A stretch of 64,000 nt of DNA from Gemmatimonadota bacterium (GTDB lineage: Bacteria; Gemmatimonadota; Gemmatimonadetes; Gemmatimonadales; Gemmatimonadaceae): positions 1 through 64,000 of the forward strand of contig VHBP01000005.1 in assembly GCA_016871915.1 (NCBI GenBank), given 5' to 3'. Of the stretch, positions 1 through 64,000 are shown in pieces (positions within the stretch are counted from its first letter, which is position 1; the number at the start of each line of letters is the position of its first letter). Under the pieces are notes generated by a model. That model saw only the letters and a list, made by a program, of their open reading frames with translations, was not told where the DNA came from and made no database searches. The translations under genes and the position numbers were made by a program.

Positions 1-1851
1 GTGGCCGGAGGCCGTCACCGGGTTCGGCCCGCCGAACGGCGAGCGCATGCAGAGGCCACCGTTGATCGCGGCGTCACAGCTCCGATCATACTTCCACCCC
101 TCCTTCGACGGGTTGCCGAAGATCCGCACCTGGGTGTTCCCGAGGACCGGCCCAAGGTTCACGTTCTGCCCCGAGAACTGATCGAGGAAGAAGGCAAACG
201 AAGCGGGGGAGTTGAAGGCTCGGTTGAAGGTCAGGCGCCAATTCTGCGTCGGCGTCGCCTTCCACACGAAGGCCGCACGCGGCGAGAACTGGGACCCCTC
301 GAGCCTTGAGTTCATGTCGCCGCGGACGGCGCCGGTAAACTCGATGTTCTCGGTGAGGTTGCGGGTGAACTGCAGGTAGCCGCCCATCTCGGTGATGTTG
401 TCATCCTCCTCGTTGCGGCCCATGATTGTCCCCGCCGTCACTGGCGTGGTCGCGATGTAGTCCGCCCCGGCCGTGAGCTTGGTGTCCCCGAGGTTGAAGC
501 CCTGCTGGAGCTGGCCGACGAGGACGGTCGAGTTGTCGACGACCGGGAGCCCCGTGCGGAGGTAGAAGGTGCCGTTGTCATCACTCGCATCGGCGTTGCC
601 GGCGTTCGACCCATTGTAGAAGACCTGCGCGAAGAACTTTTTGTGGCGGAAGCGCTGCTGGACGTTGACGTAGCTCCAGTTCTTGACCTGCGCGGCACCG
701 AAGGTGCCGGTGATCTCGATGGCGCTGGCGACGTTCGAGTAGCCGACCGTTGTGATCGCCTCGGTGTTCTCGCTCGGCCGGTAGTCGATTCGCGCCTCGC
801 CGGAGTACTTCTCGAGCCCGTAGTCACGGAACTTGGCGACGCCGCTGCGCGACGCCGGTACGGCCGGGTTCACCTGGCCCGTCGCCGTCCGCCCCCAGAT
901 CGCGTAGTTCGCGCGCGCCTGCGGGGTCGCGTTCGGGCCCGCGTCAATTTCGTTGGGGTCGGTGTACTCCCAGTCCTGCGCGGTGAAGTATTCGCCGGAG
1001 AATTTGTAGCCCCACTTCTCGCTGAGCGTGCCGGCGTGGCGGAGCCCGACGCGGGCGAGCGAGCGCTCCCCACCGTCGAGGGTGATCTGGCTCCCCTTTG
1101 AGGTGAACGGGGACTTGGTGATTACGTGGAGGACGCCGGCGCCGGAGTTCGGGCCGTAGAGCGCCGAGGCCGGACCCTGAAGGACCTCGATGCGATCGAT
1201 GTCGTCACCGGTACCGGTGAAGAGGAAGGGGACGTTCACGCGTAGCGACGGGACGCCGGCGAACCGGTAATCCTGCAGCATCAGCATGGCAGTCGAGAAG
1301 GCGTTGTTGAAGCCGCGCGAGACGATGTTCGCCTGCACGATCCCGCCGTTCGAGATCGAGACGCCCGGGACCGCCTTGATGTGGTCCACGATCGAGGCGG
1401 CGGGCCGCTCGGCGATCCGCTCCGAGGTCACGACCGAGATCGCGTTCGGCGAGTCGAGGATCTTCTCCGGCTCGGCGCCGCGGGTGCCCAAGGTCACGAC
1501 CTGGTTGAGCTGGGCTGCGAGCTCCGACAACGAGACGTTCACCGTCGTCGTGGCGCTGGCCGCGACGCGGATTCCCTCGACGCGCTTCTGCGAGAACCCT
1601 ATCCGGGAGACGACGACCGCGTAGGTCCCTGCCGGCACATTGCCGATCCGGTAGTTGCCATCATCGCCGGTCGAGCCCAGCGCCATTCGGGTCGCCCCGG
1701 AGACGACCTGGACCTGGGCGCCCGGGATCGGGGTCGTGCCCCCTTCTTGGGTGACCCGGCCGGCAACGGCACCGGACTGCGCTTGGGCGGTGCTGACCGC
1801 CGAGACGAGTCCGAGCAGGGCAAGCGCCGAGCTGAGGAGACGAATTCGCAT
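1..1851 (-). CDS. TonB-dependent receptor, C-terminus cut by window edge
   Basis: Outer-membrane TonB-dependent receptor, substrate unknown. The frame stays open to the left edge, so 617 residues are visible and the end of the barrel is missing. Residues 1-25 are a signal peptide (MRIRLLSSALALLG, then an AQAQ end). About 26-105 resemble a carboxypeptidase-regulatory-like domain, and about 125-245 the plug domain, with IDRIEVLQGPASALYG. The rest alternates in the way of barrel strands. The ATG at 1851 has GGAGG 10 bases upstream. It lies downstream of queE on the same strand, but a large inverted repeat separates them, so it probably has its own promoter. Confidence 0.9.
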   Translation of the reverse strand, partial: MRIRLLSSALALLGLVSAVSTAQAQSGAVAGRVTQEGGTTPIPGAQVQVVSGATRMALGSTGDDGNYRIGNVPAGTYAVVVSRIGFSQKRVEGIRVAASATTTVNVSLSELAAQLNQVVTLGTRGAEPEKILDSPNAISVVTSERIAERPAASIVDHIKAVPGVSISNGGIVQANIVSRGFNNAFSTAMLMLQDYRFAGVPSLRVNVPFLFTGTGDDIDRIEVLQGPASALYGPNSGAGVLHVITKSPFTSKGSQITLDGGERSLARVGLRHAGTLSEKWGYKFSGEYFTAQDWEYTDPNEIDAGPNATPQARANYAIWGRTATGQVNPAVPASRSGVAKFRDYGLEKYSGEARIDYRPSENTEAITTVGYSNVASAIEITGTFGAAQVKNWSYVNVQQRFRHKKFFAQVFYNGSNAGNADASDDNGTFYLRTGLPVVDNSTVLVGQLQQGFNLGDTKLTAGADYIATTPVTAGTIMGRNEEDDNITEMGGYLQFTRNLTENIEFTGAVRGDMNSRLEGSQFSPRAAFVWKATPTQNWRLTFNRAFNSPASFAFFLDQFSGQNVNLGPVLGNTQVRIFGNPSKEGWKYDRSCDAAINGGLCMRSPFGGPNPVTASGH

Positions 1852-1909
1852 ATGGGAGAGACCTCCGTGAGCGTGATGAAGGCCCCCGGGAGGCCCGGGA
1901 ACCGCGAGT

Positions 1910-1939
1910 TAACATCCCACGCCGGACGGTCGGCGTCAA
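1910..1939 (-). promoter_or_regulatory. Putative sigma-70-like promoter of the TonB receptor
   Basis: On the minus strand TTGACG (1939-1934) and ATGTTA (1915-1910) are separated by 18 bases, about 60 bases before the receptor ATG. The -35 is good and the -10 is weak. This is a pattern match only. Confidence 0.4.
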
Positions 1940-1991
1940 TGGTAGCAGGATGCCAGTCGAACCCTGACGAGTGGGTCAAAAGGGCGGTAAC

Positions 1992-2049
1992 AGGGGACAG
2001 GGACCAGGTATCAGGGACCAGGTACCTGTCCCCTCCTGTCACCTGGTCC
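1992..2049. repeat. Compound direct/inverted repeat at the 3' end of queE
   Basis: AGGGGACAG (1992-2000) is the reverse complement of CTGTCCCCT (2026-2034). Between and beside them GGACCAGGT occurs directly twice (2001-2009, 2016-2024) and once inverted as ACCTGGTCC (2041-2049). The right part runs into the queE stop codon. It could fold as a long hairpin and act as a queE terminator, or be a copy of a short interspersed repeat. No T-run follows, so ordinary intrinsic termination is not obvious. Confidence 0.6.
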
Positions 2050-2680
2050 CTGCCACTTTGTGCCCCTGAATCGAGAGCCGCCACTTGGGATGCGCCAAGC
2101 AGTACGCCACCGCCGCGGCGGTGTTTGCCGCGAGGTCGGGACCGTCCATCGGCTGTAATAGGAAGTGGCGGAACCCGAGCCCCTCGAACCGCTCCGGCAT
2201 CGCCTCCGCCTGCGGGAAGACGAGTTTGAGCTCGTCCCCGGTGGTCGCCACCAGCGGGGCGTCCGCCTTGGGGCTCACACAGACCCAGTCGATCCCCGCC
2301 GGGACCGGCTGCGTCCCGTTGGTCTCGACCGCGACGTCGAACCCCTTGGCCTGGAGCGCGGCGACGGCGGCCGCATCCAATTGGAGGAGGGGCTCCCCCC
2401 CGGTGCAGACCACCAGCCGCTTCCCGCTGGCCCCTTCGGATCCCGTCGGCCACCGAGACGCGACCGCCTCGGCCAGCGCCTCGGCCGTCGCGAACTTGCC
2501 GCCGTCCGGCCCCACCCCCACGAAATCGGTGTCGCAGAAGCGGCAGGTCGCCGTCGCCCGGTCCGCCTCGCGCCCCGTCCAGAGATTACACCCCGAGAAC
2601 CGACAGAAGACCGCCGGTCGCCCCGCCTGGATCCCCTCCCCCTGCAGGGTATAGAAGATCTCCTTGACGGTGTACGTCAC
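2039..2680 (-). CDS. queE: 7-carboxy-7-deazaguanine synthase (radical SAM)
   Basis: Radical SAM enzyme converting 6-carboxytetrahydropterin to 7-carboxy-7-deazaguanine in preQ0/queuosine synthesis. 213 aa. Near the N-terminus FYTLQGEG (9-16) is the substrate-pocket motif. Cys31, Cys46 and Cys49 give the CX14CX2C spacing typical of QueE rather than the standard CX3CX2C, ending in [16 protein letters not shown] follows. The GTG at 2680 is chosen because it overlaps the queC stop as GTGA, and the protein then begins right at the conserved [14 protein letters not shown]. QueC, the next enzyme, is upstream and translationally coupled; queD and folE are not in the window. Confidence 0.93.
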
Positions 2681-3381
2681 GCCGGCCGTCCTCGCGCCTC
2701 GGCGAACCCCTTCGCCCGAAGGGCGCACGCATCGCACCGACCACAGGGGGTTCCGTCCCCCTCAGGGTCGTAGCAGCTGATCGTCTCGTCGTAGTCCACG
2801 CCCAAGGCGAAGCCGGAGCGGATGATGTCGGCCTTGGAGCAGTCGATCAGTGGGGTGAGGATTCGCGTGCGGCTCGTCCCCTCCACCCCGGCCTTGGTCG
2901 CGAGGTTCGCCATCTGCTCGTACGCGGCGATGTACGCCGGTCGGCAGTCGGGGTAGCCGCTGTAGTCGAGGGCGTTCACGCCGATCAGCAGGTCCGTGGC
3001 CCCGAGCACCTCCGCCCAGGCGAGCGCGAAGGAGAGGAAGATCGTGTTCCGCGCCGGTACATAGGTGATCGGGATCCCCTCATGCATCGCGGCCGCATCG
3101 CGGTCCTTGGGCACCGCGAGGTCGGCGGTGAGCGCCGAGCCGCCGAAGAGGCGCAGGTCGATGTCGACCACCACATGCCGCGCCACCTGATACCGCTCGG
3201 CGATCCGCCGAGCCCGATCGATCTCGATCCCATGCCGCTGGCCGTAGCGGAAGGTCAGCGCATTCACCGCGTAGCCGGCCTCGGTGGCGAGGGCGAGGAC
3301 CGTGGTGGAGTCGAGTCCCCCGCTCAGGAGGAGGACGGCGGGGGTCCCCGCCGGGACGGCGGGCAGGGTCGCGAGGGGCAT
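2677..3381 (-). CDS. queC: 7-cyano-7-deazaguanine synthase
   Basis: ATP-dependent ligase converting 7-carboxy-7-deazaguanine to preQ0, the step after QueE. 234 aa, the usual length. The PP-loop SGGLDS is at residues 20-25. Four cysteines near the end (203, 213, 216, 219, in [17 protein letters not shown]) form the zinc site of the family. Its stop overlaps the queE start by four bases (GTGA). It sits 45 bases after aguA in the same direction and probably belongs to the acnA-to-queE run. Confidence 0.95.
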
Positions 3382-3426
3382 CCGTGAAATCTGATGGGTC
3401 CGGCCCCCGCTGGCGCGGGCGCCGGT

Positions 3427-4512
3427 CTATTGTGTCGTCGCCGCCGGCTGCTGCTGCGTCAGACAGTGCAACGTCCCAAGCCCCCAGACGAGATCCACCG
3501 CGTGGATCCCGACGATCTCCCGCTCTGGGAAGCACTCGGCCAGCGTGTTGAGCGCGATCCGATCATTCGGGTCGTTGAAGGTCGGGACGATCACCACCCT
3601 GTTCGCGATATAGAAGTTCGCGTAGCTCGCCGGGAGCCGCGTCCCATCCATGATCACCGCGCGCGGATAGGGGAGGGTGATCACCTGCAGCGTCTCACCC
3701 CGCGCATCGGTCGCTCGCTGGAGCCGATGGCGGTTGTCGAGCGACCTCGCGTGATTCTCGTCCGCGGGGTCCTCCTCGTGCGCCAGGACCACGACCCCTG
3801 GTGCGACGAAGCGCGCGATGTCGTCGACATGTCCATGCGTGTCATCCCCGACGCACCCTTCGCCCAACCAGATGGTCTTGGTGATTCCCAGCTCCGCGGC
3901 GAAGGCGCGCTCGTAGTCCTCACGCGTGAAGCCGGGGTTCCGCACCTGCACATCGGTGAGGAGCCATTCCTCGGTGACGAGGATCGTGCCGAGGCCATCG
4001 GTCTCGATCCCGCCCCCCTCGAGGATCAGGCGCCCGCGCCCGTCCTGCCGCTGCGGCTCGGTACGCGCGATACCGGTATGGTCGGCGATGAACGCGCCGA
4101 TCCGCGCATCGCGCGCGAAGTTCTCGTACTTGGCCCAGGCGTTGAATCCCCAGTTGGCCCACCGCACCGAGCCATCGGCGAGGAGCACGCCAGTGGGCGC
4201 CGAGTCACGCAACCAGACCCGATCCGACGGACATTGATGCAGATGGATGCGTGATTCGCGGACCTCGTGCATCCGCAGACAGTGCCACGCCTGTTCCTCG
4301 GTGGCCTCGTCGTGCACGAGGATGTGCACCCGCTCATGCGCAGCGAGCGCGCGTGCGATCTCGGCGTAGACCCATGGGATCGGTCCGAACTTCCCGGGCC
4401 AATCAGGCTCATGATGGGGCCACGAGATCCAGGTGGCGTCGTGGCGCTCCCACTCCGCCGGCCAGCGCACCCCAGCGGGGCCGACCGGCGGGCGCTGCCC
4501 CGCGCGGTTCAC
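3427..4512 (-). CDS. aguA: Agmatine deiminase
   Basis: Hydrolyses agmatine to N-carbamoylputrescine and ammonia, a member of the guanidine-modifying family. 361 aa, typical length. Visible signatures are PAEWERHDATWISWPH near the N-terminus, the DTHGHVDD motif in the middle and the catalytic cysteine at about 350 in GLGTLHCLTQQ. The GTG at 4512 overlaps the stop of the upstream amidase gene as GTGA. The neighbour carries out the next reaction, so the pair forms a complete agmatine-to-putrescine route. Confidence 0.93.
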   Translation of the reverse strand: MNRAGQRPPVGPAGVRWPAEWERHDATWISWPHHEPDWPGKFGPIPWVYAEIARALAAHERVHILVHDEATEEQAWHCLRMHEVRESRIHLHQCPSDRVWLRDSAPTGVLLADGSVRWANWGFNAWAKYENFARDARIGAFIADHTGIARTEPQRQDGRGRLILEGGGIETDGLGTILVTEEWLLTDVQVRNPGFTREDYERAFAAELGITKTIWLGEGCVGDDTHGHVDDIARFVAPGVVVLAHEEDPADENHARSLDNRHRLQRATDARGETLQVITLPYPRAVIMDGTRLPASYANFYIANRVVIVPTFNDPNDRIALNTLAECFPEREIVGIHAVDLVWGLGTLHCLTQQQPAATTQ

Positions 4513-5459
4513 GACCCGAGCCAGCGGTTCAGGATCGGGCTATACGCGTCGATCCGGCGATCGCGCAGGAAGGGCCAGTTCCGCCGCGTGTATTCGATCA
4601 GGCTCGGATCGCAGGTCGCGATCAGCGTGGTCTCACCCGTCTCCGCCTGCGCCATGTATCGCCCGTACGGATCGCAGATGAACGAATGCCCGAAGAACTC
4701 GAGTCCATCGGTCCCCGCCTCGGGCTCGAACCCCGCGCGATTCGGCGCGGCGACGAAGACCCCATTGGCGATCGCATGCGCACGCTGCGCGGTGCGCCAG
4801 GCATCGACCTGCGCCGCCCCCCACTCGGCCTTTTCCGCCGGATGCCACCCGATCGCCGTCGGATAGATCAGGAGGTCGGCGCCGAGGAGGGCGGTGATGC
4901 GCGCCCCCTCCGGATACCACTGATCCCAACAGATGAGGACGCCGATCGTCGCGTAGCGCGTCTTCCACACCATGAATCCCGACGCCTCGGCCTCTGGACC
5001 GCGCGCGCCCTTCGGCTGCACCGAGACACCGGCATCCCCGGGGGCGAAGTAGTACTTCTCCTCGAAGAGCGGGTCGTGCGGGATGTGCATCTTGCGATAG
5101 AGCCCGAGCAGCGCGCCGTCGGCGTCGATCACCGCAGCGCTGTTGCGATAGACGCCCGGGGCCTGCCGCTCGTAGAACGGCACGACGAGCACCACCGCGA
5201 GCTCCTTCGCCACCGCCTGCAGGCGCGTCACCGTCGGACCGGTGACCTCCTCCGCGAGATCGAAGCGACTCGCATCGAGCGTCTTGCAGAAGTAGGGGGC
5301 GTTGAAGAGCTCCTTCAGGCAGATGACCTGCGCCCCCCTCGTGTGCGCGTCACGGATCCGCCGCTCGGTGGCGACGAGGGTCGCCTCAGCGGTGGACTCC
5401 ACCCCGTCCTGGATCACCGCGACGGTGAAGGGCGCCCGCACGCGCACGGTCGTGCTCAC
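4509..5459 (-). CDS. aguB: N-carbamoylputrescine amidase
   Basis: Nitrilase-superfamily amidase releasing putrescine, CO2 and ammonia from N-carbamoylputrescine. 316 aa. The Glu-Lys-Cys triad is visible as Glu50 (LKELFN), Lys123 (YRKMHIP) and Cys177 in LICWDQWYPEGAR, a string characteristic of this subgroup. The frame is open further upstream, but the GTG at 5459 is preferred: it overlaps the peroxiredoxin stop (GTGA) and gives the family's usual N-terminus. The aguA gene is coupled downstream in the same way. Confidence 0.93.
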   Translation of the reverse strand: MSTTVRVRAPFTVAVIQDGVESTAEATLVATERRIRDAHTRGAQVICLKELFNAPYFCKTLDASRFDLAEEVTGPTVTRLQAVAKELAVVLVVPFYERQAPGVYRNSAAVIDADGALLGLYRKMHIPHDPLFEEKYYFAPGDAGVSVQPKGARGPEAEASGFMVWKTRYATIGVLICWDQWYPEGARITALLGADLLIYPTAIGWHPAEKAEWGAAQVDAWRTAQRAHAIANGVFVAAPNRAGFEPEAGTDGLEFFGHSFICDPYGRYMAQAETGETTLIATCDPSLIEYTRRNWPFLRDRRIDAYSPILNRWLGS

Positions 5460-6016
5460 TTCCCGCGCGCCTTCTTCACCGCCGCGCCGAGCTCGGTGTA
5501 GGCGTCCGCCGAGAGCTCGCGGAAGGGGCGCATGATATGCTGGATCCGCCCATCCGGGCCGATCACGAAGACCACCCGCTTGTAGAAATTCACGGCAGGG
5601 AACTTCACGTCGTACTTCTCCCCGAGGATCCCCTCGGTATCGGAGACGAAGGTCTGTGGGAACTTCTTCTCCGCCGCCCAACTCTGGAGGGTGGAGATCT
5701 CGTCGGTGCTGATGGCGAGCAGCGTCACCCCATCACCGTTGTTGAAGAGCGTGGCGTACTGATCACGGTACGCCTCCATTTGTGCCGTTCAGCCACCGGT
5801 CCTCGCCTTCGGGAAGAAGGCGAGGACGACGGTCTGCCCGCGCAGACCGCTGAGGGTGATCGGCTTGGGCCGGAGGCCGTCCCGCGTCGCCGCGGGAAGG
5901 GTGAAGTCGGGGGCGAGGTCGCCCACCTTGGGGCCGCCATCCTGCGCCGCCAACGCCCCGGGGGCGATGAGGGCGACGAGGCCGCGGAACGCGTGCCGCA
6001 TGAAGGAGGATGTCAT
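5456..6016 (-). CDS. Peroxiredoxin, predicted selenoprotein (in-frame UGA at residue 76)
   Basis: AhpC/TSA-type thiol (selenol) peroxidase, probably periplasmic: residues 1-25 look like a signal peptide ending ALAAQ. 186 aa if UGA is read through. TGA at 5791-5789 lies exactly where the peroxidatic cysteine belongs: FFPKARTGG-U-TAQMEAYRDQ, which is PXXXTXXU of the family motif PXXXTXXC. The catalytic arginine equivalent is near 147 (YKRVVFVIGPDG). The frame downstream is intact to 5456 and coupled to aguB by GTGA. There is no cysteine anywhere, so it would be a 1-Sec enzyme. A 7-bp hairpin 14 bases after the UGA fits a bacterial SECIS. The alternative is a pseudogene by Cys-to-stop mutation. 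Alternative start ATG at 6001. Confidence 0.75.
5753..5774 (-). promoter_or_regulatory. Candidate bacterial SECIS hairpin
   Basis: On the mRNA strand GGCGTAC (5774-5768) pairs perfectly with GTACGCC (5759-5753) around an 8-base loop CGTGATCA. The stem starts 14 bases after the UGA and the loop 21 bases after it. A G occurs within the first two loop bases, as expected for bacterial SECIS elements recognised by SelB. It lies inside coding sequence, as such elements do. SelB binding is inferred. Confidence 0.65.
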
Positions 6017-6055
6017 AGGGTGAAGAGTGTCTGGCGCGGGCGGTCGCCGCAATGA

Positions 6056-6955
6056 TCAGGGGGTGATCAGTCGCAAGGCACTGGGCACGCTCACGACCTC
6101 TACCTCGGCGCTCGGAGTGCGCCGGAGCTCGCCATCGACCTCGATCCAGGGCGCCGATTCACACCGCACGCGGAATGTGGTCCCCCGCCGATGGGTGCAG
6201 GCGGGGTCGCCGAGGTGCCTGCCACGGAGGGCGGAGAGGAGGAGGGGGAGGCGTCGCCAGCGCGGGACGTCGAGGAAGGCGACGGCATCGAGGAGCCCAT
6301 CGTCGATCCGCGCGCCGGGGGCCACATGGAAGGCGCCACCGAAGAGCGCCCCGTTGGAGAAGACGGCGAGGAGGTGCGGGCGCATCGCGCCGTCATCGAG
6401 CGCGAGCGAGAGGGCGCGGTAGCGCACCGCCTCGGCGAACGCCGCGAGGATGTAGCGCGGCGCACCGGGCAGTGGGCGCAGTCGCTCGGCGAAGGTGTTG
6501 CACGCCACGTCGAAGCCGATCCCCGCGACGTTCAGGAACCAGTGTCCACCGATCCGCCCCATGTCGACGCGACGTTCACGGGCTGAACCGTTCGCGAGCG
6601 CCTCGGCAAGTTGGTTCGCCATCACGGCGGGGGCCCCACCGGCGAGCCCGAGATTCTTCACGAAGTCATTCCCGGTCCCCGCCGGGATCAGCGCGAGGCG
6701 GAGCGGGGCACCCGCCGCGGCGACCGGCCCCGCGACATTGGAGAAGCTCCCATCCCCGCCGACCACCACCAGCGTCTCGATCCCCTCGGCGATCGCCTCG
6801 GCCACCACTCGCGCCTCATCCCCTGCGCGTTCGGTGGATCGCACATCCACGAAACCGATCCGGGCGAACGCGGCACGGATGCCAGCAATCGCCCGGGTGC
6901 CGCGGCCCGATCCGGCCGCGGGGTTATAGAGGACGCGGACCGCGCTACCGCCCAC
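6056..6955 (-). CDS. Diacylglycerol/sphingosine-type lipid kinase
   Basis: Cytoplasmic lipid kinase of the DagK/YegS family, phosphorylating diacylglycerol or a related lipid with ATP. 299 aa. Signatures: [12 protein letters not shown] at the start, [13 protein letters not shown] with the catalytic-domain GGDG, and [15 protein letters not shown]. The C-terminal half matches the second domain of the family ([11 protein letters not shown]; the IDDGLLD region). I start it at the GTG at 6955, which overlaps the end of acnA; an ATG further upstream lies inside acnA and would add non-family residues. The exact lipid substrate cannot be read from sequence. Confidence 0.85.
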
Positions 6956-9677
6956 CGGCGAGCTGGCGCAGCACGTACTGCAGGATCCCGCCATGCCGGT
7001 AGTAGTTGAGCTCCTCCGGGGTGTCGATCCGGCTGCGCACCTGGAAGGTGAACGTCCCCTTCGCGCCGACCGCCTTCACCGTCAGCGTCGCGCGCGGCGC
7101 CATCGTGTCGGAGAGCCCCTCGATGGTGAGGGTCTCGAACCCGGTGAGCCCGAGCGACTGCCGCGTCTCACCCGCGGCGAACTCGAGCGGGAGCACCCCC
7201 ATCCCGACGAGGTTCGAGCGATGGATCCGCTCGAAGCTCTCGGCGATCACCGCGCGCACCCCGAGGAGCATCGTCCCCTTCGCCGCCCAGTCGCGCGAGG
7301 AGCCGGTGCCATACTCCTTTCCGGCGATGATGACGAGCGGGGTGCCGGCCTGCTGATAGGCGATCGACGCCTCGTAGAACGAGGTCGGCTCCGCGCCCTC
7401 GGCGGTCCGCGTCCACCACCCCTCCATCCCCGGCGTGAGCTCGTTCTTGAGACGGATGTTCGCGAAGGTGCCGCGCATCATCACCTCGTGGTTCCCGCGC
7501 CGCGCGCCATACGAGTTGAAATCCTTCTTGGCGACGCCGAGCGAGGCGAGCCACTGACCGGCGGGCGACTTCTCCGCGATCGAACCGGCGGGGGAGATAT
7601 GGTCGGTGGTGATCGAGTCCGCGAACATCCCGAGCACCCGCGCCTTCGCGATCGGCTGGACCCCCGGCGGGGTCATCGTCATCCCCTCGAAGTACGGGGG
7701 ATGCTTCACGTACGTCGAGGCATCATCCCAGACGTAGCGATCGCCGGTCGGGGCTTTGATCGCCTTCCACTCGGCGTCGCCACCGAAGACGTCGGCGTAT
7801 TCCTTCTCGAACTGCTCGCGCTTCACCGCGCGCAGCACCGTGTTCTCCACCTCCTGCGTGGTCGGCCAGATGTCGCGCAGGAAGACGGGACCCTTCGCCC
7901 CGACGCCGATCGGTTCCTTGTCGAAATCGATGTCGGCGCGGCCGGCGAGGGCGTACGCCACCACGAGCGGCGGCGAGGCGAGATAGTTGAAGCGCGTCTG
8001 CGGATTCACGCGCCCCTCGAAGTTGCGGTTGCCCGAGAGCACGGCGGCAACGGTGAGCTTCCCGTGATCGATCGCCTTGCTGATCGTCTCCGGGAGCGGT
8101 CCCGAGTTCCCGATGCAGGTGGTGCACCCGTAGCCGACGATCTGGAAGCCGAGGGCGTCGAGCGCGGGCTGCACGCCCGCCCTGCCGAAGTAGTCGCGTA
8201 CGACCTTCGATCCTGGCGCGAGCGAGGTCTTCACCCAGGGCTTGGAGGTGAGCCCCGCCGCGACCGCCTTCTGCGCGAGGAGCCCCGCCGCGAGCATCAC
8301 GCTCGGATTGGAGGTGTTGGTGCAGCTCGTGATCGCCGCGATCACCACAGCACCGTCGTGCAGCTCGAACTCGCTCCCGCGATGCGTGGTCTTCACCGCC
8401 GCCGGGGTGAGGTCGACCGCGGTCGCCGCCCCGCCCGACTTCGCCGCCGCGGCCTGCGCCACCCGCTCCTTCTCCGCCTTGAAGGCGTCGGCGTAGGTGG
8501 GCTTCATCTGCGTGAGCGCGATCCGGTCCTGCGGCCGCTTCGGCCCCGCGAGCGAGGGGACGACGGTCGAGAGGTCGAGCTCCAAGGTGTCGGTGAAGAC
8601 AGGGTCCGGGGTCTCCGCGGTGCGGAAGAGTCCCTGCGCCTTGGTGTACGCCTCGACGAGCTTGATCTGGTGTTCGCTGCGCCCCGAGAGGCGGAGATAC
8701 TTGAGCGTCTCCTCATCCACCGGGAAGAAGCCCATCGTCGCGCCATATTCCGGCGCCATGTTCGCGATCGTCGCGCGGTCGGCGAGCGCGAGCCCATCGA
8801 GCCCCGGGCCGTGGTACTCGACGAACTTGCCGACGACCTTCTTCTTGCGGAGCATCTCGGTGCAGGTGAGCACGAGGTCGGTCGCGGTCGCGCCGAGCGG
8901 GAGCTTGCCCGTGAGCTTGAACCCCACCACCTCGGGGATCAGCATCGAGACGGGCTGGCCGAGCATCGCCGCCTCGGCCTCGATCCCGCCGACGCCCCAG
9001 CCGAGGACGCCGAGGCCGTTGATCATTGTGGTGTGCGAGTCGGTGCCGACGAGCGAATCGCAGTAGACCGTCGGGGTGCCATCCTCCTCGCCGACGAACG
9101 CGACCTGCGCGAGGTACTCGAGGTTCACCTGGTGACAGATCCCGGTGCCCGGCGGGACGACGCGGAAGTTGCGGAGCGCGGTGCCCCCCCAGCGGAGGAA
9201 CTGGTAGCGCTCGCCATTCCGCTCGTACTCGAGCTGCGTGTTGAGGAGCATCGCCGCCTCGGTGCCGTACTCGTCGACCTGCACCGAGTGGTCGATCACG
9301 AGGTCGACCGGCTGGAGCGGGTTGATCCGCGCGGGATCGCCGCCCAAGGTCGCGATCGCATCACGCATCGCCGCGAGGTCCACCACGCAGGGGACGCCGG
9401 TGAAGTCCTGCAAGAGGACGCGCGCGGTGCGGAAGGCGATCTCCTGGTCGACCGGCTTGGTGACATCCCAGCGGGCGAGTGCCTCGATGTCGGCACGCTT
9501 CACGAAGCCGCCGTCCTCGTTCCGGAGGAGGTTCTCGAGCAGGATACGCAGCGAGAAGGGGAGGCGCGCGACGGTGTTCCCCGGGAGGGTGCTCAGTGCG
9601 CCGAGCCGATAGTAGGTGTAGGAGCGGCCGTCGACGGCGAGGGTGTCGCGGCTCGAGAAGGAGTTATGGTAGGACAT
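6945..9677 (-). CDS. acnA: Aconitate hydratase
   Basis: Interconverts citrate and isocitrate in the TCA cycle, cytoplasmic, with a [4Fe-4S] cluster. 910 aa, typical of the AcnA/IRP type. Cluster ligands sit in [16 protein letters not shown] and [28 protein letters not shown] lies in the mobile C-terminal domain. The frame is open far upstream to 10145, but ATG 9677 ([13 protein letters not shown]) gives the family N-terminus. It is the first gene of the minus-strand run to queE; upstream is a 106-base divergent spacer. Confidence 0.96.
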
Positions 9678-9783
9678 GAGAGCGAAATTTATGCGACGCG
9701 CCGCACGATGTCGGGGCATCCTGTCTGGTCCGTCGATGGTCAGATGGTTGGGGGAGTCCCTCTGGGACGGTAGATTCCCTGCG

Positions 9784-10626
9784 ATGCGCGTCTCACTTCG
9801 GTTGGCCTTCGTGTTGTGCTGGATCGGCTCGGACCTGGCGGCGCAGGGGGAGGCGGTGACCACCCTCGCCGATGCCGTCCGACGCGCCACCACCATCGGC
9901 CCCGCGGTACAGATGGCCGTCGGTCGTCGCAACGAACTCGTCGGCCGTGCCCGCACGGATGCCCAGCGCCCGAACCCGATCGTCGAACTGCGCCGTGAGA
10001 ACGAGGGTGCGCCGATCCCGTACGATGACTTCGCGCAGGTGACGCTCCCCACCGGGGTCTTCGTCGAATGGGGGGGGCAGTATGAGAACCAGCAGCGCGC
10101 GCTCGGTCGACTCGTCCTCGTCGTCCCCGCGGCGCTCGTCCTCATCTATCTCCTCCTCTTCCTCTCCTTCCGCTCGGTCACGCAGGCGGGACTCGTCCTC
10201 TTGAACGTCCCCTTCGCCCTCGTCGGTGGCGTAGCGGCGCTCTGGCTGCGAGACCTCAACCTGAATCTCTCGGCGAGCATCGGCTTCATCGCGCTCTTCG
10301 GGATCGCGGTGCTCAACGGCGTGGTCTTGGTCGAGCACCTCAATCATCTGCGTGACGAGGGACGCGACCTCGATGCGGCAGTGCGTGAGGGGGCGATGGA
10401 TCGTCTCCGCCCTGTGCTCATGACCGCCCTCGTCGCGAGCTTGGGCTTCGTCCCGATGGCGCTCTCGCACAGCGCAGGTGCGGAGGTCCAGCGCCCCCTC
10501 GCGAGCGTGGTCATCGGGGGGCTCGTCACCTCGACCGTCCTCACTCTCTTCGTCCTCCCCCTCGCCTACCGTGCCCTGACCCGGTGGGAGGAGGCCCACG
10601 CCGAACCCGATACATTGGGCGCATGA
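9784..10626 (+). CDS. In-frame czcC'-'czcA fusion (deletion scar)
   Basis: 280 aa chimera. Residues 1-21 are a signal peptide and about 22-85 match the N-terminus of a TolC/CzcC-type outer-membrane efflux protein ([30 protein letters not shown]). From about residue 86 it matches only the C-terminus of a CzcA/CusA RND pump: [19 protein letters not shown], then five membrane helices and the ending [14 protein letters not shown]. In intact operons czcC, czcB and czcA are separate genes, so a deletion of several kb removing the rest of czcC, all of czcB and most of czcA is inferred. The product lacks both a barrel and a complete pump and is unlikely to export metals. The frame is nevertheless open, and its stop overlaps the next start (ATGA). 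Confidence 0.75.
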
Positions 10627-11813
10627 CCGACCCGCTCCTTCGCTTCCGGGACACCTTCCCGATCCTCTCGCGGCGCACCTATCTCGTCTCCCACTCCCTG
10701 GGGGCGATGCCGAAGACCGTCCCGGCGCAGCTCGCGCGCTACGCCGAGCTCTGGGACGAATGGGGCGTCCAGGCCTGGGCGAAGGAGTGGTGGACGACCC
10801 CGCTGACCGTGGGCGATGTCGTCGCCCCGCTCCTCGGCGCCGCCCCGCACGAGGTCGCGATGGCTCCGACCGTCACCGTCGCGCAGGCGGCGATCCTCTC
10901 GGCGATGGATTTCCGTTCGGGACGCGACACCGTCGTGATGACCGCGCTCGACTTCCCGAGCGTGCGCTATGCCATCGAGTCGCTCGCCCCAAAGCTCGGC
11001 GCGCGCGTCGTCGTCGTCCCGAGTGCCGATGGCGTCACCCTCGATCAGGACGCGCTCCACGCGGCGATCGACGAGCGCACCGCGCTCGTCGCGGTCTCAC
11101 ATGTGGCCTTCCGCTCGGCGCACATCCTCGACGCGCGGCGGCTCACCGCCCATGCGCATGCGATGGGGGCGGTCGTCTCGTTCGATGCCTATCACTCGGT
11201 CGGCGTGATCCCCGTCGATGTGCACGCGATCGGCGCCGACTTCCTCACCGGGGGCGTCCTCAAGTGGTGCTGCGGTGGCCCCGGCGGCTGCTTCATCTAT
11301 GCCTCGCCGAGCGCGAGTGAACGCTTCGCGCCCGCGCTCACCGGGTGGCAGGCGCATGCGCGCCCCTTCGGTTTCGAGGACTCGATGACCTACGCCGGCG
11401 GGATCCAGCGCTGGCTCGGTGGCACCCCGGTCGTCCCCGCACTCTATGCGAATCGCGAGGGGCCGCGGATCCTCGTCGAGGCGGGGATGACGAACATCCG
11501 GGCGAAGAGCATGCGGCAGACGGCGCGGTTGATCGAGCTGGCCGATGCGCGTGGCTACACGGTCCGCGCGCCACGCGATCCGGAAAAGCGCGGTGGCACG
11601 GTGGCGGTCGACGTCCCGCACGCGGCCGAGGTCGCGCAGACGCTCTTGGCGCGTGAGGTGGTGATCGACTTCCGTCCTGGCGCGGGGATCCGCATCGCGC
11701 CGCACTTCTACACCACCGATGACGAGGTGGAGCGCGTGATCGGGGAGATCGACGACATCCTCGCGACGGGGGCGTGGCAGCGCTTCGCGGGGTCCCGCCC
11801 GACGGTGACGTGA
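10623..11813 (+). CDS. Kynureninase-like PLP enzyme (aminotransferase class V fold)
   Basis: PLP-dependent fold-type I enzyme, 396 aa. It has the kynureninase-style N-terminus (RFRDTFPILSRRTYLVSHS), SFDAYHSVGVIPVDV with the PLP-binding Asp, and the Schiff-base lysine in TGGVLKWCCGGPGG. RIAPHFYTTDDEVER closes the family pattern. Kynureninase cleaves L-kynurenine to anthranilate and alanine, but no other tryptophan-degradation gene is nearby, so the substrate is uncertain. The ATG overlaps the stop of the fusion gene by four bases. Confidence 0.78.
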   Translation: MTDPLLRFRDTFPILSRRTYLVSHSLGAMPKTVPAQLARYAELWDEWGVQAWAKEWWTTPLTVGDVVAPLLGAAPHEVAMAPTVTVAQAAILSAMDFRSGRDTVVMTALDFPSVRYAIESLAPKLGARVVVVPSADGVTLDQDALHAAIDERTALVAVSHVAFRSAHILDARRLTAHAHAMGAVVSFDAYHSVGVIPVDVHAIGADFLTGGVLKWCCGGPGGCFIYASPSASERFAPALTGWQAHARPFGFEDSMTYAGGIQRWLGGTPVVPALYANREGPRILVEAGMTNIRAKSMRQTARLIELADARGYTVRAPRDPEKRGGTVAVDVPHAAEVAQTLLAREVVIDFRPGAGIRIAPHFYTTDDEVERVIGEIDDILATGAWQRFAGSRPTVT

Positions 11814-11833
11814 GCGGCGACCCCGCACCGCGT

Positions 11834-12742
11834 ATGGCAGGTCCGATCCACTTCGGCGCCGAGGTCGCGGACGCACGCACGGCTGGACGTCCGATCGTCG
11901 CGCTCGAGAGCTCGGTCTTGGCCCAGGGACTCCCGATCCCGGCGAATCGCGAGGCCGAGGCGCGCATGCGCGCGGCGATCGTCTCCCGCGGAGCCGTCCC
12001 GGCGATCACGGCCGTCGTGCGAGGCGTCTCGACCATCGGGCTCGCTGGCGACGATCTCGAACGCTTCCTCGCGCGGGATGGCGTCACGAAGGTCGCGTCC
12101 CGCGAGCTGGCCGCGGCGATGATGCAGGGCCGCGATGGCGCGACGACGGTCGCGGCCTCGCTCACCCTGGCGGCCTCGGCAGGCCTCGAGGTCTTCGCCA
12201 CCGGTGGGATCGGCGGGGTGCATCGTGAGCCAGCGTACGATGAATCGGCCGATCTCCTCGAGCTCGCCACCACGCCGATGATCACGGTCTGTGCGGGGGC
12301 CAAGTCGATCCTCGATCTCCCCGGGACGCTCGAACGGCTCGACACCTATGGTGTCACCGTCGTTGGCTATCGCACCGATGAATTCCCGGGGTTCTTCACC
12401 GCACACACCGGGCTCCGCGTCCTGCAGCGCATCGAGGCGCCCGCGGAGATCGCCGCGATCTTCCGCGCGTCGCGTGCCCTCGGGCGCCGGAGCGCGATCC
12501 TCGTCGTGCAGCCCCCGCCGGCGGAGGCGGCGCTGGATGCCGAGGTCGTGGGGCGGGCGGTCGCGCAGGCCCTGGTCGAGGCGCGCACCGTCGGTGTCCG
12601 TGGCGCCGCGGTCACGCCCTTCCTCCTCGCGGCGGTGGAGCGCGCGACCGATGGGCGTTCCCTCGCGGCCAACCTCGCGTTGCTCGAGGCCAATGCCGCC
12701 CTCGCCGCCGAGATCGCGGGGGCGCTCGGTGCGATGCGCTGA
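11834..12742 (+). CDS. psuG: Pseudouridine-5'-phosphate glycosidase
   Basis: Reversibly cleaves pseudouridine 5'-phosphate to ribose 5-phosphate and uracil; Mn-dependent, cytoplasmic. 302 aa. Motifs: PIVALESSVLAQGLPIPAN, VFATGGIGGVHR and ITVCAGAKSILDLPGTLE, followed by the GYRTDEFPGF region. The ATG at 11834 gives about the same distance to the VALES motif as in known PsuG proteins. An in-frame GTG at 11810 overlaps the previous stop as GTGA and is a real alternative. The kinase PsuK, usually adjacent, is not seen here. Confidence 0.93.
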   Translation: MAGPIHFGAEVADARTAGRPIVALESSVLAQGLPIPANREAEARMRAAIVSRGAVPAITAVVRGVSTIGLAGDDLERFLARDGVTKVASRELAAAMMQGRDGATTVAASLTLAASAGLEVFATGGIGGVHREPAYDESADLLELATTPMITVCAGAKSILDLPGTLERLDTYGVTVVGYRTDEFPGFFTAHTGLRVLQRIEAPAEIAAIFRASRALGRRSAILVVQPPPAEAALDAEVVGRAVAQALVEARTVGVRGAAVTPFLLAAVERATDGRSLAANLALLEANAALAAEIAGALGAMR

Positions 12743-12796
12743 CGCGCCACCGGGGCCGCGTCCGAGCGACTGGTGTCGCCCTGTGGGACCGCGTGG

Positions 12797-12802
12797 TATG
12801 AT
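12797..12802 (+). promoter_or_regulatory. Putative extended -10 element of the TPR gene
   Basis: TGGTATGAT (TATGAT at 12797-12802) is a good extended -10, about 35 bases before the ATG at 12836. No convincing -35 hexamer is visible upstream, as is usual with extended -10 promoters. Confidence 0.4.
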
Positions 12803-12835
12803 TCGACAACCCCTGCGCCGGAGGCCGCCCCCCCG

Positions 12836-13948
12836 ATGCCTACGCCGTTCCTGAGCTCCGAAGAGTACGACGAGCGCGCGCACCAGCTCTACAACGAGGG
12901 GAACTACGAGGCGGCACTCACCACGTTGCGTGAGGGCCTCGGTCTCTATCCCAACTCCGTCGAGCTCCATGTGGGCGTCGGGTACGCGCGCCTCGCGCGT
13001 GATGAGTTCGCGTGGGCGCGCAAGGCGTTCGAGGAAGCGCTCGTCCTCGATCCGGAACATGAGGACGCGCTCGCCGGCCTCGGTGAGACCCTGTTGCGCT
13101 TCGGGCAGACCCCGCAGGCGCTCAAGGCGTTGAATCGGATCCTCGAGCTCGGCTACTCCGACGACATCGAGCTCATGTTGCAGGTGGGGCGGACCCTCTT
13201 CCGCGATGGGCTCGTCTCGGAGGCGAAGGAGTTCTTCGAGATCGCCATCCGACAGGTCCCCGACCACGCCGAGGCGATCGCGATGGTCGGCTATGCGGAG
13301 CATCGACTCGGCGAGGATATGGCGGCGATCGAGATCTTGAAGCGGGCGCTGCAGATCGATCCCGACCACACCGAGGCCCGCATCTACCTCGCGAACATCC
13401 ATTATGATCGCGAGGAGTTCGAGGCGGCCCTCTTCCAATTCGAGCGCACCAAGCCCGAGGATCACTGGGACGAGCTTGGGATCTGGCGCCTGATGGAGCT
13501 CAAGAAGTCCCACCTCCGTCTCTCGGACGGTGACCCGTCCCTTCGCATCTGGGAGGAGCGGCTCACCGAACTCGCCCCCTCCACCGATCCCTTGGACGAG
13601 ATGCTCGCGGAGATCGAGTCGCGCGCCTCGGAGCGCGCGGAGGAGGAGGCGCGCCAACAGCTCGAGCTCTTCGGGGCGATGCTCGCGGAGGCCGCCGAGG
13701 CCAAGCGGGCCCCAGAACGGCATGAGGTGGTCGCGCGCGATGGTCGGCCGTTCGAGGGGACCTGGGAGGAGATCGTCGCCGCGATGCGCGATGCCACCGT
13801 GGGTGGGGCGCACCGCTCGGTCGAGGAATTCATGCAGGGGGAGGCGCGTCGTGGCTTTGCCCTCACCGGAGTGCTCATCCCCACGCGCGACGCCGAGAGC
13901 TTCCTCCGCGCCAGCGCCGACGCCGGCCTCCTCCGCATCGTCCGCTGA
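12836..13948 (+). CDS. TPR-repeat protein
   Basis: 370 aa protein built of tandem tetratricopeptide repeats over about residues 10-215 (for example EARIYLANIHYDREEFEAAL). An acidic, Glu/Ala-rich, probably coiled-coil stretch follows at about 255-300, then a C-terminal region of unknown fold. No signal peptide, so probably a cytoplasmic scaffold. The ATG at 12836 has GGAGG about 11 bases upstream; an open extension further 5' is non-repeat and unlikely. Its stop overlaps the presumed CTG start of the M16 peptidase. Function unknown. Confidence 0.85.
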   Translation: MPTPFLSSEEYDERAHQLYNEGNYEAALTTLREGLGLYPNSVELHVGVGYARLARDEFAWARKAFEEALVLDPEHEDALAGLGETLLRFGQTPQALKALNRILELGYSDDIELMLQVGRTLFRDGLVSEAKEFFEIAIRQVPDHAEAIAMVGYAEHRLGEDMAAIEILKRALQIDPDHTEARIYLANIHYDREEFEAALFQFERTKPEDHWDELGIWRLMELKKSHLRLSDGDPSLRIWEERLTELAPSTDPLDEMLAEIESRASERAEEEARQQLELFGAMLAEAAEAKRAPERHEVVARDGRPFEGTWEEIVAAMRDATVGGAHRSVEEFMQGEARRGFALTGVLIPTRDAESFLRASADAGLLRIVR

Positions 13949-16566
13949 GCGCACTGGACGGCATCCTCCCTCCGGCTTCGGTCCGGCGGGTCCGGCTCGG
14001 CAATGGTCTGCGCGTCCTCGTCCGGCAGGATCGGACCGCCCCCGTCGCCGCGATCGTCACCTGGGTGAAGGCGGGGTACTTCGACGAACCCGATGACGTG
14101 ATCGGGATCGCGCATGTGCTCGAGCACATGTACTTCAAGGGGACGCCGACGCGTGGGGTGGGGCAGATCGCGCGTGAGACCAAGGCCGCCGGTGGCTACC
14201 TCAATGCCGGGACGATCTACGATCACACGCACTACTATGTGGTGCTCCCGTCGGCGGGGTTCGCGGCGGGGCTCGCCGTGCAGGCGGATGCCTATGCCAA
14301 CAGCGTGCTCGACGCGGGGGAGCTCGCGCGTGAACTCGAGGTCATCATCGAGGAGACCAAACGGAAGGCCGATACCCCATCGGCCCTCGCGCTGGAGACC
14401 CTCTTCGAGGTGCTGCACGATCAGCATCGCATCCGCCGCTGGCGCATGGGACGAGAGGATGGGCTCCGCGCGCTGACGCGCGACCACCTGCACGCCTTTT
14501 ATAAGCGCTTCTATCGGCCGTCCAATACCGTCCTCGCGATCGTCGGGGATGTCGATCCGGATGAGGCGATCGCCCTCGTGGCCACGCACTACGGGCATCT
14601 CCCCGATGCGCCGGTCGGACGTTCGCTGAGCCCGCAGGAGCGCACCCCCGCGGGCTTCCGCTGCCGCGAGTGGGAAGGGGACATCGCGCAGACCGAGCTC
14701 CTCGTCGGGTGGCGCACCCCGCCGCTCGAGCACCCCGATACTCCCGCGCTCGATGTCCTCGCCACCGTCTTGGGTGTCGGCCGTGCGTCACGCCTCGCGC
14801 GCGCGGTGCGAGATCGTCGTCTCGCCTCGAGCATCACGGCGTACGATTACACCCCCACCGAGCTCGGGGTCTTCGTCATCCATGCCGGGACGCGCCCAGA
14901 GACGATGCGTGAGGCGGCGGGGGCGATCTGGGATCAGGTGCGACGGGTGCGCGCGGGTGAGATCACCGCGGCCGAGGTCGATCGGGCGCGGGCCCTCGTC
15001 GAGGCGCAGGTGCTCCGACGCTTCGAGTCCCCCGAGGGTCAGGCCAACTTCCTCGGCGCGTGGGAGCTCCTCGGGGACTGGCAGCAGGGCGTCTCGCATC
15101 ATGAGGCGTTGCTCCGCGTCGATGCGGCACGACTCGCCGCCGTCGCGACGCGCTGGCTCGATCCCGAACAGGCGACGGTGCTCGCCTATCGTCCACGCGG
15201 GACCGCGCCGTTGGGCACGGACGCCGTCGCCGTCCGCGCGATGCTCGACGCGGCGCGCCCGACACCGATCGATCCGATGGGGACCCCGCTCCCCGCACCC
15301 CCCATCATCGGCGACGGCGCTCGGTACGAGCGTGGTGTCGACGCCATCCACTGCTTCCGTACGGCGCGCGACGTCCCGATCCTCGTGCAGCGTCGCCCGG
15401 GCGCCTCCCTCGTGCACTTGGGTGTCGTGATTCCGGGCGGCGCTGTGGAGGAGCGCCCCGACGAATCGGGGCTCACGACCCTCATGGCGCGCACGGCGCT
15501 GCGCGGCACCGCCCGTCGCTCCGCCGCGCGCATCGCTGAGGACGCCGAGCGACTCGGAGGGGTCCCAGCGGTCGGGGTGGGGAGCGAGGTCTTCGAGTGG
15601 ACGATGGGGGTCTCGACGCGCGCCTTTGCCGACGCCGCGGAGCTCCTCGCCGATGTGGTGCTCGCACCGACCTACCCCGAGGACGGTCTCGAGGCGGAAC
15701 GTGCCGTCGCGCTCGCCGCGCTCGGCACCCTGCGAGACGACATGTATCGCCAGCCGATGCGACTCGCGAGCGAAGCGGCCTGGGCGGGGCACCCGTACGG
15801 CCGCTCCCCGCTCGGCGACGAGTCGGTGATCCGCGGCGCGACCGTCGATCGAGTGGCTGCGTGGCATGCGGCGCGCGTGAACGAGTCGGCCGCCGCCCTC
15901 GTGGTGGTCGGCGATCTCGACCCGCAGGAGGCCGCCGACACCCTCGCGCGGCGATTCGCGGCGCTCCGCGCCGCACCCGCACCCGCCATCGCGCCGACGG
16001 TCTGGCCCACGGCCTTCACGGAGCGAGTCGATCAGCGCGACCGCGCGCAGACCGCTCTCGCGATGCTCTTCCCAGGCCCCGCGCGGACCGATGAGGCGCG
16101 CTTCGGCGCCGAACTCCTCGCGGGGATCGCGAGTGGACTCGGTGGGCGGCTCTTCGAGGAGCTCCGCGATAAGCGCTCGTTGGCCTACACCGTGCTCGCG
16201 CGCTCCATGCTGCGTCTTCGTGCCGGGGCCATCGCGGCGTACATCGCGACCTCGCCGCATCGCGAGGCCGAAGCGCGCGAGGGACTCCTGCGTGAGCTCC
16301 AGCGCTTCATCGACGCGCCCGTCACGGCCGAGGAACTCGATCGCGCGCGGCGCCATGCGATCGGGGCGTGGCAGCTCCGTCAGGCCTCGGGGAGCGCGGT
16401 CCTGGGTGCGATCGCCGAGGCCTGGGTCCATGGGACGCTCGAAGAGGTCGCCCGCTATCCGCATGATCTGGCGCGCGTGACGCCCTCGACCCTGCAGGGG
16501 GCCGCCCGGCACTGGTTCGACGCCTCGCGCCGCGTCGAGGGGATCGTGCGCGGTCGCACGACGTGA
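13945..16566 (+). CDS. M16-family zinc metallopeptidase, apparent CTG start
   Basis: 873 aa protein with two tandem M16 (pitrilysin/insulinase) halves. The active half has HVLEH at residues 57-61 with the third ligand in the LEVIIEETKRKA region; the second half lacks HXXEH. Conserved N-terminal sequence (VRLGNGLRVLVRQD, VAAIVTWVKAGYFDE) extends upstream of the first canonical start, the GTG at 14065, which would cut off a core strand. No ATG, GTG or TTG is in frame between that GTG and the end of the TPR gene. CTG at 13945 overlaps the TPR stop as CTGA and is the best start; CTG 13954 is second. Probably processes small peptides; no signal peptide visible. Confidence 0.85.
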   Translation: MSALDGILPPASVRRVRLGNGLRVLVRQDRTAPVAAIVTWVKAGYFDEPDDVIGIAHVLEHMYFKGTPTRGVGQIARETKAAGGYLNAGTIYDHTHYYVVLPSAGFAAGLAVQADAYANSVLDAGELARELEVIIEETKRKADTPSALALETLFEVLHDQHRIRRWRMGREDGLRALTRDHLHAFYKRFYRPSNTVLAIVGDVDPDEAIALVATHYGHLPDAPVGRSLSPQERTPAGFRCREWEGDIAQTELLVGWRTPPLEHPDTPALDVLATVLGVGRASRLARAVRDRRLASSITAYDYTPTELGVFVIHAGTRPETMREAAGAIWDQVRRVRAGEITAAEVDRARALVEAQVLRRFESPEGQANFLGAWELLGDWQQGVSHHEALLRVDAARLAAVATRWLDPEQATVLAYRPRGTAPLGTDAVAVRAMLDAARPTPIDPMGTPLPAPPIIGDGARYERGVDAIHCFRTARDVPILVQRRPGASLVHLGVVIPGGAVEERPDESGLTTLMARTALRGTARRSAARIAEDAERLGGVPAVGVGSEVFEWTMGVSTRAFADAAELLADVVLAPTYPEDGLEAERAVALAALGTLRDDMYRQPMRLASEAAWAGHPYGRSPLGDESVIRGATVDRVAAWHAARVNESAAALVVVGDLDPQEAADTLARRFAALRAAPAPAIAPTVWPTAFTERVDQRDRAQTALAMLFPGPARTDEARFGAELLAGIASGLGGRLFEELRDKRSLAYTVLARSMLRLRAGAIAAYIATSPHREAEAREGLLRELQRFIDAPVTAEELDRARRHAIGAWQLRQASGSAVLGAIAEAWVHGTLEEVARYPHDLARVTPSTLQGAARHWFDASRRVEGIVRGRTT

Positions 16567-17105
16567 CACGGCACGTCGACACCACGCGAGGCCCGACCCG
16601 GTGTCTCGTGATCGGGCGCCTCGCGATCGGGATCCTCGCGATGGGACTCACCCCCGCTGGGGTCGTCGCGCAGAGCAGCGCGTCGAACCGCTCGTCCGCG
16701 TTGCCACAATGGGAGCGCCGCATCGAGGTGGCGTCCACCCCGGAGGCGGGGATCGCGGCCGGCCTCGGGGTGAATGTGCGCGCCGGCTACTACGCTCGGG
16801 TCGGGGTCCATGCCGCGGCGGGGCTCGCGCGGCGTGGCGAGGGGGTCGGTGGGGTGCAGCGCCTCGAGGCGGTCTCCCGCTTCCTCTTCGATCCCTTCGG
16901 CGAGTTCCCGCGGGGGCTCTATGGTGGGGGTGGGTTCGCCGTCCGACATGCACCCGGGGATCCGCTCCGCGGTGACCTCGTCGTGGTGGTGGGGATGGAG
17001 GGACCGCTCGGGACGCGACGGACCATCCCCGCGGTGGAGCTCGCGCTTGGCGGCGGGGCGCGGCTCTCGATCGTCTACCGCCGGCGACGACCCGTCGGTC
17101 GCTGA
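16563..17105 (+). CDS. Secreted or outer-membrane protein of unknown function
   Basis: 180 aa. An N-terminal hydrophobic segment (about 16-37, ending GVVAQ) reads as a signal peptide. The remainder is rich in Gly, Val and Arg with alternating hydrophobic strands, consistent with a small beta-barrel or beta-sandwich (VNVRAGYYARVGVHAAAG; GLYGGGGFAVRH). GTG at 16563 overlaps the M16 stop as GTGA, so it is co-translated with the peptidase. I do not recognise the family. Confidence 0.7.
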   Translation: MTRHVDTTRGPTRCLVIGRLAIGILAMGLTPAGVVAQSSASNRSSALPQWERRIEVASTPEAGIAAGLGVNVRAGYYARVGVHAAAGLARRGEGVGGVQRLEAVSRFLFDPFGEFPRGLYGGGGFAVRHAPGDPLRGDLVVVVGMEGPLGTRRTIPAVELALGGGARLSIVYRRRRPVGR

Positions 17106-17122
17106 GGTGACCCCGCAACGAA

Positions 17123-17158
17123 CGAGGCCCCGCGATCCTTGGGAATCGCGGGGCCTCG
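17123..17158. terminator. Bidirectional hairpin terminator
   Basis: A perfect 14-bp stem (CGAGGCCCCGCGAT, 17123-17136, with its complement at 17145-17158) and an 8-base loop. It sits between the convergent ends of the secreted-protein gene and the 87-aa gene. There is no clear T-run on either side. Confidence 0.75.
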
Positions 17159-17180
17159 TATCACTTCATCTATCGGTGGA

Positions 17181-17444
17181 TCAGGCGGTCGCGGGTTCTG
17201 GCCGCTTGGTCGGCGCCGCGAAGCGCTCGCCCAACACGCGGAGTTCTGCGAGCTGCCGGCTTCCGAGCTCGTGGTACCGCTCAGCGAAGTACTTCATCGT
17301 CTCGTCGAACCACTCCTGCTGATGCTCGGGCTCGGAACCGATCACGCCGCAGCTGATGACATGCTGGAACAACTCGTCGCGGGCCTGATCGAAGGCGGAT
17401 GGGGTGGCCGGGGCTGCCGGTCCACGGGTACGCTGTCTGCTCAT
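17181..17444 (-). CDS. Small conserved-looking protein, unknown
   Basis: 87 aa, no signal peptide or membrane segment. A basic Pro/Ala-rich N-terminus precedes an amphipathic helical body (about 18-75) with a single cysteine at 32 in FQHVISCGVIG. The composition (His, Glu, Trp, Tyr) is that of a folded protein and the coding bias matches neighbours. It ends against a strong hairpin terminator. Function not recognised. Confidence 0.65.
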   Translation of the reverse strand: MSRQRTRGPAAPATPSAFDQARDELFQHVISCGVIGSEPEHQQEWFDETMKYFAERYHELGSRQLAELRVLGERFAAPTKRPEPATA

Positions 17445-17600
17445 CTCGTCCGGTTATGGGGTCGGAGGAACGAGCCATCGGGCTCGTGGTCGGAAGATAA
17501 CCGAACCGGGCCCGAACTCCTACCCCGCCCCCCACACGGGATGACAGATTATCCCCTGAGCTGAATCCCCCTCCCACCGCCCGTCGTTCAGGAGTGCCCC

Positions 17601-18317
17601 GTGGCGAAGAAGCAGCAGGCCAAGAACAAGTCCTTCGGTGCCCTCCTTGCCGTGGTCGCGGTGGTCGGCGTCGTGATCCTCGGGTACCTCGGGTCGCGTC
17701 CGACCCCGGTCATCACCCTCGACGCGGCGGCGGCGGCGTCCCTCGCCCCCGGTGGGATCGTCATCGGGAGCCCTGACGCCCCCGTCGAGGTGATCGAGTT
17801 CGCCGACTTCGAGTGCCCCGGCTGTGGCTACTTCGCCACCCTGCATGCACCGGATATCAAGGCGCGCCTCGTGGCCTCGGGACAGATGCGGTTCCGTTTC
17901 ATGGACTTCCCTCTCGACATCCACCGCAACGCCGTCGCGGCCCACAACGCCGCGTACTGCGCCAATGCGCAGGACAAGTTCTGGCTGATGCACGACATGC
18001 TCTTCGCGTCACAGGAGCGGTGGAACTCCCAGGCGGCACGGGATCCCAAGAAGGTCCGCAAGATCATGATCGAGCTCGCCGAGTCGCTCGACCTCGATGG
18101 GAAGGCCTTCACCGCCTGCTATGACTCCGGCGAGATGCTCCCGCAGATCGCCGCCAATCGGCGCGAGGCGGAACGGCTCCGGATCCAGTCGACCCCGACC
18201 TTCAAGATCGGGAACAAGGTCTACCCGGGGAGCCTCACGTACGACCAGATGCGGCTCTACGTCGAGACCGAGAAGGCCCGGCTCGACTCGGCGACGGCCA
18301 AGCCCGCCGCGCCCTGA
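17601..18317 (+). CDS. DsbA-family thiol:disulfide protein, membrane anchored
   Basis: 238 aa. A Lys-rich cytoplasmic tip (1-10) is followed by one membrane helix (about 11-30) and a periplasmic thioredoxin/DsbA domain. The active site is CPGC at 72-75 in EFADFECPGCGYF, and the cis-proline loop is QSTPTFKIGN. The family includes disulfide oxidoreductases and isomerases. The GTG at 17601 has AGGAG six bases upstream. An unpaired Cys pair further on (AAYCANAQ, FTACYDS) resembles other DsbA homologues. Partner protein not identifiable here. Confidence 0.87.
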   Translation: MAKKQQAKNKSFGALLAVVAVVGVVILGYLGSRPTPVITLDAAAAASLAPGGIVIGSPDAPVEVIEFADFECPGCGYFATLHAPDIKARLVASGQMRFRFMDFPLDIHRNAVAAHNAAYCANAQDKFWLMHDMLFASQERWNSQAARDPKKVRKIMIELAESLDLDGKAFTACYDSGEMLPQIAANRREAERLRIQSTPTFKIGNKVYPGSLTYDQMRLYVETEKARLDSATAKPAAP

Positions 18318-18333
18318 GCCCTGACCCCTGATG

Positions 18334-20298
<1,965 letters not shown>

Positions 20299-20417
20299 AG
20301 CGAGAAATCCTATGGGGCGGGGGACGGGGACGGCAGGGCCTTCGGCATCGTGTCGATCTGGGGGCGCGGCGCCGCCCGCGAGACGGTATCTTTGCTCGCG
20401 GTTCCCGTCCTCCCCCA

Positions 20418-21392
20418 TTGAGCCCATCCCACCCCCAGCAAGAGGTCCTCGTCGCGCCGACGCAGATGACCGTCGGCGACCTCGATGACTTTCGTCTCGA
20501 GGTGACCGCCGCGGTCACGTGCGCGGACACGGCGTCCACCTCGCATGTCGCGGTCGACCTCAGCGGTACGGAATCGATCGACGCGACCGGCCTCGGTGTC
20601 CTCTTGCTCCTCCACAAGCACGCCCGCGAGAAGGGGCTCGGCGTCCGGCTGCTCGGCCCCTCGCCCTCGGTGCGCGAGGCATTGCGCAGCATGCGTGTCG
20701 ATCGCCTCTTTGCCATCGAGGCGATAGGCGATGTGTCGCATCCCACGGTGGCTGACCCCGAGATATCGACTCCCGAAGCGCCCCTCGAGGCCCCCGCCGC
20801 CCCGCCTTCGGTCGACGAACGATGCTGCTCCGACTGTGGGCGTGCGTGGCCCGTCGATCGCGAGGTGCAGTTCTGTCCCCGGTGTGGGACGGGGGATCCC
20901 GCCACGCCTGATCCCGCGGGGATCCCCGCCGCCGTCCCTGCCGACGTCATCCCAGCGCCGCCCGCTATATTCCTGAGGAGATATTCCATGGCCCCGCATC
21001 CCGACGACTTCCACGCCCTGCTCGACGCGACCGAGCTCTATCATCGGATCGATGAGGATGGGGATGCGCGCATCATTTTCCCGCTCGAGAGCGGCCGGAC
21101 GCAGACGGCGTGGATCACCCGCAACGTCGACGCGATCGGCGAGTACGCCTTCCGGTATGTGATGAGCTTCATCGCTGACGCCGGGGAGATCGCGGGCAAC
21201 TTCGCCTTGATGGGCTCGCTGTTGGAGCAGGTCAGCTCCAAGAAGGGCGGTGGTCTCGTGACCCGCGGCACGATGCTCCTCCATCGCATCCCGGTCTCCA
21301 CGCAGGCCTCCCCAGCGAGCTTGGCGGGTGCGGTCGCCCTCGCCGCCGGGATCGCCGACGAACTCGAGACGGCGATCACCGGGGAGGCCTGA
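20418..21392 (+). CDS. STAS domain - zinc ribbon - unknown domain protein
   Basis: 324 aa from a TTG start. Residues about 8-108 are a STAS (anti-sigma-factor antagonist-like) domain, with [17 protein letters not shown] carrying the usual phosphorylatable position as Thr57. A Pro/Ala linker and a four-cysteine zinc ribbon follow (Cys137, 140, 153, 156: CSDCG and CPRCG), then a second Pro/Ala linker. A separate globular domain starts at Met191 ([12 protein letters not shown]) and resembles YbjN or secretion-chaperone-like small domains. A strong internal ribosome site precedes Met191, so a 134-aa product may also be made. The ccm genes follow 21 bases later. Confidence 0.75.
20966..20990 (+). 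promoter_or_regulatory. Internal start signal inside the STAS gene
   Basis: TATATT (20966-20971) is followed by GAGGAG (20975-20980) seven bases before an in-frame ATG at 20988. This ribosome site is better than that of the TTG start at 20418. It may yield a separate 134-aa protein (20988-21392). Confidence 0.5.
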
Positions 21393-21413
21393 CCTGGGCG
21401 CCCGCCCCCCCGC

Positions 21414-22112
21414 ATGACGCCGCGCGTCGAGGCCCATGACCTCGTCCGGGTGTTCGGTGGGCGGCGCGCCGTCGATGGCGTGCGCTGTTCGCTTCGAGCC
21501 GGAGAGTGCTTGGCGCTCTTCGGCCCGAATGGCGCCGGGAAGACCACCACGCTTCGTCTGCTCGCCGGGTTGCTCTCCCCGACCTCGGGGGAGGCACGGG
21601 TCGCCGGGGTGCGCCTCCCGTCCCCTGAGGCGCGGCATCATATCGGCCTCATCTCGCATCGCTCGATGCTCTACGAGGCGCTCACCGCACGCGAGAACGT
21701 CGGGTTCAGCGCGCGCCTCTACGGGCTCGCGGATCCCGAAGGCGCCACCGATCGGGCCCTGCGTGCCCTCCGCATCGCGGACCGGGCGGATGTCCCCGTG
21801 CGCCAGCTCTCGCGTGGGATGCAACAGCGCGTCGCGATCGCCCGGGCCATCGTTCACGGCCCCGATGTCCTCCTTGCCGACGAGCCGTACACAGGGCTCG
21901 ACGAGCAGGGGGCCACCGCGCTCACCGCCCTCCTCCGCGAGCGGCGCGAGGCCGGCGCCGCCATCGTCGTGGTCACGCACCATCTGCACGAAGGGCTCGC
22001 CCTCGCCACGCACGCCGCGATCATGCAGGGGGGACGCGTCGTCCGCCATGAGTCGGCGCATGGCCTCGATCCCCTCGCCTACGCCGACACGTATCGGGCC
22101 CTCGTCGCATGA
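21414..22112 (+). CDS. ccmA: Heme exporter ATP-binding protein CcmA
   Basis: ABC ATPase of the CcmAB(CD) system that powers release of heme-loaded CcmE during cytochrome c maturation. 232 aa. Walker A GPNGAGKTTTLRLLAG, signature LSRGMQQRVAIARA and Walker B VLLADEPYTGLDEQG are intact. The stop overlaps the ccmB start (ATGA). Order ccmA-ccmB-ccmC with a ccmD-like gene after it is classical; ccmE, F and H are not in the window. Confidence 0.92.
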   Translation: MTPRVEAHDLVRVFGGRRAVDGVRCSLRAGECLALFGPNGAGKTTTLRLLAGLLSPTSGEARVAGVRLPSPEARHHIGLISHRSMLYEALTARENVGFSARLYGLADPEGATDRALRALRIADRADVPVRQLSRGMQQRVAIARAIVHGPDVLLADEPYTGLDEQGATALTALLRERREAGAAIVVVTHHLHEGLALATHAAIMQGGRVVRHESAHGLDPLAYADTYRALVA

Positions 22113-22795
22113 GCGCCCCCGGTCTCCTCGGCTCCGCCTGGTTGATCGCGCGGAAGGACCTCGCCATCGAGTTCCGCACGCGGAGCGCCCTCCTCTCGGC
22201 GCTCGTCCTCTCCCTGCTCGCGATCGTGATCTTCTACTTCGCCTGGGATTCCACCGCGGTCGGGGCAGGAGACCTCGCCCCGGGCGTCCTCTGGGTGACC
22301 TTCACCTTCTCGGGGCTCCTCGGGCTGCATCGCTCCTTCGGGGTCGAGGCGCAGGATGGCGCGATGGATGCGCTGCTGATCGCCCCCGTCCCGCGGCAGG
22401 CGATCTTCGTCGGGAAGGCGCTCGCGAATCTCGCCTTCGTCCTCGGGGTGCAGGCCGTCGCGCTCCCGGCGATGGTCCTCTTCTACGATGTCGGGGTGGG
22501 GGCCGCGTGGCCCGCGCTCATCGGCGTGATGATCTTGGCCGCGATCGGTCTCGTCGCGGTGGGGACCCTCTTCGCGGGCCTCACGGCGAACACGCGACTG
22601 GCGGAGCTCCTCCTCCCGGTCCTCGCACTGCCCTTCTTCGTGCCGATCGTCATGCCGGCAGCGCAGGCCACCGCGAAGCTCCTCGCGGGACGCCCCCTCG
22701 CCGAATCGTTCGCCTGGTTGCGTATCTTGTTGGCATTCGATCTCGTCTTCGCGTACGCCTGTATGCTCGTCTTCCCTGCGACCCTTGATGACTGA
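22109..22795 (+). CDS. ccmB: Heme exporter membrane protein CcmB
   Basis: 228 aa integral membrane protein with about six helices; permease partner of CcmA in cytochrome c maturation. LLGSAWLIARKDLAIEFRTR at the N-terminus and VEAQDGAMDALLIAPVPRQA are typical of CcmB. ATGA overlap with ccmA; its end overlaps the start of ccmC by eight bases. Confidence 0.9.
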   Translation: MSAPGLLGSAWLIARKDLAIEFRTRSALLSALVLSLLAIVIFYFAWDSTAVGAGDLAPGVLWVTFTFSGLLGLHRSFGVEAQDGAMDALLIAPVPRQAIFVGKALANLAFVLGVQAVALPAMVLFYDVGVGAAWPALIGVMILAAIGLVAVGTLFAGLTANTRLAELLLPVLALPFFVPIVMPAAQATAKLLAGRPLAESFAWLRILLAFDLVFAYACMLVFPATLDD

Positions 22796-23486
22796 CGTCT
22801 CGTCCACTCCGCCGGCCACGCGCCGCGTCGATCCCGTCGCGCTCCTCGCGTTCGCGGTCGTCGCGCTCGCCTATGGGCGCGCCATCTGGTTCACCCCGCC
22901 GGAGGCGACGCAGGGTTTCGCGCAGAAGATCCTCTATGTGCACGCCCCCGCCGCCTGGGTCGCCTTCCTCGCCTTTGGCGTCACCGCGCTCGCCGGCGCC
23001 TTCTGGCTCTTCCTCAAGGACCAGCGCCTCGACCGCCTCGCGGAGAGCTCAGCCGAGGTCGGGGTGATCTTCACCACGGCGGTGCTCGTGACCGGCCCCC
23101 TCTGGGGGAAGCCGGTCTGGGGCACCTGGTGGACCTGGGATGCGCGCCTCACGCTCACCCTCTTCCTCTGGTTCATCTACGTGGGGTACCTCGTGCTCCG
23201 TGGGGTGATCCCGGGGCGTGAGCAGCGCGCGCGCTACGCGGCGGTGGTCGGGATCCTCGGCGCGCTGTTGATCCCCTTCATCCATCTCAGCGTCTATCTC
23301 TTTCGCACGCTGCATCCCCTGCCGGTCGTGGCGCGACCCGAGGGACCGGCGATGCCCACCGTGATGGTCAAGACGTTCTTCCTCGCGTTCTTCGCCTTCA
23401 CGCTGCTCTACGTGGCCTTCGTGCGAGCGCGCATGGCGCTGGCGACGGAGCGAGATGCGCTCGACGACGCGGCGGTGGGGGGCTGA
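22788..23486 (+). CDS. ccmC: Cytochrome c biogenesis protein CcmC
   Basis: 232 aa heme-handling membrane protein that loads heme onto CcmE. The tryptophan-rich heme-binding motif is WGTWWTWDARLTLT. His residues flanking it (LYVHAPAAW and LRTLHPLP) are the expected axial ligands, and six helices are visible. ATG 22788 is preferred to the TTG one codon earlier. It overlaps ccmB, and its TGA overlaps the next tiny gene (TGATG). Confidence 0.92.
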   Translation: MTDVSSTPPATRRVDPVALLAFAVVALAYGRAIWFTPPEATQGFAQKILYVHAPAAWVAFLAFGVTALAGAFWLFLKDQRLDRLAESSAEVGVIFTTAVLVTGPLWGKPVWGTWWTWDARLTLTLFLWFIYVGYLVLRGVIPGREQRARYAAVVGILGALLIPFIHLSVYLFRTLHPLPVVARPEGPAMPTVMVKTFFLAFFAFTLLYVAFVRARMALATERDALDDAAVGG

Positions 23487-23623
23487 TGCCGGACAACGCG
23501 CTGTACTATCGCCTCGCCTACGCGGCGACCCTCGTGCTCTACGTCGGCTATACGATCTCGCTGGTCGTGCGGGCCCGCGCGCTCGCGCGTCGGCGCGAGC
23601 GCCAGCGGGACGGGCGCGCGTGA
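23486..23623 (+). CDS. CcmD-like small membrane protein
   Basis: 45 aa, beginning MPDNALYYRLAYAATL. One membrane helix (about 9-28) is followed by an Arg-rich tail (RARALARRRERQRDGRA), matching the size and layout of CcmD, which stabilises the CcmABC-CcmE complex. It starts within the ccmC stop (TGATG) and its own stop overlaps the ppa start (GTGA). Identity rests on position and topology, as CcmD sequences are poorly conserved. Confidence 0.75.
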   Translation: MPDNALYYRLAYAATLVLYVGYTISLVVRARALARRRERQRDGRA

Positions 23624-24162
23624 TCCATCCCTGGCGTGACCTCGAACCGGGGCGGGCGGCCCCCGAGGTCGTGACGGCAGTCATCGAGATCCCGCAGGGG
23701 GCACGGAACAAGTACGAACTCGACAAGGAGTCGGGGCTCTTCCGCCTCGATCGCGTGCTCTATTCCGCGGTCCATTACCCGGGCGATTACGGGCTCATCC
23801 CGCGCACGCTCCATGAGGACAACGATCCCCTCGACGTGCTCGTGATGATCAAGGAGCCGACCTTCACCGGGTGCCTCATCGACGTCCGCCCCGTGGGCGT
23901 GCTCAAGATGCTCGACAAAGGTGAGCCCGACGACAAGATCCTCGCCGTCCCCGTCGATGATCCCGCCCACGGCGAGTACTTCGACATCGCGGATCTCCCG
24001 CAGCACACCCTGCGTGAGATCGAGCACTTCTTCGCGATCTACAAGGACCTTGAGGGCAAACGGGTCGAGATCCGCGGCTGGGGGAAGAGCGATGAGGCCA
24101 TGCGCATCATCCGCGAGAGCATCGACCGCTACGCGGCGAGCTATCTCTCCCAAGGCCCCTGA
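23620..24162 (+). CDS. ppa: Inorganic pyrophosphatase (family I)
   Basis: Hydrolyses pyrophosphate to two phosphates, driving biosynthetic reactions. 180 aa. Signatures: VIEIPQGARNKYELDKESG, the DNDPLDVLV metal-binding motif and AVPVDDP. GTG at 23620 overlaps the ccmD-like stop; the family N-terminus (HPWRDLEPG) follows directly. It is the last gene of the ccm run and ends in a hairpin shared with the facing flavin reductase gene. Confidence 0.95.
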   Translation: MIHPWRDLEPGRAAPEVVTAVIEIPQGARNKYELDKESGLFRLDRVLYSAVHYPGDYGLIPRTLHEDNDPLDVLVMIKEPTFTGCLIDVRPVGVLKMLDKGEPDDKILAVPVDDPAHGEYFDIADLPQHTLREIEHFFAIYKDLEGKRVEIRGWGKSDEAMRIIRESIDRYAASYLSQGP

Positions 24163-24186
24163 GCGCGGCGCAGCCAGCGCTCAGGG
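24157..24186. terminator. Hairpin containing both convergent stop codons
   Basis: A 10-bp perfect stem (CCCTGAGCGC at 24157-24166 with GCGCTCAGGG at 24177-24186) and a 10-base loop. The ppa stop lies in the left arm and the flavin reductase stop in the right arm. It probably ends transcription in both directions. Confidence 0.6.
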
Positions 24187-24672
24187 CGTCTGCGCGAGCC
24201 GCCCGTACCGCCCACGGAAGTAGAGCAGGGGCTCGCCGATCGCGGCGACCGTCACCCGCTGCGGACGTCCCACGATGATGTGATGGTCGCCCCCCGGATG
24301 CCGCGCGACCGCCGTGCATTCCATCCGCATCAGCGCGTCGGGGAGGAGCGGGGTCCCATCAGGCGAGCGCTCCAGCGTGAGGTTCGCAAAGCGATCCCCG
24401 GAGGTCGCCGCGAAGCGTCGCGAGAGCTGTTCCTGGTCCTCGCGCAACACATGCACCGCGAACGCGGCGCCTCTGACCAGCGGTATCGCCATCGTCGCCT
24501 TGGCATCGACGCAGGCGAGGATCAACGGCGGGTCGAGCGAGAGCGAGGTGAAGGCGGTCGCCGTCATCCCAAGGTCGGTCCCCGCGGCATCCCGCATGGT
24601 GAGCACGGTGATGCCGGAGGCGAAGCGCGCGAGGGCGGCGCGAAACTGGGCGGGGTCGATGGGCACGGACAT
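24181..24672 (-). CDS. Flavin reductase-like, FMN-binding split barrel
   Basis: 163 aa. Matches the flavin reductase family (FRALARFASGITVLTM; GMTATAFTSLSLDPPLILAC; GDHHIIVGRPQ). Members reduce FMN with NAD(P)H for two-component monooxygenases, but no monooxygenase partner is in the window. It follows the anti-sigma-like gene by 11 bases on the same strand, so the two may be co-transcribed. Confidence 0.88.
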   Translation of the reverse strand: MSVPIDPAQFRAALARFASGITVLTMRDAAGTDLGMTATAFTSLSLDPPLILACVDAKATMAIPLVRGAAFAVHVLREDQEQLSRRFAATSGDRFANLTLERSPDGTPLLPDALMRMECTAVARHPGGDHHIIVGRPQRVTVAAIGEPLLYFRGRYGRLAQTP

Positions 24673-24683
24673 GCGAGATGGCG

Positions 24684-24965
24684 TCAGGCGTTCGGGCGCT
24701 GGGCGTCGCGTGCGGCCTCGCGCTGGAGGACACCACGGATCCGATCGCGCAGATCGAGGGGAGCGACCACCGCGTCACCGAGCCGCTGCATCATCCGTCG
24801 GTAGGCATGGCGCGCGACTACCCAGGCGAGACAGGGAGGACAGCGGCGGAGATGCGGGGCCGCCTGCACCAACTGCAGGGCATCGGGCGAGCCATCGAGT
24901 CGATCGTCGACCGCCGTGCGAAAGGCACGACACGGCACGTCGGGAGCGTGGGGGGAGTGGGTCAC
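24684..24965 (-). CDS. Putative zinc-finger anti-sigma-like protein
   Basis: 93 aa from GTG 24965. It contains Cys12 and HLRRCPPC (His38, Cys42, Cys45), the HX3CX2C pattern of zf-HC2 anti-sigma domains, followed by helices suited to binding a sigma factor. No membrane segment is present, so it would be cytoplasmic like the RsrA/ChrR type. No sigma-factor gene is adjacent, which is unusual. The open frame extends upstream to 25070 but without family features. Moderate confidence. Confidence 0.6.
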   Translation of the reverse strand: MTHSPHAPDVPCRAFRTAVDDRLDGSPDALQLVQAAPHLRRCPPCLAWVVARHAYRRMMQRLGDAVVAPLDLRDRIRGVLQREAARDAQRPNA

Positions 24966-25142
24966 AGGCGGTTGTCGGAAGGGGGGGAGACCGGGCTCCG
25001 AACCGTGGCGGACGCGATGCCCGCGACGGTCCAGACCGAACCTTCCACCCGATGGAACGCTGGGTTCCACGATTTCGTGCCGTGCGCCCCGTTCCCGTCA
25101 CGGTTAGCTTGCCGCCAGCCCTCGACCGTCTCTTGTCCCGCC

Positions 25143-25766
25143 ATGTCCACCACCGTCGATCCCCTCGTCTCGCTCGTCCTCCTCGAGGCCGTCCGTACCG
25201 TCGATCTCCCCGATGACGCCTTCGAGGCGGAGTTCGTCGAGGAGCTCCGGTCGAAGCGGTTCGGGTTGAGCGAGACCGTCCGCGCACAGATCATCCGGTA
25301 CCGCGAGGCGGTCAGGAAGGGCCAGCGACTCCCGTTCGAGGAGGCGGCTGGGATCGCGCGCCTGATCGGGCGCCGGCCTGATGCGGAGGCGGTCTTCCGT
25401 GAGGCGGGGCGCCAGCTCGCCCGCGTGACCTACGGCCGGATCCTCGGCATCAGTCGCGGGATCATCCGCGCGATGCCCGCCTTCCTCGCGCGTCCCTTCG
25501 CCCTCGGACACGTCCGCCACATCGCAGGGCGCTACGCCCTCGGCACGGTACGTCGTGTCGGCGCCACCGTCTTCCTCGAGGTCCGGCAGTCGGTTTCTGT
25601 CGACACCGCGCCCAAGTCCGCCGGGTGCGCCTTCTACGAATCGATGCTCGCCGAGCTCATGCGTCAGCTCATCGGCGCCGTCGGGGTGGTCGACCACGTG
25701 CGCTGCGCCTCGCGCCAGGAAGGGAGCTGTGAATGGCGCGCCGAATGGAGCAAGGTCCGTCGCTGA
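25143..25766 (+). CDS. Protein of unknown function with V4R-like C-terminus
   Basis: 207 aa, no signal peptide. The N-terminal half is helical. The C-terminal part (KSAGCAFYESMLAELMRQL, then VRCASRQEGSCEWRAEW) resembles V4R/heme-NO-binding-like domains, in which a CxFYE segment and a closing Cys-X-W strand recur. Four cysteines are near the end. ATG 25143 follows a 177-base divergent spacer. It precedes the M24 peptidase by 12 bases. The family assignment is tentative. Confidence 0.6.
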   Translation: MSTTVDPLVSLVLLEAVRTVDLPDDAFEAEFVEELRSKRFGLSETVRAQIIRYREAVRKGQRLPFEEAAGIARLIGRRPDAEAVFREAGRQLARVTYGRILGISRGIIRAMPAFLARPFALGHVRHIAGRYALGTVRRVGATVFLEVRQSVSVDTAPKSAGCAFYESMLAELMRQLIGAVGVVDHVRCASRQEGSCEWRAEWSKVRR

Positions 25767-25778
25767 TCCGGAGTCGCC

Positions 25779-26972
25779 ATGACGATGCTCACCCCCGCCT
25801 CGCTCCCCACGCTCCAGGCCGCCCTCGGCGAGGCCGGCCTCGACGGCTGGCTCCTGTATGACTTCCGTGGTCTGAACCCCGTCGCCACCGCCCTCACCGG
25901 ATTCGGGGGGATGGCCACGCGACGCTTCTTCGCGTGGATCCCGTCGCACGGCACCCCCGTGGCCATCACCCATGCGATCGAACAGGGGCCGTGGAAGCAC
26001 TGGCCCGCGAGCTGGACCAAGGTGGTCTACAGCGCGTGGGGGGAGATGGAGTCCGCCCTCGCCACCCTCGTGCGGGGGAAGCGGATCGCCATGGAGTACT
26101 CGCCCGGCGATGCCGTCCCCGTCGTCGACCGCGTCCCCGCGGGGATCCTCGATCTCGTGCGTGCCAGCGGGGCGACCGTCGAGACCAGCGCCGAGCTCGT
26201 CACCCGCTTCTTCGCACTCTGGTCCCCTGCGCAGATCGCCTCCCATGAGCGGAACGCCGAGACGTTGCGCACGATCGCGCTCGCAGCCTTCGACCGGATC
26301 GGGGCGGCGGCGCGCACCGGGACCCCGCTCCACGAGCATGAGGTCGCCGCGTGGATCCGCGAGCGCTTCGCTGCCGAGGGGCTGGTGGTCGATCATGGGC
26401 CGATCGTCGCCGCGACCGAGAACGCCGCCAACCCGCACTACGAGCCCTCGGCCGAGCATCCGCGCGCCTTTCGTGAAGGGGATGTGGTATTGATCGATCT
26501 CTTCGCGACGAGCACCGAGCCGGGCGCGATGTGGGCCGATCAGACCTGGATGGCGCACATCGGGACCCCGACGGCGCGGGCGCTCGAGGTCTGGGGTGCG
26601 GTGCGCGATGCGCGTGATGCGGCGATCGCACAGCTGCAGGAGCGGTTGGCGAGCGGGGCGCCGGTGGTCGGTGGCGAAGCCGATGACGCAGCGCGCGCGG
26701 TGATCACCGCGCGCGGGTTCGGCCTCGCCTTCACCCATCGCACCGGTCACTCCATCGATGCGCGCGGCCTGCACGGGATGGGGCCCAACATCGACAACCT
26801 CGAGACCCGCGAGACCCGCCGATTACTCCCCGGCGTGGGCTTCTCCGTCGAACCTGGGATCTACCTCACCGGAGAGATCGGGATGCGCTCCGAGGTGAAC
26901 GCCTATCTGACGGCGGAAGGCGCGCTCGTGGTCACCCCGCGCGAGATCCAGCGCGATCTGTTCGTGGTCTGA
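25779..26972 (+). CDS. M24-family (Xaa-Pro-type) aminopeptidase
   Basis: 397 aa with a creatinase-like N-terminal domain and a pita-bread C-terminal domain. Metal ligands are visible as Asp in LIDLFATS and MWADQTW, His in FTHRTGHSIDARGLHGMG, Glu in FSVEPGIYL and Glu in IGMRSEVNAYL. The family removes N-terminal residues before proline or cleaves Xaa-Pro dipeptides; the exact specificity is not clear. It ends exactly against the end of the facing ctaB gene. Confidence 0.9.
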   Translation: MTMLTPASLPTLQAALGEAGLDGWLLYDFRGLNPVATALTGFGGMATRRFFAWIPSHGTPVAITHAIEQGPWKHWPASWTKVVYSAWGEMESALATLVRGKRIAMEYSPGDAVPVVDRVPAGILDLVRASGATVETSAELVTRFFALWSPAQIASHERNAETLRTIALAAFDRIGAAARTGTPLHEHEVAAWIRERFAAEGLVVDHGPIVAATENAANPHYEPSAEHPRAFREGDVVLIDLFATSTEPGAMWADQTWMAHIGTPTARALEVWGAVRDARDAAIAQLQERLASGAPVVGGEADDAARAVITARGFGLAFTHRTGHSIDARGLHGMGPNIDNLETRETRRLLPGVGFSVEPGIYLTGEIGMRSEVNAYLTAEGALVVTPREIQRDLFVV

Positions 26973-27887
26973 TCAGCCGACCGGCAGGGCATGGTCGATG
27001 ACCATCGCGACGAAGAGGAGGGCGAGGTAGAGCAGGGAATAGCCGTAGACCCACCACGATGGCTTCACGTAGTCGCTCGCCTGCTTCACGCGCCACACCC
27101 CTCGGAGCAGGAGCCCGCCGAGGACGAGCGCCGAGAGCAGATAGACGAGACCGAAGGCGCCGAACGCGACGGGCATCACCGTCAGCCCCACGAGCAGGAT
27201 CGTGTACCACCACATCTGCTCGATCGTCTCGCGCTCTCCCCAGACGAGGGGCGCCATCGGGACGCGCGCATTGCCGTAGTCGCGTTGCTTGTTGAGGGCG
27301 AGTGCCCAGAAGTGCGGCGGCGTCCAATAGAAGACGATCAGGAAGAGGAAGCACGCGGTGAGATCGAGCGAGCCCGTCACCGCCGCCCACCCCACCAGCG
27401 GGGGGAAGGCGCCTGCCGCGCCACCGATCACGATGTTCTGCGGGGAGCTCCGCTTGAGCCACCGCGTGTAGATGAAGACGTAGAAGTAGAACCCACCCAA
27501 GGCGAGCGCCGCCGTCAACACGTTCACGAAGGTCGCGAGCATCCAGGTCGCCGCCGTCGCGATCCCCACGCCGAAGGCGATCACCGCGCGCGCCTGCATC
27601 CGTCCGCTCGGGATCGGCCGCAGCTTCGTGCGCGTCATCACGTCATCGATATCCTGATCGAGATACATGTTGACCGCATTCGCCCCGCCGGCCATCAGAT
27701 AGCCACCGAGGGCGACGAGGAGGACCGTCCCGAGCGAGGGGCGCCCTGCGACGAACATCGGGGCGATCGTCGTCACCAAGAGCAAGGAGATGATGCGCGG
27801 CTTGGTGAGCGCGATGAGATCGCGCCAGAGGCTCCGCGGCACGGAGGCCTCTGGCGCGATGGGAGATGCGGAGGGCGACACGCTCAT
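26973..27887 (-). CDS. ctaB: Protoheme IX farnesyltransferase (heme O synthase)
   Basis: UbiA-family membrane prenyltransferase that farnesylates heme B to heme O for terminal oxidases. 304 aa, about nine helices. Motifs: LTKPRIISLLLVTTIAPMF, the first Asp-rich motif NMYLDQDIDDVMTRT, and YTRWLKRSSPQNIVIGG. ATG 27887 overlaps the stop of the upstream small membrane gene (ATGA). No oxidase subunit genes are in the window apart from a possible relic next door. Confidence 0.94.
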   Translation of the reverse strand: MSVSPSASPIAPEASVPRSLWRDLIALTKPRIISLLLVTTIAPMFVAGRPSLGTVLLVALGGYLMAGGANAVNMYLDQDIDDVMTRTKLRPIPSGRMQARAVIAFGVGIATAATWMLATFVNVLTAALALGGFYFYVFIYTRWLKRSSPQNIVIGGAAGAFPPLVGWAAVTGSLDLTACFLFLIVFYWTPPHFWALALNKQRDYGNARVPMAPLVWGERETIEQMWWYTILLVGLTVMPVAFGAFGLVYLLSALVLGGLLLRGVWRVKQASDYVKPSWWVYGYSLLYLALLFVAMVIDHALPVG

Positions 27888-28138
27888 GAGCGGATCTCCC
27901 CTGGCAGGGCCGGCACCGAGAACTCGAGGACCGGCGGACGGACCGCGGCCCGCCAGCTCGCCACCAGCACGACGACCAACACGAGCGCGGGGACGAGGGC
28001 GAACCCCCACTCGAGCGCGGGGCGCGCCGGGGCGGCGGCGCGGAGCACGCGACGCGTCGAGCGGAGGATCATCACCTGCGCGAGGAGCACGGCCGCCACG
28101 GCGGCCCAGAACACGAGAGCGGTCAGCAGAGAGGGCAT
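27884..28138 (-). CDS. Small two-helix membrane protein upstream of ctaB
   Basis: 84 aa. Two helices (about 5-23 and 45-65) are separated by a basic loop. The second, in EWGFALVPALVLVVVLVAS, resembles the E-W-x-x-x-P-A-L helix of cytochrome c oxidase subunit II, but no copper domain follows. It is coupled to ctaB by ATGA. It may be an oxidase assembly factor or a shortened subunit II-like anchor. The resemblance is by eye only. Confidence 0.65.
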   Translation of the reverse strand: MPSLLTALVFWAAVAAVLLAQVMILRSTRRVLRAAAPARPALEWGFALVPALVLVVVLVASWRAAVRPPVLEFSVPALPGEIRS

Positions 28139-28199
28139 GATGAGGAATGATCGCCGACTCCCCCTCGCTGACGGGAGCCCTCGGGCGTAGCTTCGTCGG

Positions 28200-29570
28200 A
28201 TGTCCGCGACCCCCACCTCCGGCCTCGAGCGCCGCATCGGCCTCTGGAGCGCCATCGCCGTCGTCATCGGTTCCACCGTCGGCTCCGGGATCTTCCGCTC
28301 TCCCGCCGGCATCGCCGACAAGCTTCCCGGTCCCGTCCCGATGCTCCTGTCGTGGGTGGCCGGCGGGGTCTTCGCCCTCTGCGGCGCCCTCACCCTCGCC
28401 GAGGTCGCGAGCGCCCTCCCGCAGACGGGTGGCATCTATGTGTTCCTGCGCCAGGGGTGGGGACGGATGACCGCCTTCGTCTTCGGGTGGGGTCAGCTCG
28501 CGATGATCCGGGCCGCCTCCCTCGGCGCGATCTCCATCACCTTCGCGGAGTACTTCTGGCGCGTCTCCAAGGGGGCCGAGGCGTCACCGGAGGAGGCGAT
28601 GACGGTGCGGTTCATCGCCGCGGGGGCGATCCTCCTCACCGGCACCTTCAATATCGTCGGGGTGAAGGTGGGGGCGGCCTTCACCAACCTCACCGTCCTC
28701 GCGAAGTACGGCGGGCTCCTCTCCATCGTTATCGTCGCCTTCGTGGTCGGGTTGCCCCAGACGGGCGGGGGGTTCTACGCCCCGGCGATCCCCCCGGGCT
28801 CCTTCACCATCCCCGCCTTCGGGCTCGCTCTCGTGAGCACCCTCTGGGCCTTCGACGGGTGGGCCGACGTCGTCTACAACGGGGGGGAGGTCCGGGATCC
28901 CCAGCGGAACCTCCCGCGCTCCCTGATCGGAGGGACCCTCCTGATCATCGCCATCTATCTGCTCGCCAATCTCGCCTACCTCGCGGTGCTGCCGATCGAG
29001 GAGATCCGGGTCTCCAAGCTCGTGGCCGCCGACGTGGCGCAGCGGGTGATCGGTCCCCTGGGGGTGGCCTTTGTCTCCGTGACCGTGATGATCTCGACCT
29101 TCGGGTCGCTCAACACGGTCCTCTTCACGAGCCCCCGGATCTTCTTCGCGATGGCGGAGGATAGGCTCCTCTTCCGGGGGGTCGGGGCGGTCCACCCCCG
29201 GTTCGGGACCCCGTATGTGGCGATCGCCCTGACGGCGACCCTCGGGGTGGTCTTCGTCCTCCTGCGGAGCTTCGAACAGCTGGCCGATGCCTTCGTGACC
29301 GCCTTCCTCCCCTTCTACTTCCTGGCGGTGGCCTCGATCTTCCGGCTCCGGGGGCGTCCGGAGTACCAGCCGACCTTCCGGTGCCCCGGGTATCCGGTGG
29401 TCCCCCTCGTCTTCATGGTCGCCGTCCTCTACCTCTTGGGGAACGCCCTGATTGACCCGGGGAGCCGGTGGCAGACGGTCGGGGTCCTCGGCACCTGTCT
29501 GGTGGGGGTTCCCCTTTATTACGCGACGGTCGGTCGGAAGGCCCATGGCGGTACTCCCGGGGGCCTGTAA
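28200..29570 (+). CDS. APC-family amino acid permease
   Basis: 456 aa with about 12 membrane helices. The first-helix signature IGSTVGSGIFRSPAGIA and the following GALTLAEVASALPQTGGIYV are typical of the LAT/APC superfamily; WAFDGWADVVYNGGEV is the helix-6 region. Imports or exchanges amino acids across the inner membrane; the substrate cannot be told. It is divergent from the small membrane gene, 61 bases away. Confidence 0.88.
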   Translation: MSATPTSGLERRIGLWSAIAVVIGSTVGSGIFRSPAGIADKLPGPVPMLLSWVAGGVFALCGALTLAEVASALPQTGGIYVFLRQGWGRMTAFVFGWGQLAMIRAASLGAISITFAEYFWRVSKGAEASPEEAMTVRFIAAGAILLTGTFNIVGVKVGAAFTNLTVLAKYGGLLSIVIVAFVVGLPQTGGGFYAPAIPPGSFTIPAFGLALVSTLWAFDGWADVVYNGGEVRDPQRNLPRSLIGGTLLIIAIYLLANLAYLAVLPIEEIRVSKLVAADVAQRVIGPLGVAFVSVTVMISTFGSLNTVLFTSPRIFFAMAEDRLLFRGVGAVHPRFGTPYVAIALTATLGVVFVLLRSFEQLADAFVTAFLPFYFLAVASIFRLRGRPEYQPTFRCPGYPVVPLVFMVAVLYLLGNALIDPGSRWQTVGVLGTCLVGVPLYYATVGRKAHGGTPGGL

Positions 29571-29600
29571 CGGTTCGGTCCCAGGGCACCTTCCCCTTGC

Positions 29601-29632
29601 TTGACACGTTGGACTCTGGGGTTCGCTTGTAG
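29601..29632 (+). promoter_or_regulatory. Putative promoter of the Oar-like receptor
   Basis: A perfect TTGACA (29601-29606) is followed by TTGTAG around 29627-29632, a longer than ideal spacing. The receptor ATG (29682) has GAGGA about seven bases upstream. The -35 is convincing; the -10 is a guess. Confidence 0.4.
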
Positions 29633-29681
29633 TAGTTTCTTGCTGTTGGACCCCCGTAGATACCCCTACAGAGGATCAGTC

Positions 29682-32600
29682 ATGCTGCGTCGTCTTCGTT
29701 CATTGGCCATCGCCGGGGTGCTCGCCCTGGTCGGGGCCGTCTGGACCGCCGAGGTCTCGGCCCAGGTCACCACGGGCTCGATGCGTGGGTCGGTGCTCGA
29801 CTCAGCTGGGACCGCAATCCAGGGGGCTCGCGTTACCGCGACCCACACACCCTCGGGCACCATCTATCAGTCGACGACTCGTGCCGATGGCGGGTTCATC
29901 ATCCCCGGCCTGCGCGTCGGCGGCCCCTACACCGTCGAGGCGACCCGGATCGGGTTCGCGCGGCAGTCGCGGAGCGGCCTGAGCGTCGGCCTCGGCGTCT
30001 CGACCGATGTCGTCTTCCGCCTCGGGGCGCTGGCAACCCAGCTCAGCGCGGTCACGGTGACCTCGACGGGGACGGAGATCAGCGCGACCCGCACCGGTGC
30101 GGCGACCTCGATCTCGCAGCAAGCGCTCGAGCAGCTGCCGACTATCTCGCGCCGCATCGACGACTTCACCCGCCTCACCCCGCAGGCGAGCGGCTCGTCG
30201 TTCGCCGGCGTCGACAACCGCCTGAACAACATCATGGTGGACGGCGCCTACTTCAACAACGCGTTCGGTCTCGGCGGGCAGCCGGGTGACCGCACAGGCG
30301 TCGCCCCGATCTCGCTCGACGCGATCGAGGCGGTGCAGGTGAGCATCGCCCCGTATGACGTCCGCCAGGGTAACTTCGTCGGCGCCGCGGTGAACACCGT
30401 GACCAAGTCGGGGACCAACGACTTCTCCGGCTCGGTCTACTACCTGCAGCGCGACAACGACATGGTCGGCACGAAGATCGGGGGCCGGAAGTTCGCCCCC
30501 GGGACCTTCGACTTCAGTCAGGTGGGCGCGCGCATCGGCGGGCCGCTCATCAAGAATAAGCTCTTTTTCTTTGCCTCGTTCGAGAGCGACGGGATCACCG
30601 AGCCGGGGACGACCTTCCAGGCGCTCCAGCCGGGGGGGACTGCCGGCGGTCAGGTGACGCGCGTGCGCGCCACGGCGCTCGACTCGCTCAGCTCGTTCCT
30701 CTCCTCGAAGTTCGGTTATGAGACGGGTCCGTATCAGGGGTACGACCACGAGACCCCGTCGCTCCGTCTCACCGCGAAGCTCGACTACGCGATGAACGAT
30801 AAGAATAAGTTCAGCCTCCGCTACACCAAGCTCGATTCCAAGACCGACGTCCTCCTCTCGAACTCGTCGTCGCTGGGTTGGGGGTCGCGTCGCAGTAGCC
30901 TGCAGGGGCTCAATTTCCAGAACTCCAACTACCAGATCCAAGAAAACATCGAGTCGGTGGTCGGTGAGTGGAACGCGGTGATCGGCTCGAACATGTCGAA
31001 CAACATGATCGTCGGGTACACGAAGAACGATGAGAGCCGCGATGTGCGCGGGGGGATCGTGAATGGGAAGCCCTTCCCCCTCGTCGACATTCTCGAGGGG
31101 AATGACGTCTTCACCACGTTCGGCTTCGAGCCCTTCACCCCGAACAACGAGCTGCGCTACAACAGCCAGCAGTTTCAGAATAACTTCACGATCTACGGCG
31201 ACAAGAACGACTTCACCCTCGGCGTGAGCGTCGAGCGCTACGAGTCGGAGAACGTCTTCTTCCCGGGGTCGCAGAGCGTCTACATCTACAACTCGCTCAA
31301 CGACTTCTATCGGGATGCGAACGACTACCTTGCGAACCCGAACCGCACCAACTCGCCGGTCACCCTCCGTCGCTTCCAGGTTCGCTATGCGAACCAGCCC
31401 GGGATGGAGAAGCCGTTGCAGCCGCTCGAGGTCCTCTTCGCGGGCGTCTACGCGCAGAACGAGTATCGGCCGAGCAAGAACCTGACGGCGACCTTCGGCC
31501 TCCGCGTCGAGCAGGCGCGCTTCGGGGAGACCGGGTTTACGAACCCGCTCGCGAACAACATGATCTTCCGCGACGAGAACGGGGAGGCCCAGCAGTACGA
31601 GACGCAGGCGCTCCCGAAGCCCTCGCTCCTCTTCTCCCCGCGCTTCGGCTTCAACTGGGACGTCGCGGGTAAGGGTGTCACGCAGGTCCGCGGCGGGACC
31701 GGGGTCTTCACAGGTCGTCCGGCCTACGTCTGGATCTCGAATCAGGTCGGCAACAACGGCGTGCTCACCGGCTTCGAGCAGTTCGACAACGTGACCTCGC
31801 GTCCCTTCCATCCGGATCCGAACAAGTACAAGCCGACCACCGTCACCGGGGCGCCGGCCGCGTCGTACGAGCTCGCGCTCACTGACAAGAACTTCAAGTT
31901 CCCGCAGATCCTCCGCACGAACCTCGCCCTTGACCGGAAGCTTCCCTTCGGGACGACCGGTACCGTCGAGCTCCTCCTCGCGCAGGACATCAACGGCATC
32001 TACTATGTGGACGGCAACCTCACGCCGGCCGACGGCAAGTTCAACGGCCCCGATCAGCGGCCGCGGTGGTCGATCGATGACTGCCCGGCCGTCAATGGCA
32101 CGCAGCAGCGCATCAACTGCAACGTGACGAGCGCGATCATCCTGAAGAACCAGGATGTGGGCCGCTCGTGGAATCTCTCGGCCTCGCTCGAGAAGGCGTT
32201 CGTTAACGGCTTCTTCGCCAAGGCGGCGTACAGCTACGGCCTCTCGCGCAACACCGTCGACGCCGGCTCGATCGCCATCGGCTCGTGGGTCAACAATCAG
32301 CACGTGAACGGCCCGAATACCCCGGGGCTCGGCTTCTCCGGCACCTCGCAGGGCCATCGGTACTTCTTGACGGCGGCCTACACTAAGAACCTCCTCCCGA
32401 TCGGTCCCACCGGGATCTCGTTCTTCCTCAACAGCTTCCAGGGGAACGGATCGTTTGTCTACGGCGGCGACATGAACGGCGACGGCGGCACCGGGAATGA
32501 CCTCATCTACATCCCGAAGGATGCGAGCGAGATGCGCTTCCTTCCGATCACCGGCTCGGCGCCGTTCACCGTCGCCCAGCAGATCGAGGCCTTCGAGAAG

Positions 32601-32978
32601 TTCATCCAGCAGGACCGCTACCTCCGCAACCATCGCGGTGAGTATGTTAAGCGCGGCAGTATCTTCACCCCGATGACCACCCGCATGGACGTCAGCGTTA
32701 CGCAGGACATCGTCCAGAGCGTCATGGGCAAGCCGAACAAGCTCCAGGTCCGCATGGACATTCTGAACTTCACCAACATGTTCAACTCGGATTGGGGCCG
32801 GAGCTGGAGCTTCACCTCTACGACTCCGCTCGTGCCGGCTGGCGTGGATGCCTCGGGCGTTCCGCAGTTCCGGATGCGCACGATCGGGAGCTCGCTCCTC
32901 GATCGTTCCTTCCAGCGGAATTTCAACATCGGCGACGTCTGGCGGATGCAGTTGGGTCTGCGCTACACCTTCAACTAA
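29682..32978 (+). CDS. Oar-like TonB-dependent receptor
   Basis: 1098 aa outer-membrane protein. A signal peptide (1-26, ending VSAQ) is followed by a carboxypeptidase-regulatory-like domain (about 28-115), a plug region (LSAVTVTSTGTEISATRTG; LNNIMVDGAYFNNAFG) and a long barrel ending in LGLRYTFN, with a C-terminal aromatic. Near the end GNGSFVYGGDMNGDGGTGND and LIYIPKDASEM are hallmarks of Oar-type receptors. Members import large substrates or take part in surface functions; the ligand is unknown. It is monocistronic, bounded by a promoter and a strong hairpin. Confidence 0.92.
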   Translation: MLRRLRSLAIAGVLALVGAVWTAEVSAQVTTGSMRGSVLDSAGTAIQGARVTATHTPSGTIYQSTTRADGGFIIPGLRVGGPYTVEATRIGFARQSRSGLSVGLGVSTDVVFRLGALATQLSAVTVTSTGTEISATRTGAATSISQQALEQLPTISRRIDDFTRLTPQASGSSFAGVDNRLNNIMVDGAYFNNAFGLGGQPGDRTGVAPISLDAIEAVQVSIAPYDVRQGNFVGAAVNTVTKSGTNDFSGSVYYLQRDNDMVGTKIGGRKFAPGTFDFSQVGARIGGPLIKNKLFFFASFESDGITEPGTTFQALQPGGTAGGQVTRVRATALDSLSSFLSSKFGYETGPYQGYDHETPSLRLTAKLDYAMNDKNKFSLRYTKLDSKTDVLLSNSSSLGWGSRRSSLQGLNFQNSNYQIQENIESVVGEWNAVIGSNMSNNMIVGYTKNDESRDVRGGIVNGKPFPLVDILEGNDVFTTFGFEPFTPNNELRYNSQQFQNNFTIYGDKNDFTLGVSVERYESENVFFPGSQSVYIYNSLNDFYRDANDYLANPNRTNSPVTLRRFQVRYANQPGMEKPLQPLEVLFAGVYAQNEYRPSKNLTATFGLRVEQARFGETGFTNPLANNMIFRDENGEAQQYETQALPKPSLLFSPRFGFNWDVAGKGVTQVRGGTGVFTGRPAYVWISNQVGNNGVLTGFEQFDNVTSRPFHPDPNKYKPTTVTGAPAASYELALTDKNFKFPQILRTNLALDRKLPFGTTGTVELLLAQDINGIYYVDGNLTPADGKFNGPDQRPRWSIDDCPAVNGTQQRINCNVTSAIILKNQDVGRSWNLSASLEKAFVNGFFAKAAYSYGLSRNTVDAGSIAIGSWVNNQHVNGPNTPGLGFSGTSQGHRYFLTAAYTKNLLPIGPTGISFFLNSFQGNGSFVYGGDMNGDGGTGNDLIYIPKDASEMRFLPITGSAPFTVAQQIEAFEKFIQQDRYLRNHRGEYVKRGSIFTPMTTRMDVSVTQDIVQSVMGKPNKLQVRMDILNFTNMFNSDWGRSWSFTSTTPLVPAGVDASGVPQFRMRTIGSSLLDRSFQRNFNIGDVWRMQLGLRYTFN

Positions 32979-32998
32979 GGTTAGCGCGGTCTAGGATG

Positions 32999-33038
32999 GA
33001 CGAAGCCCCGGGGCGCTTAGGCGCCCCGGGGCTTCGTC
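32999..33038. terminator. Strong hairpin terminator
   Basis: An 18-bp perfect stem (left arm 32999-33016, right arm 33021-33038) with a TTAG loop. It is GC-rich, followed by GTTTCC on the plus strand, and lies between the convergent Oar-like receptor and mlaD genes. Confidence 0.85.
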
Positions 33039-33112
33039 GTTTCCAGAGAGGTCATTCGGTGATCCCTCACCTCCCCCCGTTGGGGCGGCGCCAGCGGCAC
33101 CGCCCCAAGCGA

Positions 33113-33994
33113 TCAGAATACCTTCACGTTGATATACTTCTTGGGATTCTTCTGGAAGTCGGCGGTCAGCGAATCGAGCCGCTGCACGAGCGCCCGCACA
33201 TCGGTGTAAAGCCCGGCGTCGTTCACGAGCTTGGCCGCGGACCCCTCACCGCTTTCGACCTTCTGCAGCACGCCGTTGAGTAGCGCGGTGGTGCCCTGGA
33301 GCTCGGTGGTGAGGGTGGCGAGCCGCCCCGCCGCATCCCCCACCGCCCGCAGGGTGGAATCCACCTGCGCCGAATCCACGGCATCCGCGAGCCGGCGGAA
33401 CGAACGCTGTGTCTGCGTGAGTTCGCGGGACTGCTCCATCGCCACCCTCTCCAGCACCGCGATCAGCGCCTGCGCCGACCCGATCGTCCGACGGATGTCA
33501 TTCAACCCCTGCTCGTCGACGAGGGAGCGGCGCAGCGCCGTCGTGAGCAGCTGCACATCGCGGCTGATCGAGTCGACCTTACCGAGGATGTCGGCCACGC
33601 CGACTGAGGGGGGCCCCGCGGGGACCGTGTCGCCGGCTGCGAAGTAGTCGTCGGTCGCCTTGGAGGGGTGCAAGGTTACCATCATGTCGCCGAAGACCCC
33701 GTTCGGCGCGACCCTCGACGTCGTCCCGTGCGGGACCCTGTACTTGTCGTAGATCCGCATCTGGACGACGAGCTTCCCATCGCGGCGAATATCGACGTCG
33801 CCCACGTACCCGACGGAGACCCCGGAGAGCATCACCGGCTGTCCCTGCCGCAGCCCCGCCCCCCAGTCGTAGACGCTATAGACCTCATAGCCCGGGAGGA
33901 GCCCCCCACGGGCGAGGTAGAGGGAACCGACCACCGCGAAACCGACCGCTGCGGTGGCTACGAGTCCGACGAGGACTTCATCGCGTCGCTTCAT
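33113..33994 (-). CDS. MCE/MlaD-family lipid-transport substrate-binding protein
   Basis: 293 aa. One N-terminal helix (about 9-28) anchors an MCE domain (about 36-115; GAGLRQGQPVMLSGVSVGYV; DKYRVPHGTTSRVAPNGVFGD). A long helical region with coiled-coil character follows to the end. MlaD-like proteins form hexameric rings shuttling phospholipids between membranes together with the MlaE permease and MlaF ATPase. The mlaE-like gene is coupled upstream (ATGA). Confidence 0.88.
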   Translation of the reverse strand: MKRRDEVLVGLVATAAVGFAVVGSLYLARGGLLPGYEVYSVYDWGAGLRQGQPVMLSGVSVGYVGDVDIRRDGKLVVQMRIYDKYRVPHGTTSRVAPNGVFGDMMVTLHPSKATDDYFAAGDTVPAGPPSVGVADILGKVDSISRDVQLLTTALRRSLVDEQGLNDIRRTIGSAQALIAVLERVAMEQSRELTQTQRSFRRLADAVDSAQVDSTLRAVGDAAGRLATLTTELQGTTALLNGVLQKVESGEGSAAKLVNDAGLYTDVRALVQRLDSLTADFQKNPKKYINVKVF

Positions 33995-34827
33995 GCCTGA
34001 AGATAGGGTGCGAGGAGGATGGCGGTGGTCGCGTCGAGGATCAGGATCGCGATCGAGGTGATGACGACGGCGCGGGCGGTGCTCTTGCCCACCCCTTCGG
34101 CGCCGCCAAAGGTCATGTACCCCTCGAAGGTGCAGAGGAAGGCGATCGCCGCGCCGAAGAGGGTCGCCTTGATCAGACTGTAGGTCACCTGGAACTGGTC
34201 ATAGCCGAGGCGCATCCCCTCGAGGAACTGCGCCAGCGGCACATCGGCCACGAGCACCGAGGAGAGCATCCCGGCCGTCACGCCCGCCACGTCGGCGAAG
34301 ACGGTGAGCAAGGGGAGCATGATCGTCGCCGCGATCAAGCGCGGGACGACGAGATAGGCGACGGGATCGAACGACAGAGTCTCGAGCGCATCGATCTGCT
34401 CGGTCACGCGCATCGTCGCGATCTCCGCCGTCATCTTGGCACCGACGCGTCCGGCGAGCACGAGCCCGGTGAGCAACGGCCCGGTCTCGAGTATGACGAT
34501 CTGCCGCGTGGAGAGTCCGACGATCGAGAGCTGGATCCCCGGGAAGAGCTGATAGCGGATCTGGATCGCGATCACCCCGCCGATGAAGGCGGCGACCATC
34601 AGGGTGAGTGGCAGGGAGTTCACCCCGATCTCCCGCATCTGATGGATCACTTGCCCGCGCCAGGTGGGGCCCTCGCGTAGCGCGCGACGGATATCGCCGA
34701 CGAAGAGCACCCGCGCCCCGATCCCGCCGATGAGCGCCAACGCGGAGCGCCCCATCATCCGGAAGAAGCGGAGGCCACTGCGCTGGACGACGGGGAAGGT
34801 CTCGGTGGGGCGCGATCCGACGGTCAT
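33991..34827 (-). CDS. MlaE-family ABC transporter permease
   Basis: 278 aa inner-membrane permease for phospholipid trafficking. Family motifs: VAAFIGGVIAIQIRYQ, GPLLTGLVLAGRVGAKMTAEI, VTEQIDALETLSFDPVAYLV and FEGYMTFGGAEGVGKSTARA. ATG 34827 overlaps the lptG stop (ATGA). The ATPase MlaF, which normally accompanies it, is absent here and must be encoded elsewhere if the system works. Confidence 0.92.
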   Translation of the reverse strand: MTVGSRPTETFPVVQRSGLRFFRMMGRSALALIGGIGARVLFVGDIRRALREGPTWRGQVIHQMREIGVNSLPLTLMVAAFIGGVIAIQIRYQLFPGIQLSIVGLSTRQIVILETGPLLTGLVLAGRVGAKMTAEIATMRVTEQIDALETLSFDPVAYLVVPRLIAATIMLPLLTVFADVAGVTAGMLSSVLVADVPLAQFLEGMRLGYDQFQVTYSLIKATLFGAAIAFLCTFEGYMTFGGAEGVGKSTARAVVITSIAILILDATTAILLAPYLQA

Positions 34828-35909
34828 GTGCGCACCCGGTAGAGGAGGACGGAGCCGATGATCCCAAAGAGGACCCCGGGCATCCATGCCGCCAGTTCGG
34901 GGCGGACCAACCCTCCCGCCCCGATCGCCTGCGTGAGTTGGATCATCATCAGGAAGACGACGGTGATCGCGAGACTGATCCCGATCCCGTACGCCGTCCC
35001 CCCGCGTTGCGTACTCGTGGCGAGCGGGGCCCCGATCACCATGATGATCACCGAGGTGAAGGGGATCGCGATCTTGAGCATCCGCTCCACCCGCAACTTG
35101 TTCACGTTAGTCCCGGAGCGGTCCATCGCCTCGATGAAGCGTCCGAGGTCGCGGTACCCCATCTCCGCCGGCGCCTTGGGATTCGCCATCAAGCCGGCTG
35201 GGGGCTCACGGAATCCGGCGTCGCGCAACGAGTCGAACCGGAAGGTCAGGTTGGAGAGGGAGTCCGGCAGGAGATGCAGGACCCCGTCGCGCAGCACCCA
35301 TCCCGCTCCCTCCTGCCACGCACCCTGGCTCGCTGCGATCACATAGGTGGGATAGTCCGGGCCCGTCCCGCGACGCTCGATCTCGATCCCCTCGACCGTC
35401 CCGCCGGTCACCGACGCCTGGCTGATCCGGTAGACGCGTCCCGTCTCCGAGGCATAGGCGAAGTTCGCCCGCTGGTCGGCGTTCCGGAACGCCTTCTCCT
35501 GCAGGAGCTCGAGACGACGCGCGTTGAGCGGGGGGACGACCTCCGAGAGGAACAGGCCGAAGAGCGTCACCCCCACCGCTCCGACCGCGATCGGGGCGAT
35601 GAACCGATGGAACGAGATCCCCGAGGCCTTCGCCGCGGTGATCTCGCTGTGCCGCGTGAAGTTCCCGATCGTGAAGACGGTCGCGAAGAGCACCGCCGCC
35701 GGTAGGACGAGGAACATCGTGTCGGCGATCCCGAAGAGATATGCCAGCGCGATGTCCATCGGCGGCAACTCGCGCGCCAGATACGAGTCGAGCTTCTCAC
35801 TCACGTCGATGATGATGACGAGGAGCGGGAACCCGAGCGCCGTCGCCACGAGCACTCGCCAGAATTCGTGGAGGACGTAGCGGTCCAGTGGACGCAGGCG
35901 CCGACGCAT
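34824..35909 (-). CDS. lptG: LPS export permease LptG
   Basis: 361 aa YjgP/YjgQ-family permease of the LptB2FG transporter that extracts lipopolysaccharide from the inner membrane. Three helices at each end flank a periplasmic beta-jellyroll. DRYVLHEFWRVLVATALGF at the start and NFTRHSEITAAKASGISFHR are family marks. ATG 35909 overlaps the lptF stop (TGATG). I call it LptG because it is the second gene of the pair and of normal length. Confidence 0.88.
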   Translation of the reverse strand: MRRRLRPLDRYVLHEFWRVLVATALGFPLLVIIIDVSEKLDSYLARELPPMDIALAYLFGIADTMFLVLPAAVLFATVFTIGNFTRHSEITAAKASGISFHRFIAPIAVGAVGVTLFGLFLSEVVPPLNARRLELLQEKAFRNADQRANFAYASETGRVYRISQASVTGGTVEGIEIERRGTGPDYPTYVIAASQGAWQEGAGWVLRDGVLHLLPDSLSNLTFRFDSLRDAGFREPPAGLMANPKAPAEMGYRDLGRFIEAMDRSGTNVNKLRVERMLKIAIPFTSVIIMVIGAPLATSTQRGGTAYGIGISLAITVVFLMMIQLTQAIGAGGLVRPELAAWMPGVLFGIIGSVLLYRVRT

Positions 35910-37411
35910 CAGGCCGCTCCTCGTGCATCCGCACGCGGGCGCCGCCGTGCGGCCCACCGCGCCTTCCAACGATACCAGCGCTCGGCCGTCTCGCTCCCGC
36001 GCGAGGTGGCGCCCTCGGACCCCAGCCGCAGGGTGAGCCAGATCCCGATGAGCCCAAGGGCGATGTCCGCGCCCCACATCGCGAGGGCGGGGCTCACGAT
36101 CGCGCGGTCGGCGAGCGCCTCGCCACCCAAGAGCCCGATGTAGTAGAGCGCGAAGACCCCGAGGCTCACCCCGATGGTGAGCCCGACGCCACCGCGCGGG
36201 AACCGCAGGGCGATCGGCGCGCCGAGCAATACGAACACGGTGCACGCCACGGCGATCGCGAACTTCTTCTCGATCTCCACGCGGTACTGATCGATGGCGT
36301 GCTGCGCCACCTGCAGCTCGAACCGCATCCCCTCGAGGAGGACCGCGTCGGTGCTGGTGGTCGCGGCATCAGGGGTCGCGGGGGGCGCCTCCGGTGCGAC
36401 GCGCGGCGGTTGTGCGACCACGGTCGCGACCACGGTCGCGGCATGCGCGGGATCCGGCGTGATCCATCGCAGCACCTGTGCGAAGGCGGCGCAGTAGAGC
36501 GCGCCGACGCCCCCCGGGACGCCGGGGACCCGCTGGGCGGCGAGGGAGTCCCCCTCCGCGCGACGGATGCGCGCCCACACGCTATCCCGCTGCACCGACG
36601 CGTCGGCCACGCGCATCTGGAGCTCGCAGACGCTGAGCTCGCGATCCGACTTGTACGTGCCGCGGTCGTTCCCGCGGTCGAGGCGCGCCGAGACCCCGCG
36701 CACCGCGATCACATCCTCGCGGAAGAAGCTCCGCTGGAGTCGCGCCCGCTGCGCGGGATCGATCGCCGTGGTACTCCCATCGTGGAGCGTGAGGATCAGG
36801 TCCTCCCCGCTGGGGGACAGGGCGAGATGGCCGCTGTCGGCGACGATCGTACGACGGTTCGCCGGGTCGGCGAGGTCGTAGATCGTGACATCCTGCATCT
36901 GGTTGGAACCCGAGGCGATGCGCGCCGCGCGCAGGTAGAGTTGCCGCGGCACCACCTCGTTGATCACCTGCTCATTGAGCGCCAGGGTCGGCTTCACCCG
37001 GGCGATATCGGCCTGCAGGGTGGCGAGCCGATGGTTGGCGCGGGGGAGCACCTGATCGTTGAAGAGCACCATCCCAATCGTCAGCCCCACCGAGGCGACG
37101 ATGACGGGGATGACCAGCCGCTGCATGCTCACCCCGCTCGCCTTGAACGCGGTGATCTCGTTCTCGGAGGTGAGGCGCGAGAAGGCGTGCATCGTCGCGA
37201 CGAGCACCGCCATCGGGAGCGTCATCGCCAGCGTGAAGGGGATCGAGAGGAGGAGGAACTCCGTGATCACCGCCCACGGGAGGCCCTTGCCGACCAGATC
37301 GCCCAACCGCTTGGCGACGAAGTTGAGTAGGAGGAGCGAGGTCAGCGCCGAGACCGCGAAGGCCAGCGGACCGAGATGCTCCTTCAGCACATAGCGTGTG
37401 ACGATGCGCAC
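35909..37411 (-). CDS. lptF: LPS export permease LptF with enlarged periplasmic domain
   Basis: 500 aa, about 130 longer than typical LptF. GTG 37411 gives the family start (RIVTRYVLKEHLGPLAF); SRLTSENEITAFKASGVSMQ follows. An extra segment at about residues 245-365 includes a variable helical part and an Ala/Pro/Thr-rich stretch (PPRVAPEAPPATPDAATTST) before the last three helices resume with KFAIAVACTVFVLLG. Works with LptG and the LptB ATPase. The divergent M28 peptidase gene starts 129 bases away. Confidence 0.88.
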   Translation of the reverse strand: MRIVTRYVLKEHLGPLAFAVSALTSLLLLNFVAKRLGDLVGKGLPWAVITEFLLLSIPFTLAMTLPMAVLVATMHAFSRLTSENEITAFKASGVSMQRLVIPVIVASVGLTIGMVLFNDQVLPRANHRLATLQADIARVKPTLALNEQVINEVVPRQLYLRAARIASGSNQMQDVTIYDLADPANRRTIVADSGHLALSPSGEDLILTLHDGSTTAIDPAQRARLQRSFFREDVIAVRGVSARLDRGNDRGTYKSDRELSVCELQMRVADASVQRDSVWARIRRAEGDSLAAQRVPGVPGGVGALYCAAFAQVLRWITPDPAHAATVVATVVAQPPRVAPEAPPATPDAATTSTDAVLLEGMRFELQVAQHAIDQYRVEIEKKFAIAVACTVFVLLGAPIALRFPRGGVGLTIGVSLGVFALYYIGLLGGEALADRAIVSPALAMWGADIALGLIGIWLTLRLGSEGATSRGSETAERWYRWKARWAARRRPRADARGAA

Positions 37412-37449
37412 TCGGAGGCGGTTCGGGACAGGGGACGGGGACAACCGAC

Positions 37450-37455
37450 TATATT
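37450..37455 (+). promoter_or_regulatory. Putative -10 (TATATT) of the M28 peptidase gene
   Basis: TATATT at 37450-37455, 85 bases before the GTG start, in the lptF/M28 divergent spacer. It is preceded by a G-rich ACAGGGGACGGGGACA stretch with no clear -35 box. Confidence 0.35.
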
Positions 37456-37539
37456 CATAGGGAACGAGGTGTCCCGGCAAGCGCGTCTCGCCAGCGGCGG
37501 GCGTCGGTGCCGGCCTTTCCTACCCCTGAGGAGCCCCCT

Positions 37540-38505
37540 GTGTCCCAGATCCGACGTTGGCTCATGGTGTTCGCGTGGGGCGCGGTGCTCCCCGCTGGGG
37601 CCGCCTGCGGCGATGAGCGCGCCGATGCGGCAGGGCGCGAGGCCGCTGGCGTCGCCAGTGAATTCGACGGGGCCGCCGCGCTCGAGGCGGTCCGTGCGCA
37701 GGTGGCCTTCGGCCCGCGCGTCCCCGGGACCGAGGCGCATGCCAGAGCCGCCGACTGGTTGGAGGGTGAGCTCCGGCGGCGAGCGGACACGATGATCGTC
37801 CAGCGGTGGACCCATACCACGGCTGAGGGTCGCACCCTGCCGATGCGGAACCTCCTCGCACGGTTCCGACCGGACGAGGGGCGCCGCGTCCTGTATCTCG
37901 CCCATTGGGACTCCCGCCCCGTCGCCGACAGCGACCCCGATCCCTCCAAGCGGGGGGCGCCCGTCCCGGGTGCCAATGACGGCGGCTCTGGGGTCGCGAT
38001 CCTGCTCGGGGTCGCCGAGGCGATGGCCCGTCGCGCCCCCGGGGTCGGGGTCGATCTCCTCCTCGTCGATGGCGAGGATTATGGCGATTTCGAGTCCGAT
38101 ACCGATGTCCTCATCGGCTCACGGTACTTCGCCGAGCGGCTCCCTGACCCCGGGTACGCGCCGTTGTTCGGGGTGCTCTGGGATATGGTCGGCGACGAGG
38201 AGCCGGTCTTCAGCCAGGAGGCGTATTCGGTGCGCGGGGCGCCGGAGGTCGTGCAACGCGTCTGGTCCACCGCCCAGCGGCTCGGGCATGGTGCGGTCTT
38301 CAGCAACTCCACCGTCCTGGGCATCACCGATGACCATGTCCCACTCCTCGCCAAGGGGCTCCGGGTGATCGATGTGATCGACCTCGATTTTCCGTGGCAC
38401 CACACCGTCGCCGATACCCCGGACAAGGTGTCGCAGCGGACCCTCCAGATCGTCGGGGATGTGGCGATCGCCCTGATCCGCGAGGTCACCGCACCACCGC
38501 GGTAG
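37540..38505 (+). CDS. M28-family zinc peptidase / glutaminyl cyclase-like lipoprotein
   Basis: 321 aa exported protein. The GTG at 37540 has TGAGGAG just upstream; an open frame from 37507 is less likely. An N-terminal hydrophobic segment ends at Cys23 (AGAAC), suggesting a lipoprotein, though the lipobox is imperfect. Zinc-site residues are seen in LAHWDSRP, PGANDGGSG, LLVDGEDYGD and FPWHHTVADTPDK. The arrangement resembles bacterial glutaminyl-peptide cyclotransferases as much as aminopeptidases. Confidence 0.87.
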   Translation: MSQIRRWLMVFAWGAVLPAGAACGDERADAAGREAAGVASEFDGAAALEAVRAQVAFGPRVPGTEAHARAADWLEGELRRRADTMIVQRWTHTTAEGRTLPMRNLLARFRPDEGRRVLYLAHWDSRPVADSDPDPSKRGAPVPGANDGGSGVAILLGVAEAMARRAPGVGVDLLLVDGEDYGDFESDTDVLIGSRYFAERLPDPGYAPLFGVLWDMVGDEEPVFSQEAYSVRGAPEVVQRVWSTAQRLGHGAVFSNSTVLGITDDHVPLLAKGLRVIDVIDLDFPWHHTVADTPDKVSQRTLQIVGDVAIALIREVTAPPR

Positions 38506-38519
38506 CGCGCGCGATCGCG

Positions 38520-39089
38520 ATGTCGGAGTTCCTCCAGAGCTTCTGGTGGGTGATCATCGCCCTGGTCGGGGGGCTCGTCGTCGCGATCCAGCGCTACTAC
38601 AGCACGTCCGACGGTCAGTTGGTGATCGACCGGCTCCTCATCAATGCCCCGATCCTCGGGGACATGCTCCGGAAGTCCGCGGTCTCGCGCTTCACGCGGA
38701 CGCTCGGGACGCTCATCAGTTCGGGGGTGAGCATCCTCGATGGGTTGGAGATCACGGCCAAGACCGCGGGGAATCGCGTGGTCGCCGAAGCGATCATGGA
38801 GTCTCGGGCCTCGATCGCGGGCGGTGATACCATCGCCGCCCCCCTGGCCAAGAGTCAGGTCTTTCCCCCGATGGTGCTCTCGATGATCTCGGTCGGTGAG
38901 CAGACGGGTGGACTCGATGAGATGCTGACCAAGATCGCCGACTTCTACGACGACGAGGTCGACGCGGCGGTCAGCGGCCTCCTCTCGCTCCTCGAGCCGG
39001 TGATGATCGTCTTCCTTGGCGTCGTCGTCGGTGGGATGGTGGTGGCGATGTGTCTCCCCATCTTCGACATGATCAACACGGTGCAGTAG
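38520..39089 (+). pseudogene. PilC C-terminal half (5'-truncated type IV pilus platform gene)
   Basis: 189 aa matching only the second half of PilC/GspF (usual length about 400). It starts at the helix before the second cytoplasmic domain (SEFLQSFWWVIIALVGGL), then FTRTLGTLISSGVSILDGL, FPPMVLSMISVGEQTGGLDE and a normal C-terminus LEPVMIVFLGVVVGG. The first T2SSF domain is absent, and an unrelated M28 gene ends 14 bases upstream. A deletion is inferred. The ATG at 38520 could still give a product. The last 17 bases overlap the convergent NadR-type gene. Confidence 0.7.
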
Positions 39090-39633
39090 GCGGCGTCGGC
39101 CCGTCGCCGGGCGCCGTCAGCATCGCCTCCACCGCCGCGATCGCCGCCGCGCGCCGCGCGGCCCCGGTCCCGCGGATCTCCTCCGTGCGCGCGCCGCGGT
39201 GGACGAGCGCTCGCTGGAAATCCGCGAAGAGCGAATCGCGGGAGTCACGGCGATCGCGGATCCCGTCGGCGGTCCAGGGGAGATCCGGCGCACAGAGCAG
39301 GTAGAGATCCCCCAATCGCGCCTGTGCCTCGGCATCGATCCACGCGGGGCAGGTCTGATAGTAGTGATGCGCGTACACCGCCGTGCTCACCAGATCGGTG
39401 TCACGGATGAGGAGTGGGGGATGCGAGGCGAGGGCCTCGTCCTCCAGGGCGATGCAGCGCCGCGCGATCGGCTCGATCGTCGCCGCCGAGAGGGGTTCAG
39501 GGCTCGTCTCCGCGATCAGGCGAGCGGACTCGGGCGTCCATGGCGCATCGAAAGCTGCCGCCAGCTCCGCGGCGAGCGTCGTCTTGCCGGTGGATTCGGG
39601 GCCGATCAGGACGACGCGTCGCGTCGGTGCCAT
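39073..39633 (-). CDS. NadR-type nicotinamide riboside kinase
   Basis: 186 aa P-loop kinase with IGPESTGKTTLAAELA (Gly11-Thr18), PESARLIAE and LIRDTDLVSTAVYAHHYY, matching the ribosylnicotinamide kinase domain of NadR without its regulator and adenylyltransferase parts. It would phosphorylate nicotinamide riboside to NMN. ATG 39633 lies inside the end of pnuC; ATG 39645 is an alternative. The pairing with the riboside transporter supports the function. Confidence 0.85.
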   Translation of the reverse strand: MAPTRRVVLIGPESTGKTTLAAELAAAFDAPWTPESARLIAETSPEPLSAATIEPIARRCIALEDEALASHPPLLIRDTDLVSTAVYAHHYYQTCPAWIDAEAQARLGDLYLLCAPDLPWTADGIRDRRDSRDSLFADFQRALVHRGARTEEIRGTGAARRAAAIAAVEAMLTAPGDGPTPPTAPC

Positions 39634-40178
39634 GATTGTGTCCATTGGCGATGCCCGGCGATCGCGAGGGCGAGGAGGACGGCGTACTGGACCGCCGTCG
39701 GGTACAGGGCCTGCGACACGAACAGCCCGATGCTCACCACGTTGATCGCGATCCAGACCAACCAATGCTCGAGGAGCTTGCGGGTCATCATCCATTGCGC
39801 GAGCACGCTGGCTACCGAGGCGATCGAATCGACGAGGGGCATCGCGGCATCGGTGGTGCGGGCGAGGAGCGCCGCGAGACCGGCGGAGCCGGCGATCCCG
39901 AGCGCCGCCAGCGTGACCCACTGCCGGCCGGTCGTGCGGGTGATCCGGAGCGGTCCGCGATCGGCCCCGCCATGCAGCCACTCGTACCACCCGTAGGCGG
40001 AGAGGACGATGAAGACCCCCTGCAGGCCCATGTAGGCGTAGAGTCGCGCCTGCCAGAAGACGGCGAGGTAGAGCGCGGCGCTCGCGATCGCGAGGGGCCA
40101 TCCCTCGATCCGCTCGCGCGTGTTGTACCAGACGCAGACGATCCCGAGGGCGGCGGCGAGGAGTTCGAGGGTGGGCAC
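39606..40178 (-). CDS. pnuC: Nicotinamide riboside transporter PnuC
   Basis: 190 aa membrane protein with about seven helices. Typical strings: GIVCVWYNTRERIEGWPLAI, LYAYMGLQGVFIVLSAYGWYEW and the ending region LVWIAINVVSIGLFV. PnuC facilitates riboside uptake, trapped by the kinase encoded downstream and overlapping by 28 bases. GTG start at 40178. Divergent from infA. Confidence 0.92.
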   Translation of the reverse strand: MPTLELLAAALGIVCVWYNTRERIEGWPLAIASAALYLAVFWQARLYAYMGLQGVFIVLSAYGWYEWLHGGADRGPLRITRTTGRQWVTLAALGIAGSAGLAALLARTTDAAMPLVDSIASVASVLAQWMMTRKLLEHWLVWIAINVVSIGLFVSQALYPTAVQYAVLLALAIAGHRQWTQSWHRRDASS

Positions 40179-40280
40179 GGGGGGAGGCTATGTGGGCCGC
40201 GCAGAAAAGGATAGGGTCGCAGCCCTACCCCTCCCGTGGGGCGGCTCGATAACTTTCCCCCCTCACCCCCACCGGATCTC

Positions 40281-40502
40281 ATGGCGAAAGAAGAGGCGAT
40301 CGAACTCGAAGGCACCGTCACCGAAGTGCTCCCCAGCGCGACCTTCCGCGTGCTCCTCTCCAATGGGCATGACGTGCTCGCGACGATGGCCGGCAAGATG
40401 CGGCGCTTCCGCATCCGGGTGCTGCAGGGGGATCGGGTGACGGTCGAGGTCTCGCCCTACGACCTGAGCCGCGGCCGGATCACCTTCCGCCACAAGATCT
40501 GA
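40281..40502 (+). CDS. infA: Translation initiation factor IF-1
   Basis: 73 aa OB-fold protein binding the ribosomal A site during initiation. [18 protein letters not shown] and the closing [20 protein letters not shown] are highly characteristic. The ATG at 40281 gives the exact family length. It stands alone rather than in the ribosomal-protein cluster seen in many bacteria. It ends in a palindrome shared with the facing gene. Confidence 0.97.
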
Positions 40503-40518
40503 GGCGCGCGCGCCTCAG
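40499..40518. terminator. Perfect 20-base palindrome spanning two stop codons
   Basis: CTGAGGCGCG and its complement abut without a loop at 40499-40518. The infA stop (40500-40502) is in the left arm and the stop of the 53-aa gene (40517-40515) in the right arm. Probably a bidirectional terminator. Confidence 0.65.
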
Positions 40519-40676
40519 TGCGCGGCCTGCGCCGCCGCCGGCTGGTCCGGCTGCTGATACGTCGCCTTGTGGATCGAGTACGCGGTCACGTTCGCGACGA
40601 TCGCCAGCACGATGATCACGGCGGCGAAGCCCCAGCCGAGGGTGTTCGGGTTGTGCGGTGCGGTGGAGCCGGACAT
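40515..40676 (-). CDS. Small single-helix membrane protein
   Basis: 53 aa: a short polar N-terminus (MSGSTAPHNPNTLGW), one membrane helix (about 16-35, FAAVIIVLAIVANVTAYSIH), then a polar tail ending PAAAQAAH. ATG 40676; the frame is open upstream but only this part has protein-like character. It faces infA and is followed by a palindrome. Function unknown; the size is reminiscent of small respiratory-complex subunits, which is speculation. Confidence 0.6.
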   Translation of the reverse strand: MSGSTAPHNPNTLGWGFAAVIIVLAIVANVTAYSIHKATYQQPDQPAAAQAAH

Positions 40677-40750
40677 GCGGGTCACTCCGAGGATGGCCTG
40701 AGGGCTGGGAACCGATCGATCTACTGTCGAGACGAACGGTAATCGGCGCC

Positions 40751-41155
40751 CTAGCGGTTCCGGAAGCGTTCGAGGTCGCGCCGGTCCCGCTTCGTGGGGC
40801 GCCCCTTCTCGGGGTCCAGCGCGGGGGCGGCGGCGGTGAGCTGCCAGTGCAGGCGCTCGCGCGCCGTCCGTGAGCCCTCCGTCTCCTGATAGAGCGTGGC
40901 GGCGAGGGCGGCGGGGCCGCGGCGCTCCGCTGTCCCCGTCACCGCGACGATGTGCTCGTACGGGCCGATCCGGACGCGGATCTCGTCGCCGACCTTCACG
41001 GGTTTGGATGGCTTCACCCGCTCCCCGTTCACCTGGATCTTCCCGCCATCCACCGCCTCGGTGGCGAGCGAGCGGGTCTTGAAGAACCGTGCCGCCCAGA
41101 GCCACTTGTCGAGGCGAACGGGGGTCGTCGCTGGAGCGGGGTCACGCGGGGGCAT
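40751..41155 (-). CDS. S4-domain RNA-binding protein, Hsp15-like
   Basis: 134 aa. An S4 RNA-binding domain at residues about 13-75 (VRLDKWLWAARFFKTRSLA; IQVNGERVKPSKPVKVGDEI) is followed by a basic tail (RPTKRDRRDLERFRNR), the architecture of Hsp15/HslR. That protein binds stalled 50S subunits carrying nascent tRNA. ATG 41155 (MPPRDPAPATTP) is chosen over an upstream ATG. The nearby arfB gene is also a ribosome-rescue factor. Confidence 0.88.
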   Translation of the reverse strand: MPPRDPAPATTPVRLDKWLWAARFFKTRSLATEAVDGGKIQVNGERVKPSKPVKVGDEIRVRIGPYEHIVAVTGTAERRGPAALAATLYQETEGSRTARERLHWQLTAAAPALDPEKGRPTKRDRRDLERFRNR

Positions 41156-41268
41156 CGTCGGAAGATATCGCGAGAGGGAACCGAGCAATCGTGACCGCCG
41201 TATCTCTCCCAGCGTCTCCGGCCGGCGGTTCGGCGCCGGCCCCCTTCCATCCTCTCTCCGAGCTCTTC

Positions 41269-42036
41269 GTGTCCCTCATCGGTTACTCGCCTCGTGCGGC
41301 GCTCCTCTCCCTGGCGCTGCTCCTTCTCCCGGTCGCGGGCCCGCAGGCGCAGACGGCACTCCCGACTCCTGAGGCGCTCGCCGCTCGGCACGACTCTCTT
41401 GTGGGAGGGCGCGCGGCGCTTGAGGGGGCCCGCTCGATGCGGATGGTGGGGACCCTCGCCGTCAGGGCGATGGGGCTCGAGGCCCCGCTCGAGATCCTCA
41501 AGGTCAAGCCGAATCGCTACCTCTTCCGCGCCCAGCTCGGGCCGATGGGGGAACTGCTCTCTGGATTCGACGGCGAGCATGCTTGGGCGATCCAGCCTGG
41601 GATGGGACCCACGTTGGTGACCGGCGCCGAGGGGAAGCTGATCGCAGATCAGGCCGATTTCTTCGCTGACCTGCATGACCTCTTGCGCTTCGACAAGGTG
41701 GAGACCGTCGACCAGACGACCTTCGAGGGCCGGCCGACATACCGAGTGCGGATGACGCGCCCCACCGGCGAGGTGCTCACCGAGTACTTCGATGCGGAGA
41801 CAGGGCTCAGCGCCGGGGTGAGCGCTTCGGTCAACGGTCCGATGGGGGCGCTGGAACTCGTCTCGGCCTTCCAGGGGTACCAGCGGTTCGGGAGGGTGTT
41901 GCGTCCCACGCGCACCATCCAGCGCAATCCCCAGTTCGAGACCCTCCTGACCATCTCGGCGATCGAATTCGACGGCGTCTCGGACGAGGCGGTGGCGATG
42001 CCGGCGGCCGTTCGCGCCATGATCCCTCCCCGATAA
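41269..42036 (+). CDS. Periplasmic protein of unknown function, LolA-like character
   Basis: 255 aa from GTG 41269, which gives a compact signal peptide (SLIGYSPRAALLSLALLLL, ending AGPQAQ). The mature part has repeated beta-strand patterns (MRMVGTLAVRAMGLEAPLEI; RPTYRVRMTRPTGEVLTEYF) and a DGEHAW motif, resembling LolA/LppX-type half-barrels that carry lipids. The likeness is structural intuition, not a motif match. GTG 41191 is an alternative start. Transcribed divergently from the Hsp15-like gene. Confidence 0.65.
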   Translation: MSLIGYSPRAALLSLALLLLPVAGPQAQTALPTPEALAARHDSLVGGRAALEGARSMRMVGTLAVRAMGLEAPLEILKVKPNRYLFRAQLGPMGELLSGFDGEHAWAIQPGMGPTLVTGAEGKLIADQADFFADLHDLLRFDKVETVDQTTFEGRPTYRVRMTRPTGEVLTEYFDAETGLSAGVSASVNGPMGALELVSAFQGYQRFGRVLRPTRTIQRNPQFETLLTISAIEFDGVSDEAVAMPAAVRAMIPPR

Positions 42037-42128
42037 CGCCAGCTGTACCGTTGTGTTGAAACGAGTTACGTTCTCCGCGATCCGGAGCCGCGCCTCCCCC
42101 TCCCACCGGGGCGAGTTCATTGTTGCTC

Positions 42129-42266
42129 GTGAATCTCCGCGAGCGCGCCCTGCCCGATGAGCGGTTACGGCTCGCGCAGTTGGAGGGGCGTCGCGCGGCG
42201 GCGCTCGGGGTGTTGGTGGTCGCGTTGGGCGACCCATCGGTGCTCATCAGCGACACGCGACGCTGA
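42129..42266 (+). CDS. Possible short protein or gene remnant
   Basis: 45 codons from GTG 42129: MNLRERALPDERLRLAQLEG, then a hydrophobic stretch and an end at ISDTRR. The base pattern fits coding, but no ribosome site is evident. It may be a relic of a longer gene; no family recognised. Followed by a hairpin at 42289. Confidence 0.3.
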   Translation: MNLRERALPDERLRLAQLEGRRAAALGVLVVALGDPSVLISDTRR

Positions 42267-42288
42267 CGACGTCGGCGCACCCCCCGCG

Positions 42289-42306
42289 CGCATGGGAGCC
42301 CATGCG
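42289..42306. terminator. Short perfect hairpin before arfB end
   Basis: CGCATGGG and CCCATGCG (42289-42296, 42299-42306) with a two-base gap, in the 51-base spacer between the 45-codon frame and the 3' end of arfB. It may serve as a terminator for either direction; no T-run. Confidence 0.4.
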
Positions 42307-42317
42307 GTCCGGCGGGA

Positions 42318-42776
42318 TCACTCCTCGCTACGCCACCGTCGGTCGGCTTTCCGCGCGGTCTGGCGCTTCTTCTCGGAGAGACGCTGTTCCACCGATCCCC
42401 GCGTCGGACGGGTCTGCTTGCGGGCCTTGGGGACCGCGAGCGCCGCGGCGATCGTCTCGGCCAATCGCTCGCGGGCACGCTGCCGGTTCTGCCGTTGGCT
42501 TCGCGTCTCAGCGGAGACGATGCGGATCGTACCGGTCGAGTCGAGGCGGGAGGCGAGGCGTACGCGGAGGCGGTCGAGTTGGGGTTCGGTGAGCGCACCC
42601 GAGGTCGTGATGCACCAGGTCAGTTCGACCCGGGTGCTGCTGGTGTTCACATGCTGGCCGCCAGGGCCCCCCGCGCGGGTCGCGTGGATGGTGAGCTCGT
42701 GCGCTGGGATGGTGACCTGTGCGGTGACGCGCAGCGGGCCACCCAGGGGATCATGGTCAGACGAGGGCCGTGGCAC
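42318..42776 (-). CDS. arfB: Alternative ribosome-rescue factor ArfB (YaeJ)
   Basis: 152 aa peptidyl-tRNA hydrolase that frees ribosomes stalled on non-stop mRNA. The catalytic GGQ is at 39-41 in RAGGPGGQHVNTSSTRVEL, and the basic C-terminal tail (SEKKRQTARKADRRWR) that occupies the empty mRNA channel is present, distinguishing it from RF1/RF2. The only plausible start is GTG 42776; the first 15 residues are not conserved-looking. Confidence 0.92.
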   Translation of the reverse strand: MPRPSSDHDPLGGPLRVTAQVTIPAHELTIHATRAGGPGGQHVNTSSTRVELTWCITTSGALTEPQLDRLRVRLASRLDSTGTIRIVSAETRSQRQNRQRARERLAETIAAALAVPKARKQTRPTRGSVEQRLSEKKRQTARKADRRWRSEE

Positions 42777-42812
42777 GGGAAGGGTCGCGTGAGGGCGATA
42801 GATTTCGCGGCG

Positions 42813-44627
42813 ATGACGGGACCGTCACGACCTGAGGATAATCTGCCGCTCGGCGAGCGGCTGGCCAGGCGCTGGCTGGATGACTGGCGCGGGGCGGCGG
42901 TGCTGGTCGTTCTGCTGGCGTTGGCGTCGTCGATCACCAGCCTCCCCAATGGGTTCGCCTACGACGACGTGGCGATCGTGCTCGAGAACAAGCGGATCCA
43001 TGATTGGCGAACGCTCTGGCGACCCTTCGTGGAGCCGTACTGGCTGATCGAGTCGTTTGCCCGGGATCTCTACCGACCGATCGTGTTGCTGGCCTTCGGT
43101 GTGCAGTGGGCCGTGGGCGGTGGCGATCCGATCGTCTTCCATGGGGTGAACCTCCTGCTCTATGTCGGGGCGTGCCTCGCATGCCTCGCGTTGCTCCGAC
43201 AACTGATCGCCAGGCGAGCGGCGCTGGTCGGCGCCGCACTCTGGGCCGTGCATCCCGTCCATGTGGAGAGCGTCGGCAACGTCGTCGGTCAGGCCGAATT
43301 GCTCGTGGCCATGCTGGTCCTCGGCGCACTGGTCCTCTTCGTTCGCGACCGTCGACGTGGCCGCCTCACGCCGCGGACCGTCGCGTGGGTCAGCCTCCTC
43401 TATGCCGGCGCCTTGCTCTCGAAGGAGCATGCGATCGCCTTCCCTGGGCTCCTGCTCGCCGCGGAGGTCGCGCTCCGTCGCGCTGGTGTTTCAGGGCTCG
43501 GTGATGCGGTGAGTCGCTTCTGGCTGCTCCTCCGGATCCTGCTGTGGGTCTCGCTCGCCTTCCTCCTGATCCGGTTCTCGGTGCTTGGAGGTTTTGGCGG
43601 CAGTCCGCACTTCTCCCTCTGGGGGCTCACGCACGCCCAACGCCTCCTGGCGGCCTCGGCCCTCTGGCCGGACGTGGGCCGGTTGATGGTGTGGCCCGCA
43701 CGGCTCTATGCGGACTATGCGCCGCCCCAGTTCCCCGTTCGCACCACGCCGCATCCCTCCCATATCGTGGCGTTTCTGCTGCTCCTGACCTGGCTGCTCG
43801 GGCTGCGATGGGCATGGATGCGCCGGAACGCGGCGGCGATCTTCGCCCTCCTCGCGTTCCCTGTCGCGTTCTCCGTGACGTCGAATCTGCTCTTCCCGAC
43901 GGGGGTGCTCCTCGCGGAACGGACCTTGTTGTTGCCGTCCATCTCGTTGGGGTTTCTCGCGGCCGTCCTCTTCGCCGGAGTGGGGGCGGCGTCTCAGCGC
44001 ATCCGTCAGTGCGCGAGCGTGCTCGTCGCGGTGTTGGTCGTCGCGGGGGCGTCACGGAGCGCGGCGCGACAGACCGCGTGGGCCGATTCCCTCACGGTCT
44101 TCTCCACCATGGTGGTGGAATCGCCCCAGAATGGCCGAGGCCATGCTGCGATCGGTCAACTTTTCTATGGTTTCGGCGAATTCGAACGTGCGGAACGGCA
44201 CCTGGCCACCGCGTACGCGTTGCACGACGGGTACGGCTATCTCTACGCCGATCTCCTCCAGCGTCGAGGGAGGTGTCGTGAGGCCCTCCCCCTAGCGGAG
44301 GCACTCGCGGGGAAATATCGCTGGGTGCAACTCCTGCAGGTGACCCGGATCGTTTGCCTCTTCGAGGCGCGCCGATTCTCCGACGCGCGGCGTCACGCGC
44401 GCGATGCGGTCATGCGTGGACTCACCTATAGGAAATTCCATGACCTTGCGCAGGTGGCGGACTCCCTGTTGGCCTCCTACGATTCAGCCGATGCGCGGAA
44501 CACCTGGATCCGGTCAGGGAAACCCTTCGACCGCCGCGGCGACGATGTGAAGGTCGCCATCGCCCCCGGTGGCCTCGGGGGGGGGTTCGGCATAATCTTC
44601 GGGGGACGCCCAGAGGCGAGGAAGTAG
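42813..44627 (+). CDS. TMTC-like membrane glycosyltransferase with TPR tail
   Basis: 604 aa. About a dozen membrane helices, then a soluble TPR-like region (about 440-560; AAIGQLFYGFGEFERAERHL). The start of the mature region, LPNGFAYDDVAIVLENKRIHDW followed by YRPIVLLAFGVQWAV and FHGVNLLLYVGA, matches the DUF1736/TMTC class of GT-C transferases, which mannosylate proteins in eukaryotes and occur in bacteria. ATG 42813. The type IV pilin gene follows 95 bases later on the same strand, making the pilin a candidate acceptor (inference). Confidence 0.75.
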   Translation: MTGPSRPEDNLPLGERLARRWLDDWRGAAVLVVLLALASSITSLPNGFAYDDVAIVLENKRIHDWRTLWRPFVEPYWLIESFARDLYRPIVLLAFGVQWAVGGGDPIVFHGVNLLLYVGACLACLALLRQLIARRAALVGAALWAVHPVHVESVGNVVGQAELLVAMLVLGALVLFVRDRRRGRLTPRTVAWVSLLYAGALLSKEHAIAFPGLLLAAEVALRRAGVSGLGDAVSRFWLLLRILLWVSLAFLLIRFSVLGGFGGSPHFSLWGLTHAQRLLAASALWPDVGRLMVWPARLYADYAPPQFPVRTTPHPSHIVAFLLLLTWLLGLRWAWMRRNAAAIFALLAFPVAFSVTSNLLFPTGVLLAERTLLLPSISLGFLAAVLFAGVGAASQRIRQCASVLVAVLVVAGASRSAARQTAWADSLTVFSTMVVESPQNGRGHAAIGQLFYGFGEFERAERHLATAYALHDGYGYLYADLLQRRGRCREALPLAEALAGKYRWVQLLQVTRIVCLFEARRFSDARRHARDAVMRGLTYRKFHDLAQVADSLLASYDSADARNTWIRSGKPFDRRGDDVKVAIAPGGLGGGFGIIFGGRPEARK

Positions 44628-44636
44628 TTGCGCTCC

Positions 44637-44650
44637 CGACCGGCCGGTCG
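44637..44650. repeat. 14-base palindrome between the TMTC-like gene and pilin
   Basis: CGACCGGCCGGTCG is a perfect palindrome ten bases after the upstream stop and about 70 bases before the pilin ATG. It could be a regulator site or a minor hairpin. Confidence 0.45.
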
Positions 44651-44722
44651 TAGCTATGGCGGAGGTCCAGAGCGTGACCAGGACCGCTTTCGACTGTCCT
44701 TCCCCATTTCCAGGAGACACCG

Positions 44723-45112
44723 ATGGACGCACGACGCGCGAAGGCTGGTTTCACACTCATCGAGCTGCTGATCGTTGTCGTCATCATCACCATCTTGGCG
44801 GCGATCGTCCTCCAGAAGTTCGGCAACAGCAAGAGCTCGGAGCAGATCGCGGCGATGAAGTCGGACCTGCGGGACTTGGCGGTGGCGCAGGAGACGCGGT
44901 TCGCGCAGCTCGGCGCGTACGGGTCGGATCTCGCGTCGGTCTCCCCGACCTTCTTCCAGCCCTCCTCCAACGTCACGATCACGCTCGGCGCCCCGGTCGG
45001 CTCGGTCTACACCGCGACCGCCGCGCTCGTCCACGGTGTCACGATCACCTGCACCATGACGGTCAACTCCACCGTTGCTGCGGACAGCAGCGGCATCCCG
45101 GTCTGCCAGTAG
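44723..45112 (+). CDS. Type IV pilin (PilA-like)
   Basis: 129 aa major-pilin-like protein. Prepilin peptidase site after Gly9 (ARRAKAG / FTLIELLIVVVII), Glu at +5, hydrophobic helix, then a small globular domain with a C-terminal disulfide candidate (Cys110, Cys128). Cut by PilD and assembled into pili at the inner membrane. AGGAG eight bases before ATG 44723. The truncated pilC lies 5.6 kb upstream. Confidence 0.92.
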   Translation: MDARRAKAGFTLIELLIVVVIITILAAIVLQKFGNSKSSEQIAAMKSDLRDLAVAQETRFAQLGAYGSDLASVSPTFFQPSSNVTITLGAPVGSVYTATAALVHGVTITCTMTVNSTVAADSSGIPVCQ

Positions 45113-45187
45113 TCGATACCCTGATCGGTGCAAGCGATCGGTCTCGCGCTGCGGGTGCAGGGCTGATCGGATGCCGATGATCGCCTG

Positions 45188-46387
45188 ATGTCGCGGCTCA
45201 CCTTCCGCACCGCTGGCGAGTCCCACGGCCCGGCCGTGCTCGCCCTCGTCGAGGGTGTGCCAGCCGGGCTCCCGCTTCTGATCGACTCGATCGATCGCGA
45301 GCTCGCGCGTCGCCAGCAGGGCTATGGCCGAGGGCGACGCATGCAGATCGAGCGGGATCGCGGTGAGTTCCTCTCGGGGGTGCGCGCCGGCGAGACGCTG
45401 GGCTCACCGATCGCGATCCTCGTGCGCAACGACGATTGGGCGAACTGGGAGGCGATCATGGATCCCGCCCCGCGCGCGGACGACACCACCGGGGGAGGTC
45501 GCGCGCGGCAGGTGACGCGCGTCCGCCCGGGCCACGCCGATCTCACCGGGCTCCTCAAGTACGATCGCGCCGATGCGCGCGATATCCTCGAGCGCGCGTC
45601 CGCACGCGAGACGGTCGCCCGCGTCGCAGCGGGTGCCGTCGCGCGACGGCTGCTGGCGGCGTGTGAGATCACGATCGGGAGTCACCTCGTGCACCTCGGC
45701 GGAATCGATGCGGCGCCACCAGCGGCATGGCCCGTCGATCTCAACGTCGCCACTGATGCCTCACCGATCCGCTGCATGGATCGTGACGCCGAAGAGCGGA
45801 TGCTCGCGGCGATCGATGCGGCGAAGGATGCGGGCGACACCCTCGGGGGGATCTGCGAGGTGGTCGTGACCGGGCTCCCCATCGGCTTGGGCTCGCACGT
45901 GGCGTGGGATCGCAAACTCGATGGGCGCCTCGCGCAGGCGCTCTGTTCGATCCCCGCGGTGAAGGGGGTGGAGATGGGGCTCGGATTCGAGGCGGCCCGT
46001 CGCCGCGGCTCCGCGGTGCACGACGCCATCGTCCCCGACGCCGGCGCGACACGCCGCGGACATGTACGACGTGCGACCAACCACGCCGGTGGGCTCGAAG
46101 GGGGGATGACGACCGGCGAGCCCCTGGTCCTCCGGGTGGCGATGAAGCCGATCTCGACCCTCATGCGCCCACTCGCGACGATCGACACCGCCACGGGGAC
46201 CCCCGCCGAGGCGTCGGTCGAGCGAAGCGATGTCACCGCGGTCCCTGCGATGGGCGTGATCGCGGAGGCGATGACCGCGCTCGTCCTCGCCGATGCGCTC
46301 GTGGAGAAGTTCGGCAGCGACTCGCTCGGCGAGCTCCAGCGGAACCTCGCCTCGTATCTGGCGCGTGTCGACGAACGTCGGGGCTGA
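45188..46387 (+). CDS. aroC: Chorismate synthase
   Basis: 399 aa. Final shikimate-pathway step, EPSP to chorismate, needing reduced FMN. Signatures: FRTAGESHGPAVLALVEGVP, QGYGRGRRMQIERD, RPGHADLTGLLKY and RATNHAGGLEGGMTTGEP. The shikimate kinase gene overlaps its 3' end, so two pathway steps are co-expressed. Confidence 0.96.
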   Translation: MSRLTFRTAGESHGPAVLALVEGVPAGLPLLIDSIDRELARRQQGYGRGRRMQIERDRGEFLSGVRAGETLGSPIAILVRNDDWANWEAIMDPAPRADDTTGGGRARQVTRVRPGHADLTGLLKYDRADARDILERASARETVARVAAGAVARRLLAACEITIGSHLVHLGGIDAAPPAAWPVDLNVATDASPIRCMDRDAEERMLAAIDAAKDAGDTLGGICEVVVTGLPIGLGSHVAWDRKLDGRLAQALCSIPAVKGVEMGLGFEAARRRGSAVHDAIVPDAGATRRGHVRRATNHAGGLEGGMTTGEPLVLRVAMKPISTLMRPLATIDTATGTPAEASVERSDVTAVPAMGVIAEAMTALVLADALVEKFGSDSLGELQRNLASYLARVDERRG

Positions 46388-46940
46388 TCCCCACGCAGGC
46401 ACCTCGCCGAGGGCGCCACGATCGATCGTCCTAGTGGGGTTGCCCGGCGCGGGAAAGAGCACGGTCGGAGCCCTGGTCGCGGAGCGGCTTGGCTGGCCCT
46501 GTATCGATGTCGATCGGGAGATCGAGCGGGCCGCCGGCCGGACGATCCGCGCGCTGTTCGCCGAGTCGGGGGAAGCGACGTTCCGCGCCCGGGAGCGCCG
46601 GCTGACCGCCGAATTGGCGCCTCCTGAAGGCCCTCCCGTGGTTCTCGTCCCAGGCGGGGGATGGATCGAGGATCCGGACCATCGGGCCCGATTCGGGGTA
46701 TCGCTGCAGGCGTTCTATCTGGCGGTTTCCCCCGTGGTCGCGGTCCGCCGGATGGGAGCGACCGTCGCCGACCGGCCCCTGTTGCAGGGGGCGGATCCAG
46801 CAGAATCGGTCCAACGTCTCCTGCGGCATCGTGAAGACCTCTATCTGCAATCAAATCATGTGGTTAGCACCGATTCGATGGGGGCGGACGAGGTGGCCGC
46901 TCTTATAGTTGCGCTTGCATTGGGACAGCGACCGGACTAG
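46365..46940 (+). CDS. aroK: Shikimate kinase
   Basis: 191 aa. Phosphorylates shikimate with ATP. P-loop GLPGAGKST at 25-33, DVDREIERAAGRTI for shikimate and Mg binding, VLVPGGGW and the lid region around RPLLQG. GTG 46365 lies 23 bases inside the end of aroC. A later start would approach the P-loop, so this one is kept. Confidence 0.9.
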   Translation: MSTNVGADPHAGTSPRAPRSIVLVGLPGAGKSTVGALVAERLGWPCIDVDREIERAAGRTIRALFAESGEATFRARERRLTAELAPPEGPPVVLVPGGGWIEDPDHRARFGVSLQAFYLAVSPVVAVRRMGATVADRPLLQGADPAESVQRLLRHREDLYLQSNHVVSTDSMGADEVAALIVALALGQRPD

Positions 46941-46953
46941 GATAGCCCACCTT

Positions 46954-49401
46954 ATGGCGACCACCAAGAAGAAGACCGCGAAGAAGACCGCGAAGATGGC
47001 CGTGAAGAAGGCGGCGAAGTCGGCGACCAAGACCGCCGCCAAGCGGGCCAAGCGCGTCGTGGCCGAGCCGGAACTCCCGCACGACGAGGAGGCGGCCCGG
47101 GCCGCGGCGGGCAAGTCGCTGGTCATCGTGGAGTCCCCCGCCAAGGCCAAGACCATCGGGAAGTACCTTGGCTCCGGGTACGCCGTGAAGGCGACGGTGG
47201 GCCACATCCGGGACCTCCCGGTCAAGAATATCGGGATCGACATCGAGCACGGCTTCGCCCCGCAGTATGTGACGATCCCCGGGAAGGAGAAGACCGTCGC
47301 CGAACTGAAGAGCGCGGCGAAGACGGCGAAGGAGGTCTTCATCGCGACGGACCCCGATCGCGAAGGGGAGGCGATCGCCTGGCATGTGGAGCAGCAGATC
47401 GCGGGGCGACAGGCCCCACCGATCAAGCGCGCCCTCTTCTTCGAGATCACCAAGGATGCGGTCCGCCAGGCGCTGCAGCAGGCGCGCGCGATCGACCAGA
47501 AGAAGGTCGATGCGCAGCAGGCGCGGCGCGTCCTCGACCGCCTCGTCGGCTACAAGGCGAGCCCACTCCTCTGGAAGACGGTGAAGAAGGGGCTCTCCGC
47601 CGGTCGCGTGCAGACGGTGGCGTTGCGGTTGCTCGTCGAGCGGGAGCGCGAGATCCGTGCCTTCATCCCGCGCGAGTACTGGAAGATCACCGCGCAGCTC
47701 GCCTATCAGGGGCAGACCTTCGCGGCCAAGTTGCATCACATCGACGGGGCCAAGCCAGAGATCGGGAGTGCCGGGGCGGCGCAGGCCATCGTCGCCGAGC
47801 TCGCGCAGCGGACGACCTTCGATGTCACCGACCTCAAGCAGCGCGAGCGTCGCAAGCGCCCCGAGGCGCCGTTCAAGACGAGCACCCTCCAGCAGGAGGC
47901 GGCGAAGAAGCTCGGCTTCGGCTCCAAACGCACCATGCGCCTCGCGCAGAACCTCTACGAGGGCGTGCAGCTCTCGACGGCGGAGGGCGCGGTCGGTCTC
48001 ATCACCTACATGCGCACCGACCATGTACGCGTCGCCGAGTCGGCGGCGGCTGCGGCCCGGGCGTATCTCGGCTCGCAGTTCGAGGCGTCGTACCTCGCCG
48101 ACGGGCCCCAGCTCTACACCGACGCCAAGGATGATGCGACGCAGGGTGCCCACGAGGGGATCCGCCCGACCGATCCGGCGCGCACCCCCGACTCCGTCGC
48201 GCGCTACCTGACCCCCGAGCAGCTCAAGCTCTACACGCTCGTCTGGCAGCGTTTCATGGCGTCACAGATGGCGCCGGCGATGTTCGACACGACGACGATC
48301 GACTTCGACCTCGGCCGCTATCTCTTCCGCGCCACCGGTTCGGTCGTGAAGTTCCCCGGCTTCCTCGCCCTCTATAAGGAGGCGCACGAGGAGGGGGATC
48401 ACACCGCGCTCGAGGATGCGCAGCCCCTCCCGCCGATCCCAGCGAAGGCGAAGGTCCCGGTGACGTCGGTCGACCCGTCGCAGCACTTCACCGAGCCGCC
48501 ACCGCGCTACTCCGAGGCCTCGCTGGTGAAGGAGCTCGAGAAGCGGGGAATCGGACGCCCGTCGACCTACGCCTCGATCATCTCGACGCTCACCGAGCGG
48601 CACTACGCCGATCTCGAGCAGCGCCGCTTCTTCCCCACGCCGCTCGGCGAGTCGGTGGAAAAGGTGATGGTACGCCAGTTCCCGCGGGAGTTCGACGTGG
48701 GCTTCACCGCCGAAATGGAATACGAACTCGACAAGATCGAGGACGGGGCCCTCTCGTGGGAGAAGGTGCTCGAGGCGTTTTGGAGCCCGTTCGAGCGCTC
48801 GCTCGGGTCCGTCGATACCGAGGCGCTGATCCGTGAGGCACATGACCTCGGGGCCCTCGATCAGGAGCGCTGTCCGACCTGCGGCGGGCGACTCATCCCG
48901 AAGGGTGGCTTCTTCGGTCCCTTCATCGCCTGTGAGCAGCACCCCAAGCACTGCGCCTTCACGCGACCGATCAAGAATGATCAGAAGGAGAAGCGCTTCG
49001 TCGATGTCGCCTGTCCGGAGTGCAGTGAGCGTCCGATGATCGTGCGCAAGTCGCGGAGTGGCGAATTCCTCGGCTGCACGCGCTTTCCCAAGTGCAAGGG
49101 GACGAAGTCGATGCCGACCGGGGTGAAGTGCCCCAAGGACGGCGGGGACCTCGCGGCGCGCAAGTCGAAGAAGCGCGGCAAGACCTTCTACGGCTGTGAG
49201 AACTACCCCAACTGTGACTTCGTCTGCTGGGACAAGCCGGTGCCGGAGAGCTGCCCTGAGTGCGGGAAGGTCGGCGCGGAGGCCAAGAGCAACAAGACGC
49301 GTGGGGCGTATCGGAAGTGTCTCAATGCCGACTGCCAGAACGAGTGGGATGTGCCGGAGACCGGCGCCGACGCCGCGGCCAAGGTGGCGGCGGCGGGGTG
49401 A
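46954..49401 (+). CDS. topA: DNA topoisomerase I with lysine-rich N-terminal tail
   Basis: 815 aa type IA topoisomerase relaxing negative supercoils. TOPRIM motifs VIVESPAKAKTIGKYLG and DPDREGEAIAWH; catalytic tyrosine in GLITYMRTD; KRGIGRPSTYASIISTL; then C-terminal Cys-pair zinc modules (CPTCGG, CPECSE, CPKDGG, CPECGK). The first about 45 residues are Lys/Ala-rich (KKKTAKKTAKMAVKKAAK), like histone H1-type tails, preceding the TOPRIM domain. First gene of the topA-trmFO-xer-hslVU run. Confidence 0.96.
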   Translation: MATTKKKTAKKTAKMAVKKAAKSATKTAAKRAKRVVAEPELPHDEEAARAAAGKSLVIVESPAKAKTIGKYLGSGYAVKATVGHIRDLPVKNIGIDIEHGFAPQYVTIPGKEKTVAELKSAAKTAKEVFIATDPDREGEAIAWHVEQQIAGRQAPPIKRALFFEITKDAVRQALQQARAIDQKKVDAQQARRVLDRLVGYKASPLLWKTVKKGLSAGRVQTVALRLLVEREREIRAFIPREYWKITAQLAYQGQTFAAKLHHIDGAKPEIGSAGAAQAIVAELAQRTTFDVTDLKQRERRKRPEAPFKTSTLQQEAAKKLGFGSKRTMRLAQNLYEGVQLSTAEGAVGLITYMRTDHVRVAESAAAAARAYLGSQFEASYLADGPQLYTDAKDDATQGAHEGIRPTDPARTPDSVARYLTPEQLKLYTLVWQRFMASQMAPAMFDTTTIDFDLGRYLFRATGSVVKFPGFLALYKEAHEEGDHTALEDAQPLPPIPAKAKVPVTSVDPSQHFTEPPPRYSEASLVKELEKRGIGRPSTYASIISTLTERHYADLEQRRFFPTPLGESVEKVMVRQFPREFDVGFTAEMEYELDKIEDGALSWEKVLEAFWSPFERSLGSVDTEALIREAHDLGALDQERCPTCGGRLIPKGGFFGPFIACEQHPKHCAFTRPIKNDQKEKRFVDVACPECSERPMIVRKSRSGEFLGCTRFPKCKGTKSMPTGVKCPKDGGDLAARKSKKRGKTFYGCENYPNCDFVCWDKPVPESCPECGKVGAEAKSNKTRGAYRKCLNADCQNEWDVPETGADAAAKVAAAG

Positions 49402-49405
49402 GGCG

Positions 49406-50752
49406 ATGACCGACGTCGTGACGGTGGTCGGAGGCGGCCTCGCAGGGAGCGAGGCCGCCTTTCAGTTGGCGGAGCGCGGGCATCAGGTGGTGTTGGCTGA
49501 GATGCGTCCCGTGCGCGGTACCGCCGCGCACCAGACCGATCGCCTGGCCGAGCTCGTCTGCTCGAACACCTTCAAGAGCACCGAGGTCACCAACGCGCAC
49601 GGGCTGCTGAAGGCGGAGACGCGCGCCCTCGGCTGCTTGATCCTCGAAGGGGCTGATGCGGCGCGTGTGCCGGCCGGCTCGGCCCTCGCCGTCGATCGCG
49701 ATCAGTTCAGTGCCTGTGTCGATGCGCGGGTGCGTGCGCATCCACGGATCCGCGTGGTGACGGAGGAGATTGCCACGTTGCCGTCCCCGGGGATCGTCGC
49801 GACGGGGCCGTTGACGAGCGATGCGCTAGCAGAGGCGATTCGTGCCCGATTGGGCGGGGAGGCGCTCGCGTTCTACGACGCGATCGCCCCGATCCTCGCG
49901 GTGGAGTCGATCGACGAGACGATCGCATTCCGCGCCGCGCGGTGGGACAAGGAGACGATGGTCGAGGCCGCGGACGAGGGCGGTGCCTACCTTAACTGCC
50001 CGATGGACAAGGCCGAGTACGAGGTGTTCATCGACGCGTTGACGACCGCGGATCAGTTCACCGCGCATGAGTTCGACGCGGTGCCGTACTTCGAAGGGTG
50101 CATGCCGATCGAGGAGATGGCGCGCCGCGGCCGCGATACGTTGCGTTTCGGTCCGATGAAGCCGGTGGGGCTCCGCGATCCGCGCACGGGGAAGCGTCCC
50201 TGGGCGGTGGTGCAGCTCCGACGTGAGGATCGCGCGGGGCGGATGTGGAACCTCGTTGGCTTCCAGACGCGGTTGCGCATCCCGGAGCAGCAGCGGGTGA
50301 TCCGGATGATCCCGGGGCTCGCCGGTGCGGAGTTCCTGCGCTTCGGGAGCATCCATCGGAATTCGTATCTCAATGCGCCCCGGTATCTCGCGCCGCATCT
50401 CGCGCTGCGTGAGGCGCCGACGACGCTCTTCGCCGGACAGCTGACCGGGGTCGAGGGGTATACCGAGAGCACGGCCACCGGGCTGCTCGCCGCGATCAAT
50501 CTCGATCGACTCCTGCACGGACACGCACCGGTGGTACCCCCACCGACCACGATGCTCGGGGCGCTCTACCGGTATATGCGCGAGGCCGACCCGGCACACT
50601 TCCAGCCGATGAATGCGAACTTCGGACTCTTGGAGGAGCTTCCCGATCCCCCGCGCGACAAGGCGGTGAAGCGGGAACGCTATGCCGAGCGGGCGTTACG
50701 CGACCTCGAGAGCTGGCGTCAGACCGAGGGGATCATGCCGAGGCCGATGTGA
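49406..50752 (+). CDS. trmFO: tRNA (uracil-54-C5)-methyltransferase, folate-dependent
   Basis: 448 aa FAD enzyme making ribothymidine at tRNA position 54 with methylene-THF. VVGGGLAGSEAAFQLAERG (FAD site), LVCSNTFKSTEVTNAHGLLK, YLNCPMDKAEYEVFIDAL with the functional Cys, and GVEGYTESTATGLLAAIN are diagnostic. ATG 49406 five bases after the topA stop; stop overlaps the recombinase start (GTGA). Confidence 0.96.
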   Translation: MTDVVTVVGGGLAGSEAAFQLAERGHQVVLAEMRPVRGTAAHQTDRLAELVCSNTFKSTEVTNAHGLLKAETRALGCLILEGADAARVPAGSALAVDRDQFSACVDARVRAHPRIRVVTEEIATLPSPGIVATGPLTSDALAEAIRARLGGEALAFYDAIAPILAVESIDETIAFRAARWDKETMVEAADEGGAYLNCPMDKAEYEVFIDALTTADQFTAHEFDAVPYFEGCMPIEEMARRGRDTLRFGPMKPVGLRDPRTGKRPWAVVQLRREDRAGRMWNLVGFQTRLRIPEQQRVIRMIPGLAGAEFLRFGSIHRNSYLNAPRYLAPHLALREAPTTLFAGQLTGVEGYTESTATGLLAAINLDRLLHGHAPVVPPPTTMLGALYRYMREADPAHFQPMNANFGLLEELPDPPRDKAVKRERYAERALRDLESWRQTEGIMPRPM

Positions 50753-51678
50753 GCGAGTCGAGCGACGAGACCATCGCGCAGTTCCTAATCTATCTCGCGA
50801 AGGAGCGGGATCTGTCACCGAACACGGTGGCGGCGTATGCGCGTGACCTCGAGGGGTTGCGCGCCTTCCTTTGCGGGCACCTCGGGGTCGAGAATGTGGA
50901 GTGGGGGACCGTCGACCGATTGCAGATCCGGGCCTGGCTTGCCTCGCTCGCGCGGCGGGGGCTCGCCAAGCGGACGAGCGCGCGGATGCTCTCGGCGGCG
51001 CGTAGCTTCTATCGCTTCTTGCATCGCGCCGATCTCGTCGAGGTGAATCCGGCGCGAGCGGTGGGGTCACCCAAGCTCGAGCGGCATCTGCCGGGTCATC
51101 TCGATCGGGCGCAGATCGAGACGGTGCTGACCGCGGCAGCGACGCGCGCACAGGAGGGGCGGTTCACCGATGTGCGGGATCGGGCGATCCTCGAGCTCTT
51201 CTATTCCGCCGGGCTGCGGCTGAGCGAATTGCGCGGAATCGACCGACGGGATCTCGATATGCTCGGCGGTCTCGTGAAGGTGCGTGGCAAAGGACGAAAG
51301 GAGCGGATCGTGCCCGTGGGTGGGCCGGCGCAGCAGGCGTTGCGGGAATACGAGAGCGCGCGCGAGCAGCTGATCGCCCAGGTCGGGGCGAGCGCCGATC
51401 GCTCGGCGCTCTTCCTGAGTCTGCGGGGGCGACGCATGAGCCCCAAGACCCTGCACAACGCGGTGGTCGCGCGGCTCGGTGAGGTCGATGAGGGAGCGAG
51501 ACTCAGCGCCCATGCGCTCCGGCACACCTTCGCGACGCACCTGCTCGACGGGGGAGCCGACCTTCGGGCGGTTCAGGAGCTGCTTGGGCATGCCAGCGTC
51601 TCCACCACGCAGATCTACACCCACACCTCGGTCGACCGGCTCAAGCAGGTCCACCGGAAGGCCCACCCGCGGGCCTGA
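50749..51678 (+). CDS. XerC/XerD-type tyrosine recombinase
   Basis: 309 aa, an N-terminal SAM-like core-binding domain (1-about 95) plus catalytic domain. Active-site residues appear as Arg in [13 protein letters not shown], Lys in [29 protein letters not shown] (His, Arg), [14 protein letters not shown] (His, nucleophile Tyr). In this neighbourhood (after trmFO, before hslV) Bacillus carries CodV, a XerC orthologue, so chromosome-dimer resolution is likely. Confidence 0.93.
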
Positions 51679-51706
51679 CCACGACACGGCCCCTTATCTT
51701 TCCCCG

Positions 51707-52251
51707 ATGACCCTCCCGACCTTCCACGCCACCACGATCCTTGCCGTCCGCCGCGGCGGCGCTGTCGCCATCGGGGGAGACGGCCAGGTGACCTTCGGCG
51801 ATACCGTCATGAAGGGGAGCGCGGTGAAGGTGCGCGCCCTCACCGGGGGAAAGGTGCTCGCCGGGTTCGCCGGCGCCGCCGCCGATGCGCTCACCCTCTT
51901 CGAGCGCTTCGAGGAGAAGCTCCAGCGGCACCCGGGGAACCTGCAGCGTGCCGCCGTCGAGCTCGCGAAGGATTGGCGGCAGGACCGTGCGCTGCGTCGT
52001 CTCGAGGCGCTCCTGATCGTCGTCGATCGCGACTATGGGATCATGCTCTCCGGCACCGGAGAGCTGATCGAGCCCGATGATGGCATCTTGGCAATCGGGT
52101 CTGGTGGCTCGTATGCCTTGGCGGCGGCCCGCGCCCTCGTGCGCGAGACCACCCTGCCGCCGGCGGAGATCGTGCGGCGCGCGCTCACGATCGCGGGAGA
52201 GATCTGCGTGTACACCAACACGCAGATCACCGTCGTCGAACCCACGGCCTG

Positions 52252-52252
<1 letters not shown>
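51707..52252 (+). CDS. hslV: ATP-dependent protease subunit HslV
   Basis: 181 aa proteasome-like peptidase of HslUV. The short N-terminal segment MTLPTFHA precedes the Thr-Thr ([20 protein letters not shown]), predicted nucleophile Thr9 after processing. [14 protein letters not shown] is a further family mark. ATG 51707; its TGA overlaps the hslU ATG by one base (TGATG). Confidence 0.94.
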
Positions 52253-53687
<1,435 letters not shown>

Positions 53688-53691
<4 letters not shown>

Positions 53692-54608
53692 CGACCGACG
53701 GCCGCGACTTCCTCGCGATCACTGATTTCTCCACCCCCGAGCTGCGGGGGCTTTTCGCGTTGGCCGACCGGATGCGGCGTGGCGAGTACCTCAAGCGCCC
53801 TCTCGAGGGGAAGGCCTTCGCGATGCTCTTCATGAAGAGCTCGACGCGGACCCGCGTCTCTTTCGAGGTGGGGGCGTGGCAGCTGGGGGCGCACCCGCTC
53901 TTCCTCACGCCGCGCGATGTGCAGCTTGGACGCGGCGAGGCGGTGGCTGATACGGCGCGTGTGCTCGATCGGATGGTCGACGGCATGATGATCCGGACCT
54001 TCGCCCATGCGGATGTCGAGGAGTACGCCCGCCACTCGCGCATCCCGGTGATCAATGGACTCACCGATCTGCAGCACCCCTGTCAGATCCTCGCCGACCT
54101 CCTCACGGTGCAGCAGCATTTCGGGCGCTTCGACGGCAAGCGGATCGCCTGGATCGGCGATGGGAACAACATGGCGAACAGCTGGTGCGACGCAGCGCTC
54201 CGCTTGGGCTTCGAGCTGCGGCTTGCCTGCCCGCCGGGGTACGACCCCGATCCGGCGATCCTCGCGCGCGCCCAAGCAAGTGGCCATGTGACGCTGCTGC
54301 GCGACCCGCGAGAGGCGGTCGAGGGTGTCGATGTGGTCACCACCGATGTCTGGGCCTCGATGGGGCAGGAGGAGGAACAGGCGATGCGGGCGGCGGCGTT
54401 CGCCTCGTATCAGGTCGACGCGGCCCTGATGGCCCGTGCCGCGAGCTCGGCGATCTTCCTCCACTGCCTCCCGGCGCATCGCGGCGAGGAGGTGAGCGCC
54501 GAGGTGATCGACGGGCCGCAGAGCCGGGTCTGGGACGAGGCGGAGAACCGGCTCCACGTCCAAAAGGCGATCATGGCCGTCCTCATGGGCGGCGAACCTC
54601 TGGAGTGA
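53688..54608 (+). CDS. argF: Ornithine carbamoyltransferase
   Basis: 306 aa. Makes citrulline from ornithine and carbamoyl phosphate in arginine synthesis. Carbamoyl-phosphate motif SSTRTR (51-56), LQHPCQILADLL, and the ornithine loop HCLPAHRGEE identify OTC; a related transcarbamylase is possible but these motifs favour OTC. Coupled to hslU. No other arginine gene is in the window, though agmatine metabolism (aguA/B) depends on arginine. Confidence 0.9.
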
Positions 54609-54612
54609 GACG

Positions 54613-55086
54613 ATGGCGGCACCACTGATCGGGAAGAAGGCCCCGGCCTTCAAGATCCAGGACGATGCGGGAGAGACGGTGACCCTCGCCTCCCTCAAGG
54701 GAGAGTGGGTCGTGCTCTTCTTCTATCCGAAGGACATGACGTCGGGGTGTACCGTGGAGGCATGTGAGTTCCGCGACGCGCTCCCGAAGTTCAAGAAGCT
54801 CGACGCCAGGGTCTTTGGCGTCTCTCCCGACTCGGTGAAGTCCCACCAGAAGTTCAAGGCGAAGGAAGGGCTCACCTACCCGCTCCTCTCTGACCCCGAG
54901 CACACGATGCTCGAGGCCTACGGCGTCTGGGTCGAGAAGTCGATGTACGGTCGAAAGTACATGGGAGTCGAGCGCACGACCGTCATCATTGACCCCGCGG
55001 GGAAGGTCGCCCAGGTCTTCACCAAGGTGACGCCCGCGGGGCACGCGGACGGGGTCACCGCATGGCTTCGCGCACACGCGGGGTGA
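54613..55086 (+). CDS. bcp: Thioredoxin-dependent peroxiredoxin (BCP/PrxQ)
   Basis: 157 aa cytoplasmic peroxidase. Peroxidatic Cys46 in FFYPKDMTSGCTVEACEFRD, with Cys51 placed as the resolving cysteine of the alpha-2 type. VERTTVIIDPAGKV carries the conserved Arg. It starts five bases after argF, and its last 32 bases overlap the 3' end of the convergent BNR-protein gene. It uses ordinary cysteine, unlike the peroxiredoxin at 5.5-6.0 kb. Confidence 0.94.
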   Translation: MAAPLIGKKAPAFKIQDDAGETVTLASLKGEWVVLFFYPKDMTSGCTVEACEFRDALPKFKKLDARVFGVSPDSVKSHQKFKAKEGLTYPLLSDPEHTMLEAYGVWVEKSMYGRKYMGVERTTVIIDPAGKVAQVFTKVTPAGHADGVTAWLRAHAG

Positions 55087-58000
55087 AGGCGTCCAGCTCC
55101 TTCCGGAGCTGGATGAGCCGCGCCCGCGCATCGTTGCCGACGGCCTGGTCGCCGCGCATCATCGCGCTGTAGAGATAGGTGATCTGGTCGGCGAGCCCGG
55201 GACGGCCGTAGCGCCACGCCTGGCCTTCGAGCTCCACCTGCAGCGCCTCGAGCCGCTGCTTCTGTTCACCTGACGCCTTCCCGAGTGCCGCATCGAGATC
55301 GGCGCGGAGCTGGTTGACCTCGCTGACGAGATCCCGCACTGCGAGGTTGTGCGCGAGCAGCGCCTGCAGCACCGGGATCGTCACGCCGTCGGCCTCGACC
55401 CGCGGATCGCTCGTGATGATCAGCGGACGCGTCGCGGTCCACGCGCCGGCGGTGATCCGCACCTGATAATTCCCTGGCACGATCGTGGGGCCGTTCCGCC
55501 CGCTGCGCTGCGCGTTGGCCTCCCACGGACCGGCGAGGGTGAGATCCCAGACGAAGCGATTGTGTCCCGCCACCGCCGGGAGCCGCGGCGTCCCAATCCG
55601 CTCCCACATCGGGCCACGCATCGAGGGCTCGGCCGGTAGCACCAACCGCTCGCCAGCGGCTCGGCTCGAGAAGCGCCGCACCACCCCACCCGTCGCGTCG
55701 AGGATGTCGAGCGTCACCTCCGTGGTCGGGTCGCGCGGGAACCAGTAGTCGATCGTCGCGCCGGCCTGGGGATACTGCGGATCGGAGTCGCTGACGCGCG
55801 CGCTCTCAAGTCCACCGAACCCCGTGCGGTAGCGCCGGCGAACCGCCGTCACCGGGGCGAAGAGATGCCCCTGCGCTGCTGCGGCGATCTGCCCCGCCCC
55901 ATGGAGCGGGGTGATGTTGTGCAGGATCCAGAAACCGCGTCCCTGCGTGGAGATCACGAGGTCCTTCTGGTGGACCTTCATGTCGGTGATCGGGGTCGCG
56001 GGCAGATTCAGCTGCAACGACTGCCAGCTCTTCCCGTCGTTGAACGAGACATACGCCCCGAACTCGGTGCCGGCGTAGAGCTGCCCCGGACGATCGGGAT
56101 CCTCACGCACGACGCGCACTGGTTCGTCCGCTGGGATCCCGTTGGTGCCGGTGGTCAACAGCGTCCACGTCTTCCCGTAGTCGTCGGTCTTGTAGATGAA
56201 CGGGCGGTGGTCGCCCAACAGATAGCGGAGCACGGCGTAGTACGCCGATCCCTTCCGATGCGGTGAGGGCTCGATGTTCTGGACGCGTCCGCCGAGTTCG
56301 AGCCCGGGCGGCGTGATCCGCTGCCAGGTGGCGCCGTTGTCGCGCGTGATCGCGAAGGGGCCATCGTTCGCACCGGTCCAGATCACCCCGCGCTCGAGCG
56401 GGGACTCGCGGATCGCATAGAGCGTGGAGAAGAACTCTTCACCGGTGTTGTCGACGGTGATCGGCTCACCGGGATAGATCCCCTGCTTCTCCGCAGGGTT
56501 CCAGGTGAGATCGGGGGAGATCGTCTCCCACGTCACGCCCTCGTCGCGCGTGCGATGCACATGCTGCGAGCCGTAGTAGAGCACGCTCGGGTCGTGCGGC
56601 GAGACCTCCATCGGTGAGACGCGCTGGAAGCGGTAGATGAGATCCTTCCCGGCATTCCCGTAGAGCGACTGCGCTCCCACCCAGTAGTGCTTCTCCTGGC
56701 CTGTCTTGAGCGACATGCGGGAGAACTGGCCCTTACACGAGCCGTAGATGGTGTCGGGGTTGATCGGGTGCGGCATGATCGGCCCCGTCTCGCACCCCGG
56801 GCCCGAGCGCCACCCCTGGATCGGGTCGTCGAACCCCGCGCTCCCGACGGGCAGCGAGGGGAGGATCAACGTCGAATTGTCCTGCTGCGCCCCGTAGAGC
56901 CGATACGGGAACTGGTTGTCGACGTAGACCTGGTAGATCTCCGATGTCGGCTGGTTGTACTGGGTGCTCCACGTCTTCCCGCCGTTGAGCGAGACGTTCA
57001 CCCCACCGTCGTTGGCCTGGATCATGATGCGGCCATCGCGCGGGTTGATCCAATGATCGTGGTTGTCGCCGTGCGGCGTCCGCATCGGGTTCCACGTCTT
57101 CCCGCCATCGGTGCTCTTGAAGTACCCCTCGGCCCCCGCGTAGACCACGTCGGCGTTGGTAGGATCGGCGGTGATGGTCGTGTAGTAGAAGGGGCGGGTG
57201 ATCAGCTGATCATAGGTCGAGACCTGCGTGAACGACTCCCCGGCATCGTCGGAGCGATAGAGGCCGTTCCCCGGCTTCGCCTCCATCAGCACGTAGACGC
57301 GGTTCGGTGCGGCACGGCTCACCGCAATGTTGCTCTTCCCGATCAGGCTGTCAGGGAGTCCCTTCGCGAGACGACGCCAGGTGCTCCCACCATCGGTGCT
57401 CTTGTAGATCCCACCCTCGCGTGCTCCTGAGATGATCGTCCACGGCTTGCGCTCGGCGCGCCACATCGAGGCGTAGAGGATGCTGGGGTCGGTCGGGTGG
57501 AACTCCAGATCCACCGCGCCGGTCGAATCGCTCACGTAGAGCACGCGGCTCCAGCTCTTCCCGCCATCGACGGTGCGATAGACGCCGCGCGCATTGGTCG
57601 GGCGGAAGGGGTCGCCGATCGCGGCGACGAAGGCGATGTCGGGATTGGTCGGGTGGATCTGGAGCGCGCCGATGTTCCCCACCTCACGGAGCCCGACGGT
57701 GCGCCAGGTGCTCCCGGCGTCGGTCGACTTCCAGACCCCGCGGCCGATCGAGACGTTCGAGCGGTAGCCATCGGAGCCACTGCCCACATAGACGATGTTC
57801 GGGTCGCTGTTGGCGACATCGATCGCGCCGATCGAGCCGACGTCGATCTCACCATCGGTGACATTCACCCAGAGGGCGCCGGCATCGGTCGTCTTCCAGA
57901 CGCCGCCGCCGGTCGAGCCGAAGTAGAAGGTGTGCGTCTCCTGATCGACACCGGTCACCGTGGTGACACGGCCACCGCGCGCGGGGCCGACCCACCGCCA

Positions 58001-58216
58001 CCGCAGGTTCGCGAAGTGCGTGACGGGAATCGGCGCAGGGATCGCTGGCACGGCGGCCGCCTTCGCCGCGGTCGTGCGCGGCTTCGCCGGCGGCTTGGCT
58101 GGTGCCCTCGCCGGTGCCTTGGCCGGGGTCGGGGCCGGGCGTTGCTGTGCAGCGAGTTTCGTCGTGAGGGCGACGGCGACGAGGGGGAGGGAGCGGACGA
58201 GGGACCGGAGGCGCAT
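55055..58216 (-). CDS. Secreted BNR/sortilin-like beta-propeller protein
   Basis: 1053 aa. A signal peptide (1-24, ending LAAQ) and a Pro/Ala/Lys-rich linker (25-66, repeated PAKPPAK-type units) precede tandem BNR/VPS10-type repeats (KSTDAGSTWRTVGL, KSTDGGSTWRRLAKGL, KSTDGGKTWNPM) forming one or more propellers to about residue 760. A beta-sandwich and a C-terminal helical region with coiled-coil character follow. Such proteins bind or cleave glycans or peptides, but no catalytic residues could be assigned. Confidence 0.88.
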   Translation of the reverse strand: MRLRSLVRSLPLVAVALTTKLAAQQRPAPTPAKAPARAPAKPPAKPRTTAAKAAAVPAIPAPIPVTHFANLRWRWVGPARGGRVTTVTGVDQETHTFYFGSTGGGVWKTTDAGALWVNVTDGEIDVGSIGAIDVANSDPNIVYVGSGSDGYRSNVSIGRGVWKSTDAGSTWRTVGLREVGNIGALQIHPTNPDIAFVAAIGDPFRPTNARGVYRTVDGGKSWSRVLYVSDSTGAVDLEFHPTDPSILYASMWRAERKPWTIISGAREGGIYKSTDGGSTWRRLAKGLPDSLIGKSNIAVSRAAPNRVYVLMEAKPGNGLYRSDDAGESFTQVSTYDQLITRPFYYTTITADPTNADVVYAGAEGYFKSTDGGKTWNPMRTPHGDNHDHWINPRDGRIMIQANDGGVNVSLNGGKTWSTQYNQPTSEIYQVYVDNQFPYRLYGAQQDNSTLILPSLPVGSAGFDDPIQGWRSGPGCETGPIMPHPINPDTIYGSCKGQFSRMSLKTGQEKHYWVGAQSLYGNAGKDLIYRFQRVSPMEVSPHDPSVLYYGSQHVHRTRDEGVTWETISPDLTWNPAEKQGIYPGEPITVDNTGEEFFSTLYAIRESPLERGVIWTGANDGPFAITRDNGATWQRITPPGLELGGRVQNIEPSPHRKGSAYYAVLRYLLGDHRPFIYKTDDYGKTWTLLTTGTNGIPADEPVRVVREDPDRPGQLYAGTEFGAYVSFNDGKSWQSLQLNLPATPITDMKVHQKDLVISTQGRGFWILHNITPLHGAGQIAAAAQGHLFAPVTAVRRRYRTGFGGLESARVSDSDPQYPQAGATIDYWFPRDPTTEVTLDILDATGGVVRRFSSRAAGERLVLPAEPSMRGPMWERIGTPRLPAVAGHNRFVWDLTLAGPWEANAQRSGRNGPTIVPGNYQVRITAGAWTATRPLIITSDPRVEADGVTIPVLQALLAHNLAVRDLVSEVNQLRADLDAALGKASGEQKQRLEALQVELEGQAWRYGRPGLADQITYLYSAMMRGDQAVGNDARARLIQLRKELDAFTPRVREAMR

Positions 58217-58231
58217 GGGACGGTCGTGGTG

Positions 58232-58918
58232 TTAGGGACGCGGAGCGGCGTACTGCATCTTCTCAAGGATTATACCCGCGCGGGCCGAGGCGACGGCACC
58301 ACGAGGGGACCAGCGGCGAGGGCTGGGGAGGATTGCGGCGAGGCGGGCGGCCTGTTCGCGGGTGAGCTTGGCGGCCGGCACACCGAAGTGCTTCTGCGCC
58401 GCCATCTCCGCCCCGAAGATCCCATCGCCCCACTCCGCGAGATTCAGATAGAGATCGAGGATCCGATCCTTCGGGAGGCAGAGCTCGAGCACGAGCGTGA
58501 GATACGCCTCGTACCCCTTCCGCACGAAGGAGCGCCCCTCCCAGAGGAAGAGGTTCTTCGCGACCTGTTGCGTGATCGTCGAGGCGCCACGCAAGCGTCC
58601 CCCACGCTTCGCGCGCGCGATCGCCTTCTCGATCTCCTCGAGGTCGAACCCCCAGTGGAGATAGAAGCGATCATCCTCGGCGGCGAGCACTGCCCGCCGG
58701 AGGTTCGCGGAGATCGCCGTGCGCGAGACCACATCGCGGCGCGGGTAGATCGGACGCTTGCCGTCGATCGCGCGCTGGACGCTCCGCTGCAGGATCACCG
58801 CGGTCGTGAGTGGCTGCACCAGATTGAGCGGGAGGATCGCGACGAAGGGGCCGAGGAGGAGGATGGCGGCGATCCAGGCGATGATGCGCCGGATGCGGCG
58901 CCACGGGATGCGTGCCAT
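58232..58918 (-). CDS. mtgA: Monofunctional peptidoglycan transglycosylase
   Basis: 228 aa, one N-terminal membrane helix (about 12-32) and a GT51 domain that polymerises lipid II. Catalytic Glu in VLAAEDDRFYLHWGFD, then GASTITQQVAKNLFLW and KDRILDLYLNLAEWGDGIFG. No penicillin-binding domain follows, which fixes it as MtgA. It lies between the BNR gene and a hexosaminidase on the same strand. Confidence 0.95.
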   Translation of the reverse strand: MARIPWRRIRRIIAWIAAILLLGPFVAILPLNLVQPLTTAVILQRSVQRAIDGKRPIYPRRDVVSRTAISANLRRAVLAAEDDRFYLHWGFDLEEIEKAIARAKRGGRLRGASTITQQVAKNLFLWEGRSFVRKGYEAYLTLVLELCLPKDRILDLYLNLAEWGDGIFGAEMAAQKHFGVPAAKLTREQAARLAAILPSPRRWSPRGAVASARAGIILEKMQYAAPRP

Positions 58919-58951
58919 CAGGATCGCTGCGAATGAGCCGAGGCGTACATC

Positions 58952-61189
58952 CTACGGCCGGTGCCACAGCCAGGTCGCCGGGACCTCCTGCCAGGGGCCA
59001 CCGGTGGTGCGCACCTTGAGCCAGAGATCGGCGCCGCCCCCCGCTTGGAAGAATCGCACCGTGATCGGGTGCGACCCCGCACGGAGAGCGATCATCCCGG
59101 TTCGTTCTTGCGTACCGTGGAGCCCATCGTTGTCGATGACGATGGGCTCCCCGATGGCGAGCGTACTGCCATCATCGGAGGCCAAGGCGAACTCGTACAT
59201 CCCGTCCGCTGGCACGGTAAGGAATCCGCGGAAGACGAGACCGTAACCCTCGGCGCGCTCCGATCCGGTGCGTGCGATCATCGTCGCGACCGCTCGGCGC
59301 ACCACGGCGAGGGTGTCCAGCGGCACAACCGTATTCAGCGACGCTTCGTGATAGCTGAGTGCGAGCCCCGCCTGCAGCGTGTGCGCGTCGATCGACTCGG
59401 GCGCACGATACGTGGTACGACGGAAGGTCGCGGCGCGCGGCGGGCTCGCCTTGCCCTCTGCGGTGAAGGCGCGCGCCGTCACGCGCGTCCCGGCGGTCGT
59501 CACCGGCAGGGTGAGCGGTCTCTCGTATCGTGGGCTCTTCGCGGTGGGGTCGCTTCCATCCGTGGTATAGCGGATCACGGCGTTCGCGATCGGAACGGAG
59601 AGCGTCACCATCGTGGTGGCATCGAGCGTCAGCACATCGACATCGAGCCCGACGACATGCGGCAGCCGGTAGTTCACCCCGAGCCGATCCAAGGTGCGGA
59701 GCGCCTGCGGCAGCCGCGCCTCGAAGCTCGGCCAGCTCCGCCGCTCGCGCGACGACCAGGTCAGCTCAGCGAGCGCGAGGGCCCGTGGGAAGGCCATGTA
59801 CTCCACGTTCGCCGCCGTCTTGAGATACTCGGTCCAGACATTGCCCTGTGCGCCGAGGATGTGCTTCGCTTGGTCCGCGGTGAGCGCCTCGGGGATCGGC
59901 TCGTAGGAGTAGACGCGCTCCAAGGTGAGGAGTCCGCCGATCGCGAGTGGCTCGATGCGCTCGTCCCCCTGGTAGTAATCGAAGTAGAGATGCGAGGTCG
60001 GCGTCATCACCACGTCGTGGCCAGCGCGCGCCGCGGCGATCCCACCGCCGATCCCGCGCCAGCTCATCACCGTCGCGCCGGCGGGGAGCCCGCCCTCGAG
60101 GATCTCATCCCATCCAATGAGGCGACGGTCACGCGCGGCGAGCCAACGCTCCATCCGCTGGATGAACCAGCTCTGCAACTCATGCGAATCCTTCAGCCCC
60201 TCGCGACGGATCACCTCTTGCGCGAGTGGGCTCGCATCCCAGCGCGTCTTCGGCGCCTCGTCCCCGCCGATGTGGATGAAGCGGCTTGGGAAGAGGGCGA
60301 GGACCTCGGTCATGATGTCCTGCAGGAAGGCGAAGGTCTCCTCGGAGGGACAGAAGATGTCGTCCGAGACCCCCCAGATCGTGAGCACCTCGAACGGTCC
60401 CGGGGTGCAGGCGTACTGTGGATAGGCGGCGAGCGCCGCGACGGTGTGCCCCGGCATCTCGATCTCCGGGACCACCGTGATCTGGCGCGCGGCGGCGTAC
60501 GCCACCACCTCGCGGATCTCCTCCTGCGTGTAGAAGCCGCAATAGCGGATCCCATCGCCGACGTACGGGCTGAAGTTCTTGGCGAGGATCGTCTCCTTCC
60601 GGCAGCTCCCTATCTCGGTGAGGCGCGGGTACTTCTTGATCTCGATCCGCCACCCCTGGTCCTCGGTGAGGTGCCAGTGGAAGACGTTCAGCTTGTAGCG
60701 CGCCATCAGGTCGAGATAGCGCTTGATGAAGGCGACGGGTTGGAAGTGCCGACCGACGTCGAGGTGCAGCCCGCGCCAAGAGAAGCGCGGCGCATCGGCG
60801 ATCGTGACGGCGGGGATCCGTCCGCCAGTCGACGCGTCCACCAACTGCTGCAGCGTCTGTAGGGCATAGAAGCGACCCGCCTCGCTCGCCGCGGCGATCG
60901 TCACCCCAGCCGTCGCGACGTCGAGCCGATATCCCTCGGGGCCATCGAGCGCCGCGGCATCCGCCGACGCGAAGGTGATCCCCGCGCGTCGGAGCTGCGC
61001 CTCGGTCGCGTCCGGGAGGAAGGCGGGGAGGCGTCCCGCGGGAGTCCACGCCCCCGAGCCCATCGTCACCAAGGCCGGGGCAGGGATGACGGGGAGGCGC
61101 TCCGCCGGGGAGAGGGGCTGGGCGGAGAGCATCTGCGGGGCGACGGCGAGCGCCATCGCCAAGAGGGGAGTCCGGAGGAGTCGGTGCAT
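58952..61189 (-). CDS. GH20 beta-N-acetylhexosaminidase with PA14-like tail
   Basis: 745 aa exported enzyme. Signal peptide to about 24 (MLSAQ); GH20b-type N-domain; catalytic barrel with FSWRGLHLDVGRHFQP, NVFHWHLTEDQGWRIEIKKY and the Asp-Glu pair in FIHIGGDEAPKTRW. After about 500 come a CHB_HEX_C-like module (TDGSDPTAKSPRYERPL) and a PA14-like module (FALASDDGSTLAIGEPIVID). Removes terminal GlcNAc/GalNAc from chitin or peptidoglycan oligosaccharides. ATG 61189; the open frame upstream is not part of it. Confidence 0.93.
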   Translation of the reverse strand: MHRLLRTPLLAMALAVAPQMLSAQPLSPAERLPVIPAPALVTMGSGAWTPAGRLPAFLPDATEAQLRRAGITFASADAAALDGPEGYRLDVATAGVTIAAASEAGRFYALQTLQQLVDASTGGRIPAVTIADAPRFSWRGLHLDVGRHFQPVAFIKRYLDLMARYKLNVFHWHLTEDQGWRIEIKKYPRLTEIGSCRKETILAKNFSPYVGDGIRYCGFYTQEEIREVVAYAAARQITVVPEIEMPGHTVAALAAYPQYACTPGPFEVLTIWGVSDDIFCPSEETFAFLQDIMTEVLALFPSRFIHIGGDEAPKTRWDASPLAQEVIRREGLKDSHELQSWFIQRMERWLAARDRRLIGWDEILEGGLPAGATVMSWRGIGGGIAAARAGHDVVMTPTSHLYFDYYQGDERIEPLAIGGLLTLERVYSYEPIPEALTADQAKHILGAQGNVWTEYLKTAANVEYMAFPRALALAELTWSSRERRSWPSFEARLPQALRTLDRLGVNYRLPHVVGLDVDVLTLDATTMVTLSVPIANAVIRYTTDGSDPTAKSPRYERPLTLPVTTAGTRVTARAFTAEGKASPPRAATFRRTTYRAPESIDAHTLQAGLALSYHEASLNTVVPLDTLAVVRRAVATMIARTGSERAEGYGLVFRGFLTVPADGMYEFALASDDGSTLAIGEPIVIDNDGLHGTQERTGMIALRAGSHPITVRFFQAGGGADLWLKVRTTGGPWQEVPATWLWHRP

Positions 61190-61319
61190 CCGGTGAATCT
61201 CGCACCCTCGACGAGGCCCCACCACCGCAGGGCGCTGGCGGATCGCAGATGGGGGTGCACCCTTATCGGTCATGGTCAGCCCGATCGGCCGGCCGTCCCG
61301 CCGCCACCCCAGAGATCGT

Positions 61320-62585
61320 ATGCGTCCTACTCGGTTCGTCGCCTCGCTCCTCGCCGCCGCCCTCCTCCTGCCGGCCCCGGCGCGCGCCCAGTCCAACCGC
61401 GTCCTCGACATCGTCGAAGCGGTCTTCGATCGGTTCCTCGTCTCGGCGGCCAAGGAGCAGGCGGAGACGGGGAACGTCCGCACCCAACTCGAGGACGCTG
61501 AGGCGAAGATCACCAAGTACGAGAAGTGTGCGCGGGACTTCGAGACCGGGGGCGGGATCGTCGCAGGTCGCTTGGGGCAAATCGCGGCGCGGGCCGCCAT
61601 CAAGGCCAAGTGCGGCCCCGACGCCGAGTCGTTGCGCAAGGAGCGCCAGAAGATCCTCGATGGGCCGGAGAATGCGGCGGCGCAGGCGGGCGGCTTCCAG
61701 TTGCCGGAGTATCGGAATCTGCGGGATCGACTCCGCGGGTATCTCGCCGGCGATCGCACCGGGTTCACCCCGCCGACGTTGGATCTCTTGAAGCGTCGCG
61801 AGAGCGATCTCGCCAAGGCGATGGCTGGCCCGACCGGGGTCTATGTCGCGGGTGGCGACAAGATCGCCGGAGCGATCGAGCGGGCGGCGAACAAGATCGT
61901 GGGGAGCGCGGGGATGGCGATGGCCGGAGCGAGCTGGACCGGAGACTACGCCTGGACCTGGATCTCCCAGCTCTTCAGCATGCAGTTCTCCTCGGGGGCG
62001 ACCGTCTTCGAGCGTCCCTATCAGCCGGGCGAGTGGACCAAGTGGAACACGCGCATCGGCGAGGACAACATGACGCAGGAGACGGAGCGCGCGTATATCG
62101 GGAAGCAGACCGATGGGGCGCAGTGGTGGCGGATCAAGACGATCACCCGCTTCGACAAGAGCCAGGCCGATACGGTGATCCTCGAGGCGCTCTTCCGGCC
62201 CGAGACGGGGAATGAGTTCGTGCAGGAGCTCGTGCGGATGCGCGCCAAGCTCCCCGACAATCCCGAGCCGCAGGAGATGCTCGTCCCCGAGCAGTGGAGC
62301 ACCTGGAACATGATGGGGAGTTTCCGCTCACGCCCGACCCCGGAGTCAGTCGAGGGGGCGACGGTCGGGATAGAGACCATCACGACCCCCGCCGGCACGT
62401 TCAAGGCGCGCCATGTGCGCTTCGGTCAGCCGGGCGGGACCCTGAGTTGGTGGGTCGATGAATCGACCACCGGCGGCTGGGTCAAGTTCCAGGCGATGGA
62501 CAGCGGGAAGCAGCCGACCTATGTGATGGAGCTGGTCGGGAAGGGGACCGGCGCCAAGAGCGAGTTGGGCGTCACCATCAAGTGA
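61320..62585 (+). CDS. Exported protein of unknown function
   Basis: 421 aa. Signal peptide 1-24 (MRPTRFVASLLAAALLL, ending ARAQ), then a helical region with two conserved-looking Cys (EKCARDF, KAKCGPD), probably a disulfide. From about 215 a beta-rich domain follows (VFERPYQPGEWTKWN; VGIETITTPAGTFKARHVRF). The latter string recalls lipoprotein-localisation-like domains that measure or bind lipid, without firm assignment. ATG 61320; convergent with the acylase gene across a hairpin. Confidence 0.7.
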   Translation: MRPTRFVASLLAAALLLPAPARAQSNRVLDIVEAVFDRFLVSAAKEQAETGNVRTQLEDAEAKITKYEKCARDFETGGGIVAGRLGQIAARAAIKAKCGPDAESLRKERQKILDGPENAAAQAGGFQLPEYRNLRDRLRGYLAGDRTGFTPPTLDLLKRRESDLAKAMAGPTGVYVAGGDKIAGAIERAANKIVGSAGMAMAGASWTGDYAWTWISQLFSMQFSSGATVFERPYQPGEWTKWNTRIGEDNMTQETERAYIGKQTDGAQWWRIKTITRFDKSQADTVILEALFRPETGNEFVQELVRMRAKLPDNPEPQEMLVPEQWSTWNMMGSFRSRPTPESVEGATVGIETITTPAGTFKARHVRFGQPGGTLSWWVDESTTGGWVKFQAMDSGKQPTYVMELVGKGTGAKSELGVTIK

Positions 62586-62590
62586 TCGCC

Positions 62591-62622
62591 GTGGCGTCCC
62601 TCGTCCGGGCGAGGGACGCCAC
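62591..62622. terminator. Bidirectional hairpin terminator
   Basis: A 13-bp perfect stem (GTGGCGTCCCTCG at 62591-62603 with its complement at 62610-62622) and a 6-base loop, between convergent gene ends. Confidence 0.75.
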
Positions 62623-62639
62623 GCGCGCAGACGGCGGCG

Positions 62640-64000
62640 CTATCGCTCACCCGGGCGGTAGCGCCGTTCCGTATGCCCGTCCAGCTGCCAGGGGTGAAAG
62701 TAGACCTCGCGGAGGTCCCCCGTGGTGTAGCGCATCGCCTGATCGTTGAAGTGCTTGGACCCTAGGACGCTGTTCAGGCCGCCGGCGGTCACCGCGCGCG
62801 CGCGGAGCGTGTCGCCGAACTCCACCACGGCGACGAAGCTGTTCCCCAGCGTCCCGTACAGCTTCTTCGTCCCCGGCCAGGTGCGCGCGCCGAACGCCGC
62901 GAGCGACCCCCACCGTGACGAGGTGAACCCCACCGGGAGGCTCGGCCCCGAATCATTGAACGGTTGGACGATGTCGCCGGTGAGCCGCTGGAAGCGATTG
63001 ATCTCTCCCCACGGGGTGCGCCATGTGCCAAAGTCCCGCTCGAGTCGTGTGACGGCGCTGTCGAGCGCCGCGAGTCGCATCGCGGACTGGCTCTTCGTCG
63101 TCATGAACGCGAGCAGGTCCATCCCCTCCGCTTCCGGATCGGTGCGCGACGCGGTCCAGAGCGCCTCGCCGAAGAGCACGGCGACCGTCGTCGCCACGGA
63201 GTTGGTGTTCGAGCGCCGATCCCAGCGCCGGAGCGTGTCGATCACCTCACGGAAGCGGGCGCGCTCCGGTGCGGCGCCGCCGAGTCGGTCGTAGGCGGAG
63301 AAGAGCGCGGGGAGGAGCGGATCGAAGGCGGTGAGATGCGGATCGTACGCCGCATCGATGAAGGTCTGTAGCGTGAAGCCGCGACGCGCCTGCAATACCT
63401 CGAGCGCATGGATCCCGCGCGGGTTCTCCCCATACCAGTCCATGTACGCCGGGAAGTCGCGCTGGCGCGGACTGAAGCGCCCCGCCGCTGAATAGGGCCA
63501 GTTGTTCGTGTTCTGGATCCACCCCGTCGGCGGATCGATCACCAGTGGACTCTCATCTACTGTGTGAAGCGCCCCCCACTCGGTCGCGGGATCGCTCCCA
63601 TCGACCGGCTTCCGCCAATCGAAGCGCGCGTCGCGCTTCGGGACGAAGTTCGCGTGGAAATACGCGATATGCCCGTCGGCATCGGCGTAGACGGTGTTGT
63701 TCGACGAGTTGGTGTGCAGGTCCATCGTCTTCCGGAACTCGGCGATCGACCGCGCCTTGGTCCGCGTATACGACTGCGTGAGCGCCGTGATCGGGTCATG
63801 CATGAGACGGACGGCGATCCACCGATCCCCTTCGGTGCGGACGATCGGTCCATGGTGCGTGCGGTAGACGGGGAAGCGGCGCGGCTGGAGCCCGCCATCC
63901 GTGCGCATCTGGATCGTCACGGTATCCACGAGCACCGCGCGTTCCTCACTCCCATACCGATACGTCCATCCGGTGGCGGTGCGCGTCACCGTCTCCGCAT
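62640..64000 (-). CDS. Penicillin acylase-family (S45) Ntn hydrolase, 5' part outside window
   Basis: The frame is open to the right edge; 453 codons of the C-terminal part are visible. VYRTHHGPIVRTEGDRWIAV, RTKARSIAEFRKTMDLHTNS and NTVYADADGHIAYFHANFVP are typical of the beta chain. SVLGSKHFNDQAMRYTTGDL near the end matches the conserved family closing segment. The nucleophile Ser and signal peptide would lie upstream. Related enzymes hydrolyse beta-lactam amides or acyl-homoserine lactones; substrate not determinable. A GTG at 63989 is internal, not the start. Confidence 0.88.
   Translation of the reverse strand, partial: AETVTRTATGWTYRYGSEERAVLVDTVTIQMRTDGGLQPRRFPVYRTHHGPIVRTEGDRWIAVRLMHDPITALTQSYTRTKARSIAEFRKTMDLHTNSSNNTVYADADGHIAYFHANFVPKRDARFDWRKPVDGSDPATEWGALHTVDESPLVIDPPTGWIQNTNNWPYSAAGRFSPRQRDFPAYMDWYGENPRGIHALEVLQARRGFTLQTFIDAAYDPHLTAFDPLLPALFSAYDRLGGAAPERARFREVIDTLRRWDRRSNTNSVATTVAVLFGEALWTASRTDPEAEGMDLLAFMTTKSQSAMRLAALDSAVTRLERDFGTWRTPWGEINRFQRLTGDIVQPFNDSGPSLPVGFTSSRWGSLAAFGARTWPGTKKLYGTLGNSFVAVVEFGDTLRARAVTAGGLNSVLGSKHFNDQAMRYTTGDLREVYFHPWQLDGHTERRYRPGER

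Follow-up and report, generated by a model that had tools for sequence, protein, structure and literature searches.

In a window of 64,000 nucleotides from a Gemmatimonadota genome (contig VHBP01000005.1 of assembly GCA_016871915.1), we find a peroxiredoxin gene whose frame contains a TGA at the position of the catalytic residue (Table 1). Mechanical ORF calling splits this gene into 6052-5789 and 5779-5456, and the original prediction described two frames that join into one peroxiredoxin; the gene is indeed one, but its halves share the same frame. Between 6016 and 5456 on the minus strand lies a single unbroken frame with one internal TGA at 5791-5789, and read-through gives a product of 186 residues, MTSSFMRHAFRGLVALIAPGALAA/QDGG...VVLAFFPKARTGG-U-TAQMEAYRDQYA..., with the active-site context PKARTGG-U-TAQM. 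As predicted, the TGA falls exactly at the Cys of PxxxTxxC, the part downstream of it is intact, the protein contains zero Cys residues, and its terminal TGA overlaps the GTG start of an aguB-like gene in a GTGA (AAGTGAGC).

Table 1. Features of the peroxiredoxin locus, with positions in the window
Feature	Position	Strand	Basis or remark
Diacylglycerol/sphingosine kinase-like (dagK-like) gene	6056..6994	-	about 40 nt upstream, same direction
Sec-peroxiredoxin gene	5456..6016	-	186 aa + terminal TGA 5458-5456; PF00578 E=1.8e-27
Probable secretion signal peptide, residues 1-24 (...GALAA/QD)	5945..6016	-	sequence composition, by eye
AhpC/TSA (PF00578) domain	residues 31-161 of Sec-peroxiredoxin		profile match
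In-frame UGA = Sec 76, peroxidatic position of PxxxTxxU	5789..5791	-	homologue alignment
Spacer between UGA and SECIS stem, 14 nt	5775..5788	-	
Bacterial SECIS hairpin	5753..5774	-	paired in TGA forms, compensatory basal pair, loop codon choice
aguB-like N-carbamoylputrescine amidase	4509..5459	-	GTG start overlaps peroxiredoxin stop
aguA-like agmatine deiminase	3427..4512	-	sequence assignment
queC-like gene	2677..3381	-	downstream, same direction; sequence assignment

We take the aguA-like, queC-like and diacylglycerol/sphingosine kinase-like genes to belong to the families whose names they carry here. The linkage of prx, aguB and aguA recurs in many Gemmatimonadota loci, and many relatives also have the kinase-like upstream neighbor. 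Relatives repeat the full order dagK-like, prx, aguB, aguA (3427-6994 in the window), and an insert of about 1-1.5 kb often separates prx from aguB there. The link with putrescine synthesis is therefore old, and the conserved order suggests that it is a functional one. The peroxiredoxin gene may also be co-transcribed with aguB, and translational coupling of the two, if it exists, could make AguB drop when selenium is scarce.

Homologs and selection

A match to the peroxiredoxin was found in all 61 genomes searched (the source genome and 60 relatives). The original prediction had proposed aligning residue 76 with its homologs, and these carry TGA or Cys exactly there: in the close family, 40 genes have TGA at this codon, 22 have Cys (TGC/TGT) and one has Ala (GCC), and in a non-redundant set of 128 genes the numbers are 84, 43 and 1. 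The larger set combines the close family with a scan of a genome collection, whose matches are by title Gemmatimonadota bar one or two. In a phylum sample of 395 genomes, 313 contained the family at E<=1e-30, with exactly one TGA in most of those among the best matches listed; the Sec peroxiredoxin gene is found across the whole phylum Gemmatimonadota. The single Ala form (L073, G058:C159:1824-2303) has an otherwise intact frame and is possibly a non-peroxidase derivative.

Relatives that are 92%, 90% and 75% identical carry TGA at the same codon. Decay in relatives, which would speak for a broken gene, was looked for; instead, dN/dS 3' of the TGA is 0.19 and 0.10 for the 92% and 90% identical relatives and 0.26 for more distant congeners, values which indicate that the region downstream of the TGA is under purifying selection.

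The SECIS hairpin

The predicted hairpin, GGCGUAC-CGUGAUCA-GUACGCC, starts 14 nt past the UGA and has a 7-bp stem (5774-5768 / 5759-5753) and an 8-nt loop (5767-5760); the G noted among the first two loop bases is the second. All seven stem pairs are formed in 83 of the 84 TGA genes versus 2 of the 43 Cys genes, and none of 20,000 shuffles matched the observed 83, the largest reaching 59. The basal pair of the TGA genes is G-C in 54, C-G in 22, U-A in 6 and A-U in 1, with an A-A mismatch in one, and the tree implies seven or more switches of its type. When the 5' partner belongs to an Asn, His or Asp codon, it is C with GCG and T with GCA (both Ala) in 28 of 28 cases (Fisher p=2.7e-6); these third-base changes, which track the G or A of the Ala codon, are synonymous. 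The loop codons of the TGA forms are Arg CGT (79/84) and Asp GAT (83/84), against the bias of the same genes, in the rest of which CGC, CGG and GAC dominate; Cys forms mostly have CGC GAC at the loop position. Because the covariation is synonymous and the Cys forms are unpaired, the RNA itself appears to be under constraint, and the conserved peptide AYRDQYA could contribute partly to the conservation of the hairpin.

Folding had been proposed as a check by the original prediction. Conservation and covariation support the element, but its energy is unexceptional in a 45-nt context (z = -0.71). The 22-nt hairpin alone gives z = -3.2, and a search of Rfam returned no family matching it. Given the weak 45-nt energy and the lack of an Rfam family, the case for a SECIS rests on comparison and covariation. 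We regard this comparative evidence as decisive: judged by its alignment across homologs, the hairpin is a conserved, covarying bacterial SECIS.

Selenocysteine machinery

The source genome (2.07 Mb in 120 contigs, 98.75% complete) was searched for selA, selB, selC and selD, as had been suggested, and contains all four: selA (E=1.6e-138), selB (312 bits; cut-off 242), selD (384 bits; cut-off 125), and a tRNA-Sec (selC) with anticodon TCA/UCA that adjoins selD on contig G000:C29. ARAGORN identifies the second-best match of the tRNA-Sec model (50.3 bits) as a tRNA-Leu, and only the match on C29 was confirmed. The selD gene (L008, about 2440-1408 (-), G000:C29, with the tRNA-Sec directly downstream) has an in-frame TGA of its own in the N-terminal motif RCAG-TGA-ASK (RCAGUASK), at the site of the catalytic Cys/Sec in other SelD proteins, and likely encodes a selenoprotein.

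In counts tallied by hand from the homolog and SelA searches, SelA is present in 37 of 40 TGA-form genomes versus 3 of 16 Cys-only genomes (p=1.4e-7). Of the three TGA-form genomes without detectable selA, G006 and G018 have SelB and a TGA-bearing SelD, and a TGA-bearing SelD was found in G048, which is 80% complete; given these other Sec markers, we attribute the missing selA in the three MAGs to assembly gaps. In the four Cys-only, SelA-less genomes checked (G003, G005, G012, G057), SelB and SelD were likewise not above cut-off. Among seven AhpC-TSA-family matches in the source genome, only the peroxiredoxin at 5456-6016 has a TGA. Since most genes near the locus end in TGA as their normal stop, the genetic code is not altered overall.

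These observations bear on two other explanations of the internal TGA. The assembly is fragmented and a lone in-frame stop often means decay, so that one might suspect a pseudogene, or a TGC or TGT misread as TGA in sequencing or assembly. We consider this vanishingly improbable, since the TGA is shared by most homologs across independent assemblies, selection persists downstream of it (dN/dS 0.10-0.26), and the SECIS is retained only alongside it; the recurrence of TGA at this codon in independent genomes refutes both a pseudogene and a sequencing error. It could also be argued that the halves are two functional genes, each being callable as an ORF and codon 80 being an ATG, or that a changed code or programmed read-through inserts another amino acid such as Trp. 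A split at this point would, however, disrupt the Trx fold inside the active-site helix, and the alternative residue in homologs is Cys, never Trp. With a complete Sec machinery in the genome and TGA ending most neighboring genes, either version is very unlikely; homolog codons, selection downstream of the TGA and the neighboring stops led us to reject both a code change and a split gene. All computational checks that the original prediction had suggested came out in its favor. We conclude that the apparently split gene is one intact peroxiredoxin, almost certainly with an active-site selenocysteine at the UGA.

Protein family and predicted function

The read-through protein matches the whole of PF00578 (profile positions 1-124) with 96.2 bits against a cut-off of 26, and contains the catalytic set P69, T73, U76 and R147. 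In the homolog alignment (A1), Arg147 and Gly75 are invariant and Thr73 is nearly so. An AF2 model (pLDDT 89.7) places residue 76 close to where the helix 74-85 begins, and the best PDB matches listed by Foldseek are peroxiredoxins. Against the PrxU equivalog NF040737 (cut-off 270 bits) the protein reaches 51.5 bits, and against the BCP/PrxQ thiol peroxidase NF006960 (cut-off 140 bits) it reaches 66.5 bits; because both scores lie below the equivalog cut-offs we assign it to a separate subfamily. Model confidence is low over N-terminal residues 1-24, and most homologs have an N-terminal hydrophobic stretch that commonly ends in AQ; by this composition, the protein is probably exported to the periplasm. 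Lacking any Cys, a resolving one included, it would be a 1-Sec enzyme that needs an outside reductant. A second, ordinary PrxQ/BCP peroxiredoxin with a normal Cys (FYPKDMTSGCTVEACEF) is encoded at 54628-55014 (+) in the window.

Thiol oxidoreductases are frequent among secreted Trx-fold proteins, certain peroxiredoxins also serve as chaperones (PMC6590489), and the read-through protein has a weak ResA match; instead of a peroxidase, it might thus be a Sec-containing thiol-disulfide oxidoreductase of the ResA/TlpA type or a chaperone. We think this unlikely, since the AhpC-TSA and BCP models score far above ResA, no CxxC or UxxC is present, PxxxTxxU with an invariant Arg147 is the peroxiredoxin catalytic set, and the fold search points to the same family.

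Proline loss and exchange of Sec and Cys

The proline of PxxxTxxU is described as highly conserved in Sec peroxiredoxins (PMC13188914), and the source-genome protein retains it. This residue, seven before Sec, has changed to Phe, Tyr, Val, Ile or Ser in no Cys form (0 of 43) but in 48 of the 84 Sec forms (L037, L040, L043-L045, L047-L052, L054-L057, L059, L060, L062, L063, L065, L066, L068 and many of L121-L163). A BCP-like Sec peroxiredoxin, L082 (FYSKDDTPGU), has lost the proline too. On the best tree, built without the active-site columns, Sec and Cys have switched about ten times, with at least two switches on well-supported branches. When Sec was compared with proline loss in a phylogenetically independent way, only two contrasts were well supported (starred), too few for significance. 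Several genomes encode a Cys form and a Sec form in tandem (L033, L027, L098, L099, L103, L105, L106, L107).

The proline is lost only among Sec forms, which suggests that Sec can accommodate active-site geometries incompatible with Cys, and the Pro-less relatives are possibly a new variant of Sec peroxiredoxins. We give about even chances to a broader reading, in which a phylum-wide, exported 1-Sec family has had its catalytic architecture relaxed by Sec, with loss of the proline, and has swapped Sec and Cys repeatedly. If this is true, nature has run an experiment in this family on what a peroxidase gains from selenium. Within a genus, a single site holds Sec in some genes and Cys in others, sometimes in adjacent genes of one genome, so that the reasons for which bacteria retain or abandon selenium in a peroxidase can be tested directly.

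Discussion

We propose that the locus almost certainly encodes a 1-Sec peroxiredoxin, probably periplasmic, in which Sec 76 is inserted via SelB and the hairpin. During translation, the hairpin 14 nt downstream of the UGA would recruit SelB with Sec-tRNA(Sec), so that Sec enters at residue 76, towards the N-terminal end of the active-site helix. Its selenolate, together with Thr73 and Arg147, would then reduce H2O2 or an organic hydroperoxide, itself becoming selenenic acid. In a protein without a resolving Cys, the selenenic acid would be re-reduced by an external thiol, perhaps a small thiol or a periplasmic thioredoxin-like protein, as in 1-Cys peroxiredoxins. Since standard ORF calling cuts the gene in two, it is easy to overlook this phylum-wide antioxidant selenoprotein, whose hosts are bacteria of soil and fresh water.

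That Sec peroxiredoxins occur in other bacteria, as the original prediction stated, is well documented: those with TxxU are an established selenoprotein family (PMC13188914, PMC1794560), of which 12 members were counted in 2006 (PMC1794560) and which current reviews list (PMC13188914, PMC9312934). This family (PF00578/COG1225; NCBIfam PrxU NF040737) was first described in Eubacterium acidaminophilum, and the Gemmatimonadota protein shares with it the AhpC/TSA domain, Sec at PxxxTxxU and a SECIS just 3' of the UGA (PMC13188914, PMC9312934). Unlike PrxU, it belongs to another subfamily, is apparently secreted and has no other Cys. The available portions of the selenoprotein papers PMC1794560, PMC13188914 and PMC9312934 do not mention Gemmatimonadota, and a search of the open-access literature, as far as its texts were available, found no report of selenoproteins specifically in this phylum. 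What is new is an apparently secreted, single-Sec, phylum-wide subfamily of the known Sec peroxiredoxins.

Related genomes contain two more groups of Sec peroxiredoxins, one BCP-like with TPGUTxEAC (L079-L083) and one with TPGUNRQ (L084-L085); a Cys at +5 is present in L079-L081 and L083, and absent in L082 and in the TPGUNRQ group. The BCP-like proteins L079-L081 and L083 are Sec peroxiredoxins of the same phylum matched by the same query, but they differ from the subfamily described here in having a Cys five residues after Sec, another downstream hairpin and only ~30-34% identity. BCP/PrxQ proteins (NF006960; PDB 2ywn, 3drn, 4g2e) are the nearest in sequence and rank with the nearest in fold; unlike them, the Gemmatimonadota protein has Sec for Cys, Glu at +5 instead of the resolving Cys, and a putative signal peptide. 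Peroxiredoxins of the Prx6 type are longer than PrxQ-like proteins, and the Gemmatimonadota protein differs from them in being short and PrxQ-like, with Sec instead of Cys. It resembles these 1-Cys enzymes (for example AnPrx6, PMC5719442) in its single catalytic chalcogen without a resolving Cys, and because of this shared feature both would depend on an outside reductant.
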